Below are positions 1-43,062 of a stretch of 43,062 nucleotides of DNA, piece after piece. This DNA comes from Planctomycetaceae bacterium (GTDB lineage: Bacteria; Planctomycetota; Planctomycetia; Pirellulales; Pirellulaceae). The notes under the pieces are model-generated. The model did no database searches. It was not told the DNA's origin and saw only the letters and a list, made by a program, of their open reading frames with translations. The DNA is taken from positions 8,578-51,639 of the forward strand of contig PBOG01000059.1 in assembly GCA_002724245.1 (NCBI GenBank), written 5' to 3'. Both the position numbers and the translations under genes were made by a program. Numbering within the stretch: position 1 is the first letter of the stretch; each line of letters begins with the position of its first letter.

Positions 1-1395
1 ACGCGAGCGGACTGCCACACCGGTGTCTTTCGAGGTCGGACAACGCAACCAGAAAAGCAACATCGCGAACACCACCGCCAGTGGAAACAGCTGATATTCT
101 GCGCGATACCAGAGTGTTTCGCCGTGCGCTGCGATCAAGGGCCACGTTGCCAATGCCACCGTCACGCTGACAGCCACCGGCACTCCGGCCCGCACGAACC
201 TCCCCTCACCAGACGCCGGTCGAGGATCCGGTACCACTGGTTTGGTTGCAATGTCTCGAATCCTGGAATCCTGCCCCTCCTCACGCGTTTGGCCCGGCGG
301 GAGCTCCGCCGGTGGCGAGTCCATTCGCTGTAAACGCCATGCCTGCAATTCATTGACTGGTAACGCATCCCCTGATGCCGCACTACGATCTTCCACGGCG
401 GCTGGCGGCTTCTCACGTTTCGGCGGCGGATGGTTGGGCTGCTGCTGCCGGCGAACCAACTCAGTCTCTCGTTGCTGCAGCTCGGCTTCGCGCGCATCAA
501 GCTCGTGTGCGCGGGTTTCCAACGCGCGTCCTTGCTCGGCACGTTGCACGTTCCAGGCAGCGGCGCGCTGCTGTTGTCTCGCTTGCAGCCTTTCCTCCCG
601 GGACCGTAATTTTTCCAGCAACCGTTCCTCGCGTTTGACCTGAACCTCGCGTGTCGCTAATTCCTGCAAGCGGAGTTCGCTGTTCGAGTCAGACTCGTCG
701 TCCGGATGCTCCAATACCGGTTCGGAATCGCTACGCTCCGGCCGCGCCATGGTACCCAGTAAGGTGAGTGAGGTCTCGCCGATCTGAATCGAGTCTCCCC
801 GCGAGAGCGAAGTCACCTCGTATCGCGTACCGTCTCGCCAGGTGCCCCCGCTGCTCAGTAAATCTACCACCCACAGAGAGTCCGCCGACCAATACAACAC
901 ACAATGCGCTGCCTCTAACTCCGCGTCGTCGATACGAAGATGACTGGGACGATCGTTTCCGACAATCGTTAGCCTGCCCAGTTGTCGGCGACGCGGAGAC
1001 TGCGTTCCGGACACAAACTGGACGACCGGCTTCTCGGTAGTTTCCGGTTGATCCCCAGCCAGTTGCCCCGACGCTTTTCCCGCAGCATCTGGACCGCCGT
1101 TTCCAGAAACGGATTTGACGTACAACGAGTGGGTGCCGAGCTCTAGCTCCTGGGTTGGTGTGACCCAGCGTCCTCGGCGGCGCGTCGGCTTGACGGACTT
1201 CCCCAATTCCACGCAATAGACACCATTACCGGTTGCGTGCAGGTACCAGCGGCGCCCACCGGTCGCTTCGTGTGGCAACACTACGTCTGCCGACTCGTCT
1301 GCTCCGATCCGCGCATAGGGGCGCGGTATCACCAGGCTCCGACTGGTACCAGGACCGTCAATCGTGAGTTGCAATCGCTGATCGCACCAGAACAT
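1..1395 (-). CDS. FHA-domain membrane protein (3' end outside window)
   Basis: The frame is open from an ATG at 1395 down to the window edge, giving 465 visible residues with no stop, so the C-terminus is missing. Residues 1-75 look like a degenerate FHA-type beta-sandwich. Residues about 140-215 are a clearer FHA domain, with a VGND start, an AAHCVL strand (normally SRxHA) and an SSGGTW turn (normally STNGT). Residues about 220-330 are rich in E, R, Q and L and are predicted coiled coil. A Pro-rich linker follows, then two hydrophobic helices at about 405-425 and 430-450. FHA domains bind phosphothreonine peptides, so the protein probably links Ser/Thr-kinase signalling to a membrane complex; that is inference. 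The start lacks a clear Shine-Dalgarno. No partner gene is visible. Confidence is high that it is coding and moderate for FHA. Confidence 0.8.
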   Translation of the reverse strand, partial: MFWCDQRLQLTIDGPGTSRSLVIPRPYARIGADESADVVLPHEATGGRRWYLHATGNGVYCVELGKSVKPTRRRGRWVTPTQELELGTHSLYVKSVSGNGGPDAAGKASGQLAGDQPETTEKPVVQFVSGTQSPRRRQLGRLTIVGNDRPSHLRIDDAELEAAHCVLYWSADSLWVVDLLSSGGTWRDGTRYEVTSLSRGDSIQIGETSLTLLGTMARPERSDSEPVLEHPDDESDSNSELRLQELATREVQVKREERLLEKLRSREERLQARQQQRAAAWNVQRAEQGRALETRAHELDAREAELQQRETELVRRQQQPNHPPPKREKPPAAVEDRSAASGDALPVNELQAWRLQRMDSPPAELPPGQTREEGQDSRIRDIATKPVVPDPRPASGEGRFVRAGVPVAVSVTVALATWPLIAAHGETLWYRAEYQLFPLAVVFAMLLFWLRCPTSKDTGVAVRSR

Positions 1396-1733
1396 GAAAG
1401 CAGGGTCTGACGTATGGGCTGTTTTTCAGAAACCGGCGATCCGACCACGCGTTCGCGGACACCGACAGAGGATAACACGGCTGCCTGCCCTGCTCCCTGG
1501 CGGCAATGAGGGCACCGCCTGCCACTGTCCGCTACCCGAGGCTCCAGACCTCTCCAACACTACCACCTGATGTGGGCCTCGGCAATCGACAAGCCACGAA
1601 GTCGTACGGGGCGACAGAGCCCCCAACCCAGGGGGTGCCCGGTCCCAGGGCGGTTGCCAAAACGAATGCTACGAGGTAGGAAACCTGCAACAAGAACCCC
1701 ATGCGTTATCGCCAACGACCGAGAGACACCATC
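1396..1733. other. Intergenic, divergent genes
   Basis: This 338-bp stretch separates the divergent FHA gene and the Tat-exported protein gene and should hold both promoters. I could not pick out a convincing -35/-10 pair. The 9-mer AACCTGCAA lies at 1682-1690; the same word occurs twice in the region 19608-19639. No convincing gene is seen. Confidence 0.4.
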
Positions 1734-3020
1734 ATGATGCAGAATATGATTTCCAGACGCAGCTGGATGGCGGGTTGTTCGACTGCCACACTGGCACCCT
1801 GGGGCCAGGCCCTGTCAGCCGGCAGTAACGATCCATTGCCGGTGGGCGCCGTGGTCACTGTATACCGTACCAATTCCCATGCGGATGTGATCGTCGGTAA
1901 GATCCTGGAAGGCTGGCAACAAAAAGGCGGACCGGGCCCCAACCTGAAGATCGTTTCGCTGTACGCCGACCAGGTTCCCAAGGGAGACTTGAGTCGCGGG
2001 CTGGCAAAAAAACACGGATTCCGGCTCGCAAAAACAATCGACGAAGCACTCACGCTGGGAACAGATCAACTGCAGGTGCGCGGCGTGTTGAGTATTGGGG
2101 AACATGGCGACTATCCGCGGACCGCAAAGACCCATCAGCACCAATACCCACGACTGCGTTTCTTCGAACGTATCGTGTCAGCGATGGAGCGTGTCGGGCA
2201 AGTGGCTCCGGTCTTTAATGACAAACACTTTTCGCATCGCTGGCGCGATGGACGCTACATGGTGGATACCGCCCGGCAGATGGGATTTCCGCTGATGGCC
2301 GGATCGTCACTCCCGGTCGCCTGGCGGTACCCCGGGCTGCAATTGCCGCAAAACGCCGAAATCGAAGCCGCCCTGACTATTGGCTACGGCGGTATGGAAT
2401 CGTACGGATTCCATGCATTGGAAACCCACCAATGCATGATTGAACGTCGCGCCGGTGGTGAAACCGGGACCCGCAGTGTCCAGGCCGTCCAGGGGGACGC
2501 GATCTGGAAAGCAGAAGCTGACGGACGGTGGTCGCGCCAATTGCTGCAGGCGGCACTTGACACCCTTCCCTCCTACAACAAAGCAGCGTCGATCAAGGAT
2601 ACGCTGAATGAGGGGGCCCAAAGGAGTTTTCTCGGCCGCCCCACTTTCTACTTGATCGATAGTCGTGACGGCCTGCAAAGCACCGTTGCCATGGTCCCCG
2701 GACTGGCATCGCAATTTGCCTTTGCGGCCAAAATCAAAGGGCAGGACAAGCCAGTTGCCACCTGGTTCAAGCTCCAGGAAGTACAACCTTTCAGCCACTT
2801 TGCGTACCTGCTGCGCGGCATCACCCATATGTTCCAGACGGGTAAGCCCGCGTACCCCGCTGAACGGACGCTGCTGACAACGGGCATCCTCGATCGGGCG
2901 ATGCAGAGTGCTGCTGCCGGTGGAAAAGCACTGCAAACACCCGAACTCAACATCTCCTACCGCGGAACCGACTGGCCCTACGCCAACGATCCCCGCTCAC
3001 CCTTGAAGATTGAGATTTAG
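1734..3020 (+). CDS. Tat-exported planctomycete protein of unknown function
   Basis: This 428-residue protein starts with a twin-arginine-type signal (SRRSWMAG followed by a hydrophobic stretch and an Ala-rich cleavage region), so a folded, exported product is likely. After the signal comes a Rossmann-like beginning (VVTVYRTNSHADVI) resembling the nucleotide-binding half of Gfo/Idh oxidoreductases, but with no clear GxGxxG loop. Conserved-looking stretches are YADQVPKGD, GEHGDYPR, FNDKHFSHRW and LMAGSSLPVAWRYP. I recall similar unannotated proteins in planctomycetes and know no assigned function. The start was set at the ATG at 1734 because GAGAG lies just upstream and the signal then begins properly; an upstream ATG at 1701 would add 11 basic residues. 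It converges with the FGE-like gene, 44 bp away. Confidence 0.8.
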   Translation: MMQNMISRRSWMAGCSTATLAPWGQALSAGSNDPLPVGAVVTVYRTNSHADVIVGKILEGWQQKGGPGPNLKIVSLYADQVPKGDLSRGLAKKHGFRLAKTIDEALTLGTDQLQVRGVLSIGEHGDYPRTAKTHQHQYPRLRFFERIVSAMERVGQVAPVFNDKHFSHRWRDGRYMVDTARQMGFPLMAGSSLPVAWRYPGLQLPQNAEIEAALTIGYGGMESYGFHALETHQCMIERRAGGETGTRSVQAVQGDAIWKAEADGRWSRQLLQAALDTLPSYNKAASIKDTLNEGAQRSFLGRPTFYLIDSRDGLQSTVAMVPGLASQFAFAAKIKGQDKPVATWFKLQEVQPFSHFAYLLRGITHMFQTGKPAYPAERTLLTTGILDRAMQSAAAGGKALQTPELNISYRGTDWPYANDPRSPLKIEI

Positions 3021-3064
3021 GGAGCGTGTGTCAGCCCTGCGCCGATCCGCGACGACTGACGGCT

Positions 3065-5299
3065 TTAGCGGCCCTCTGGCGTCAAAGGCACTGACACCAA
3101 CTCCTGATCGCTGCGGGCGTAGACGTGGCGACCTGCATACGCCGGATGCGCCCACGTTTCGCCGATGATCTTGGCACGCCCCTGCTCTTGGTACCCACTC
3201 TTATTGAGGCGGGCCACGATCAGCTCGCCATCTGAATTCAGAATGATCGCTCGATCACTCTCTCCCAGCCAGACCATGGTGGCTTGTGGATTGCGCCCCT
3301 TGGGAGTCATCTGGTTCTGGTCATCCCACAACTTGCGTCCACTGGCCAGTTCAAAACAAGTCAGTCCGTGCCGTTTGTCGAGCAGGAACCCCAGCCCTTC
3401 CCGATATAGTGGCTGAGCCATCAAACCACGTAAATCACGCCGGTCCTCCCAGATAATTTCTGCGTCGGCAGGATCGTCTCCGAGGCGAATTGCTTTGCTG
3501 CCGTCGTAGTAACCACTCACCAGGACGATACCATCCTGAAAAATCGGCATCGCGATCGAGGTCCCATAGTTGACCTCAAACGCAACACTCCACAGCAGTT
3601 CCCCGCTCTCCGGCGCAACGCTGCGAACATGGCTGGGAGTCCAGCAAACCAGTTGCTGACGGCCCCCACTCTCAATCACCAGCGGCGTCGCATAGCCTGC
3701 AGCATCGGGCAGCGCGTTCCAGACCTTCGTACCGTCGGCCTGCTGAAATGCCATCAGGCAACCGTCCGGCTCCGCGCCGGGATGGACAATTGCCAATTCA
3801 CCGAACAAGACGACCGACGCCGAAAGGCCCCATACCGGAATGCGCGCGCCAAATTGCGCCACCAGGTCCACCGTCCAGATCAGTTTTCCGGATTCCGCGT
3901 CGAGACAGCAGAGATTTCCCATCGCACCGAGTGTGTAGACTCGATCACCGCCGACGGTAGGTGTCGCCCGGGGGCCATTGCCGTAGGATAGCTGGCCGTA
4001 TTCAACCTCGTAGCGATGCTCCCAGATTTGCTGGCCACTCGCCGCATCAAAACAAAGAACACGTTCTACTTCCTGCGGTTCGACCAGGCGATCCATCACA
4101 TACACGCGACCGGCGGTTGCAGAAACTCCGCCGTAACCACCTCCCAGTGGCTGCCGCCAGGCAGGCTGCAGCGGCTGCGTCGGCCAATTCTCTGCCAGCT
4201 GTGGCCCTTGCCAGGTGCCGTCCGCGCGGGGGCCGCGCCACTGCGGCCAGGATTCCCCCTGGCCAATCGTCGGTGTACCCGACGCCAGCATCGGCTTCAC
4301 TTCAGCGGCTTCCTGCCGATCCGTTGACTGACTCGCCAGGCTAGGGTCGCCAATGGGAACCATCACCACGCGTATTCCCATCGCGTAAAATGTTCCTTCG
4401 GGAAGGTCGGCGTAGCGGAAAGCACTGCGACAATCGCGGCCGTCGCTGTACCAGTCACCGCCGCGAATAATCCTCCGTGAACCTTGCTCCGGCCCTGTCG
4501 GATCGTCCTCGACCGACTCCGCGTAGTACCGCAATCCGTAACGATCCTGACACCACTCCCAAACATTGCCGTGCATGTCATAAAGGCCAAACGCATTCGG
4601 CTGGAACGATCCCACCTCCGTCGTACGACTCAAGAACGGCCCCTTATCAGCACCACCAAACGGGTAGTTTCCATTGAAATTCGCCTCCGTCGAAGAAAGT
4701 GAATCTCCGGAATAAAAAGCAGTCTGCGTCCCGGCACGACAGGCATATTCCCATTCGGCTTCCGTCGGCAACCGATAACCACGTCCCGCCTCCTGCTCCG
4801 CCGGCAACGCCGACAATTTGTCGACAAAGTTGCGGGCTTTAACCCAGGTCACCTGCTCTGCAGGAAACCGACTGGTGTCCAGTCCTTCTACGCGATCCGC
4901 ACCCGCACTATCTGGGGCAAAGAAACTCTCTCGCACACCTACAACTTTCTCGTATTGAGCCTGCGTCACCTCATACACACCCATGTGAAACGGTTTGGTA
5001 ATCCGGACACTATGGCGTGGCTTCTCGTCCTCGCGAGCGTCGGGATCCGTCTCAGACGAACCCATTTGAAACGTCCCGGCGGGAATCTCGATCAGTTTCA
5101 GACCGATCGAATTGGTGATGACCGCGCGCGTCACAGTCTCCTGCGGGGAAGCAGCGACCTCGGTGGGCGAGGCGACGGCCTCTGTCTGGGACTGCGTGCC
5201 CGCTGTATCAGCTTGCTGCCCCGCCGGACGCTCAGCCTGGCAGCCGCACAGACACCACACCGCTCCGATCGCGCCGCACAGGGAAAGAAACCTGATCAT
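3065..5299 (-). CDS. Lipoprotein: sulfatase-modifying-factor-like domain fused to PQQ-type beta-propeller
   Basis: 744 residues. The ATG at 5299 was chosen because it directly begins a lipoprotein signal with lipobox LCGC (lipidated Cys20); longer readings add 70 implausible residues running into a dispersed repeat. After a low-complexity linker, residues about 60-316 form a formylglycine-generating-enzyme/SUMF1 fold (IPAGTFQMGS, YEVTQAQY, RLPTEAEWEYA, NVWEWC, RGGDW). The catalytic cysteine pair expected after the GGS(Y/F) segment is absent: the segment reads GGDWYSDGRDCR, with only Cys290. It is therefore probably a binding or carrier domain and not an active FGE. Residues about 350-740 are a PQQ-like beta-propeller (WPQWRGPRADG, repeated LVCLD/GxLLW-type blades) of the outer-membrane-assembly/alcohol-dehydrogenase type. 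It probably sits on the periplasmic face of a membrane. No sulfatase gene is nearby. Confidence 0.88.
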   Translation of the reverse strand: MIRFLSLCGAIGAVWCLCGCQAERPAGQQADTAGTQSQTEAVASPTEVAASPQETVTRAVITNSIGLKLIEIPAGTFQMGSSETDPDAREDEKPRHSVRITKPFHMGVYEVTQAQYEKVVGVRESFFAPDSAGADRVEGLDTSRFPAEQVTWVKARNFVDKLSALPAEQEAGRGYRLPTEAEWEYACRAGTQTAFYSGDSLSSTEANFNGNYPFGGADKGPFLSRTTEVGSFQPNAFGLYDMHGNVWEWCQDRYGLRYYAESVEDDPTGPEQGSRRIIRGGDWYSDGRDCRSAFRYADLPEGTFYAMGIRVVMVPIGDPSLASQSTDRQEAAEVKPMLASGTPTIGQGESWPQWRGPRADGTWQGPQLAENWPTQPLQPAWRQPLGGGYGGVSATAGRVYVMDRLVEPQEVERVLCFDAASGQQIWEHRYEVEYGQLSYGNGPRATPTVGGDRVYTLGAMGNLCCLDAESGKLIWTVDLVAQFGARIPVWGLSASVVLFGELAIVHPGAEPDGCLMAFQQADGTKVWNALPDAAGYATPLVIESGGRQQLVCWTPSHVRSVAPESGELLWSVAFEVNYGTSIAMPIFQDGIVLVSGYYDGSKAIRLGDDPADAEIIWEDRRDLRGLMAQPLYREGLGFLLDKRHGLTCFELASGRKLWDDQNQMTPKGRNPQATMVWLGESDRAIILNSDGELIVARLNKSGYQEQGRAKIIGETWAHPAYAGRHVYARSDQELVSVPLTPEGR

Positions 5300-5378
5300 G
5301 AATGGTTCCAGTTTGCTGGAGTAAATTTCGCCCGCCAATCTTCTCATCATGAGGGTTGCGAAGTTGCAGATCAAGATC

Positions 5379-5452
5379 GGGGACCTCCAAGGCGGCTTTG
5401 GTCTTCCAGTGCAGGGCCTGCACCTGTCAACAGTAGCCAATCGCAGGCGGCG
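5379..5452 (+). repeat. Dispersed intergenic repeat, copy A
   Basis: This 74-bp element is about 87% identical to the stretch at 8813-8885 in the same orientation, by hand alignment. The core GGTCTTCCAGTGCAGGGCCT is identical in both. In copy A it contains the near-perfect palindrome GTGCAGG-G-CCTGCAC, which would form a 7-bp stem. It lies 80 bp upstream of the lipoprotein gene, antisense to it, and about 100 bp from a truncated permease relic. No transposase or target-site duplication is visible. Confidence 0.75.
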
Positions 5453-5550
5453 TTTCTCAATCGCTGTTTGCTCGGCGAACAGATCCGCAGCACGCTGGCG
5501 CAGCTCCACCAGGCGATGCCTTCATCCATGTAGAATTGTGAAGCGTCCTG

Positions 5551-5835
5551 GTGCCCCTCCAGCCGCCGCAGGAGGTCCTTTTACTCTTACCGCCAAGGCG
5601 ACGGACTTCTGCGCGTAGAGGCGTTCACCGACCTTTCCGTGTCCCCTGGTTACCGCTAATGCTAATCCTGTTCCTGGTTTCAGCATCTGGTTTTATCAGT
5701 ATGGTCACCCTCCAGATCCCGCAGGACGCGGCCGTCGGAATCGCGTTTATTCTGCTGGCGTTACCCGTTTATTTCCTCTTCAAGTCCAGCCACAAAACGT
5801 CCCCCGGCAACGTGTCAGCCAACATGGATGATTGA
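5551..5835 (+). pseudogene. C-terminal relic of an APC-family amino-acid permease
   Basis: An in-frame stop (5539-5541) lies immediately before this short frame. From about 5614 the translation reads RGVHRPFRVPW followed by two hydrophobic segments and a final LALPVYFLFK. That is the usual end of APC-superfamily amino-acid permeases: a conserved RPFRVP loop, the last two helices, then a basic tail. About 70 of the normal 430-500 codons remain and I see nothing of the rest upstream. It is most likely a deletion remnant; a small two-helix membrane protein is the alternative. The GTG at 5551 has an AGGAGG only downstream of it, so expression is doubtful. Confidence 0.5.
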
Positions 5836-5975
5836 CGATCCTCGCAAGTCGACTTCCAGCGGCCGATCGTCGTCCGTGCGGGGAACGCCACTTGAAAACG
5901 GGTAACACCGGAACAGGGAGGACACGGTTCGCCTGGCATGGTAGAACTCGACGTTCACCCAACAAGCCAAATGCT

Positions 5976-5983
5976 GGAAAGGA
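5976..5983 (+). promoter_or_regulatory. Ribosome binding site deciding the DUF2797 start
   Basis: GGAAAGGA lies 7 nt before the ATG at 5991. It favours this start over upstream in-frame starts that would add 53 residues overlapping the permease relic. Confidence 0.6.
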
Positions 5984-5990
5984 CGTCGAC

Positions 5991-6788
5991 ATGGCGGCCG
6001 TTGAGGGCTGTATCGCCAAGATGCTGACCGAATGGGGCGAAACCGTACAGTATGCCCTGCCGATCGGCGACACGCAGGTGGCGATGAACTCCTGCATTGG
6101 AGAGCGCATCTGTCTCGAGTATCTGGGCCTGATCGAGTGCATTTATTGCGGCCGGAAGATCAAAAAGAGCTTCAATCAGGGATATTGTTTTCCTTGCGCG
6201 CGGGCCCTGGCTCGCTGCGACATGTGCGTGGTCAAGCCCGAGACCTGTCATTACCAGAAGGGTACCTGCCGGGAACCCGAGTGGGGTGAACAGCATTGCC
6301 TGATCCCGCACACGGTTTATCTGGCGAATTCATCGGGCATCAAGGTCGGGATCACCCGCCAGGTGCAACAGCGCACCCGCTGGATGGACCAGGGTGCCAC
6401 CCAGGCGCTCCCGGTGCTTGCGGTCGACACGCGCCTGGATGCCGGGAATGCAGAAGTCGCGCTCAAACGGTTCGTTTCAGACAAGACCGACTGGCGCAAG
6501 ATGCTAAAGGGAACCCCACCGCTACAGGACCTGCGGCAAGTCCGCGACGATCTCTTCGGACAAAGCGGCGACGCAGTTGACGGCCGGCGGCTCCCCGCAG
6601 AGGAAATTCTCGAGATCAATTACCCGGTCCTGAAATTTCCCGACAAGGTGCGCGCCCACAACCTGGACAAGTCACCGATCCTGGAGGGGATGTTGATGGG
6701 CATCAAGGGCCAGTATTGGATCCTGGACGAGGTAGTGATCAACATCCGCAAATACGCCGGTTATCGAATTCGACTCACCACCGCATAA
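5991..6788 (+). CDS. DUF2797 family zinc-cluster protein with GIY-YIG-like segment
   Basis: 265 residues. The pattern matches DUF2797: a short N-terminal domain (TEWGETVQYALPIGD), then a dense cysteine region with C50xxC53, C66xxC69, C76xxC79, C86, C93 and C103, which should bind zinc. It is followed by HTVYLANSSGIKVGITR and a downstream helix with an Arg (RTRWMDQGA), resembling the GIY-YIG/MUG113 nuclease fold (Y...KVGIT...R). The family has no established function that I know; nucleic-acid binding or cleavage is an inference from the zinc ribbon and the GIY-YIG-like fold. No signal peptide is seen, so it is cytoplasmic. It stands alone and converges with the DUF1501 gene 63 bp away. Confidence 0.8.
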   Translation: MAAVEGCIAKMLTEWGETVQYALPIGDTQVAMNSCIGERICLEYLGLIECIYCGRKIKKSFNQGYCFPCARALARCDMCVVKPETCHYQKGTCREPEWGEQHCLIPHTVYLANSSGIKVGITRQVQQRTRWMDQGATQALPVLAVDTRLDAGNAEVALKRFVSDKTDWRKMLKGTPPLQDLRQVRDDLFGQSGDAVDGRRLPAEEILEINYPVLKFPDKVRAHNLDKSPILEGMLMGIKGQYWILDEVVINIRKYAGYRIRLTTA

Positions 6789-6851
6789 TCGTGGGTGGGG
6801 CGCGTCACGTCCGTTGATCACCGAGGGTTTTGCGACCGCTGCCCGTGCGCG

Positions 6852-8285
6852 CTATGCGATCACTTCAGGCACCGCTCGACCGTGCAGGCCAATCGGAACC
6901 GTGTTACCAGATTGGTCGAGCACGGTCTGGTCAGGATCAAGGCCCACCAGCTGATAGATGGTCGCCACATGATCGGCCGAGCTCACAGGCCCGTCGATGG
7001 GCCAACCGGCCTGATGATCGCTCTTGCCATGAACGTAACCGCGTTTCACACCACCACCGGTGAGCAGGATAAATCCGCATTGGGTCCAGTGGTCGCGGCC
7101 GGCCGCATTCTTGTTGACTTTCGGAGTGCGCCCCATTTCGCCCATCACTACAACCAGTGTCGAATCGAGCAGGCCGCGGGCGTCCAGATCCTCGATCAGG
7201 GCCGTGTAATTCTGGTCGAGGGTCGGCAGGTTGAAATTCTTGAGCAGGTGAAAATTGTTCGAATGGGTATCCCACTGCCCGGCACCAATCTTGCCATGCA
7301 AAGCCGACTCGGTGGTAACCCCAACAAAGCGAACTCCCGATTCGACCAGCCGTCTAGCGGTCAGCATGCAGGATCCAAACAGGTCCCTGCCGTAGCGCTC
7401 GCGAACCCGCCGCGGTTCTTCCGACAAATCAAAGGCCCGCCGGGTCTTGTTCGAGGTCAACAGATCATAAGCGTAACGCTGGTGGTCTGCGAAGCTGCTG
7501 ATTGCCGAATCCTTCTCTGTCGCGGTGAGCTGATCACCAAATTGCTGGAGCAGTGAACGGCGACGATTCAGCCGGTCAAGTGTGATCGGCGGCAGTTGAT
7601 CGAGCAGCGGCATGCTTGGTTCGGCCAGAGGCGTCGGCGGATCCACATGGGCGTTGCGCCCTGCAGTTTCTTCGTCAAATCGCGCTTCATAGGTCGTAAA
7701 CACGGGATCGTATTGCCGTCCCAGGAACCCTCCATAGGGCCCTGCGCGGTATCTTCCCTGGCTGTGGCCCGGATGAGACGGCATCCACACATAGGCTGGC
7801 ACATCGCCTGCGTGGAGCCCAGCGTGGTGCATCACGGCACCGATGCTGGGGTGATCCGTCCGTTTGGCAATATTATTGACAATCACCGGACCCGAGTATC
7901 CGGTCAACATGTTGTATGGACTGTGGGTGTTGTAGAGATGGGTGTGCGTACGGATTAGTGTCGACAGATGCATCGTCCGGGCGGTCAACGGGAGATGTTC
8001 ACAAACCTGCAAACCGGGCACGCTGCTACTGATCGGAGTGAACTCACCGCGGATCTCCGCCGGTGCATCGGGCTTCATATCAAACATATCGATATGGCTG
8101 GGTCCACCGATCAAATTCACCAGGATCACCGCTTTGGCCGGGCCTTCCGAGCGTGGCTGACGATCCTCCGACGCTACCAGTCGGTCAAGTGAAAGTCCCA
8201 GCGTCGAAAGGGCGCCGACGCGCAGGACCTCACGCCGCGTCGTGCCATCGCACATTCTTGATGATGCGCCGAGTACGCTTAACAT
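6852..8285 (-). CDS. DUF1501 secreted protein (Tat signal)
   Basis: 477 residues. This is a typical DUF1501 protein, a planctomycete-enriched family in the alkaline-phosphatase/sulfatase fold group whose substrates are unknown. A Tat signal is at residues about 16-35 (TRREVLRVGAL). Family stretches include ILVNLIGGPSHIDMFDMKPDAP, LIRTHTHLYNTHSPYNMLTGY, AYVWMPSHPGHSQG and, near the end, VVVMGEMGRTPKVN with AGRDHW. The ATG at 8285 is preceded by GGGAGG with a 4-nt spacer, so it is preferred to an in-frame start 30 nt upstream. In many planctomycetes DUF1501 genes sit next to a DUF1549/DUF1553 cytochrome gene; none is present here. Confidence 0.93.
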   Translation of the reverse strand: MLSVLGASSRMCDGTTRREVLRVGALSTLGLSLDRLVASEDRQPRSEGPAKAVILVNLIGGPSHIDMFDMKPDAPAEIRGEFTPISSSVPGLQVCEHLPLTARTMHLSTLIRTHTHLYNTHSPYNMLTGYSGPVIVNNIAKRTDHPSIGAVMHHAGLHAGDVPAYVWMPSHPGHSQGRYRAGPYGGFLGRQYDPVFTTYEARFDEETAGRNAHVDPPTPLAEPSMPLLDQLPPITLDRLNRRRSLLQQFGDQLTATEKDSAISSFADHQRYAYDLLTSNKTRRAFDLSEEPRRVRERYGRDLFGSCMLTARRLVESGVRFVGVTTESALHGKIGAGQWDTHSNNFHLLKNFNLPTLDQNYTALIEDLDARGLLDSTLVVVMGEMGRTPKVNKNAAGRDHWTQCGFILLTGGGVKRGYVHGKSDHQAGWPIDGPVSSADHVATIYQLVGLDPDQTVLDQSGNTVPIGLHGRAVPEVIA

Positions 8286-8289
8286 CGTG

Positions 8290-8295
8290 CCTCCC
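8290..8295 (-). promoter_or_regulatory. Ribosome binding site deciding the DUF1501 start
   Basis: On the minus strand GGGAGG lies 4 nt before the ATG at 8285, marking the likely start of the DUF1501 gene. Confidence 0.6.
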
Positions 8296-8812
8296 GGGAC
8301 CGGGTGTGGAAGCATCGTACACCCGGCCGATTGTACCAGCAGTCGTCGATGGCCCCAACACGAAGGTGCTCAAATTACAGGGCAGGTAGAGCGATCATGA
8401 GCCTCGGGAGGTGCCTCTTTGGCAGGAAGTTCCTGCCGTTCAACTCCGGGATTTCCAGACGGGAAGGCGTTCCAACGGCCGTACCGGCCATCACACACGC
8501 CGGGCGATAGGCACACCTTGACAGATTCACAGCAAGCGTGTCCCGTTTCCATTCGGCAAGCCCGATTGGGGTGGCACCGGGAATAATATTGGGGATCCGG
8601 ATGGGTCGGCTGCGGCACGTCCCCGGTTCTGGATCGGCTGCGCATGCGCGCCGCCACTCATCCCGTTTCGGCAACCCAGGTTTCACCTATGGCAGACGGT
8701 TGCTCTTTTCAAACGCGTCTCATAAAGCTCTGAATTCTTCCTGAAACGCTCGGTACTGAAGCGGGGAATCCAAGGGCGGCGCGCGGAGAACACCTCGAAA
8801 CGTATCAAACAA

Positions 8813-8885
8813 GGGGACCTCCGATACGGTTCTGGTCTTCCAGTGCAGGGCCTACCTGCCAACAGTAGCCAAGCGCCAGGCGGCG
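8813..8885 (+). repeat. Dispersed intergenic repeat, copy B
   Basis: This 73-bp partner of the element at 5379-5452 lies 90 bp upstream of the PQQ-dehydrogenase gene, in the sense direction. Relative to copy A it has lost two bases in the palindrome, but GCAGG-GCCTA-CCTGC can still fold into a 5-bp stem, so a hairpin is kept by a different pairing. Confidence 0.75.
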
Positions 8886-8974
8886 CGGTAAGGTTGCAGT
8901 CAGCTCCGAGACACCTGTGATCAGACCGGAGCCCCACAGATCATCCCGTCCCGCTCTCCCAGCCAGGCGTGCTC

Positions 8975-11917
8975 ATGCTTATCATCCGTTCCATTTCGCC
9001 CCATTCCACCTCCGCTAGACTGTGGCTACTGGCCACCCTGCTGGTCGGTCACACCGCGTTGGCCGCGGAAAATCAGCCCGCTGCGCGTCGCACCACCGCC
9101 TGGACACAATCACGTCTGGTCGGATCTCCGACGCCGCCGCCACCGTTTCGAGTCACTTTCGCTTTTGAAGGCTTGAAGTTCGAGCGGCCGGTTGCACTCA
9201 CCAGTGCTCCTGGTGAAGACCACCTGTTCCTGCTTCAACAAGACGGCAAACTGCTCGCCTTTGAAAACAAACGATCCGTCCAGCAAACGGCGTTAGTTGT
9301 CGATCTGAAGAAGCGGGAACCCAAACTGGGTTCCGCGTATGGCATCGCATTCCACCCGGACTACCAACGCAACCATTATGTTTACCTCTGCTACGTCTAT
9401 CAGGGCACGCTTGAGGAAGGGAGCCGGCTGGTCCGTTTCTCCACCGATGGCGCACACCCACCGAAAATCGATCCCGCTAGTGCCCAGACAATCCTCACCT
9501 GGGTCTCCGGCGGCCACAACGGTGGCTGTGTGAAATTCGGACCGGACGGCTACCTCTACCTCTCCACAGGCGACGCGTCAGGACCTGCGCCACCCGACGT
9601 CCACCGGGCCGGCCAGGACGTCAGCAACCTGTTATCGTCGATCCTCCGCATCGATGTCGACAACCAGGACCCCGGCCTCGCATACGCCATTCCCAAAGAT
9701 AACCCCTTGGTGTCCGTAGCCGGCGCCCGTGGTGAAATCTGGTCCTACGGATACCGCAATCCGTGGAAAATGAGTTTTGATCGCGTCGACGGACATCTCT
9801 GGGTCGGCGATGTCGGCTGGGAACTGTGGGAGATGATTTATCGCGTCCAGAAAGGGGGAAACTATGGCTGGAGCATCACCGAAGGCCCGCAACCCGTCCA
9901 CCCCGAAGATACGCCTGGCCCGACTCCCATTCTGCCTCCCACCTTGCAACACCCTCATTCCGAAGCTGCCTCCATCACAGGCGGGTTCGTCTATCGCGGA
10001 ACACGGCTGAGCGGTCTGACAGGCGCCTACGTGTACGGCGATTTTCAGACGGGTATCCTCTGGGGGGCTCGACTTTCCGGAGAAGAAGTGAGTTGGCATC
10101 AGGAGGTAGCCCGCAGCCCGCTTCAGCTGGTTGCCTTTGGCGAAGACACCGCTGGCGAACTGTACCTGGTCGACTACCGAGGACAGATTTTTCAGCTTGA
10201 GGAAAACCCGCAACCTGATCGCAGTGCCGAATTCCCACGGCGACTCAGTCAAACCGGCCTGTTTGCTTCCACAACAGATCTGGCGCCCGCGGCAGGGGTC
10301 ATCCCCTACCAGATCAACGCGTCTGCCTGGGCCGACCACACCGACTCGCAACGTTGGCTGGCCATTCCTGGCCAGGGCCAGATCACCGCCGACGGCGCTG
10401 GGAAGTGGAAATTCCCGGATGGCTCGGTACTGGTCAAAACGATCCACCAGCGTCGGTCCAACGCCGTGCCACGAAAGCTGGAAACCCAGATTCTCCACCG
10501 CGAAGATAACAGCTGGCGCCCCTACACCTACGTCTGGAATGACGCCGGGACGGACGCCGAATTGGCGCCCGCTGGCGGCCTCGATCTCGACCTTGCGGTC
10601 GACCCGGCCAGCCCCTCGCCCGACCGCTGGCGGGTACACAGCCGCTCGGCCTGTCTGCTCTGTCACAATCCCTGGGTAGAAGCCAGAACGACCGTGTTTG
10701 GTGTGCAATCGGCATCCCCCTTGGCCGTCGACGCCACGCAATGGAGCCGCCTGGTCCAAGTCGCCGGCATGCCTATTTCACAACTTCAACACTTGCGCGA
10801 CCAGGGCTTGCTGGCCCTCGCCAACAAGAGCGACCGGGCCCCGGCGATGCCACTGGTCGACCCGCGCGACGAAGCGCAGACCCTCGATCGTCGAGCGCGT
10901 TCTTACCTGCACGTCAACTGCGCCCACTGCCACCAATTTAATGCGGGTGGCGCGGCGAACATCGCCTTGTCGCACCACGTTCCACTGGCCAGCACAGGCA
11001 CCTTGGGAACAAGGCCTACACAGGGAACCTTTGGAATCACCGGGGCCCGTATTATTTCCCCAGGCGACCCCCTCGGCTCTGTTCTCTACTACCGCATCTC
11101 GAAGCTGGGTGGAGGTCGCATGCCACGTCTCGGTTCCGTACACGTCGACGTGGCAGGTGCCAGCATGATCCATGACTGGATCGCCAACCTGACGCCGCAG
11201 GAAACCGTAGCACCCCATCCAATCACACCCCGCCTGGCCGCGAGTCTGGCCAGCAACTCCGACAACGACCGCACCGCCGCGATCACGGCGCTCACGACGA
11301 CGACGCGTGGTGCCCTGGCATTATTGCGATGGGTCGCTGACCATCCGGACCCGCGTCTGCGAGCACAAGTGCTGGCGGTAACACGCACCCACCCCGCCAC
11401 AGAAGTGCGAGATCTCTTTGAACGTTTCCTGCCGCCAGACCAGCGTGTGAAGCGACTGGGAACGGTCGTCGACCGAGGCGCCATCTTGCGTTTACCCGCC
11501 AATGCAGAACAAGGACGCACCGTCTTTTTCAACAACCCGGCGGCCGCCTGCAAGAACTGCCACCGGATCGGCAAACAAGGGGAGACACTGGGTCCCGACC
11601 TCAGCACAATCGGCAAGAAATATGGCGCTGCTCAATTGCTCGACCAGATTCTGGAACCATCGAGACTGATGGATCCCAAATACGTACCGTACCTGATGGA
11701 AACCGCAGAGGGTCAGATCCTGACGGGCCTTCTGGAAAAGAAGACGGACGAAGAAGTCTGGATCAAAGATGCGCGCAACCAGATCCACAAGGTCCCTGCG
11801 GACGAGATTGAACTGCTGGTTCGGCAACGGAAATCGTTGATGCCGGAGCTGCTGCTACGCGATCTCACCGCCCAACAAGTCGCCGATCTTGTGGCTTTCC
11901 TGGCGACGCTCAAGTAA
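8975..11917 (+). CDS. Exported PQQ-type sugar dehydrogenase fused to triheme cytochrome c domains
   Basis: 980 residues. After a signal peptide (hydrophobic LLATLLVGHTALAA, about 15-31), residues about 60-400 are a glucose/sorbosone-dehydrogenase-type beta-propeller (GxAFHPDY, GGHNGGCVKFGPDGYLY, SYGYRNPWKMSFD, GGNYGW). Residues about 410-740 form a second domain with two heme sites, C560LLCH and C649AHCH (HVNCAHCH plus an N-rich tail). A helical repeat section follows (about 755-830). The end is the PVC-type heme domain (C859KNCH, LGPDLSTIG, ILEPSRLMDPKY, ILTGLLEK). It probably oxidises a sugar or alcohol in the periplasm and passes electrons through three c-type hemes. The ATG at 8975 has CAGG 7 nt upstream; a GTG at 8969 is less likely. 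It converges with an unknown gene 29 bp away. Confidence 0.9.
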   Translation: MLIIRSISPHSTSARLWLLATLLVGHTALAAENQPAARRTTAWTQSRLVGSPTPPPPFRVTFAFEGLKFERPVALTSAPGEDHLFLLQQDGKLLAFENKRSVQQTALVVDLKKREPKLGSAYGIAFHPDYQRNHYVYLCYVYQGTLEEGSRLVRFSTDGAHPPKIDPASAQTILTWVSGGHNGGCVKFGPDGYLYLSTGDASGPAPPDVHRAGQDVSNLLSSILRIDVDNQDPGLAYAIPKDNPLVSVAGARGEIWSYGYRNPWKMSFDRVDGHLWVGDVGWELWEMIYRVQKGGNYGWSITEGPQPVHPEDTPGPTPILPPTLQHPHSEAASITGGFVYRGTRLSGLTGAYVYGDFQTGILWGARLSGEEVSWHQEVARSPLQLVAFGEDTAGELYLVDYRGQIFQLEENPQPDRSAEFPRRLSQTGLFASTTDLAPAAGVIPYQINASAWADHTDSQRWLAIPGQGQITADGAGKWKFPDGSVLVKTIHQRRSNAVPRKLETQILHREDNSWRPYTYVWNDAGTDAELAPAGGLDLDLAVDPASPSPDRWRVHSRSACLLCHNPWVEARTTVFGVQSASPLAVDATQWSRLVQVAGMPISQLQHLRDQGLLALANKSDRAPAMPLVDPRDEAQTLDRRARSYLHVNCAHCHQFNAGGAANIALSHHVPLASTGTLGTRPTQGTFGITGARIISPGDPLGSVLYYRISKLGGGRMPRLGSVHVDVAGASMIHDWIANLTPQETVAPHPITPRLAASLASNSDNDRTAAITALTTTTRGALALLRWVADHPDPRLRAQVLAVTRTHPATEVRDLFERFLPPDQRVKRLGTVVDRGAILRLPANAEQGRTVFFNNPAAACKNCHRIGKQGETLGPDLSTIGKKYGAAQLLDQILEPSRLMDPKYVPYLMETAEGQILTGLLEKKTDEEVWIKDARNQIHKVPADEIELLVRQRKSLMPELLLRDLTAQQVADLVAFLATLK

Positions 11918-11946
11918 CACACGTGTCTGCCGCAGCCGTGCGCGGC

Positions 11947-13221
11947 TCACCCCCGTCTCCGCGGCGGCGGGGCGAGCACCAAGAGAGGTCCATCCAGTTG
12001 TTTTGAGTGAGTCAACAGAAAACGTTGAAAGGCCAGATTGGCCCCCTCCTGAGCCGTCATGGTCGCGGCGCCAAATGCCAGCAAGCGGTCCACCACTTTC
12101 TTATTGCCTGCCAGGCCGATCTTCTTCACTACCTCTAACACCGAACGCACTCGAGGTGCCGCTGCGACCTCTTCCACGCGCCGCGGGTCTACCGCGCGGG
12201 CAGCGCGTTTTTCCCGGTGGTGCCAGATGATACGCCAGCTACGATCTGGCATTCTGGCAAAAAAGGAGAGTTCCACTACAGCCTCATCAGGGAACATAAA
12301 ACCCTTCTCGGTACGCCGGAACTCACGCTGCAAACGGGAAACCAGAAAACCCCGAACGCCTTCGTATTCCGCCTCACGAATCACCTTGGTGCGCCAGGCC
12401 TCTTTGGGACGCTTATCCACATCGCCGCCGAGAATGTCCGTGACCTGGGCGCCCAACTGTTGCCCCACAATTTGATTGACAAGATCGGTTAAATCCACTT
12501 TATCAGCACCGCTCCCGGTGCGTGCCACGTACTCCCCTTCCCCCTGGAATGTCAATTTCTTGCGCAAGCGAAATTCCACCAGAGCGACTCGCGCAGCCCA
12601 CTGTGTTTCGTTCTGCGGAAGTTTGCCGAAACGATCTGTCAAATCGGGTGTCTTGGATAGATCCACTTCCCGTTTCTCAATCTCACGACGGAGGCTATTG
12701 ACGGTCCGCGTTGTCACATTCGCGATCCGCAGCGCCCACGCTACTTCTGCAACACGTCGTTGTAAGGGTGGCTGGCGGTAGAGATTCCGCACTTCGCCCG
12801 CGGCCAACTCGATCAGCACAAATTGGCTGGCCGGTGCCTCATCCTCGCCCTCCTTCGCGCCACGCAATCGCGATGCTTCCTGCTGCAGAAAAAGCACCAG
12901 GTTGGCATCGCCACTGCGACTGCGCCGCCATTTTTCAACGCGGCCCTGCAAGCCTTCACTGGCTGCGGTGGCCAAAGCGAGTTCACCGGCAGCCAGGTCC
13001 CGATAGTAACGTGGCCAGGTCTTTTCGAGCCAGGACCGTTCGACCGCCATCGTCAGACCGTCGGTCGCATTCCCGGCAAGGACTGCGCCGTATAACTGGG
13101 GTCCGCGTTGCACACTGACCACGTCAACAGCCAGCCGCTTGGGCGACACCCTAGGCCGCTGACCTGACGACACCTCCACTACCAGGAGCAGGAGCAGGCA
13201 GGTCGCAGACAGCCGGTTCAT
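11947..13221 (-). CDS. Exported protein of unknown function
   Basis: 424 residues with a clear N-terminal signal peptide (a run of Leu/Val ending SSGQ, about 1-21). AAAGGA precedes the ATG by about 6 nt. The rest is soluble and charged. Residues about 60-270 are rich in Arg, Glu and Leu and look alpha-helical (WLEKTWPRYYRDL, VNSLRREIEKREVDL); the later part has short beta-type stretches (FMFPDEAVVELSFFARMPDRSWRIIWHHREK) and ends with an Arg-rich tail. There are no Cys pairs, heme motifs or catalytic signatures. I do not recognise the family. The DUF3500 gene lies 72 bp upstream on the same strand, so the two may share a transcript and an extracytoplasmic role. Confidence 0.75.
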   Translation of the reverse strand: MNRLSATCLLLLLVVEVSSGQRPRVSPKRLAVDVVSVQRGPQLYGAVLAGNATDGLTMAVERSWLEKTWPRYYRDLAAGELALATAASEGLQGRVEKWRRSRSGDANLVLFLQQEASRLRGAKEGEDEAPASQFVLIELAAGEVRNLYRQPPLQRRVAEVAWALRIANVTTRTVNSLRREIEKREVDLSKTPDLTDRFGKLPQNETQWAARVALVEFRLRKKLTFQGEGEYVARTGSGADKVDLTDLVNQIVGQQLGAQVTDILGGDVDKRPKEAWRTKVIREAEYEGVRGFLVSRLQREFRRTEKGFMFPDEAVVELSFFARMPDRSWRIIWHHREKRAARAVDPRRVEEVAAAPRVRSVLEVVKKIGLAGNKKVVDRLLAFGAATMTAQEGANLAFQRFLLTHSKQLDGPLLVLAPPPRRRG

Positions 13222-13293
13222 GGGATGTCCTTTGGCAATATTACCCAGAAGGCCCAGGTAGCAGCTCCCAGGCCTCCCCAGGCTAACTGGGCA

Positions 13294-14355
13294 TCACGGT
13301 TTCACGGGCAAGGCGAAATCACCCCGCATATCACGCCATACCGCGTGGACGTGGTTGGCCGGATTGCCGGCCGCGTCAGGCTGCGTGTTGACAAACTCGA
13401 CCAACAGGGTGGGCCCCTGGAAACGATAGTAGTGTCCCACACCTGGCTTGGTGGCACCTGCCCAGGCGAAACGAATTTCTTCGGGCCCTGCACCTTCCAA
13501 CGCAGCAACGCGTTTCTGGCGAACGGACTCCGGCATATTCTCCAGATAAGCTGCGCCGAGCTGTTGAGCCAATTGCTGTTGCGCCTCGGTCATGTCCCCA
13601 ATACGGAGTCCCACCGCCTTGTCTTGCGGAGGCTGCATAGAACCTGCTCCGCGAATTTCACGTGGCGCCTTGTCGGCGATAATCGCCACCTTACGTTGCT
13701 CTGCAGTGAGCGAGTTGACTAGTTCAAAGGCCAGCCGCTCTTCTTTGTCGAGAACGCGGGTTCCCTTCTTGACACCATGATCGCCAGGATATGCGTCCAT
13801 CACGGTGGCTGGATTGGTCGCATAAAAGGTAGGCGTCGAAGAAATCACTTCATTCTTGTCAACCACAAAATTCAACGACAAGTGGTGTCCCTCAATACTC
13901 AGACCCCAGCGACTGCCGGGCTTGGGATCGCCGAACACGGTGAAGTAATATCGCAGTGGATCACGGGCGAAACGACTGTTTTCCTCGAGCGCGTCGAGCA
14001 GACTTTCCAGCTGCATGATCTTACGCGCTTTCTCATACCCGACCTGGCTCAGGCAACTTTGCGCCAGGGCCTTCGCCGCCGCACGTTGTTCCTCATTCAT
14101 ATGACGAATCTGCAGCCCCTTACGATGGTCTTTGGGGATGAAATGCCAGCCGACGCGTTGCTTGGTATCAGCATAGTCCAACTGCGATGTTTTTCGCTGC
14201 TTCTCATCCAGTGTCGCCAGGTACTTGACCGCCGCCGCCGTCATTCCCTCTCCGACTTTCTTCTCTTGCCAATACGACCAGGCACCGGCTCCGGTAAGCA
14301 ACAACAACAGTGGGGCGATCCAGTTCGAACGTTTCTTGGTTGTCAGCAAAGTCAT
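13294..14355 (-). CDS. DUF3500 family exported protein
   Basis: 353 residues. It begins with a basic stretch and one hydrophobic segment (APLLLLLTGAGAWSYW, about 14-30), a signal anchor or signal peptide. The body matches DUF3500: FIPKDHRKGLQIRHMNEEQRAAA near the start, then RYYFTVFGDP, WGLSIEGHHLSLNFVV, PTFYATNPATV and, close to the end, YYRFQGPTLLVEFVNTQ plus ANHVHAVWRDMRGDF. The family is common in planctomycetes and soil bacteria and has no assigned biochemical function; conserved His and Asp suggest a metal or hydrolytic site, which is inference. The ATG at 14355 starts the signal neatly; an upstream extension to 14466 looks like leader sequence. The unknown exported gene follows 72 bp downstream. 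Confidence 0.87.
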   Translation of the reverse strand: MTLLTTKKRSNWIAPLLLLLTGAGAWSYWQEKKVGEGMTAAAVKYLATLDEKQRKTSQLDYADTKQRVGWHFIPKDHRKGLQIRHMNEEQRAAAKALAQSCLSQVGYEKARKIMQLESLLDALEENSRFARDPLRYYFTVFGDPKPGSRWGLSIEGHHLSLNFVVDKNEVISSTPTFYATNPATVMDAYPGDHGVKKGTRVLDKEERLAFELVNSLTAEQRKVAIIADKAPREIRGAGSMQPPQDKAVGLRIGDMTEAQQQLAQQLGAAYLENMPESVRQKRVAALEGAGPEEIRFAWAGATKPGVGHYYRFQGPTLLVEFVNTQPDAAGNPANHVHAVWRDMRGDFALPVKP

Positions 14356-14661
14356 CGGAGGGGTTTGCTCCTGTCGGAAAAATGAAAAAGCTGCTGGCCA
14401 GCAGTTCTTGTTTAAATCGTCGGCGACATCACACGGTCCGTTGGTCGCCACCACGACACACAGCAACGCGCATCAGCCGGCGGCCCCCAGGGCCGCCCCG
14501 ACAATATAGCCGGCCCGCCCCCGCACAGACAAGCTGCCAGCTATCCTCGCCCCCGAATCCCTGCAGGGTGGCACGCCGCTGGCACATGCCCCACTGCCCA
14601 GTACAATCGACTGGCCGGCCAATCCTGCGCCGGGCATCGGCACGAGGCCTCACACGGAGTA
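14356..14661. other. Divergent intergenic region
   Basis: 306 bp between the DUF3500 gene (-) and the nitrilase-family gene (+). It holds a perfect 14-bp palindrome CTGCTGGCCAGCAG at 14391-14404, 36 bp before the DUF3500 start. No clear promoter or gene is seen. Confidence 0.35.
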
Positions 14662-15504
14662 ATGCGAATGGCAGACATCATCAAGATCGCAGGTGTGCAA
14701 ATGGACGTCCAACTGGGCGACAACGACGCCAACCTGGAACGGATGGAAAGGGCCCTGGAAACCACTGCCAAAGGGGGTGCCACACTCACCGTGTTTCCCG
14801 AATGCGCACTTAGTGGCTACTGCTTCGACAGCCTCCAGGAGGCCAGTCCCTACGGCGAGTCCATTCCCGGTCCGAGCACACAGCGGCTCGCTGAGACTTG
14901 CCGTCGTCTTGGCATTTTCACTGTCTATGGATTACTGGAGTCACACGACACAGGCCTGTTCAATGCCTGTGCACTGATCGGCCCCGAAGGGCTGGTTGCC
15001 AGTTATCGAAAAATCCACCTCCCCTACCTGGGCATCGATCGCTTTACCACGCCTGGTGACCGTCCCTTTTCCGTCCACGCCGCCGGTGATCTACGGATCG
15101 GCATGAACATCTGTTACGACAGCGCATTTCCTGAATCGGCTCGCGTCATGGCCCTGGCTGGTGCGGATGTGATCGTCCTGCCTACCAACTTCCCCCCAGG
15201 ATCCGAATGTATGATCCAACACGTCGTACACGCGCGTGCTATGGAAAACGGCGTCTATTACATCGCCGTGAATCGCGTGGGCCAGGAGCGTAGCTTCCCT
15301 TTCATCGGTCAAAGCAAAATCTGCGACCCGGACGGAAAACTCCTGGCGGAGGCGCCCGCAAGTGAAGAGGCCATTCTCTACGCCGATATCGATTTGGCCC
15401 GCGCTCGCAACAAACACCGTGTCCGTGTACCGAAACAACATGAAATCAACCGCTTTGCGGATCGGCGCCCCTCGATGTACGGGCCAATCGCTGAATCCAG
15501 TTAA
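14662..15504 (+). CDS. Carbon-nitrogen hydrolase (nitrilase superfamily)
   Basis: 280 residues, the normal size for a cytoplasmic single-domain amidase. The three catalytic residues are visible: Glu47 (VFPECAL), Lys117 (YRKIHLPY) and Cys151 (MNICYDSAFPE). The stretches HARAMENGVYYIAVNRVG and GQSKICDPDGKLL are typical of N-carbamoyl-amino-acid or omega-amidase branches. It hydrolyses a C-N bond of a small amide; the substrate cannot be told from sequence. GGAG lies 4 nt before the ATG at 14662; the ATG at 14668 is an alternative. A class IV aminotransferase follows 155 bp downstream on the same strand; omega-amidase and aminotransferase would make a sensible pair, which is inference. Confidence 0.93.
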   Translation: MRMADIIKIAGVQMDVQLGDNDANLERMERALETTAKGGATLTVFPECALSGYCFDSLQEASPYGESIPGPSTQRLAETCRRLGIFTVYGLLESHDTGLFNACALIGPEGLVASYRKIHLPYLGIDRFTTPGDRPFSVHAAGDLRIGMNICYDSAFPESARVMALAGADVIVLPTNFPPGSECMIQHVVHARAMENGVYYIAVNRVGQERSFPFIGQSKICDPDGKLLAEAPASEEAILYADIDLARARNKHRVRVPKQHEINRFADRRPSMYGPIAESS

Positions 15505-15659
15505 CCACTGCAGCGCCGTCGCCAGGGCAGTTCCCATGGCGTCTCAACAGCCGCTGCACAGTGCCTCGGGGCGCTTTACCGACACCGCATCCCAGCTTGC
15601 CACTGCGCATCTCCCCGCCTATCAATAAGACCTCCTTCCCCCCTGCACGAGGATGTGCG

Positions 15660-16616
15660 ATGACCGAACCGCTCGCCTACCTGAATCATGAATTCATTCC
15701 CTATTCCCAGGCGCACCTCAAGGTCTATGACGCCGGCGTCGTCCTGGGTGCAACGGTCACAGAAATGGTGCGCACCTTTAACCAGCAACTGTTTCGGCTG
15801 GATGCCCATCTCGACCGTCTGGAACGTTCTCTGCGTTATGTTCGCTTCGACCTGGGAGTCGACCGAGCGAAGTTTCAGGAACAACTCGAAGAACTGGTCA
15901 AGCACAATGCATCCCTCCTGGAGCCGGCAGACGAATTGGGACTGATCGCCTTTGTCACCGCCGGTGAGTACCGCACGTACGCAGGCAGTTCCGGAGCCGC
16001 CGCCCAGGCCACCCCCACCGTCTGCGCCCACACCTTCTCCCTGCCCTGCGAACTGTGGGCAGCGGGGATGCAAAACGGAACGCATGTCGTGACGCCTGCC
16101 ATCCGGCATGTCCCACCACAATGCTACGACCCCAAAATGAAATACCGAAGTCGCATGCACTACTATCTCGCTGAACAGGAAGCCCGCCAGGTCGACCCCG
16201 CAGCCATCCCACTTCTGCTGGATCTCGATGGCAACGTCACTGAAACCAGCGGAGCCAATTTCCTCATTGTCGAAAAGGGGCAGGTCGTTTCGCCGCCGCT
16301 CCGCAATATTCTCCCAGGGATCAGCCGGCAGACCATCATCGACCTGTCCGCCGAGTTGCAGATCCCCTTTACTGAACGCGACTTCCAGGTCTACAACGTC
16401 ATCAACGCAGACGAAGCATTTGTCTGCAGCACACCTTACTGCATGATGCCCGTGACACAGATCAACGGCGTCCCAATCGGTGACGGGAAACCAGGTCCCG
16501 TTTTTCAGTCGATCCTGCAAGGCTGGAGCAAGCACGTCGAGCTCGACATCCCCGCACACATTGAACAGCAAGCCTCGCGCCGGCGTGCGCAAGCACAAGG
16601 CGCGCCTGTGGCCTGA
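15660..16616 (+). CDS. Aminotransferase class IV (branched-chain or D-amino-acid type)
   Basis: 318 residues, PLP fold type IV. The catalytic lysine is probably Lys161 in DPKMKYRSRMHYYLAEQEAR. LLLDLDGNVTETSGANFLIV is the PLP-phosphate/Glu segment of this family, and the start YLNHEFIPYSQAHLKVYDAGVVLGATVTEMVRTF is typical. It could be a branched-chain aminotransferase, D-alanine aminotransferase or aminodeoxychorismate-lyase relative; the RSRMHYY variant after the lysine is unlike classical IlvE (usually TxNYL). GAGG lies upstream of the ATG at 15660. It follows the amidase gene in the same direction and converges with the HlyD gene 21 bp away. Confidence 0.9.
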   Translation: MTEPLAYLNHEFIPYSQAHLKVYDAGVVLGATVTEMVRTFNQQLFRLDAHLDRLERSLRYVRFDLGVDRAKFQEQLEELVKHNASLLEPADELGLIAFVTAGEYRTYAGSSGAAAQATPTVCAHTFSLPCELWAAGMQNGTHVVTPAIRHVPPQCYDPKMKYRSRMHYYLAEQEARQVDPAAIPLLLDLDGNVTETSGANFLIVEKGQVVSPPLRNILPGISRQTIIDLSAELQIPFTERDFQVYNVINADEAFVCSTPYCMMPVTQINGVPIGDGKPGPVFQSILQGWSKHVELDIPAHIEQQASRRRAQAQGAPVA

Positions 16617-16637
16617 TTAGTCCGCCGCCCCGGAAGC

Positions 16638-17993
16638 TCACTCTGCCTTTTTGCGACGCGGCGCCTGGTCGGTCAGCAACTCGCCGCCAGCGAGGCGTTC
16701 GTTGCCACTCACCACCACGCGATCGCCGTCGCTCAGGTCACCGATCACCTCAACCAGATTCCCGTCAGTCACTCCGACGGAAATGGGCACCTGCCGCGCC
16801 TTGAAACGATGGTCCCGGCTGGTCGCATCGGCAACAATCACATACCTGACGCCAGACTTGAGCACTAATGCGTCCTTGTCAACCCAGAGCCCTGCCTGCT
16901 GCCCTACCGCCAGCTCGACCCGTGCCAGCATGCCAGCTTTGATTTGAAACCCCTTGTTTTCCACTTCCAGTTTGACGGGAAAGGTACGCGACCGAGGATC
17001 CGCTTGTGGTACGAGGCGCGTGATCACCGCCTGAAAACTCCGCTTGGGAAGCGCTTCGAATTTGAGGCTCACCGCGCGGTCTCCCGACTGCAATCGGTCG
17101 ATGAACTTCTCGGGCACAAAGGTGTGAATTTCGATCGGATCGAGCTCAATCACCTCAACGATGGGATCACCTTGCTTGATCCAGGCACCGACCTCTGTAT
17201 GCAACTTGGTCACGTAGCCCCCAAACGGGGCGCGAATAGTGTACTTCTGGAGGATATCTTGCAGACGCCGCACCTTCTCCCGCTGTACCGATACCGTGGC
17301 GGCAGCCTGAGCCAGTCGCGACTCCCGCGTTGCCTCGATCTGTTGACGTGCCGAACTGGCTGCAATCTCAGTTTGCCGGGCCACGCGCAAATCCGAGTCG
17401 GCTTCATCCAGCTCTTCCTTCGTCGCCGTCTGACTCTCACGGTACAACCGTTCGGTCCGGGTATAACGCGACTCGGCATTGCGACTTCTGGCTTCCGCAG
17501 CGGCCAGTTTCGCCGCCGCCTGCTTCAGTTCCGCCGGTAGCTGTTGCTGTAGTTGCAGTTGTGCTTGCTGGCGATAATTCAATTCGGCTTTCTCGCCTTC
17601 CAGCTCCAGCTCGACCGTACCCGTACGCAATTGCACTAAAGCCGGTGCCAGCGCTCCCGCGGGGCTGGATTCGGCATTGACGTCCGCTACGAAGTCCACT
17701 CGATCGCCTTCTCGAAATGATACCGTTTCCACACGACCATCGACTGCGCTACCAACCACGCTAACGCGATGCGCTGTGGCCGTCCCCACAAAGGGGTGTG
17801 TCTGGCGGACTTGCTTGACAACCACAGGCGTTATTTCGACATAGTTGGCAGTGGGCTCATCCACAGCGGGCCGGGCGGCCGTCATCACGGAAGCCCAGGA
17901 CCAGCAGACCATCGCCAAACTACTACTAATCAGCCAAACCGGCCAGCGTCGCCACACGCCAGACAGAGACACGGACCAACTGCAACATTCCAT
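16638..17993 (-). CDS. RND/HlyD-type periplasmic adaptor (membrane fusion protein)
   Basis: 451 residues. An N-terminal hydrophobic anchor (about 17-40) is followed by the first lipoyl/barrel half (VGSAVDGRVETVSFREGDRV), a Gln/Ala/Glu-rich coiled-coil hairpin at about 120-250 that begins QQAQLQLQQQ, the return lipoyl half (YTIRAPFGGYVTKLHTEVGAWIKQGDPI), a beta-barrel (RSFQAVITRLVPQADPRSRTFPVKLEVEN, IKAGMLARVEL) and a membrane-proximal domain with GDRVVVSGNERLAGGELL. It would bridge an inner-membrane pump and an outer-membrane channel. No RND pump or outer-membrane factor is next to it, so it is an orphan adaptor in this window. The ATG at 17993 has GCAGG 6 nt upstream; a TTG at 18020 is an alternative. 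Confidence 0.9.
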   Translation of the reverse strand: MECCSWSVSLSGVWRRWPVWLISSSLAMVCWSWASVMTAARPAVDEPTANYVEITPVVVKQVRQTHPFVGTATAHRVSVVGSAVDGRVETVSFREGDRVDFVADVNAESSPAGALAPALVQLRTGTVELELEGEKAELNYRQQAQLQLQQQLPAELKQAAAKLAAAEARSRNAESRYTRTERLYRESQTATKEELDEADSDLRVARQTEIAASSARQQIEATRESRLAQAAATVSVQREKVRRLQDILQKYTIRAPFGGYVTKLHTEVGAWIKQGDPIVEVIELDPIEIHTFVPEKFIDRLQSGDRAVSLKFEALPKRSFQAVITRLVPQADPRSRTFPVKLEVENKGFQIKAGMLARVELAVGQQAGLWVDKDALVLKSGVRYVIVADATSRDHRFKARQVPISVGVTDGNLVEVIGDLSDGDRVVVSGNERLAGGELLTDQAPRRKKAE

Positions 17994-18262
17994 ACAAAAC
18001 CTGCATTCTTCGCGCTGCAAAATTCCTACATCTACCGGCCCGCGCCCGGGCGTCGGTGATCAGAACTTCTGGGGACCACCCCGGACAAGGAGCTGGAGGA
18101 CCACTTGTCCCGCCCGCGGCCGGAGTGCATTCACCAATCTAACCGCGACCGCAATCCGCAGCAAACGAACTATCCTCGACCGCGGGTAGCCGCGTGCGGG
18201 CACCGACCGGTCTCCTTGAGCCTGGAGACGCGTCTTGCACGTTTTCTCCGGCTGTGTCCGGC
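17994..18262. other. GC-rich structured intergenic region
   Basis: The stretch between the aminotransferase stop and the HlyD start (both minus strand) contains three short hairpins: GGGG-ACCA-CCCC at 18071-18082, CGCGG-GTAG-CCGCG at 18181-18194 and GTCTCC-N8-GGAGAC at 18210-18229. None is followed by a T-run on the minus strand, so Rho-independent termination is not proven. No gene is seen. Confidence 0.4.
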
Positions 18263-19537
18263 CTACAGCGTGTAGGGCGTCGCCAATCGGAACTTGGGAT
18301 TTTCCTCGAGGTAGGCGTTTACACGATCTGTTCGGCCAATGGCTTCGGCTAGGAAGTCAACAGCGGCACGCAGTCGGTCGTCGGGCTCGGCGCAACTGAG
18401 CCGCAAGAATCCCTGGCCCGCATCACCAAAACACTCGCCACCAAGGCAGGCCACACCACGGTCTGCATCAGCGCCTTGAAGCAGAAACATGGCCAGCCCG
18501 TGGGAAGTGATCTGCAAACGATTGCAGACATCCGCAACTGCCGGAAATACGTAAAAGCTGCCTCCCGGAAGGAGACAGTGGACACCTTCCACCTGGTTCA
18601 ATGCTGCAACCAGCAGTTCCACTTTGCGCTGAAAATCCTGCATCCGACGATCCCGTTCCTCCAGGTCGCAGCGCATTGCTTCAGCACCCGCCAACTGGGC
18701 AAAGGGAGGAATACAAGACAGTGTGGTATTGGTCAATTTGGCCAGCAATTCAATCACGGCAGGGCTACTCACGGCAAACCCCAATCGCCAACCGCTCATA
18801 CTGAAAGATTTACTGAAGGTGTACGCTGCAACGCACTGGTCAATCATGCCAGGAAGTGCCAGCGGTGAGTGATGGCGGCCACGCCACACCATCTGGTCAT
18901 AAGGCTCATCACTGAACAGCGCCACATCACGCCCGCGCAGCAGGTCCGCCAGCCCCTGTAAATCCTCTTCGGTCGCGATCCCACCTGTGGGGTTATGGGG
19001 ACTATTGAGAAAAACCGCCTTGGGGCTTGGATCTTCGTTCAGGAAACGTTCTACGTCATCCAGATTCGGCCTGAATTCCCGATCCTGGGTGAGCGCCGAA
19101 AGCACGAGTCTCCCGCCGCGCCGCGCGATGTTCGGCGGATAGGTCGGGAAATAGGGGCTAAACACCAGAACGCCATCACCCGGATTGACGAACGCCTCAC
19201 AAAAGAGTTGTTCAAACGTCTTGGCCCCAGGGCCGGCCACGACATTTTCACCAGAGACATCCAGGCCATACTCTTGCGATACATACGCTGCAGCGGCATC
19301 TCGAAACTCGGGCAATCCTGTCGACGGGCCATAATGGCAACGATCGTCACGAATCGCTTGGATGCCAGCTTCTACCGCAGACGGCGAGGTGGGAAATGGG
19401 CTGTCACCGATTTCGAGTTCGATGACATCCTTCCCCTGTGACTTGAGCTGCCTGGCTACGGCCAGAACATCGAAGGCCGTTTCGGTTTCAACGGAACTGG
19501 CAAACTGACTGAATGTGGGCGTCATAAATCGATCCAT
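18263..19537 (-). CDS. PLP-dependent aminotransferase class I/II
   Basis: 424 residues, fold type I (aspartate-aminotransferase family). PLP residues can be placed: Asn182 (NSPHNPTGG), Asp210 and Tyr213 (FSDEPYDQM), and Schiff-base Lys243 (TFSKSFSMSGWRLG). GPSTGLPEFRDAAAAY and a C-terminal FLRLSCAEPDDRL with the carboxylate-binding Arg complete the pattern. The protein is cytoplasmic. The substrate is unknown; relatives act on aspartate, aromatic or branched amino acids. It is divergent from the DUF1611/epimerase pair and shares a 309-bp promoter region with it, so all three may act on the same amino-acid pool, for example making or using 2-oxoglutarate/glutamate; that is inference. ATG 19537 is used; ATG 19525 is equally possible. 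Confidence 0.92.
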   Translation of the reverse strand: MDRFMTPTFSQFASSVETETAFDVLAVARQLKSQGKDVIELEIGDSPFPTSPSAVEAGIQAIRDDRCHYGPSTGLPEFRDAAAAYVSQEYGLDVSGENVVAGPGAKTFEQLFCEAFVNPGDGVLVFSPYFPTYPPNIARRGGRLVLSALTQDREFRPNLDDVERFLNEDPSPKAVFLNSPHNPTGGIATEEDLQGLADLLRGRDVALFSDEPYDQMVWRGRHHSPLALPGMIDQCVAAYTFSKSFSMSGWRLGFAVSSPAVIELLAKLTNTTLSCIPPFAQLAGAEAMRCDLEERDRRMQDFQRKVELLVAALNQVEGVHCLLPGGSFYVFPAVADVCNRLQITSHGLAMFLLQGADADRGVACLGGECFGDAGQGFLRLSCAEPDDRLRAAVDFLAEAIGRTDRVNAYLEENPKFRLATPYTL

Positions 19538-19846
19538 CCGAGGTGGGAAGTCTCAGTGCGTAGCATTTCGCGATGCTCGAAAGCGTGTTTTAGTGTTTCG
19601 GTTAACAAACCTGCAAGCGGGGGGGGGCACAACCTGCAATGGCCGGGTACTGCAGCGCCAAGTCGATCGACACGATGCTGGCCAGGGATCGAGATCGTTT
19701 TCCTTGATTCGTGTCCATGCCACATTGCAACGGCACGCCAACACGGGTTAAAAAAAACACCCTGCCACGATCACACGGAACACTTCGGCTCGTCTGTGCC
19801 GTGCCCACCGAGCCCCAGTACTTCGCACTCCAAGATGGATTTCCTG
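19538..19846. promoter_or_regulatory. Divergent promoter region with G9 tract and direct repeats
   Basis: Between the aminotransferase (-) and DUF1611 (+) starts. It holds an AGCAT-N6-ATGCT dyad at 19562-19577, two copies of AACCTGCAA at 19608-19616 and 19631-19639 (23 bp apart, about two helical turns), a run of nine G at 19619-19627 between them, and eight A at 19750-19757. These could be operator elements and slippage-prone tracts. No firm -10/-35 pair was seen. Confidence 0.35.
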
Positions 19847-20884
19847 ATGACACGACGCATGATTATCCTGACCGAAGGGAATTCCAATCCCCATACGGCC
19901 AAAACTGCCTGCTGCCTGATTCGCTACAAACGCGAAGAGGTCGTGGCCGTACTCGACAGCACGCAATCCGGCACAACAGAGCAAGCTCTCGGCGTCGGCG
20001 CTGACGTGCCGTTCGTAAGTTCGCTGGAACAAGCACCGGACGCCAATACGCTCCTGATTGGCATTGCACCTCCAGGTGGCAAGATCCCCGAGAGTTGGCG
20101 AAGCGTGATCCTCGATGCCATCGGCCGCGGCATGGATGTTATTTCCGGACTCCACGATTTCCTGGGGGATGATCCGGAGTTCTCCGCAGCGGCCAGCCGA
20201 CAGGGAGTCACGATCCGCGACGTCAGACGTAACGACGAAAAAACGATCGCCCGACGCACTGGATTACGCGAGGAGTGCCTCCGCATCCACACCGTCGGCC
20301 ACGATTGTAGCATTGGCAAAATGGTGACCTCGGTCGAACTGACCCGCGCCCTGAACGCGCGGGGACATGACACCAAGTTCATCGCCACCGGCCAAACTGG
20401 CATTTTGATCGAAGGAGATGGAATTCCCCTCGATTGCGTCAAGGCGGATTTCGTCAGTGGCGCCGCCGAACGCATGGTTTTGGAACATCAGCACCACGAA
20501 ATCCTGATGATTGAAGGCCAGGGCAGCCTGGTTCACCCTTCCTACTCCGGTGTTACCTTGTCCCTGCTTCACGGCTGCCATCCGCATGGCTTGATCCTCT
20601 GCTATGAAATCGGGCGCCACAAGGTCACCGGAATCGACCACCTCGCTATTCCGCCACTCGCCGACATCCTCAAGCTCAATGAGAGTCTGGCGAGCATCTC
20701 GTTTCCCTGCAGCGTCATCGGCATCTCTGTCAACAGCCGGCGGGCAACACCCGCGGAAGCCGACGCCGAACGCGACCGCCTGCGCGACGAATTTGGACTT
20801 CCAGTCGCAGATGTGTTTCGAGATGGGCCAGGAGAACTGGTCGACGCCATCCTGCAGCTTCAACAACAACGCCTGAAGGACTGA
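19847..20884 (+). CDS. DUF1611 family protein, DgcN-like (putative D-glutamate N-acetyltransferase)
   Basis: 345 residues. It matches DUF1611: an N-terminal Rossmann-like part (MIILTEGNSNPHTAKTA, VAVLDSTQSG), GLHDFLGDDPEF in the middle, then a P-loop-like domain with HTVGHDCSIGKMVTSVELTRAL, FIATGQTGILIEGDG, MIEGQGSLVHPSYSGVTLSLLHG and IGISVNSR. Members of this family have been shown to act as DgcN, an N-acetyltransferase for D-glutamate that works with the racemase DgcA. The companion gene here begins 6 nt after the stop, which supports that reading; the N-terminal part differs from the forms I know best, so substrate is uncertain. Three close in-frame ATGs (19835, 19847, 19859) compete; 19847 was chosen by position of the first strand. 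Confidence 0.87.
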   Translation: MTRRMIILTEGNSNPHTAKTACCLIRYKREEVVAVLDSTQSGTTEQALGVGADVPFVSSLEQAPDANTLLIGIAPPGGKIPESWRSVILDAIGRGMDVISGLHDFLGDDPEFSAAASRQGVTIRDVRRNDEKTIARRTGLREECLRIHTVGHDCSIGKMVTSVELTRALNARGHDTKFIATGQTGILIEGDGIPLDCVKADFVSGAAERMVLEHQHHEILMIEGQGSLVHPSYSGVTLSLLHGCHPHGLILCYEIGRHKVTGIDHLAIPPLADILKLNESLASISFPCSVIGISVNSRRATPAEADAERDRLRDEFGLPVADVFRDGPGELVDAILQLQQQRLKD

Positions 20885-20889
20885 TACTG

Positions 20890-21936
20890 ATGGAACTTCG
20901 GTTGCACGCGTTCGACCTGCCTTTGAAGCACACTTTCACCATTTCGCGTGGTTCAATCGACATCCAGCAGACGCTGGTCGTCGAACTTGCGGACCAAGGG
21001 CACTCTGGATTCGGTGAGGCCACGACCAACGACTATTACGGTTTCACCCTTGAAAACATGATCGCAGCCCTAGAAACGTTGCGGCCCCAAATCGAGGCGA
21101 CCCGCCTGGAAACACCCGAGGATTTCTGGGATGTCCTGCAACCGAAGCTCGCGGACAACCCGTTCGCCCACTGCGCACTGGACCAGGCAGCCTACGATCT
21201 GTGGGGGAAACAGCAGGGCCAGCCCGTCTACCGATTGTGGGGACTGCAACCTGATTCGTTGCCTTTGACAAATTACACCATCGGCATCGACTCGATTGAA
21301 GTGATGGTCCAAAAAATGAACGAGTTGCCCGACTGGCCCGTGTACAAGATCAAGCTCGGCACGTCACACGACCTGGAGATCGTCCGAGAATTGCGGCAAC
21401 ACACTGACGCCGCGTTTCGCGTTGACGCCAACTGTGGCTGGTCCGCCGCAGAGACGATCGATCATTCCCACGCACTCAAAGAGCTCAATGTCGAGTTCAT
21501 CGAACAGCCCCTGCCCGCCGACCAGTGGACGGAAATGGAGAAAGTATTCGCTGCATCCGCCTTGCCCGTGGTGGCAGATGAAAGCTGTATCATCCCGGGA
21601 GATGTCGAACGCTGTTACGGGCATTTCCACGCCATCAATATCAAGCTGGTCAAGTGCGGAGGCTTGACGCCAGCGCGTCGTATGATCGCTCGCGCCCGTG
21701 AACTCAACATGAAAGTCATGGTGGGATGCATGACGGAATCGACCGTCGGCATTTCCGCCATTGCACAACTGCTCCCGCTGCTCGACTACGTCGACATGGA
21801 CGGGGCTTTATTACTCTCCCGGGACATCGCCTCCGGAGTCACCATCGATCAGGGGGTTTGCCACTTTTCCAACGTGAACGGGTCGGGGGTTCAGTTGTTA
21901 GACGCTTCCACCGGCGATTCCGCATCCTCTTCCTGA
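20890..21936 (+). CDS. Enolase-superfamily dipeptide epimerase, DgcA-like (N-acyl amino-acid racemase)
   Basis: 348 residues. Muconate-lactonizing/dipeptide-epimerase branch of the enolase superfamily. An N-terminal capping domain is at about 1-120. The barrel carries the KxK acid/base motif Lys153/Lys155 (YKIKLG), metal ligands Asp179 (RVDANCGW), Glu205 (EFIEQPLP) and Asp230 (VVADES), and a second lysine at 252 or 255 (NIKLVKCGGLT), followed by GCMTESTVG and DMDGALLL. This is the L-Ala-D/L-Glu epimerase layout; as a partner of a DUF1611 protein it is more likely an N-acetyl-D-glutamate racemase. The start is 6 nt after the previous stop, so the two are cotranscribed. The last 46 nt overlap the 3' end of the giant gene on the other strand. 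Confidence 0.92.
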   Translation: MELRLHAFDLPLKHTFTISRGSIDIQQTLVVELADQGHSGFGEATTNDYYGFTLENMIAALETLRPQIEATRLETPEDFWDVLQPKLADNPFAHCALDQAAYDLWGKQQGQPVYRLWGLQPDSLPLTNYTIGIDSIEVMVQKMNELPDWPVYKIKLGTSHDLEIVRELRQHTDAAFRVDANCGWSAAETIDHSHALKELNVEFIEQPLPADQWTEMEKVFAASALPVVADESCIIPGDVERCYGHFHAINIKLVKCGGLTPARRMIARARELNMKVMVGCMTESTVGISAIAQLLPLLDYVDMDGALLLSRDIASGVTIDQGVCHFSNVNGSGVQLLDASTGDSASSS

Positions 21937-24900
21937 CGCTGCTGGGCGTAGTCATCATAGATCGGCAAATGCCGCCACCGAACCTCCAAAGAAAGCAGAT
22001 TCAACGTCGTGACGTAATGTCTTCCGGCATGCGGTCCCCAGCGGTCGGGAACCGGCATTCGAGGGTTCCAGCTTCCCGCCAACGGACCTTCTTTAAGTTG
22101 CTCGGTACGCAACATTGTTGACAACGGATCCCACCAGCGTTGCCATCTCTCCCCCCCCACATGGAACATAACCTGGGTCGCGTAATACCAGTAATAGGTA
22201 TCCCGCTGCGGCCGAGCTACGGTCCCATTGGCAGGTGGATGTTCCAGCAAATAGTCGGCACCACGCAGTAAATCCTGATTGTCGCGTCGCCACCCGGAAG
22301 CATAAAACCGCATCAACAACCCGACTGCGGTCATCGTCTTGCTGACTTCCCGCCCATGTCCTTGCTGGGGTGTATTGGGGGCAAAAGGATTGTAGCGATA
22401 CAGGTGCGGTTCACGTGGCCCCGCCTGAGCCAGCTCAAGCCAATTATGGAGTTTCGGCCAAGCCTCTGCGGGCACATCCAGCCCCGCCAGCCGCGCACTG
22501 TACAGTGCCATCAACATCCAGCCCGTCACCGACGTATCCGTCCCTTTGCCCGGCGAATAACGCCAGCCACCCCGCTCTGGATGCTGAGCCGCGAGAATGA
22601 AATCAATCGCCCGCTGCGCAGGTTCTTTCAGTGTCGGATCCTGGGTCATCCCATACGCCTCACAGAGCGCAATCGACGCAATACTATGACTGTAGAGCCA
22701 CGCCGCACTGATGGAATTCGTTTCCATCTCGATATACAAATCACCGTTTTCCCGCTGGTTGGCCACCAGAAATTTCAGGCCTCGATCGACCGTGTCAGCG
22801 TACTTCCCTTCGCGATGCGAGTAGGCACCTCCCGTGAAACAGAGCAAAGCCAGCCCGGTCGCCGCGGTATCGCTATTGATCGAAACGGTTTCATTAAATC
22901 CGCTGAGCTCCCAGCGTCCATCATCGACCTGATGCCTGGCCAGAAACATTAAACCTCGCTCGATCGCCGCTTCGGTCCGGGAACCGCGTGATGAAGCCCC
23001 TGCCCCTCCCATCGATCGTCGTCGTTCCTCACGGCGTCGGAAAGCTTCCACGGCGTTCGCTACTTTAGGACTGAAGTCCGGAAGTCCACCCAATTCACGA
23101 CGGGCGAAACGCACCGTCCGCGACTGCACCTGCTGCCGTTCCGCAATCGCACGACGATCTGGCAGCCCCGCCTCCCGTCCAGAAGTTCTTCCCAAGCCTC
23201 CGACACCACGAGGTGCATCGATCTCCACCGCCAGGTTCTCAGGCTGCCGCCGTCGGAGCATCACACCACCCTCCAACACACCCTCGCTGTCCTCACTGGT
23301 CACACCAGAAACGGCTTCCGTTGCTGCTCCAGCACCCGCCGGCCCATTCACCAGCGCTACGCTGGCCGCGCGTTTGGGTGGACTCGACCCTACCGACATT
23401 CCACCGGATTCCTGCGCCACGGCAGCCGATCGATCGACAAGCGATTGCCGTCGCCGTGGCCCCGACACTCTGCTGGTATCCCTGCCACGTGGCTTCAACT
23501 CCGCTACGGTCCCAGTCGGCCTGGCCTCACCTGCCGTTTTCCGGCCACCTACCGATTGCGATTGCAACGCCGTGTCACCGGTTTCATCGCGTTTCGCGTC
23601 CGCTGTCGACACCCCGGTCACCGCAGCCGTCACTGCCGGCTCCAAGAGTGGCCCTGCCGCTGTACGTCGTGGTGAACTACTGCCACCACCAACGGCCACC
23701 GGGCCCGCTGTTGCACCAGCCTGCTCCGTGCGCCGCATCACACGCCCACCAACACCACTTGAACCAGATTCCTCAGGCCGGTTTTGCCCCGACGGCTGGG
23801 TCGCCCCTGTAACTGAGCGCCGTTGCACCGTCGCTACCGCCGCAACTGGCCCCGGTTCCGCGGTCGTGGCGCCCGTCTGGCCACTCGAACTCGCCGGCGC
23901 CGCAACCGCTGCGGATTCCGGCGCGGCTGCGGTCTGTTGACGCTGTACCCGCGGGGCACTCTCACGGCCTTTTTCTGCCATCAACGGCCCAGCAGCATTG
24001 GGACCTTGGCCGGCTGCTTGCGACTGGTCCCGACGACTACGAGAGAGCGCCGCAACCACGCTCGCTGCGCTACTCTGCCTGGATTCCGCGGGCCCTGCCG
24101 CAACTGTGATTGCAGCTGACTCACTCTCCTCTCCCTCCGAATCGCGACGCACACGTGCCAATGCTTTTGAATCGGGTTGTGCCGAGAGTGGCGTTCCACC
24201 GCCATCCGCCGCAGGCGCCGTCGCCTGTTCAGCGACTAGATTGCTGTCGAGACTCGCCAGATCAGGCCGTCGACGGGCAACCTCTGTTTCAGGCGCTCGA
24301 GGATTGGCTGGCCCCTGACGCGGCTGCCCACCACCCGCAGGACTAAATTCGCGATCCGCGGCGACCAGACGTGTGGGACCCAGATCCACTTCCACTTGTC
24401 CGGCATCCACCGTCGGCCCCTGGGCTTCATTCGCTTGTGAACGCGTGATTGCGGACGCAGATGCTGAAGCAGAGGCAGCCGGGCGTTCACGACCCGCGCG
24501 CGTTGCTGTTTCTGTAGGCTGGGCTGACAGCACGGCGGCTGGCAGTGGCTGGTTTCCTCGCGCCCGCGGTATCTGCGCTGCCACCGCGCTCTGTAGTGCA
24601 ACTGCGCGAGGTTCTTCTTCCAGTGGACGCTTCCGAACCCGGGATCCAGACGCCAGCGCGGCGGGGTTCGCCCCAGTCCGTTGCCCGCGGTCCAGGTTGG
24701 GGCCGGCACCAGTCCCCGCAATACCAATCCTGCCAGGGGCTAATGCCGAAGCGTGTAATTCTGTCTGCGACGTGTTATTCGATTCACGGGCCTGCGACGA
24801 ACTGGGACGTGACAGCGCCACCGGCGACCGGACAAGCTCACTCTGTGCGAGCGCTCGCGAGGGTGCGCCTGTCGCCTGCAGGGGCGCGATGGTTGGAACC

Positions 24901-26591
24901 GCGGCCATGGCGGCCCGGCGATCCATGTCCCGGCGCCGCTGTACTGTGCGACTACGGACGTCCTCTGCACCCCGCGGCGCGGTCTCCGACCGAGATCTCT
25001 CACCGTCCGGTGACGTCTGGCGTACACGTTCTGCAAGTGTTGGTGTCGGTTCAGGTTGACGGGTCGCTTGCGGGCCCTGATTCGTCTTCACCTGCGCGAC
25101 CCGCGTCGGCACATTCAGTCCACTTGGCGCACTACTGCGTCGTTCCAATTCACGTGACGCAGCAGTTGCCTGGGGACCGTCTTCAGGCGGGGCGACCCTC
25201 CGCCGTGCCGGCGCACGGCCCGCAACTTTCGGGGATTCCAGCGGCGCGCGGTCGGCTGAGCGCTGCGGCATAGCTCCAGCCACTGGTGGCGACCTATTCG
25301 GCGTCCTGTTCACTGACTGGGCCGTCGCCACAGGTTCCGCCTGCCTCTGAGGCGCCTGCTCCGTATTGCGTTCCGGAACGGCTACCTCGCTCTGGCTGGT
25401 ACTCGCTGCAGGTCTCGGCGTGAGCTTCGCACGGGTCTCGGCACTGGGTTGAGGCAACGCGGCAATCTGCATTTGCTCAAGCTGTGGAGAGCGGCGCGAC
25501 ACGTTGCGACTTTGCGATTCTTCGTCTACGGCGATCGGTTCGGCTGTGGGCGCCACGACGGCCCGCTCTTCCGCAGGTGACTTGCGCTGCCGAGGAAGCG
25601 CCACGGGTTGAGGTTGTTCGGTGGCTGTATCTACCCGTTGCGTGTTCTCTGCCGGTACCGCGCGATTCACGCTGGTACGATTCGGCGGCTCGCGACGAGC
25701 GACAGCCCTGCTTTCCGGCTGAGACGTTACTTGCGGAGACTGCTCCGCAGCGGTCTTTCGCTGTACCGTCACAGCCGGCGTGGCTGCCGCCGACTGCGGC
25801 TGAACCTGAGAGATCCGTTGCTCTGGAGCCAGAGAGTCTTGACGCGTCACACGGGACTCCGTCGGCGTCATCGGGGCGGCGTTACTCGACGTCGCGGCCG
25901 CGGCCTGTGTTTGCGGTCGACTAAGTTGTGGTGTCGCTTGCTGGACGCGGCGGCTGAGAGGAGTGGGCTGGTCGGCTCTGCGGGGTTGCGCTTGATTCAG
26001 CTGACGCCGACGCATCACGTTCGGATCGACCGTCGGTACCGTCTGTGGCACCGGAACTGTCTGTTGTTTCGCTGCCTGCTCGACCTCTCTGGGCTGGCGT
26101 TCTGGCAACACTTGCTCTGGCACCGGATCGACCGACACCGATTCCTCAAGGGGCTTCAACCACTCGGGCTGACGTTCGGCATCACGACGGTAATACTCCG
26201 GGACGACAATTTCGCGGCGCGGACTGGAAGACGGCTGGGCAACCCGGAACATCAAGCGAGAAAAAACCTCCCGGTCCATCGCCAACACCAATGCGACGTT
26301 GCAAATAATACTCAGTACGATGGCGAGCTGAACGGGCCGCCGCAGTCCGCGACGTGCGTCGACGATCAACAGCAGAAGCATCAAGCTCCCGATGGCAAAG
26401 GGCAACGCCACAATTGCCGTCCAGGCGTTGGCATACCAGCGTGCGTCATCGAATTCGAGATACGCGTCGATCACGCCGCACAAGAAGCCACCGAACAACA
26501 CCAGGGCCAGAAACGTCGGCCACAAATGGTCGTCGAAGGTTTTGCGGTATTCACGTTGGACCTTGCGAATTACCCGACGTGGGTTTCCCAT
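21891..26591 (-). CDS. Giant membrane-anchored disordered protein with C-terminal terpene-cyclase-like (QW-motif) barrel
   Basis: 1566 residues. Three N-terminal hydrophobic helices lie at about 24-45, 54-77 and 87-105. Residues about 120-1190 are low complexity, dominated by Ala, Arg, Pro, Gln, Ser, Thr and Val with almost no aromatic residues, so intrinsically disordered. Residues about 1205-1545 form a helical alpha/alpha barrel of the squalene-hopene-cyclase/prenyltransferase type, with QW-like motifs (HQVDDGRW, NQRENGDLY, AQHPERGGWRYSP) and repeated helices such as DTAATGLALLCFTGGAYSHREGKYAD and VTGWMLMALYSARLAGL. No DxDD cyclase motif was seen, so a binding role is as likely as catalysis. 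GGAGC lies 6 nt before the ATG at 26591. It is divergent from an ABC transporter. Confidence 0.9.
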   Translation of the reverse strand: MGNPRRVIRKVQREYRKTFDDHLWPTFLALVLFGGFLCGVIDAYLEFDDARWYANAWTAIVALPFAIGSLMLLLLIVDARRGLRRPVQLAIVLSIICNVALVLAMDREVFSRLMFRVAQPSSSPRREIVVPEYYRRDAERQPEWLKPLEESVSVDPVPEQVLPERQPREVEQAAKQQTVPVPQTVPTVDPNVMRRRQLNQAQPRRADQPTPLSRRVQQATPQLSRPQTQAAAATSSNAAPMTPTESRVTRQDSLAPEQRISQVQPQSAAATPAVTVQRKTAAEQSPQVTSQPESRAVARREPPNRTSVNRAVPAENTQRVDTATEQPQPVALPRQRKSPAEERAVVAPTAEPIAVDEESQSRNVSRRSPQLEQMQIAALPQPSAETRAKLTPRPAASTSQSEVAVPERNTEQAPQRQAEPVATAQSVNRTPNRSPPVAGAMPQRSADRAPLESPKVAGRAPARRRVAPPEDGPQATAASRELERRSSAPSGLNVPTRVAQVKTNQGPQATRQPEPTPTLAERVRQTSPDGERSRSETAPRGAEDVRSRTVQRRRDMDRRAAMAAVPTIAPLQATGAPSRALAQSELVRSPVALSRPSSSQARESNNTSQTELHASALAPGRIGIAGTGAGPNLDRGQRTGANPAALASGSRVRKRPLEEEPRAVALQSAVAAQIPRARGNQPLPAAVLSAQPTETATRAGRERPAASASASASAITRSQANEAQGPTVDAGQVEVDLGPTRLVAADREFSPAGGGQPRQGPANPRAPETEVARRRPDLASLDSNLVAEQATAPAADGGGTPLSAQPDSKALARVRRDSEGEESESAAITVAAGPAESRQSSAASVVAALSRSRRDQSQAAGQGPNAAGPLMAEKGRESAPRVQRQQTAAAPESAAVAAPASSSGQTGATTAEPGPVAAVATVQRRSVTGATQPSGQNRPEESGSSGVGGRVMRRTEQAGATAGPVAVGGGSSSPRRTAAGPLLEPAVTAAVTGVSTADAKRDETGDTALQSQSVGGRKTAGEARPTGTVAELKPRGRDTSRVSGPRRRQSLVDRSAAVAQESGGMSVGSSPPKRAASVALVNGPAGAGAATEAVSGVTSEDSEGVLEGGVMLRRRQPENLAVEIDAPRGVGGLGRTSGREAGLPDRRAIAERQQVQSRTVRFARRELGGLPDFSPKVANAVEAFRRREERRRSMGGAGASSRGSRTEAAIERGLMFLARHQVDDGRWELSGFNETVSINSDTAATGLALLCFTGGAYSHREGKYADTVDRGLKFLVANQRENGDLYIEMETNSISAAWLYSHSIASIALCEAYGMTQDPTLKEPAQRAIDFILAAQHPERGGWRYSPGKGTDTSVTGWMLMALYSARLAGLDVPAEAWPKLHNWLELAQAGPREPHLYRYNPFAPNTPQQGHGREVSKTMTAVGLLMRFYASGWRRDNQDLLRGADYLLEHPPANGTVARPQRDTYYWYYATQVMFHVGGERWQRWWDPLSTMLRTEQLKEGPLAGSWNPRMPVPDRWGPHAGRHYVTTLNLLSLEVRWRHLPIYDDYAQQRQEEDAESPVEASNN

Positions 26592-26630
26592 CGCGACGCT
26601 CCAAAGCTCCCAAAGAGGTCCGTATCCTCA

Positions 26631-26636
26631 ATTATA
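26631..26636 (-). promoter_or_regulatory. Candidate -10 box of the giant gene
   Basis: On the minus strand this reads TATAAT, 6 of 6 to the consensus, about 40 nt before the ATG at 26591. The -35 position is poor, so it may need an activator. Confidence 0.4.
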
Positions 26637-26642
26637 GGGGAT

Positions 26643-26662
26643 TGCCACAAAAACGCGTGGCA
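26643..26662. promoter_or_regulatory. Dyad TGCCAC-N8-GTGGCA, possible operator
   Basis: A perfect 6-bp inverted repeat with an 8-bp centre lies 6 bp upstream of the minus-strand TATAAT, over the spacer and -35 position. Its placement suits a repressor or activator site; no regulator gene is adjacent. Confidence 0.35.
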
Positions 26663-27048
26663 TTTCAGGTCAGAATGCCGCCGGACGTGTAAAACTGCAT
26701 CCCCGGCCAAAGCGATTATCTGTTACCCTGCAAGAAGTTAACGCTTTCACCACGATCGATCCAGTTGACCTCTGCAGCGCCGCACCAGTCAGCCGACCGC
26801 CGTTGTCTCTGGCAAAACCTAAGGCGACCAGCCCCTCTCGCCGGCTCACGCGCTACAACCGTAATTATCGGCTGTTGCGTCTCGCGGTGACCTCACTGAT
26901 GAAAATTACGCTGCGGGGCGTTGCAACATTTGCACTGGCACGCCAACATTCAACCTCACCCGGTCCATCATTGACCACCGGGACCAGCACACGACCACGG
27001 TCGCCCATCCATCTGACGTCACTCCTGCCCCCACCCAGAATCAGCGGC

Positions 27049-27723
27049 ATGCCTGGACTCAACCTAGAGGGAGTTAGCAAGTCATTCCCCACCCGCGGGG
27101 AGCCACTTGTAGTGTTACGCAACATCTCCCTGAAACTACAGAGCGGAGAGAACCTGGCTATTCTCGGTCCTAGCGGATCGGGGAAGAGCACGCTGTTGCA
27201 CCTGATGGGAACCCTGGACACACCGACCACAGGGACCATTACGCTGGGTGATGAAAACCCCTTCACACTGGACGAACCTCAACTGGCACACTTCCGCAAC
27301 CGGCGCATCGGTTTCGTGTTCCAGGAACATCATCTACTGCCACAATTAAGTGCGCTCGAAAATGTCCTGGTTCCTTGCCTGGCCGAGGGCACGCCCAACG
27401 AAGAGATGGTTTCCCGTGCCCGCTCGTTGCTGGACCGAGTTGGGTTGAGCGAACGTCTAGAACATCGCCCGGCGGAATTGTCCGGTGGAGAACGCCAGCG
27501 TGTCGGCATTGCTCGCGCACTAATCCACACACCGTCGCTGCTATTGGCCGATGAGCCCACTGGCAATCTCGACCGCACTGCTGCGACGGGCATCACAGAA
27601 TTACTGGTCCAACTGCAACAGCAGGAAGATGCCATCCTGGTCGTAGTGACACATAGCATCGAATTGGCAAATGGCCTGCAACGCCGCATGGAACTTGACA
27701 ACGGAAACCTGCGTGACGCTTGA
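27049..27723 (+). CDS. ABC transporter ATP-binding protein, LolD/MacB type
   Basis: 224 residues, the standard length for LolD-type ATPases. Walker A is GPSGSGKST (40-48), the Q-loop is FVFQEHHLLP (90-98), the signature is LSGGERQR (144-151), Walker B is LLLADEP with Glu169, TGNLD is the D-loop and His202 the switch (VTHS). It powers the FtsX-type permease encoded directly downstream. The family exports or extracts lipoproteins, peptides or drugs by a mechanotransmission mechanism. The ATG at 27049 gives the usual N-terminus (LNLEGVSKSFPTRGEPL); no strong ribosome site is seen. The stop at 27721-27723 lies 62 bp before the permease start used here. Confidence 0.93.
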   Translation: MPGLNLEGVSKSFPTRGEPLVVLRNISLKLQSGENLAILGPSGSGKSTLLHLMGTLDTPTTGTITLGDENPFTLDEPQLAHFRNRRIGFVFQEHHLLPQLSALENVLVPCLAEGTPNEEMVSRARSLLDRVGLSERLEHRPAELSGGERQRVGIARALIHTPSLLLADEPTGNLDRTAATGITELLVQLQQQEDAILVVVTHSIELANGLQRRMELDNGNLRDA

Positions 27724-27785
27724 TCACGGCCCATGTTCCCTCACACCTACCTGGCCCACACCACGATTTCGGAGACATCAAACGC

Positions 27786-30700
27786 ATGACCTCCTGGCGC
27801 CTGGTGATTCGCAGCCTCACCTTCCACTGGCGTGTCCACGCGGCCGTCGTTCTTGGTGTCGCCGCGGCAACCGCGGTCCTGACTGGGGCACTCCTGGTCG
27901 GTGATTCAGTACGAGGCAGCCTCCGAGGGCTGGTGCTGGATCGATTAGGAAAAATCGACGCGCTGCTAATATCGCCGCGTTTCTTCCGCGCCGAGCTGGC
28001 ATCTGAGCTTGCCGCCAAACCAGCCTTCACCGCACGTTATGACCAGGCCATTCCCGCAATTCTCTTTCCGCAAGGCACGGTCGAAAACACGACCGACGAC
28101 CGGGTTACTCGCGCCTCGCGCATCCTGATCGTCGCGACGCCAAATTCCTTCTGGGATCTGGACACCAAAGCGGTACGCCCCAAAGTGGTACCTGGCGAAG
28201 ACGAGGTGGTTCTCAACGAGCCGCTGGCCCACGAGCTGGGCGCTACGGTAGGCAGCACGATTACCCTCCGGCTTCCCGAAGCGGCTAACGCCATTCCTGC
28301 CGAGAGTCCCCTGGGCGAAAAGGAAGATCGTGTACGCGGCATACCAGGGCTCGAAGTCGTTGCCATCGTACCCGCTGATGGACTCGGGCGATTCGGCCTG
28401 ACGCCCAGTCAATCTCTCCCTATGGTCGCCTTCACCCACCTTACAACGGTCCAGAACTCGCTCCGTCTGGACGGCCAAGTCAATACGATCATGGTCTCGT
28501 CCCTGGCCAAGGAGCCCTCACCCAACGCGGACGACTGTCTCGAACTAAATCGTTTATTGGACCCGCGTCTGGCAGACTACGGGCTCTCGCTAAGCCAGAT
28601 TCGATTACCACGGATGGAAGACAACTCCACCCCGAACAACGCCATCCCCGACTACACCAGCCTGACTTCCGACCGCATGATTCTCGATGACGAAGTGGCC
28701 GACGTAGCGACCAATGCTTTTGCGGGATTTAGCGCACAGGGGGTTCTCACGTACCTCGCAAACGCCCTGGTCCCACTCAACGACCAGGGGCAGGAAACAC
28801 CCGACGGTGGCATCCCTTACTCGACCGTCGCTGCCGTCGATTCACGTGCCCAACTTGGTCCCTTACTTGACGCAGCCGGTGACCCCTTGCCACCGCTGGG
28901 CGACGATGAAATCGTCGTCAACAGCTGGGTAGCTGAGGATCAGAATCTGACTACTGGCGCGCGGTTACGGGTCTACTACTACCTTCCAGAAACGACCGAT
29001 CGACAGCCACAGGAAACCTATCGCGACTTCACGGTCAAAGCCATTGTTCCCATTACCACTCCAGCAAAACCTTTCTCTGGCAAGCGCCCGGCGGTCTACG
29101 ACAAACCACCAACGCTTGCCAACGACAAGGACCTGACTCCCGAAGTACGCGGCGTCACGGACCAGGACTCCATCGAAAACTGGGATACGCCCTTTGATCT
29201 GGAACGCAATGTTCGCACACAGGATGAACGCTATTACGACCAGCATCGCCTCACGCCCAAGGCGTTCGTCTCCCTCTCGACTGGCCAAAGCCTCTGGGGC
29301 AGTCGCTTCGGAGACCATACTTCGTGGCGAATTTCCACACCAGCCAACCTGCCTGACAACGATTCGCAGGCCTTCCGGCAGCGCCTCGAAGACGCCTTCC
29401 TGCAGCAAGCGGAAAAGAGTCAAGCCAGACTGGGCCTGGCTTTTCAACCCGTCAAATGGCAAGGTCTGAAAGCAGCCAGCGGAACCACACCATTCGACGT
29501 GCTGTTTATCGCGCTAAGTTCGTTTTTGATCGCGGCCGCGTTAATGCTCGTCTCGCTACTGTTTCGCCTCGGTGTCGATCAACGTGCCGACCAGTTAGGG
29601 CTGTTGCTCGCGGTGGGAGTGCCCCGGACCCAGACCGCGCGATTACTGAGACGAGAGGGAACGCTGGTTGCCGCCTTCGGGAGCCTGCTGGGCGTTGCAC
29701 TGGGAATTGGTTACGCGTGGTTGATGCTGGCTGGCTTGAGAACAGTATGGCTGGGCGCTGTCGTAACGCCCTTCCTGGTCTTCCATGCCAGCACGGTCAG
29801 TTTGATCGCTGGCTATCTTCTCGGAATTCTTGTCTGCAGCTTGACGATTGGCCATGCTGTCCAACGCCTCAAGAAAATTCCAGCTCGACGTCTGCTCGCA
29901 GGGCTTGCTTCCCCGGAACCACAACACCACGCGGCCCGCAGCAAGTGGGGACACAAAACCAGCTGGTGCTTGCTGACCATCGCACTGATACTCGCAGCCG
30001 CAGCCACACAATTGGGAGGTGAAGCCCAGGCGGGCGCGTTTGTCGGCGGAGGTGCCGCAGTGCTGACTGGATTGTTGCTCTTGTTTCGCCAACGCCTGGA
30101 AAGCGTCTCTGCCGGCTCGCTCGATGCCACTCTTTCCTTGAGTCGCCTGGCGATCAGCTCAGCCCGCCGCAACCCTGGCAGGAGCAGCCTGACGGTAGGA
30201 CTCATCGCCAGCGCTAGTTTCCTGATCGCAGCCATGAGTTCGTTTCGCCTCGATGCAAGTCTGGAAGGCGCCGGGGGCTTTGAGTCCATTGCCGAATCAT
30301 CACTGCCTGTATTTGTTGACTTGAAATCAGCGGCCGGACGCGAAGAGCTCCTGGGAGCGGACGCCAGCGCAAAACTGGCCGACAGCGTCATTTTTCCGCT
30401 ACGTGTACAACCGGGCGACGATGCCAGTTGCAACAATCTGTATAGCGCGCAGCGGCCCCGCGTACTGGGGGTCCCCACTGCCCTGGGAGCGTACTTCGAT
30501 CAAGCCGCCACCCGTTTCTCCTGGGGACCCACCCTGGCGGAAACAGACGCCGAACAGAAGAACCCCTGGAAGCTCCTCGACAGGCCGCCGCAGGATGGCG
30601 CCATCCCCGTGGTGATCGATCAGAATACCGCCATGTTCAGCCTCGGGATCTATAGCCCTGGCAGCTACGCGACGTTTAATTACGACGGTGTGCAACTCGA

Positions 30701-31325
30701 TCTTTATGTGGTTGGATTTCTCAAGAACAGCGTGCTGCAAGGTAACCTCCTGATCTCTGAGGCGCACTTCCAACAAAGCTTTCCAGAAATCGCAGGTCAC
30801 CGTTACTTCCTCATACACTCTCCCGAGGGGCAAACACCGGCGGCCCCCTTGCTGGAAGACGCCTTGTCCGACCAGGGCTTTGACGCCCGCGCAAGTCGTG
30901 AACTGCTGGACTCACTTCTGGCAGTTCAAAACACCTACTTGAGCACCTTCCAGAGCCTTGGTGCCTTGGGACTGTTACTCGGCACTTTCGGCCTGGCCAC
31001 GGTCCAGCTAAGAAATGTCCTGGAGAGGCGTGCCGAACTCGCCTTGCTGCGGGCGAGCGGATTCCAGCACCGACGGGTGGGCCGGATGGTACTCTGGGAA
31101 AACCTGTTTCTGCTACTGGGCGGACTGGGACTGGGCGTCCTCGCAGCACTCTACGCGGTAATGCCACACATCCTGCTGGGAGACGCCGCCATCTCAGCGA
31201 ACCGATTCGGGCGTGATCTGGCCATCATGCTGGCGCTAGTGGTCGCAGCGGGACTTCTCACCGGAATGATCGCCGTCCGCTGGACAGTTCGCGCGCCATT
31301 AATCGCCGCACTCCGCGGCGACTGA
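27786..31325 (+). CDS. Large FtsX-like ABC transporter permease (two FtsX cores)
   Basis: 1179 residues. Ten hydrophobic helices fit the 10-TM FtsX permease class: one at about 17-40, a periplasmic MacB-type domain of about 500 residues, three at 568-592, 623-652 and 665-688, two at 724-743 and 748-767, one at 799-819, a second periplasmic domain of about 230 residues, then three at 1051-1074, 1100-1126 and 1142-1166. Typical FtsX words are QRADQLGLLLAVGVPRTQTARLLRREG and ERRAELALLRASGFQHRRVGRMVLWENL, which contact the ATPase. With both halves in one chain it can work as a monomer with an ATPase dimer. Substrate unknown. The ATG at 27786 begins a normal N-terminus and has GGAGA 10 nt upstream; a TTG at 27720 overlapping the ATPase stop is an alternative. 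Confidence 0.92.
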   Translation: MTSWRLVIRSLTFHWRVHAAVVLGVAAATAVLTGALLVGDSVRGSLRGLVLDRLGKIDALLISPRFFRAELASELAAKPAFTARYDQAIPAILFPQGTVENTTDDRVTRASRILIVATPNSFWDLDTKAVRPKVVPGEDEVVLNEPLAHELGATVGSTITLRLPEAANAIPAESPLGEKEDRVRGIPGLEVVAIVPADGLGRFGLTPSQSLPMVAFTHLTTVQNSLRLDGQVNTIMVSSLAKEPSPNADDCLELNRLLDPRLADYGLSLSQIRLPRMEDNSTPNNAIPDYTSLTSDRMILDDEVADVATNAFAGFSAQGVLTYLANALVPLNDQGQETPDGGIPYSTVAAVDSRAQLGPLLDAAGDPLPPLGDDEIVVNSWVAEDQNLTTGARLRVYYYLPETTDRQPQETYRDFTVKAIVPITTPAKPFSGKRPAVYDKPPTLANDKDLTPEVRGVTDQDSIENWDTPFDLERNVRTQDERYYDQHRLTPKAFVSLSTGQSLWGSRFGDHTSWRISTPANLPDNDSQAFRQRLEDAFLQQAEKSQARLGLAFQPVKWQGLKAASGTTPFDVLFIALSSFLIAAALMLVSLLFRLGVDQRADQLGLLLAVGVPRTQTARLLRREGTLVAAFGSLLGVALGIGYAWLMLAGLRTVWLGAVVTPFLVFHASTVSLIAGYLLGILVCSLTIGHAVQRLKKIPARRLLAGLASPEPQHHAARSKWGHKTSWCLLTIALILAAAATQLGGEAQAGAFVGGGAAVLTGLLLLFRQRLESVSAGSLDATLSLSRLAISSARRNPGRSSLTVGLIASASFLIAAMSSFRLDASLEGAGGFESIAESSLPVFVDLKSAAGREELLGADASAKLADSVIFPLRVQPGDDASCNNLYSAQRPRVLGVPTALGAYFDQAATRFSWGPTLAETDAEQKNPWKLLDRPPQDGAIPVVIDQNTAMFSLGIYSPGSYATFNYDGVQLDLYVVGFLKNSVLQGNLLISEAHFQQSFPEIAGHRYFLIHSPEGQTPAAPLLEDALSDQGFDARASRELLDSLLAVQNTYLSTFQSLGALGLLLGTFGLATVQLRNVLERRAELALLRASGFQHRRVGRMVLWENLFLLLGGLGLGVLAALYAVMPHILLGDAAISANRFGRDLAIMLALVVAAGLLTGMIAVRWTVRAPLIAALRGD

Positions 31326-31327
31326 GC

Positions 31328-31341
31328 GGCAGCATCCTGCC
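31328..31341 (+). terminator. Weak hairpin after permease gene
   Basis: GGCAG-CATC-CTGCC lies 2 nt after the permease stop, in the 86-bp convergent gap. The 5-bp stem has no T-run, so termination is only possible. Confidence 0.25.
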
Positions 31342-31411
31342 ACATCCAACGGACCACTGCCAATATCGGGAACACGCACTTCACACGTTTCCTGGCCGTG
31401 GCAAACCTGAT

Positions 31412-34400
31412 CTACTTGCCTGTCACGAATTGGACCTGTGCCTCGGATCCCTGTACATCGACCAGTTCTAACCGGAGGGGTGCTGTGCGTCTTGATCGAT
31501 CGACACCTACGGTGATCCAATGCCTGCCAGGTCGCCAGTCAAATTGCAAACTGTTTGACAAGTCATGTGGCTTGCCATCGACCCACAAAGTGAGTCCCTT
31601 CGTACTGGCAAAACGCATTTCGACCCGCCCCCCACTGGAAACCGAGAGGTCACCACGCAAAAAAGTAATGGGCGCGGTATTCGCCCGCAACTTGAACTGC
31701 GCAAGCTCATCAACTGGCAGGGCTCCCGCCAGAGTGCTGTAGACCGGAGCCCATTGCATTGCCGGATCGTCAGTGGCGACTGTGTCATAACTGGTTCTCT
31801 GGAGCCGGTGTAGCACTTCCGCAGTCGGTTGCAGACTCTGCCAGCGACGCAGCCAACGTCGACGATCAACGGTGAAATCTCCGACACGTCCCAATTCGGA
31901 GAGAAATCGCAGCAGATCCCGCAGTTCCCGGCGGGTCAACGTGTCAACAATGCCGTCCGGCATCAAGCTACGCCCGGCAGTTTGATTCTCGATAGAGTCG
32001 CGGAGAATGGTAAGGCGGCGGTCTTCGACGTCGCGCAAGACCAGTTCGGTTTTCGATTCGCGCACTGGAATGCCGGTATAAATCCGCCCCTCTTCCGTCT
32101 CAACCAGCAGGGAATGAAAGTTCTCCTTGATCTTGCGGTTTGGATCCAGCAACGCCTCAACGAGATAGTCCAGCGGTGCGCTCGCGCCAATACTGACCAG
32201 ATCGGGCCCTACCCGCCCACCTGCCCCGCCGATTGCATGGCACTTGAGACATTGAATCGCAGACCGCCGAAACACCCTTTCCCCTCGTGCTGGATCGCCT
32301 TCCGCCGGCACCTCCGCCAACAACTCTCGCATCAACTCCGGCGTCAGCTTCCAGCCGGCGGTCGGCAAACTGCCGGACTGGCGCAGCGCCTCCAGCAACT
32401 CCGGTGCCTGACGCAGTGTGGCCAAGACAGCACGTACCGACAACCTGGCTACGTCGGCTGGAATCTCAACGCCGGCGAGTGCCTGAACGAGCGCGGCTGG
32501 CCCCTGCTTGTGTTCCAGAAACGCAGCAATCAATGAGTCGGGCGGCATCTCGACGGGCCACTCGCGGAGAAACCCAACAGCTTTGCTCGCCGCCGCCGCT
32601 GGATCCAATCCGGCGAGTTCCTGGACGGCAAGCCGGCGAATTGGCAGCACCGGATGTGCCTCGGCAGTTTGCGCTAACAGGTCCTGCGCACCGAGCCGTC
32701 GTAAGGCAGCCAGCAACTCCCGGGCAACACTCGTGACATCGGTCGTCTCCCGCAGACGCGCCGCTAGTTTGGGGCGGGCATGGTCAACACGCCACACACC
32801 GGCTGCGCGAATTGCAGCCAGCAACAGGTCCGGCTGACTGGTCTCAAACAACTCCTCGACCCGCCGCAGATTACCCGCCGGGCGCATCTGGCGCTGCGTA
32901 GTCGCCTCAACAAGATCTGTCAGGAGTCGACTGCGTCGGGACAGGGACCAGTCCCGCTGATCGAGAATTAACTCCAACAACTGACCTAACTGGGCAGGCT
33001 GACCAATCTGCGCCACCAGTCGCAACACCTGTTCCTCGCGTTGCGGAGCTACGCGACGGTTCTCAAACAAGGCCAACAAAGGCGCAGCCATTCCCTCCGC
33101 GTTCACCGCCTCCAAGGCATAGGCCAGATGATCAACCTGATCCGTCAAGTCGAGCTCTCCAGATCGCATTGCTGCCAGCCAGTATGGTCGTAAATCCTGC
33201 ATCGCCTGCCAGAGCGCAAAATCCAGGAAACGGTCCATGGGACGGTCCAGCACGCGCAAAGCGGTTTGGGCAGCCAACGGGTCGCGCCGCTGGGCAAGCC
33301 CCCGCACGGCCTCCAATCGCACCCGGGGATGATCATCCAGTACACCGCTGAGCAAATAGTCCGATGCCTGGTCCAGCTCACCCTGCCGCCAGGCAACCAC
33401 CCGCATTGCCGCGGCACGTGCTCGGTGATCGGGACTGGCACGCAGCAGTTCACTGACCAATCCCTCATTGACTCGATTGATGGATTCGTACGCCCACAGT
33501 GCCTCCACTCGCAGACGCTCAAATTCCGCGTCTTGCGGATCAAGCCGCGACACCCAATCGGACAAGGCCTGCGCAACTTTCGCTGGAGTCTTTTGCTTGA
33601 GCATCCGCTTGGCCCAGAGCCGCACCCATGCCTCCGGGGCTCGCAACTGGCCAAGCAACGCTTCAATCCCCGCATCAGCCAGGCGTGGCATTTTCAACAA
33701 AGGACGCCCCTTGGCTGTGATTCTCCAGATCCGCCCATGCGTGTGATCTCGGCGATCATCTCGAAAGTCAACCTCCCCATGCTGAATAATCGGGTTGTAC
33801 CAATCGGCGATATAGATCGCGCCATCGGGCCCCATCTTCACGTCGATCGGACGAAAGGCCACATGCCGTGTCTTGATTAACTCTGCCTCCTGGCGGGAGG
33901 CGAACCCGCTACGATTCTCGCTAACGACGAAACGACAGACACGGTTGGCGCGAAAATCGTTGGTAATCATGTTGCCGCGCATCGCGGGCGGTAAATGACG
34001 CCCACTGAGAATTTCCAGTCCGCAATGTTTGGGGCTCCCGGGGTTCAACCCGTGCAGCACGCGACGCGCTTCGGGCGCCGTCACAAACACTGCCCCCGGA
34101 AAGACATAGTTGATTCCCTCTCCGTAAGCTCCATCTGTGGCAAAAGACTGACCCCAGGCATCAAAATGATGCCCCCAAGGATTGACAAATCCCCGACAAA
34201 ACACGTCCAGTTCCATCGTCTCAGGACGGAATCTCCAAATTCCCCCGCCATTCAGATGCTTCACGCCCCAAGGCGTTTCCACATGGCTGTGAATGTAGAT
34301 GGACTGATTCATATAAAGACAGCCGTCCGGACCCCAACGCAAAGTGTGCAGCAGATGATGGGTATCCTCCGTGCCGAATCCCGACAGCACCACCCGTTTT

Positions 34401-34900
34401 TCATCAGCGCGAAAATCACCATCGCGATCGCTGAAATGAGCCAGTTCGGTACTATTGGCGACATAGACACCGCCATCCCCCGGTACCACGCCCGTGGGAA
34501 TGAGCAGCCCCTCGGCAAAGACGCGAGTCTTTTCCGCAACACCGTCACCGTCGACATCTTCAACAACCACAATTTTGTCAGTCGGCTTCTGGCCTGGTTT
34601 GATCTGGGGATAGACTTCGCTACTGGCGATCCATAAGCGTCCTTGCTCATCGAAGTTCATCTGAATCGGCTTGGCAAGCTGTGGATCGGACGCATAGAGA
34701 TTGACTTCCAGCCCATCGGCCACCACAAACGACGCCAACTCCACGGCGGGATCTGGCGACGGAATTTCCTTGAGATTGCGTTGCGCCCCGGCCCAACTGG
34801 TCGAGCAACAAAAGATGATGACGGCCAGTCGACGACATCCGCCACAGGCACGGTGTCGTCGCCCACCAGCACCACGATCTCCATCCCATTCGGTCAACAT
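31412..34900 (-). CDS. PVC-type membrane-bound dehydrogenase/heme protein (TIGR02604-like propeller, HEAT, CxxCH)
   Basis: 1162 residues. Signal peptide at about 20-40 (Arg-rich start, then hydrophobic, ending WAGA). Residues about 50-400 are a six-bladed propeller of the membrane-bound-dehydrogenase type (FDEQGRLWIASSE, VVVEDVDGDGVAEKTRVFAEGL, RWGPDGCLYMNQSIYIHSHV, GFVNPWGHHFDAWGQSFATDG, DGAIYIADWYNPIIQHGE). Residues about 410-830 are HEAT-like helical repeats, then a PVC-type heme domain with C884LKCH, VGPDLVSIG and LLDPNRKIKENF, and a C-terminal beta-sandwich. It is a periplasmic monoheme redox protein, probably for carbohydrate breakdown; the substrate is unknown. ATG 34900 is used; GTG 34909 is possible. 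The Gfo/Idh/MocA gene lies 159 bp upstream on the same strand, a pairing common in planctomycete carbohydrate clusters. Confidence 0.92.
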   Translation of the reverse strand: MLTEWDGDRGAGGRRHRACGGCRRLAVIIFCCSTSWAGAQRNLKEIPSPDPAVELASFVVADGLEVNLYASDPQLAKPIQMNFDEQGRLWIASSEVYPQIKPGQKPTDKIVVVEDVDGDGVAEKTRVFAEGLLIPTGVVPGDGGVYVANSTELAHFSDRDGDFRADEKRVVLSGFGTEDTHHLLHTLRWGPDGCLYMNQSIYIHSHVETPWGVKHLNGGGIWRFRPETMELDVFCRGFVNPWGHHFDAWGQSFATDGAYGEGINYVFPGAVFVTAPEARRVLHGLNPGSPKHCGLEILSGRHLPPAMRGNMITNDFRANRVCRFVVSENRSGFASRQEAELIKTRHVAFRPIDVKMGPDGAIYIADWYNPIIQHGEVDFRDDRRDHTHGRIWRITAKGRPLLKMPRLADAGIEALLGQLRAPEAWVRLWAKRMLKQKTPAKVAQALSDWVSRLDPQDAEFERLRVEALWAYESINRVNEGLVSELLRASPDHRARAAAMRVVAWRQGELDQASDYLLSGVLDDHPRVRLEAVRGLAQRRDPLAAQTALRVLDRPMDRFLDFALWQAMQDLRPYWLAAMRSGELDLTDQVDHLAYALEAVNAEGMAAPLLALFENRRVAPQREEQVLRLVAQIGQPAQLGQLLELILDQRDWSLSRRSRLLTDLVEATTQRQMRPAGNLRRVEELFETSQPDLLLAAIRAAGVWRVDHARPKLAARLRETTDVTSVARELLAALRRLGAQDLLAQTAEAHPVLPIRRLAVQELAGLDPAAAASKAVGFLREWPVEMPPDSLIAAFLEHKQGPAALVQALAGVEIPADVARLSVRAVLATLRQAPELLEALRQSGSLPTAGWKLTPELMRELLAEVPAEGDPARGERVFRRSAIQCLKCHAIGGAGGRVGPDLVSIGASAPLDYLVEALLDPNRKIKENFHSLLVETEEGRIYTGIPVRESKTELVLRDVEDRRLTILRDSIENQTAGRSLMPDGIVDTLTRRELRDLLRFLSELGRVGDFTVDRRRWLRRWQSLQPTAEVLHRLQRTSYDTVATDDPAMQWAPVYSTLAGALPVDELAQFKLRANTAPITFLRGDLSVSSGGRVEMRFASTKGLTLWVDGKPHDLSNSLQFDWRPGRHWITVGVDRSRRTAPLRLELVDVQGSEAQVQFVTGK

Positions 34901-35059
34901 TCTCGGCACCGATTCAACTCCCCGTCAAAAAAGGAAATCCACAGTGGCTCAGACCCCAGTGGGAACAGCTCCGGCCAACTCGTTTTGAGCGGCCAGTCCA
35001 AATGTAACCCGATTGTCAGCTTTCGTCAGCCAGTTTACGCACCAACTGAAGCCTGCGAT

Positions 35060-36181
35060 TCAACTGGCACCAACATCTCCTGTTCCGGGCCCAAGCCATA
35101 AATCAATCGGCCGCACCGCTGTCGTCTCAAACGGCAGCTCCACGGTTCTCCCGCTTCCGGCTGACGCATACGCAGCCAGAATGATCTCCATGACCGCTCG
35201 ACCGTCCTCGCCAGTGACCAGCGGCTGCAAGTCGCGTTGAACACAATCTACGAAATGCTCCATCTCCTGATGGAACCCGTAGTTCCAGGCTTCTTCGTAA
35301 ATCGTAAAGCTCCAACCACGTGTGTCGCCCGCCTTTTCCACCGAATAGCCGTAACCATCACGAGAGTACGTCTCGATCGAGTTTCCCCGCAGCAAGTCAG
35401 CATACGCTACCCCACCGCTGCCGTGCACCTCAGCCCGGTCATCCATGCCGCCCGGCTTGGCCCAACTTTCTTCTGCCATGCCACGACATCCACCCTCGAA
35501 CTCCACCACGATAATTGCCTCATCATCGCCACGCGTCTTGTCCCCGTGAACATAGGTTCCCAGATGTGCAGCCACGCTGGTTGCCCGCGGCCTGTGAAGT
35601 CCATCCGGGCCCGACAACATCCAACGAAAGAAAGCAATTGCATGGCACCCCATGTCCAGCGCCACACCACCGCCGGAGCGCTCGACATCCCAAAACCAGC
35701 CCGCATGCGGACCGTCATGCTTCTCTGACTGCTTGATTAAAAACGGGACCCCCAGCGCACCTTCATCAACCAGCCGCTTGAGTCGCACGTATTTCGGCGC
35801 AAAACAAAGTTCCTCCGCATACATCAACTTGACACCCGCCGCCCGACAAGCCGCAATCATCTGGTCGCATTGATCGAGATTTATGGCCATTGGTTTTTCC
35901 ACGACCACATGCTTGCCCGCGGCCGCGGCCGCCAACACTGCTTCGCAGTGCAGGTCATTCGGCAACCCGAGGACCACCATATCAACTTCCGGCATTTCCA
36001 GTAGCTCACGGTAATCCTGAAACCAACGGCCAATGCCGCGATCCTCTGCAAATGTCCGCGCGTGCCCCGCCGTCGGTGAGGCGACAGCAACCACTTCCGC
36101 CGCCGCCACAGACTCTAGTGCGGCAAAATGTATCGCGCTGATAAACTGACTACCAACCAATCCCACACGCACTCGTTGCAT
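35060..36181 (-). CDS. Gfo/Idh/MocA family oxidoreductase
   Basis: 373 residues. NAD(P)-binding start VRVGLVGSQFISAIH (4-18), in which the usual third glycine is replaced, then LGLPNDLHCEAVLAAAAAGKHVVVEKPMA with the EKP motif (Lys96), and DMGCHAIAFF with Asp176/His180 as likely catalytic pair. The C-terminal beta-sheet contains AEESWAKPGGMDDRAEVHGSGG. No signal peptide, so it is cytoplasmic and probably oxidises or reduces a sugar or inositol-type substrate. AGGGAG 8 nt upstream supports the ATG at 36181 over an upstream extension. The heme protein gene follows downstream, plsC lies 147 bp upstream. Confidence 0.93.
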   Translation of the reverse strand: MQRVRVGLVGSQFISAIHFAALESVAAAEVVAVASPTAGHARTFAEDRGIGRWFQDYRELLEMPEVDMVVLGLPNDLHCEAVLAAAAAGKHVVVEKPMAINLDQCDQMIAACRAAGVKLMYAEELCFAPKYVRLKRLVDEGALGVPFLIKQSEKHDGPHAGWFWDVERSGGGVALDMGCHAIAFFRWMLSGPDGLHRPRATSVAAHLGTYVHGDKTRGDDEAIIVVEFEGGCRGMAEESWAKPGGMDDRAEVHGSGGVAYADLLRGNSIETYSRDGYGYSVEKAGDTRGWSFTIYEEAWNYGFHQEMEHFVDCVQRDLQPLVTGEDGRAVMEIILAAYASAGSGRTVELPFETTAVRPIDLWLGPGTGDVGAS

Positions 36182-36189
36182 CACGTACG

Positions 36190-36195
36190 CTCCCT
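36190..36195 (-). promoter_or_regulatory. Ribosome binding site of the Gfo/Idh/MocA gene
   Basis: AGGGAG on the minus strand, 8 nt before the ATG at 36181; it decides between this start and the one at 36229. Confidence 0.55.
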
Positions 36196-36328
36196 GGAGA
36201 ACCTGTTCACACCCGATCGGCCGGAGCACGGTTCGATGATCGGGCGTACCACTCTGCTCTTAAGCACTCTGCTGACAACAACTCTGCCACCACCGGCCAC
36301 CCCCACCCTTGCCCCGCACTGCGGTTGT

Positions 36329-36973
36329 TCAAGCACCACTGCGTTCACGCCGCACGCTTTCATGACACGCGACAATCCGCCGGTAAACATCCTGGAGCAA
36401 CTCCTCGTCTTCCACACCGGTCATCGCGTCCGGCCAGATCGGTGGCCCGAAGCAAACCCGCACCGTCGTGCGCCGAGGCCACCAACGCCCTCGGGGCAAC
36501 ACGTCGTAGGCACCATCCAGTGCAACCGGGACCAGCGGCACCCGAGCCCGCTTAGCCAGTGCGCACAGCCCTGGCTTGAAAGCCGCAATCTGGCCATCTC
36601 GAGAGCGAGTTCCTTCCGGAAACATGAGGACCAACCGCTCTTTCTTGAGGTGCCTCAAAATCCCCTTGATTCCCGTCAAACCAGCTCCATCTCGATCGAT
36701 CGAAATAGCACCGTAGAAACGAATCAACGACGCGAATGGTGCAAAGCGAAACAAGCTTTTGCGGGCCAGATAGATAAGCTGCCGGTCACAACACAACCCG
36801 ATGACAACCGGATCGATATGGCTTTGATGATTCGAACAGATCAGGGCTCCCCCCTCTGCAGGAAGATGCCGGCGCCCACGGCACCGCAGGCGAAACAACC
36901 AGACCGCCAGGCAACGCGTTACGATGCGCGTCACGCCATAGACACCCCGTTGAAAAACGGAACCATGCGTCAT
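36329..36973 (-). CDS. plsC: 1-acyl-sn-glycerol-3-phosphate acyltransferase (PlsC family)
   Basis: 214 residues, normal for PlsC. The acyltransferase motif I is NHQSHID (His49, Asp54) and motif III is FPEGTRS (120-123). ARKSLFRFAPFASLIRFYGAISIDRD between them is typical. It transfers the second acyl chain to lysophosphatidic acid at the inner membrane. The reading frame extends upstream into cmk, but the family begins near the ATG at 36973, with GGAGG about 12 nt upstream, so this start was used. It lies 40 bp after cmk, the common cmk-plsC order in bacteria. Confidence 0.92.
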   Translation of the reverse strand: MTHGSVFQRGVYGVTRIVTRCLAVWLFRLRCRGRRHLPAEGGALICSNHQSHIDPVVIGLCCDRQLIYLARKSLFRFAPFASLIRFYGAISIDRDGAGLTGIKGILRHLKKERLVLMFPEGTRSRDGQIAAFKPGLCALAKRARVPLVPVALDGAYDVLPRGRWWPRRTTVRVCFGPPIWPDAMTGVEDEELLQDVYRRIVACHESVRRERSGA

Positions 36974-37013
36974 CAGACCGCTGGGCCTCCGGATCGAAGC
37001 GAAGCGTGTAAAT

Positions 37014-37688
37014 TCATAGCCCCTCCGGCCCGTCCTGATCACTGGCAGCCGCACGGACAATCTCGACGAGATGCTGAACCACTTCCACCTGCGACATACC
37101 ATCCGTGATGACTTCAATCGCATCAGGTGCCCGCTGCAAACTCCCCACTTCGCGTTCTCGATCGCGGCGGTCCCGCTCCTGTTGCTGTGCCAACACCTGC
37201 TCAAGTGCGACCTTTTGGCCCCTCTCGGCGAGGTCAAGTTGACGGCGATGCGCGCGTTCTTGCGGCGATGCGGTCAGGAAAATCTTGCAGGCAGCATCCG
37301 GAAACGCCAGCGTTCCCTGATCGCGCCCCTCGGTCACCGCAGATCGCCCCACCACCGCTGCGCGTTGCATACCTATCAGACGTTCTCGAATCCCCGGATG
37401 GTCTGCCACATAATGAATGACAGAGGCGATCTCTGGCCTACGAATGTCCTGGCTGACATCCTCTTCGTCGAGCAACACCTGTTTTCCATCCAAACGAATC
37501 TGCACCCCATCAGCCAACCGCAGTAGCCCCTGCTTGTCATCCCAATCGATATTTGCGCGGATGGCAGCCAGTGCTACAGCGCGATACATCGCCCCCGTGT
37601 CCAAAAACTGGCACCCCAGACGCGCCGCGAGCGATCGAGCAACTGTACTTTTGCCAGCTCCTGCCGGTCCATCGATGGTGACGATCAT
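37014..37688 (-). CDS. cmk: Cytidylate kinase
   Basis: 224 residues, the full family length. The P-loop is DGPAGAGKST (6-15), then FLDTGAMYRAVAL, the NMP-binding insert region SQDIRRPEIASVI, and EGRDQGTLAFPDAACKIFLTAS with Asp/Arg contacts to CMP. ERAHRRQLDLAERG is the LID. The usual EGRDIGT has Gln in place of Ile. It phosphorylates CMP and dCMP in the cytoplasm. GH38-like gene stop is 37 bp upstream and plsC 40 bp downstream, so cotranscription is likely. No rpsA gene, which often follows in other bacteria, is present. Confidence 0.96.
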   Translation of the reverse strand: MIVTIDGPAGAGKSTVARSLAARLGCQFLDTGAMYRAVALAAIRANIDWDDKQGLLRLADGVQIRLDGKQVLLDEEDVSQDIRRPEIASVIHYVADHPGIRERLIGMQRAAVVGRSAVTEGRDQGTLAFPDAACKIFLTASPQERAHRRQLDLAERGQKVALEQVLAQQQERDRRDREREVGSLQRAPDAIEVITDGMSQVEVVQHLVEIVRAAASDQDGPEGL

Positions 37689-37725
37689 CGGTCCCCTTCG
37701 TCAGCGCCTTGTGATCATGAGGGTC

Positions 37726-40608
37726 TTACGAAACCGGATTCGCAGCAGCAGTGGGACGGCCCGTGTCCCAGCGAGCTTCCAGTTCAGCCCATTCGTGTCC
37801 CGATAATTGCACACAAACAGCCCCGTTTTCCAGTCGACAGTCGCCGATTCCTTGATTGCAAAAATCGACCTGCCGCGCCATAGCCAGATCCCGAAAACCC
37901 TTAATCTGAATCCGCGCCGGCCGACCTGCTGTCTCCAGCAAACGCACCCGAAAACCCACGACCTGCCCTTCCTCGACCCAGGGCGACCAAGATGTCGGCA
38001 AGACATTTCGATTGTCGATTTGAAATAGCCACGCAGCCGCGGCGCTCGCCGCTGGAGGCGTGCCGGTCGAGGCTACCATGTCCGGTAGATGAAATGTGGT
38101 GGCAGCATGAATCGCATGCGGCAACTCCACACCGATGCCCAATCGAAACCTACGGGCAGTCTCACCCCGTGTAATCAACAGACTGTCCAACATCCGCAAG
38201 CCATGCCGCCGATGGTACGGCAAGCCGGCTGTGAGAATGGAAACGCGCCGTTCACCATTCTCGACTTCGATCAACTGGGGTGCCTCAAAACGCACTGCTT
38301 CCGATTTGTGACGAACGTCATTAATAGTGCGGTAGAGATCGGCGCCTTCGTCTGGCCAGGCAAAACGAGCGCAATAATACGAGCCCCAGGGATCCGCCCG
38401 TGGCGCTTCCTCCGGCTCAAGCTCAATGTCTAGTTCGACAACGCGCCCGCCGCGCCAGAGACGATACCGCTGGGAAAAACCGGCCAGGCGACGTCCATCC
38501 GGGGCGACTAAACTGCCCCGAGCTGTAATTTCACCAAACACCTCGCTCGATGCGGTCACGCGTACCTCGTCCGCAATCATCGAGGAGTACACTGCGGCCT
38601 CCACCGGATCCATCCAAGCGGCACCTGCTGGCCGCCGTTGTCCAGGCAACTTGTAGGCCAACTGCTGGCTGAACTGATTCCCCCGTGACGCGTAATCATG
38701 AATTGACTGCAGGGACCCCGTGCGTGGATTGACCAGCACTTCGAAAAACTCGTTTCTCAGTGCAATCACACCATCTTTATCACGTGTGTCGATCGCCACG
38801 GTTTCCGCCCGTCGCCGCGCCGGCTTCTGGCGTGTTTCTCCCGCTGCGGGTAGCCAGACGTACCCCATGGGTGGCACGTCCACAACGAGCTGGGTCTCAT
38901 CGCCAGATACGGCGGCCGCATAAACGGCCTTGTCCTCAGTGGCTACGCCTGGAAACTGAGTACTGCGAATGCCAACTCGACGCACCATGCCGCTGGGATT
39001 GGCCACCAGACAGCCTTCCCCGGTTTCCGCTGCGTTGCCAGTGACGGAACGAGCAAACCGCTGCAACGCGGTCTCCTGTGCCGCCAGGGTCTTTTCCTCC
39101 AGCGGACGAACGTCATCGACCACTTGATCGAGCTGCGATCCTAGCGGTTGCGCGGCCCCTTGGAGGTCGTTCTGGATCAGACTGGCAAGTGTATCGAGTG
39201 ATTCTGATGCCGTTGCAATGGCGCGACTACGCCAATACCGTACTGCGGAAGAAATAGGATCAGAGCGACGACCAATCACTGCCTGCTGCAAATACGGAGA
39301 TCGGTACTGATCTGCCTCGAATCGTTCGAGATACCCCGGAACATCCGTGTCATTGAAATACTCATCAACTGTCACAAATCGGCCGAGCATGTTGCCAAAC
39401 CGACTGATACGGCGCAAATCCGACAGCCAAGGACTGGCGCGACCCGGCCAGTGCGCCAACACCAGGGTGGCTACGTGATCGGTATCCATTGACTCACCCA
39501 GCCTCGCCGCCAGATTCAGGAACGTCTCTGGCCGCGATGCGTCCAAAGGAGCCTTGCCGATTGCATCGATGGAGGAGCCATCGCTTCCCTCCCAGCGCAA
39601 TTTGACTTGCGAGCCTTCCGGCACACGGCCATCCTCAAATGTCGCGTGGCACGCGCCGCCATACCCCAAGCGTGCGAGTACCTGAGGAAGTCCCGGAGTG
39701 AGGCCAAAACGATGCCGTCCATAGACGCGTGGAGCGCGTCCTACGTGCCGCTTGAACACCTCCATACCTCGCCGCAACTCACCGAGCACCGCCTCCGCCG
39801 GCATTAGTGGCAAAGGGCGTTCGAATTCCTCACCACCGAGCAACCCGCAACGAGACGCATCCAACGCCTCCCGCAAGCGTTTCAACGATTCAGGTTGCTG
39901 TGCCGCCATGTGGGTCAGCACCTCTCCGGAGAGCATGACATTCACTGGGCAGGCCGCATTAAGCTGCTCACGAAACGTCTCTCCGACGGTCGTACGAGCA
40001 ACAAGCGTGAGATCAAGCACAAACGCATCAACCGAGTAATAGTGGTCACGCTCCTCTGCCAACAAATCAAAACAGGCGGTCAGTTTCTGTTTGGTGACCG
40101 TGGCATCACCCTGTAGCGCCGCCTCTGCGGCCTCGACCACAATCGCACTGAAATGAAGTTCATCAAGATTGCTGGAATAACGCATTTGGCGCGTCAGCAG
40201 CTCGACCTGTAGATAGCAATACCCCAGGGCCAGAAAATCCGCCGCCACTTCTGCCTCGACACCTGCTGCCGCCCCATCCAGCTGGGCCAACGCCGATTCC
40301 ACCATTTCGCCACGATCCAATTGACGATGGAGCACACACGCGCCCGCGCGACGAGCCCGCTGAACAAAACCGGTCGGAACCTGATCAGCACTGACCGAAG
40401 GAATCACCAGCAGGCGACCCTCCAGTTCCTCCGGGGGGTCCTCCACTCGCATCCAGGTAGGTATTTTTCCCGCTGAGGCGATGAAGGCCGGATGCCACAT
40501 CGCCGACCAGCCAGCCAACAGGCCCTGAGCGTCGTCTCCCTCGTGATGCACGGGGAAATCCTCGAGACTATGACACGGCAGAAGTATCGCAATTTCCTGA
40601 TATCGCAT
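37726..40608 (-). CDS. Glycoside hydrolase family 38-like protein (alpha-mannosidase-like)
   Basis: 960 residues, no signal peptide. The first half has features of GH38/GH57-like barrels: ASRCGLLGGEEFERPLPLMPAEAVLGELRRGMEVFKRHVGRAPRVYGRHRFGLTPGLPQVLARLGYGG, with a helical middle. The second half is beta-sandwich-like (VIALRNEFFEVLVNPRTGSLQSIHDY, RVVELDIELEPEEAPRADPWGSYYCARFAW), like the C-terminal domains of alpha-mannosidases. The usual GH38 N-terminal HxHxDxxW metal site is not visible; the start reads IAILLPCHSLEDFPVHHEG, so activity is uncertain. It is the first gene of a run with cmk and plsC on the minus strand. Confidence 0.78.
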   Translation of the reverse strand: MRYQEIAILLPCHSLEDFPVHHEGDDAQGLLAGWSAMWHPAFIASAGKIPTWMRVEDPPEELEGRLLVIPSVSADQVPTGFVQRARRAGACVLHRQLDRGEMVESALAQLDGAAAGVEAEVAADFLALGYCYLQVELLTRQMRYSSNLDELHFSAIVVEAAEAALQGDATVTKQKLTACFDLLAEERDHYYSVDAFVLDLTLVARTTVGETFREQLNAACPVNVMLSGEVLTHMAAQQPESLKRLREALDASRCGLLGGEEFERPLPLMPAEAVLGELRRGMEVFKRHVGRAPRVYGRHRFGLTPGLPQVLARLGYGGACHATFEDGRVPEGSQVKLRWEGSDGSSIDAIGKAPLDASRPETFLNLAARLGESMDTDHVATLVLAHWPGRASPWLSDLRRISRFGNMLGRFVTVDEYFNDTDVPGYLERFEADQYRSPYLQQAVIGRRSDPISSAVRYWRSRAIATASESLDTLASLIQNDLQGAAQPLGSQLDQVVDDVRPLEEKTLAAQETALQRFARSVTGNAAETGEGCLVANPSGMVRRVGIRSTQFPGVATEDKAVYAAAVSGDETQLVVDVPPMGYVWLPAAGETRQKPARRRAETVAIDTRDKDGVIALRNEFFEVLVNPRTGSLQSIHDYASRGNQFSQQLAYKLPGQRRPAGAAWMDPVEAAVYSSMIADEVRVTASSEVFGEITARGSLVAPDGRRLAGFSQRYRLWRGGRVVELDIELEPEEAPRADPWGSYYCARFAWPDEGADLYRTINDVRHKSEAVRFEAPQLIEVENGERRVSILTAGLPYHRRHGLRMLDSLLITRGETARRFRLGIGVELPHAIHAATTFHLPDMVASTGTPPAASAAAAWLFQIDNRNVLPTSWSPWVEEGQVVGFRVRLLETAGRPARIQIKGFRDLAMARQVDFCNQGIGDCRLENGAVCVQLSGHEWAELEARWDTGRPTAAANPVS

Positions 40609-40645
40609 GGCGAACTAAGCGAAGTTGAGGAAACGAAAATCCAGC

Positions 40646-40668
40646 AAAAGCCATCCTCATCAGGATGG
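40646..40668 (-). terminator. Terminator-like hairpin in the leader of the GH38-like gene
   Basis: On the minus strand CCATCCT-GATG-AGGATGG (7-bp perfect stem, 4-nt loop) is followed by CTTTTG. It lies about 40 nt before the GH38-like start, where no upstream minus-strand gene would need ending, so it may be a leader attenuator. The T-run is short. Confidence 0.35.
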
Positions 40669-40860
40669 GCCACCCGCGATGCCCAGGAGCCAGCCCACAC
40701 CACAGGGCAATGGAATCTGTCATTTCGCGTGCCATTCCTGAAAACAGGTACAGCCGGCCGCAAACCACAACGCGAAAAACCCGGATCATCCGCACCCGCA
40801 TCGTATCCTCATACGACCGTTCAGCAAAGTACTTAAGTCCTCGCATAAGCTGGAAATAAA

Positions 40861-40890
40861 TTGACATTGTTGGACCCCAGTCAGTACATT
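40861..40890 (+). promoter_or_regulatory. Candidate sigma-70-type promoter for pilM
   Basis: A perfect TTGACA at 40861-40866 is followed after 18 nt by TACATT at 40885-40890 (4 of 6 to TATAAT). It would give a leader of about 170 nt before pilM. Confidence 0.45.
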
Positions 40891-41069
40891 AGAAGTAATA
40901 AGTCTCGTCAGATTCGGCGGTCGGTTGGCAATGTGGCGCCCACGCCCTTGTTGCTACCGCTGCCGGCGTCTTGTTTCTGGTATCTCTTCTGGAAACTACT
41001 CTGACGGTCGACCATTGACATGTCGCGCAGACCCGGCCGAATTCTGGCCGGGCGGGGAGTTTGTCCACC

Positions 41070-43062
41070 ATGGCAAGAGTGAAAGCCGTCTGGGGAATCG
41101 ATATTGGTCAGTGCGCCTTGAAAGCACTTCGCTGCCGTCGAGACGGAAGCGAAGTCGTTGCCGAGGCCTTCGATTACATCGAATACCCAAAAATTCTCAG
41201 CCAGCCGGAAGCAGAACCGGAAAAGCTGATTCAAGAATCACTCGAGAAATTCCTTTCGCGTAATGACGTCAAAGAAACTCATATTGCTTTGGCAGTCCCC
41301 GGTCAAAGCGGACTGGCGAAGTTCTTCAAACCACCGCCAGTTCCGACGAAACAGATCCCTGAAATCGTCAAGTACGAAGCGCGCCAGCAAATCCCATTCG
41401 ATCTGGAAGATGTCATTTGGGATTTCCAGCAAATGCGCGGCGGAACAATGCACGAAGGCATTGCCATGGACACCGAGGTCGGCCTGTTCGCGATGAAACG
41501 CGATCAGGTCTACCGCGCGTTGCGGCCGATGCGCCGATGCGGGCTCGAGCTCGACACCCTGCAACTCGCCCCCATATCGATCTACAACTTCGTCATCTAC
41601 GACCTGCTGCAGGAACGTCTTTACGACGAACTCGATCCGGATGATCCACCCGACTCACTGGTGGTCCTTTCACTCGGAACCGAAACCACCGATCTGGTAA
41701 TCACAAATGGCTTCCGGCTGTGGCAACGCAGCATTCCGGTAGGAGGCAGCCATTTCACGAAGCAACTCACCAAAGACATGAAGCTCACCTTCGCCAAGGC
41801 TGAGCACCTCAAGCGGAACGCACGCAAAGCCGAAGACCCAAAACAAGTCTTCCAGGCAATGCGACCGGTGTTCAATGACATGGTCACCGAGGTCCAACGT
41901 TCGATCAGCTATTTCCTCGGCATCGATCGCCAGGCCAAAATCAACGGTGTCCTGTTACTCGGTAACACGGTCAAGCTTCCTGGCCTGACGCAGTATCTGG
42001 CCAAGAATCTCGGTTACGACGTCATCCCATTCGACGGGTACACACGCCTCAACGGTCAGGAGGTCGTTAACTCGTCCGCCTTCCGTGACAATTACCTGTC
42101 ATTTGGTGCCAGTTATGGGCTTTGCCTGCAAGCGTTAGGACAAGCCGACCTCAAGACCAACCTGATTCCCAAGGAGATGGTCACCGAGCGGCTGGTACGC
42201 GCCAAGAAACCATGGGCGCTCGCGAGCGTTGCCAGCCTGCTGCTGGCCTGCTCATTCAGCTTCTTTTCCGCCTACAGCGATTGGAATGGCGTCCGTAAAG
42301 AAAAGAACATTGGCGGTGTGACTTGGGGCGAAGCCGAAAACCAGGTCAAACAAGCGCAGAGTCAAAGCTCTGCAAAAATGGGCGAACATGACGCCAAAAA
42401 GAACAACCTCGACAAACTGAAAGCCATCGGCAATCAATTGGTTAGCAATGGCGAACGACGCCTATTGTGGATGGAGATGCTCACGGCGTTAAACAACAAC
42501 ATCCCAGTACATCCGGTCGATGCGCAAACGCCGCACAGTGTGTTTCTTGACCCCGAAAAGATTCCATTCGACAAACGGCAAGATATTCAAATTCGCTATA
42601 TCGAGTCAAAATACTACGAAAAACTGGCCGACTGGTTTACGGATGATGTAGCGCAACTCTATACGAAGAACAAGAGTGAGCTGCAGCGACTCTATCCCGC
42701 GGTCTACGCGACGCGTTTCCCGGAAGAAGTGAAAGAGGCCGCCAAGGGCAAGAACAGCAAGAAAAAGGCCGTCAAGCCAGACGGCGACGGCTGGGTCATC
42801 GAAATGGAAGGCTTTCACTTCTACAACACCTTGGAAGACGGCAAAGGACATCTCTCCGAGGAATTCGTACAACGCACCCTCATGCGCAACCTGTTTTTCG
42901 GCAAGGTGCAATTACCGGATGGGAACTACTCTTTGCAGGAAATTGGCATCACCTACCCAGTCATGGTCAAAAATGGCGAAGTGGAATGGGAACACATGGA
43001 GTCAACGACCGGCAGCAACTCGGGGCTGGCGGGCGGCGGTGGAATGGGCGGTGGAATGGGCG
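41070..43062 (+). CDS. pilM: PilM-PilN fusion, type IV pilus assembly (3' end outside window)
   Basis: 664 residues are visible and the frame runs off the window. Residues about 1-355 are an actin-like PilM ATPase (VWGIDIGQCALKAL, VPGQSG, KYEARQQIPFDLEDVIWDFQ, SLGTETTDLVI, VGGSHFTKQL, GVLLLGNTVKLPGLTQYLAKNLG). PilM is normally about 350 residues and cytoplasmic. Here it continues into KTNLIPKE (NLIP at 364-367), one membrane helix (about 381-402), a coiled coil and RRLLWMEMLTALNNNIP, which is the layout of PilN: the N-terminal NLLP peptide that docks on PilM, a helix, then the periplasmic domain. A Gly/Met-rich tail begins near 655. It helps align the pilus or secretion machine across the inner membrane. 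GGGGAG lies 10 nt before the ATG. Confidence 0.92.
   Translation, partial: MARVKAVWGIDIGQCALKALRCRRDGSEVVAEAFDYIEYPKILSQPEAEPEKLIQESLEKFLSRNDVKETHIALAVPGQSGLAKFFKPPPVPTKQIPEIVKYEARQQIPFDLEDVIWDFQQMRGGTMHEGIAMDTEVGLFAMKRDQVYRALRPMRRCGLELDTLQLAPISIYNFVIYDLLQERLYDELDPDDPPDSLVVLSLGTETTDLVITNGFRLWQRSIPVGGSHFTKQLTKDMKLTFAKAEHLKRNARKAEDPKQVFQAMRPVFNDMVTEVQRSISYFLGIDRQAKINGVLLLGNTVKLPGLTQYLAKNLGYDVIPFDGYTRLNGQEVVNSSAFRDNYLSFGASYGLCLQALGQADLKTNLIPKEMVTERLVRAKKPWALASVASLLLACSFSFFSAYSDWNGVRKEKNIGGVTWGEAENQVKQAQSQSSAKMGEHDAKKNNLDKLKAIGNQLVSNGERRLLWMEMLTALNNNIPVHPVDAQTPHSVFLDPEKIPFDKRQDIQIRYIESKYYEKLADWFTDDVAQLYTKNKSELQRLYPAVYATRFPEEVKEAAKGKNSKKKAVKPDGDGWVIEMEGFHFYNTLEDGKGHLSEEFVQRTLMRNLFFGKVQLPDGNYSLQEIGITYPVMVKNGEVEWEHMESTTGSNSGLAGGGGMGGGMG

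Follow-up and report, generated by a model that had tools for sequence, protein, structure and literature searches.

Do some planctomycetes build the pilus proteins PilM and PilN as a single chain? PilM and PilN are usually two proteins, joined via a short peptide. At one contig end of a Planctomycetaceae bacterium, a long open reading frame carries a PilM domain followed by PilN-like features. The window, meaning the whole stretch of DNA analysed here, comprises 43,062 nucleotides (positions 8578-51639 of the 51,639-bp contig C54, PBOG01000059.1, assembly GCA_002724245.1), and its end is the end of the contig. The frame (41070-43062, plus strand) opens at ATG 41070, with TTG 41061 as an alternative start, and meets no stop before the window ends.

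Because the contig stops there, the gene is truncated. About 105 residues are gone, including the last predicted strand. A complete copy from the same genus, 92% identical and 770 aa long, continues as a Gly/Met-rich linker and a strand (RFTFTVQFIWKP), so residues 400-660, where the original prediction placed the PilN fold, are not the entire PilN-like region. Neither the missing 3' part nor the genes downstream were found in the organism's own assembly. The contig breaks off (43062) inside a Gly/Met-rich repeat of the gene, and both same-genus contigs (L041, L042) end inside the next gene in similar repeats; such repeats probably break assemblies. Elsewhere in the window, a 1566-aa protein (21891-26591, minus strand) has a long low-complexity N-terminal half rich in Ala, Gln and Arg and a repeat-containing C-terminal half.

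The PilM half and its junction

The N-terminal half is recognised as PilM by two models. PF11104 (PilM_2) matches residues 9-354 (41094..42131, plus strand) at 3.2e-29 and 102.4 bits against a cut-off of 27, and TIGR01175 (pilM) scores 134.2 bits against a cut-off of 133. The Pfam boundary agrees with the domain end near residue 355 that was originally proposed. Structural comparison used a full-length AlphaFold2 model of the 770-aa relative (mean pLDDT 82). Solved PilM structures rank at the top (2ych, Z 34.2 over 330 residues; 3jc8, 33.8; 5eou, 32.1), with FtsA below them at Z 30 or less. In Foldseek, the predicted model matches 5eou at 4.6e-25, whereas cytoplasmic EpsL reaches 1.3e-9, the GspL domain being a far weaker match. 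Judged on this model, the N-terminal half is nearer PilM than GspL.

The PilM domain is followed by NLIP (residues 364-367; 42159..42170, plus strand), the counterpart of the cytoplasmic NLLP of PilN. A predicted membrane helix comes next (residues 382-400; 42213..42269, plus strand), assigned from hydropathy, conservation and an AlphaFold2 helix at 368-405; W382, part of an invariant KKPW, opens the single strong hydrophobic stretch. AlphaFold2 places a long helix or coiled coil at residues 419-477 (42324..42500, plus strand); it aligns to the PilN helix that precedes beta1 and contains RRLLWMEMLTALN, which starts at residue 463. The predicted series of NLIP, membrane helix, coiled coil and RRLLWMEMLTALN segment is thus all present in one frame. 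An NLLP-type cytoplasmic peptide stands before one membrane helix, here after PilM and not at the start of a protein.

The joint resembles one that was engineered. The crystal structure 5EOU is a chimera of Pseudomonas aeruginosa PilM and PilN residues 1-12 (PilM:PilN1-12). The family profile puts its nLvP on the NLLP of this construct, in register, and the structural alignment runs from model 4..368 on 5eou_B 10..366 (Z 32.1), through the added PilN peptide. Since both alignments cross that peptide, the natural joint matches the engineered one in position and spacing. Sequence and model together suggest that NLIP takes the place of the chimera's NLLP, and it might dock in cis rather than onto a neighbouring chain.

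The fusion is conserved. A scan of genome contigs yielded 576 confirmed relatives; the named records among 80 of these are Pirellulaceae and other Planctomycetota. In 59 of 60 relatives, single-contig genomes included, the fusion occupies one open frame with no internal stops, which argues against chance. Complete copies span roughly 700-950 aa and end with a Gly/Pro/Met-rich linker and then a conserved strand, FxVQFxW. Across 69 aligned sequences, L365, P367, R374 and KKPW are invariant and E369 is nearly so, while position 364 is Asn in 46, Ser in 22 and Thr in one. Ser as the first residue of NLxP is seen in many Rhodopirellula/Rubripirellula-type sequences, with L and P constant.

The C-terminal half

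Modelled alone with AlphaFold2, the C-terminal part gives a pLDDT of 80.4 and a pTM of 0.69. The predicted order is a long helix, a strand, an inserted helical stretch, a strand, a helix, a strand, a disordered linker and a strand. In both the whole-chain and the C-terminal models, with high local confidence, the predicted core is the alpha-beta-beta-alpha-beta-beta order of PilN plus two insertions. On the plus strand, predicted beta1 (residues 506-516; 42585..42617) is separated by a helical insertion relative to PilN (residues 519-559; 42624..42746) from predicted beta2, GWVIEMEGFH (residues 574-583; 42789..42818), in which H583 is invariant and G574 and W575 are near-invariant. The predicted second core helix (residues 596-610; 42855..42899) and beta3 (residues 627-635; 42948..42974) follow. 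Predicted beta4, residues 717-726 in the relative, falls beyond the end of the contig.

Direct tests of this half give weak results. The PF05137 (PilN) search that the original prediction proposed as a check matched none of 61 C-terminal sequences, and it matched nothing in the organism's own genome. The predicted core nevertheless has the PilN strand order, so the lack of a PilN fold that would have counted against the original prediction is not what the model suggests. PF05137 is a weak detector, matching even the accepted PilN of Thermus at a relaxed E-value only. Foldseek found no significant match to the C-terminal model in the PDB; the Thermus PilN structure 4bhq reaches Z 5.0 with 92 of 109 residues aligned to the predicted model, a score shared with phage tail terminators. 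The PilN profile gives no significant match to the C-terminal alignment before trimming. With the insertions removed, the comparison gives P 2.1e-5 (local) and 3.2e-5 (global), values that are supportive and not proof because the hypothesis steered which parts were trimmed. Of 200 column permutations, not one scored as high as the trimmed core, and omission of the coiled coil gives P 5e-4. The next gene's family, compared without such insertion trimming, does not match the PilN profile. Taken from sequence and model, the C-terminal half is most likely a divergent PilN.

Searched alone in 199 genomes of the phylum, the C-terminal domain matched in 12, all of the same class and all in frames longer than 700 aa, except for the organism's own truncated copy (681). 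No stand-alone copy was found among these 199 genomes, nor any match outside the class, where more divergent versions may exist. One apparent stand-alone domain (G047) sits at a contig edge and was rejected as a truncation.

Other Planctomycetota provide a bridge to recognised PilN. Among the PF05137 matches listed in the phylum, 78 of 127 lie in frames of at least 400 aa; in the long-frame proteins scanned, PilN was matched in all nine and PilM_2 also in five. The full-length family profile matches an alignment of planctomycete PilN-matching proteins at 99.3% (E 9e-21), over a span running from the start of PilM through NLLP, the membrane helix and the coil to the helix before beta1. Four such proteins (L124, L125, L131 and L133; 480-600 aa) carry a PilM-like domain and then a Pfam-recognised PilN, and L131 (592 aa) exceeds both Pfam cut-offs. 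Like the window's gene, fusions of the L131 type encode PilM_2, NLLP and PilN in that order in a single frame; unlike it, they are shorter, have a canonical PilN domain and are distant in sequence, and their operon contexts differ in the loci seen. Some other genomes of the phylum have canonical separate PilM and PilN at another locus.

A second PilM-like paralogue occurs in relatives of the order (L188:823-2970, L189:789-3002, L190:814-3309, L191:1367-3541). Its parts are zinc-ribbon motifs, helical repeats, a stretch similar to the end of PilM (with NLLP next in L188 and L190) and, after these, an actin-like PilM domain; no membrane helix is evident. The arrangement suggests a soluble protein in which a PilM-NLLP unit was permuted or duplicated. 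These second long frames of Pirellulales were considered as a bridge to PilN and rejected for their different, soluble architecture.

Gene neighbourhood and known systems

The gene upstream of the fusion lies on the opposite strand, and the downstream order comes from more complete relatives. There, two one-helix proteins follow the fusion, the first about 430-730 aa long and the second about 540-880 aa, and several of these relatives next encode a secretin related to PilQ, GspD and Amuc_1098. The product of the next gene begins MDQxKxxL..FWI and lacks NLxP. A separate pilN next door, an arrangement that would have counted against the original prediction, did not appear in the relatives, where this was tested: in 54 with intact downstream DNA, the next gene encodes a one-helix protein with no NLxP or PilN profile match. 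The next gene's family retrieved nothing relevant when its profile was searched against the PDB, so its PilO-like label is drawn from position and architecture. We infer a gene order of M(N)-O-P-Q, in which O and P are assigned from order and architecture only.

Other pilus genes lie elsewhere. PilB and PilT adjoin in the organism's own genome, and PilT exceeds its cut-off in 60 of 60 relatives. The same genome has a separate type II secretion system (T2SS)-like locus on contig C30 (L005:1389-16641) with E, F, pseudopilin, K-, L-, M- and D-like genes. The locus encodes a 577-aa L-like protein that also matches PilM_2 and carries a membrane helix, giving the genome two PilM-plus-anchor proteins.

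A PilM-PilN fusion is already known from the T2SS. PulL/GspL has been described as such a fusion (PMC10191384), and PilMN as the orthologue of GspL (PMC4471445), a precedent that the original prediction did not mention. The planctomycete protein likewise joins PilM-like and PilN-like halves in one chain, but here the N-terminal half is PilM proper, NLxP is retained at the joint and PilT is encoded in the relatives' genomes, whereas the T2SS has no PilT. The cytoplasmic domain is not nearer GspL, and, judging from the upstream gene and the downstream order in relatives, the gene is not in a gsp operon.

The closest known system is Amuc_1101 of Akkermansia muciniphila, named PilM in the papers examined and not described there as a fusion. 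Its NCBI family model, NF045709, is the best NCBIfam match (3e-52, residues 4-482) and reaches further than the pilM model; PilM, membrane helix and coil were thus covered by a known family. The genes around Amuc_1101 form a type IV pilus cluster that includes a secretin. The match stops, however, before the PilN-like core, and at 178 bits against a cut-off of 650 the fusion falls outside the curated family.

In type IVa pili (Thermus, Pseudomonas, Myxococcus), PilM and PilN are separate proteins that share with the fusion the PilM fold, an NLLP-type peptide, a single membrane helix, a coiled coil and, as far as its model predicts, the alpha-beta-beta-alpha-beta-beta order. They are two chains where the planctomycete protein is one, and its core has a helical insertion plus a long linker rich in Gly and goes undetected by PF05137. 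A limited literature search found no published report of PilM fused to PilN in a type IVa pilus.

Interpretation and significance

We judge, at a probability of roughly 0.8, that in this gene PilM is naturally fused to a divergent PilN that carries insertions, and that the product would serve as a stator socket, with NLIP in the groove and a PilO-like partner. The observed basis is one chain, a conserved motif, the relatives' gene order, a fold order predicted by modelling and the presence of PilT alongside the fusion. PilM is the cytoplasmic socket for PilB and the competing PilT (PMC11656802) and links to the periplasm via PilN (PMC6325625). In the fused protein a single chain would take on both tasks. 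The cytoplasmic actin-like half might be the socket for extension and retraction ATPases, and NLIP would occupy, or could occupy, the PilM groove that binds the NLLP of PilN. The chain would then cross the inner membrane to the coiled coil and a periplasmic domain of permuted ferredoxin-like type, which might partner with the PilO-like protein that the next gene encodes and, via the third protein, with the secretin.

Three other explanations bear on this reading. Joining of two genes by misassembly or a lost stop codon is suggested by the gene lying where a contig of the draft assembly stops, and is refuted by its recurrence, free of internal stops, in 59 of 60 genomes that include single-contig ones. 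It is highly improbable that the protein is the GspL/PulL of a type II secretion system, in which a PilM-PilN fusion is the rule: the overall architecture is the same and the neighbouring secretin of one relative scores 86.5 bits for GspD against 82.7 for PilQ, but the N-terminal half is far closer to PilM and passes PilM cut-offs, the operon lacks GspC/E/F/G-K, a separate T2SS-like locus on another contig has its own L- and M-like genes, and PilB and PilT are present.

A PilM joined to a lineage-specific periplasmic domain non-homologous to PilN, the real PilN being lost, unrecognised or elsewhere, would explain the silence of PF05137 and the lack of a significant fold match. The NLxP motif, the strand order, the place of PilN in the gene order and a colinear profile match (P about 2e-5) argue against such a domain, as does the weakness of PF05137 as a detector, and we consider it quite unlikely.

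On the preferred reading, a PilM fused to a divergent PilN, one chain means a fixed 1:1 ratio of PilM to the PilN-type arm and a PilM permanently on the membrane. The original prediction went further, holding that assembly cannot be controlled by PilM leaving PilN. The tether and the ratio stand, but tethering leaves the peptide free to dock and undock, so a bar on control at the PilM-PilN joint does not follow. In the published view (McCallum 2016), PilN binding is reported to alter the structure and partners of PilM and not just to recruit it; that view does not hold that PilM must leave. A bolder proposal, that throughout the class a retracting type IVa pilus works with PilM covalently joined to PilN, the tethered NLxP being an intramolecular latch whose docking and undocking decides whether PilB or PilT may occupy the socket, is speculative and seems doubtful.

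Because a related secretion machine is known to fuse both components, the planctomycete protein is a useful natural variant and no new machine. The fusion appears to be made as one chain in planctomycete genomes that also have a pilus retraction motor, making it a natural experiment on the pilus stator. Should every PilT-using pilus of this kind have PilM tied covalently to PilN, release of PilM could not be a general need for the switch between extension and retraction. The fusion also lends evolutionary backing to the view of GspL as PilM plus PilN, offers a single-chain PilM-PilN for structural work and hints at what the unannotated C-terminal half does in proteins called only PilM in databases.
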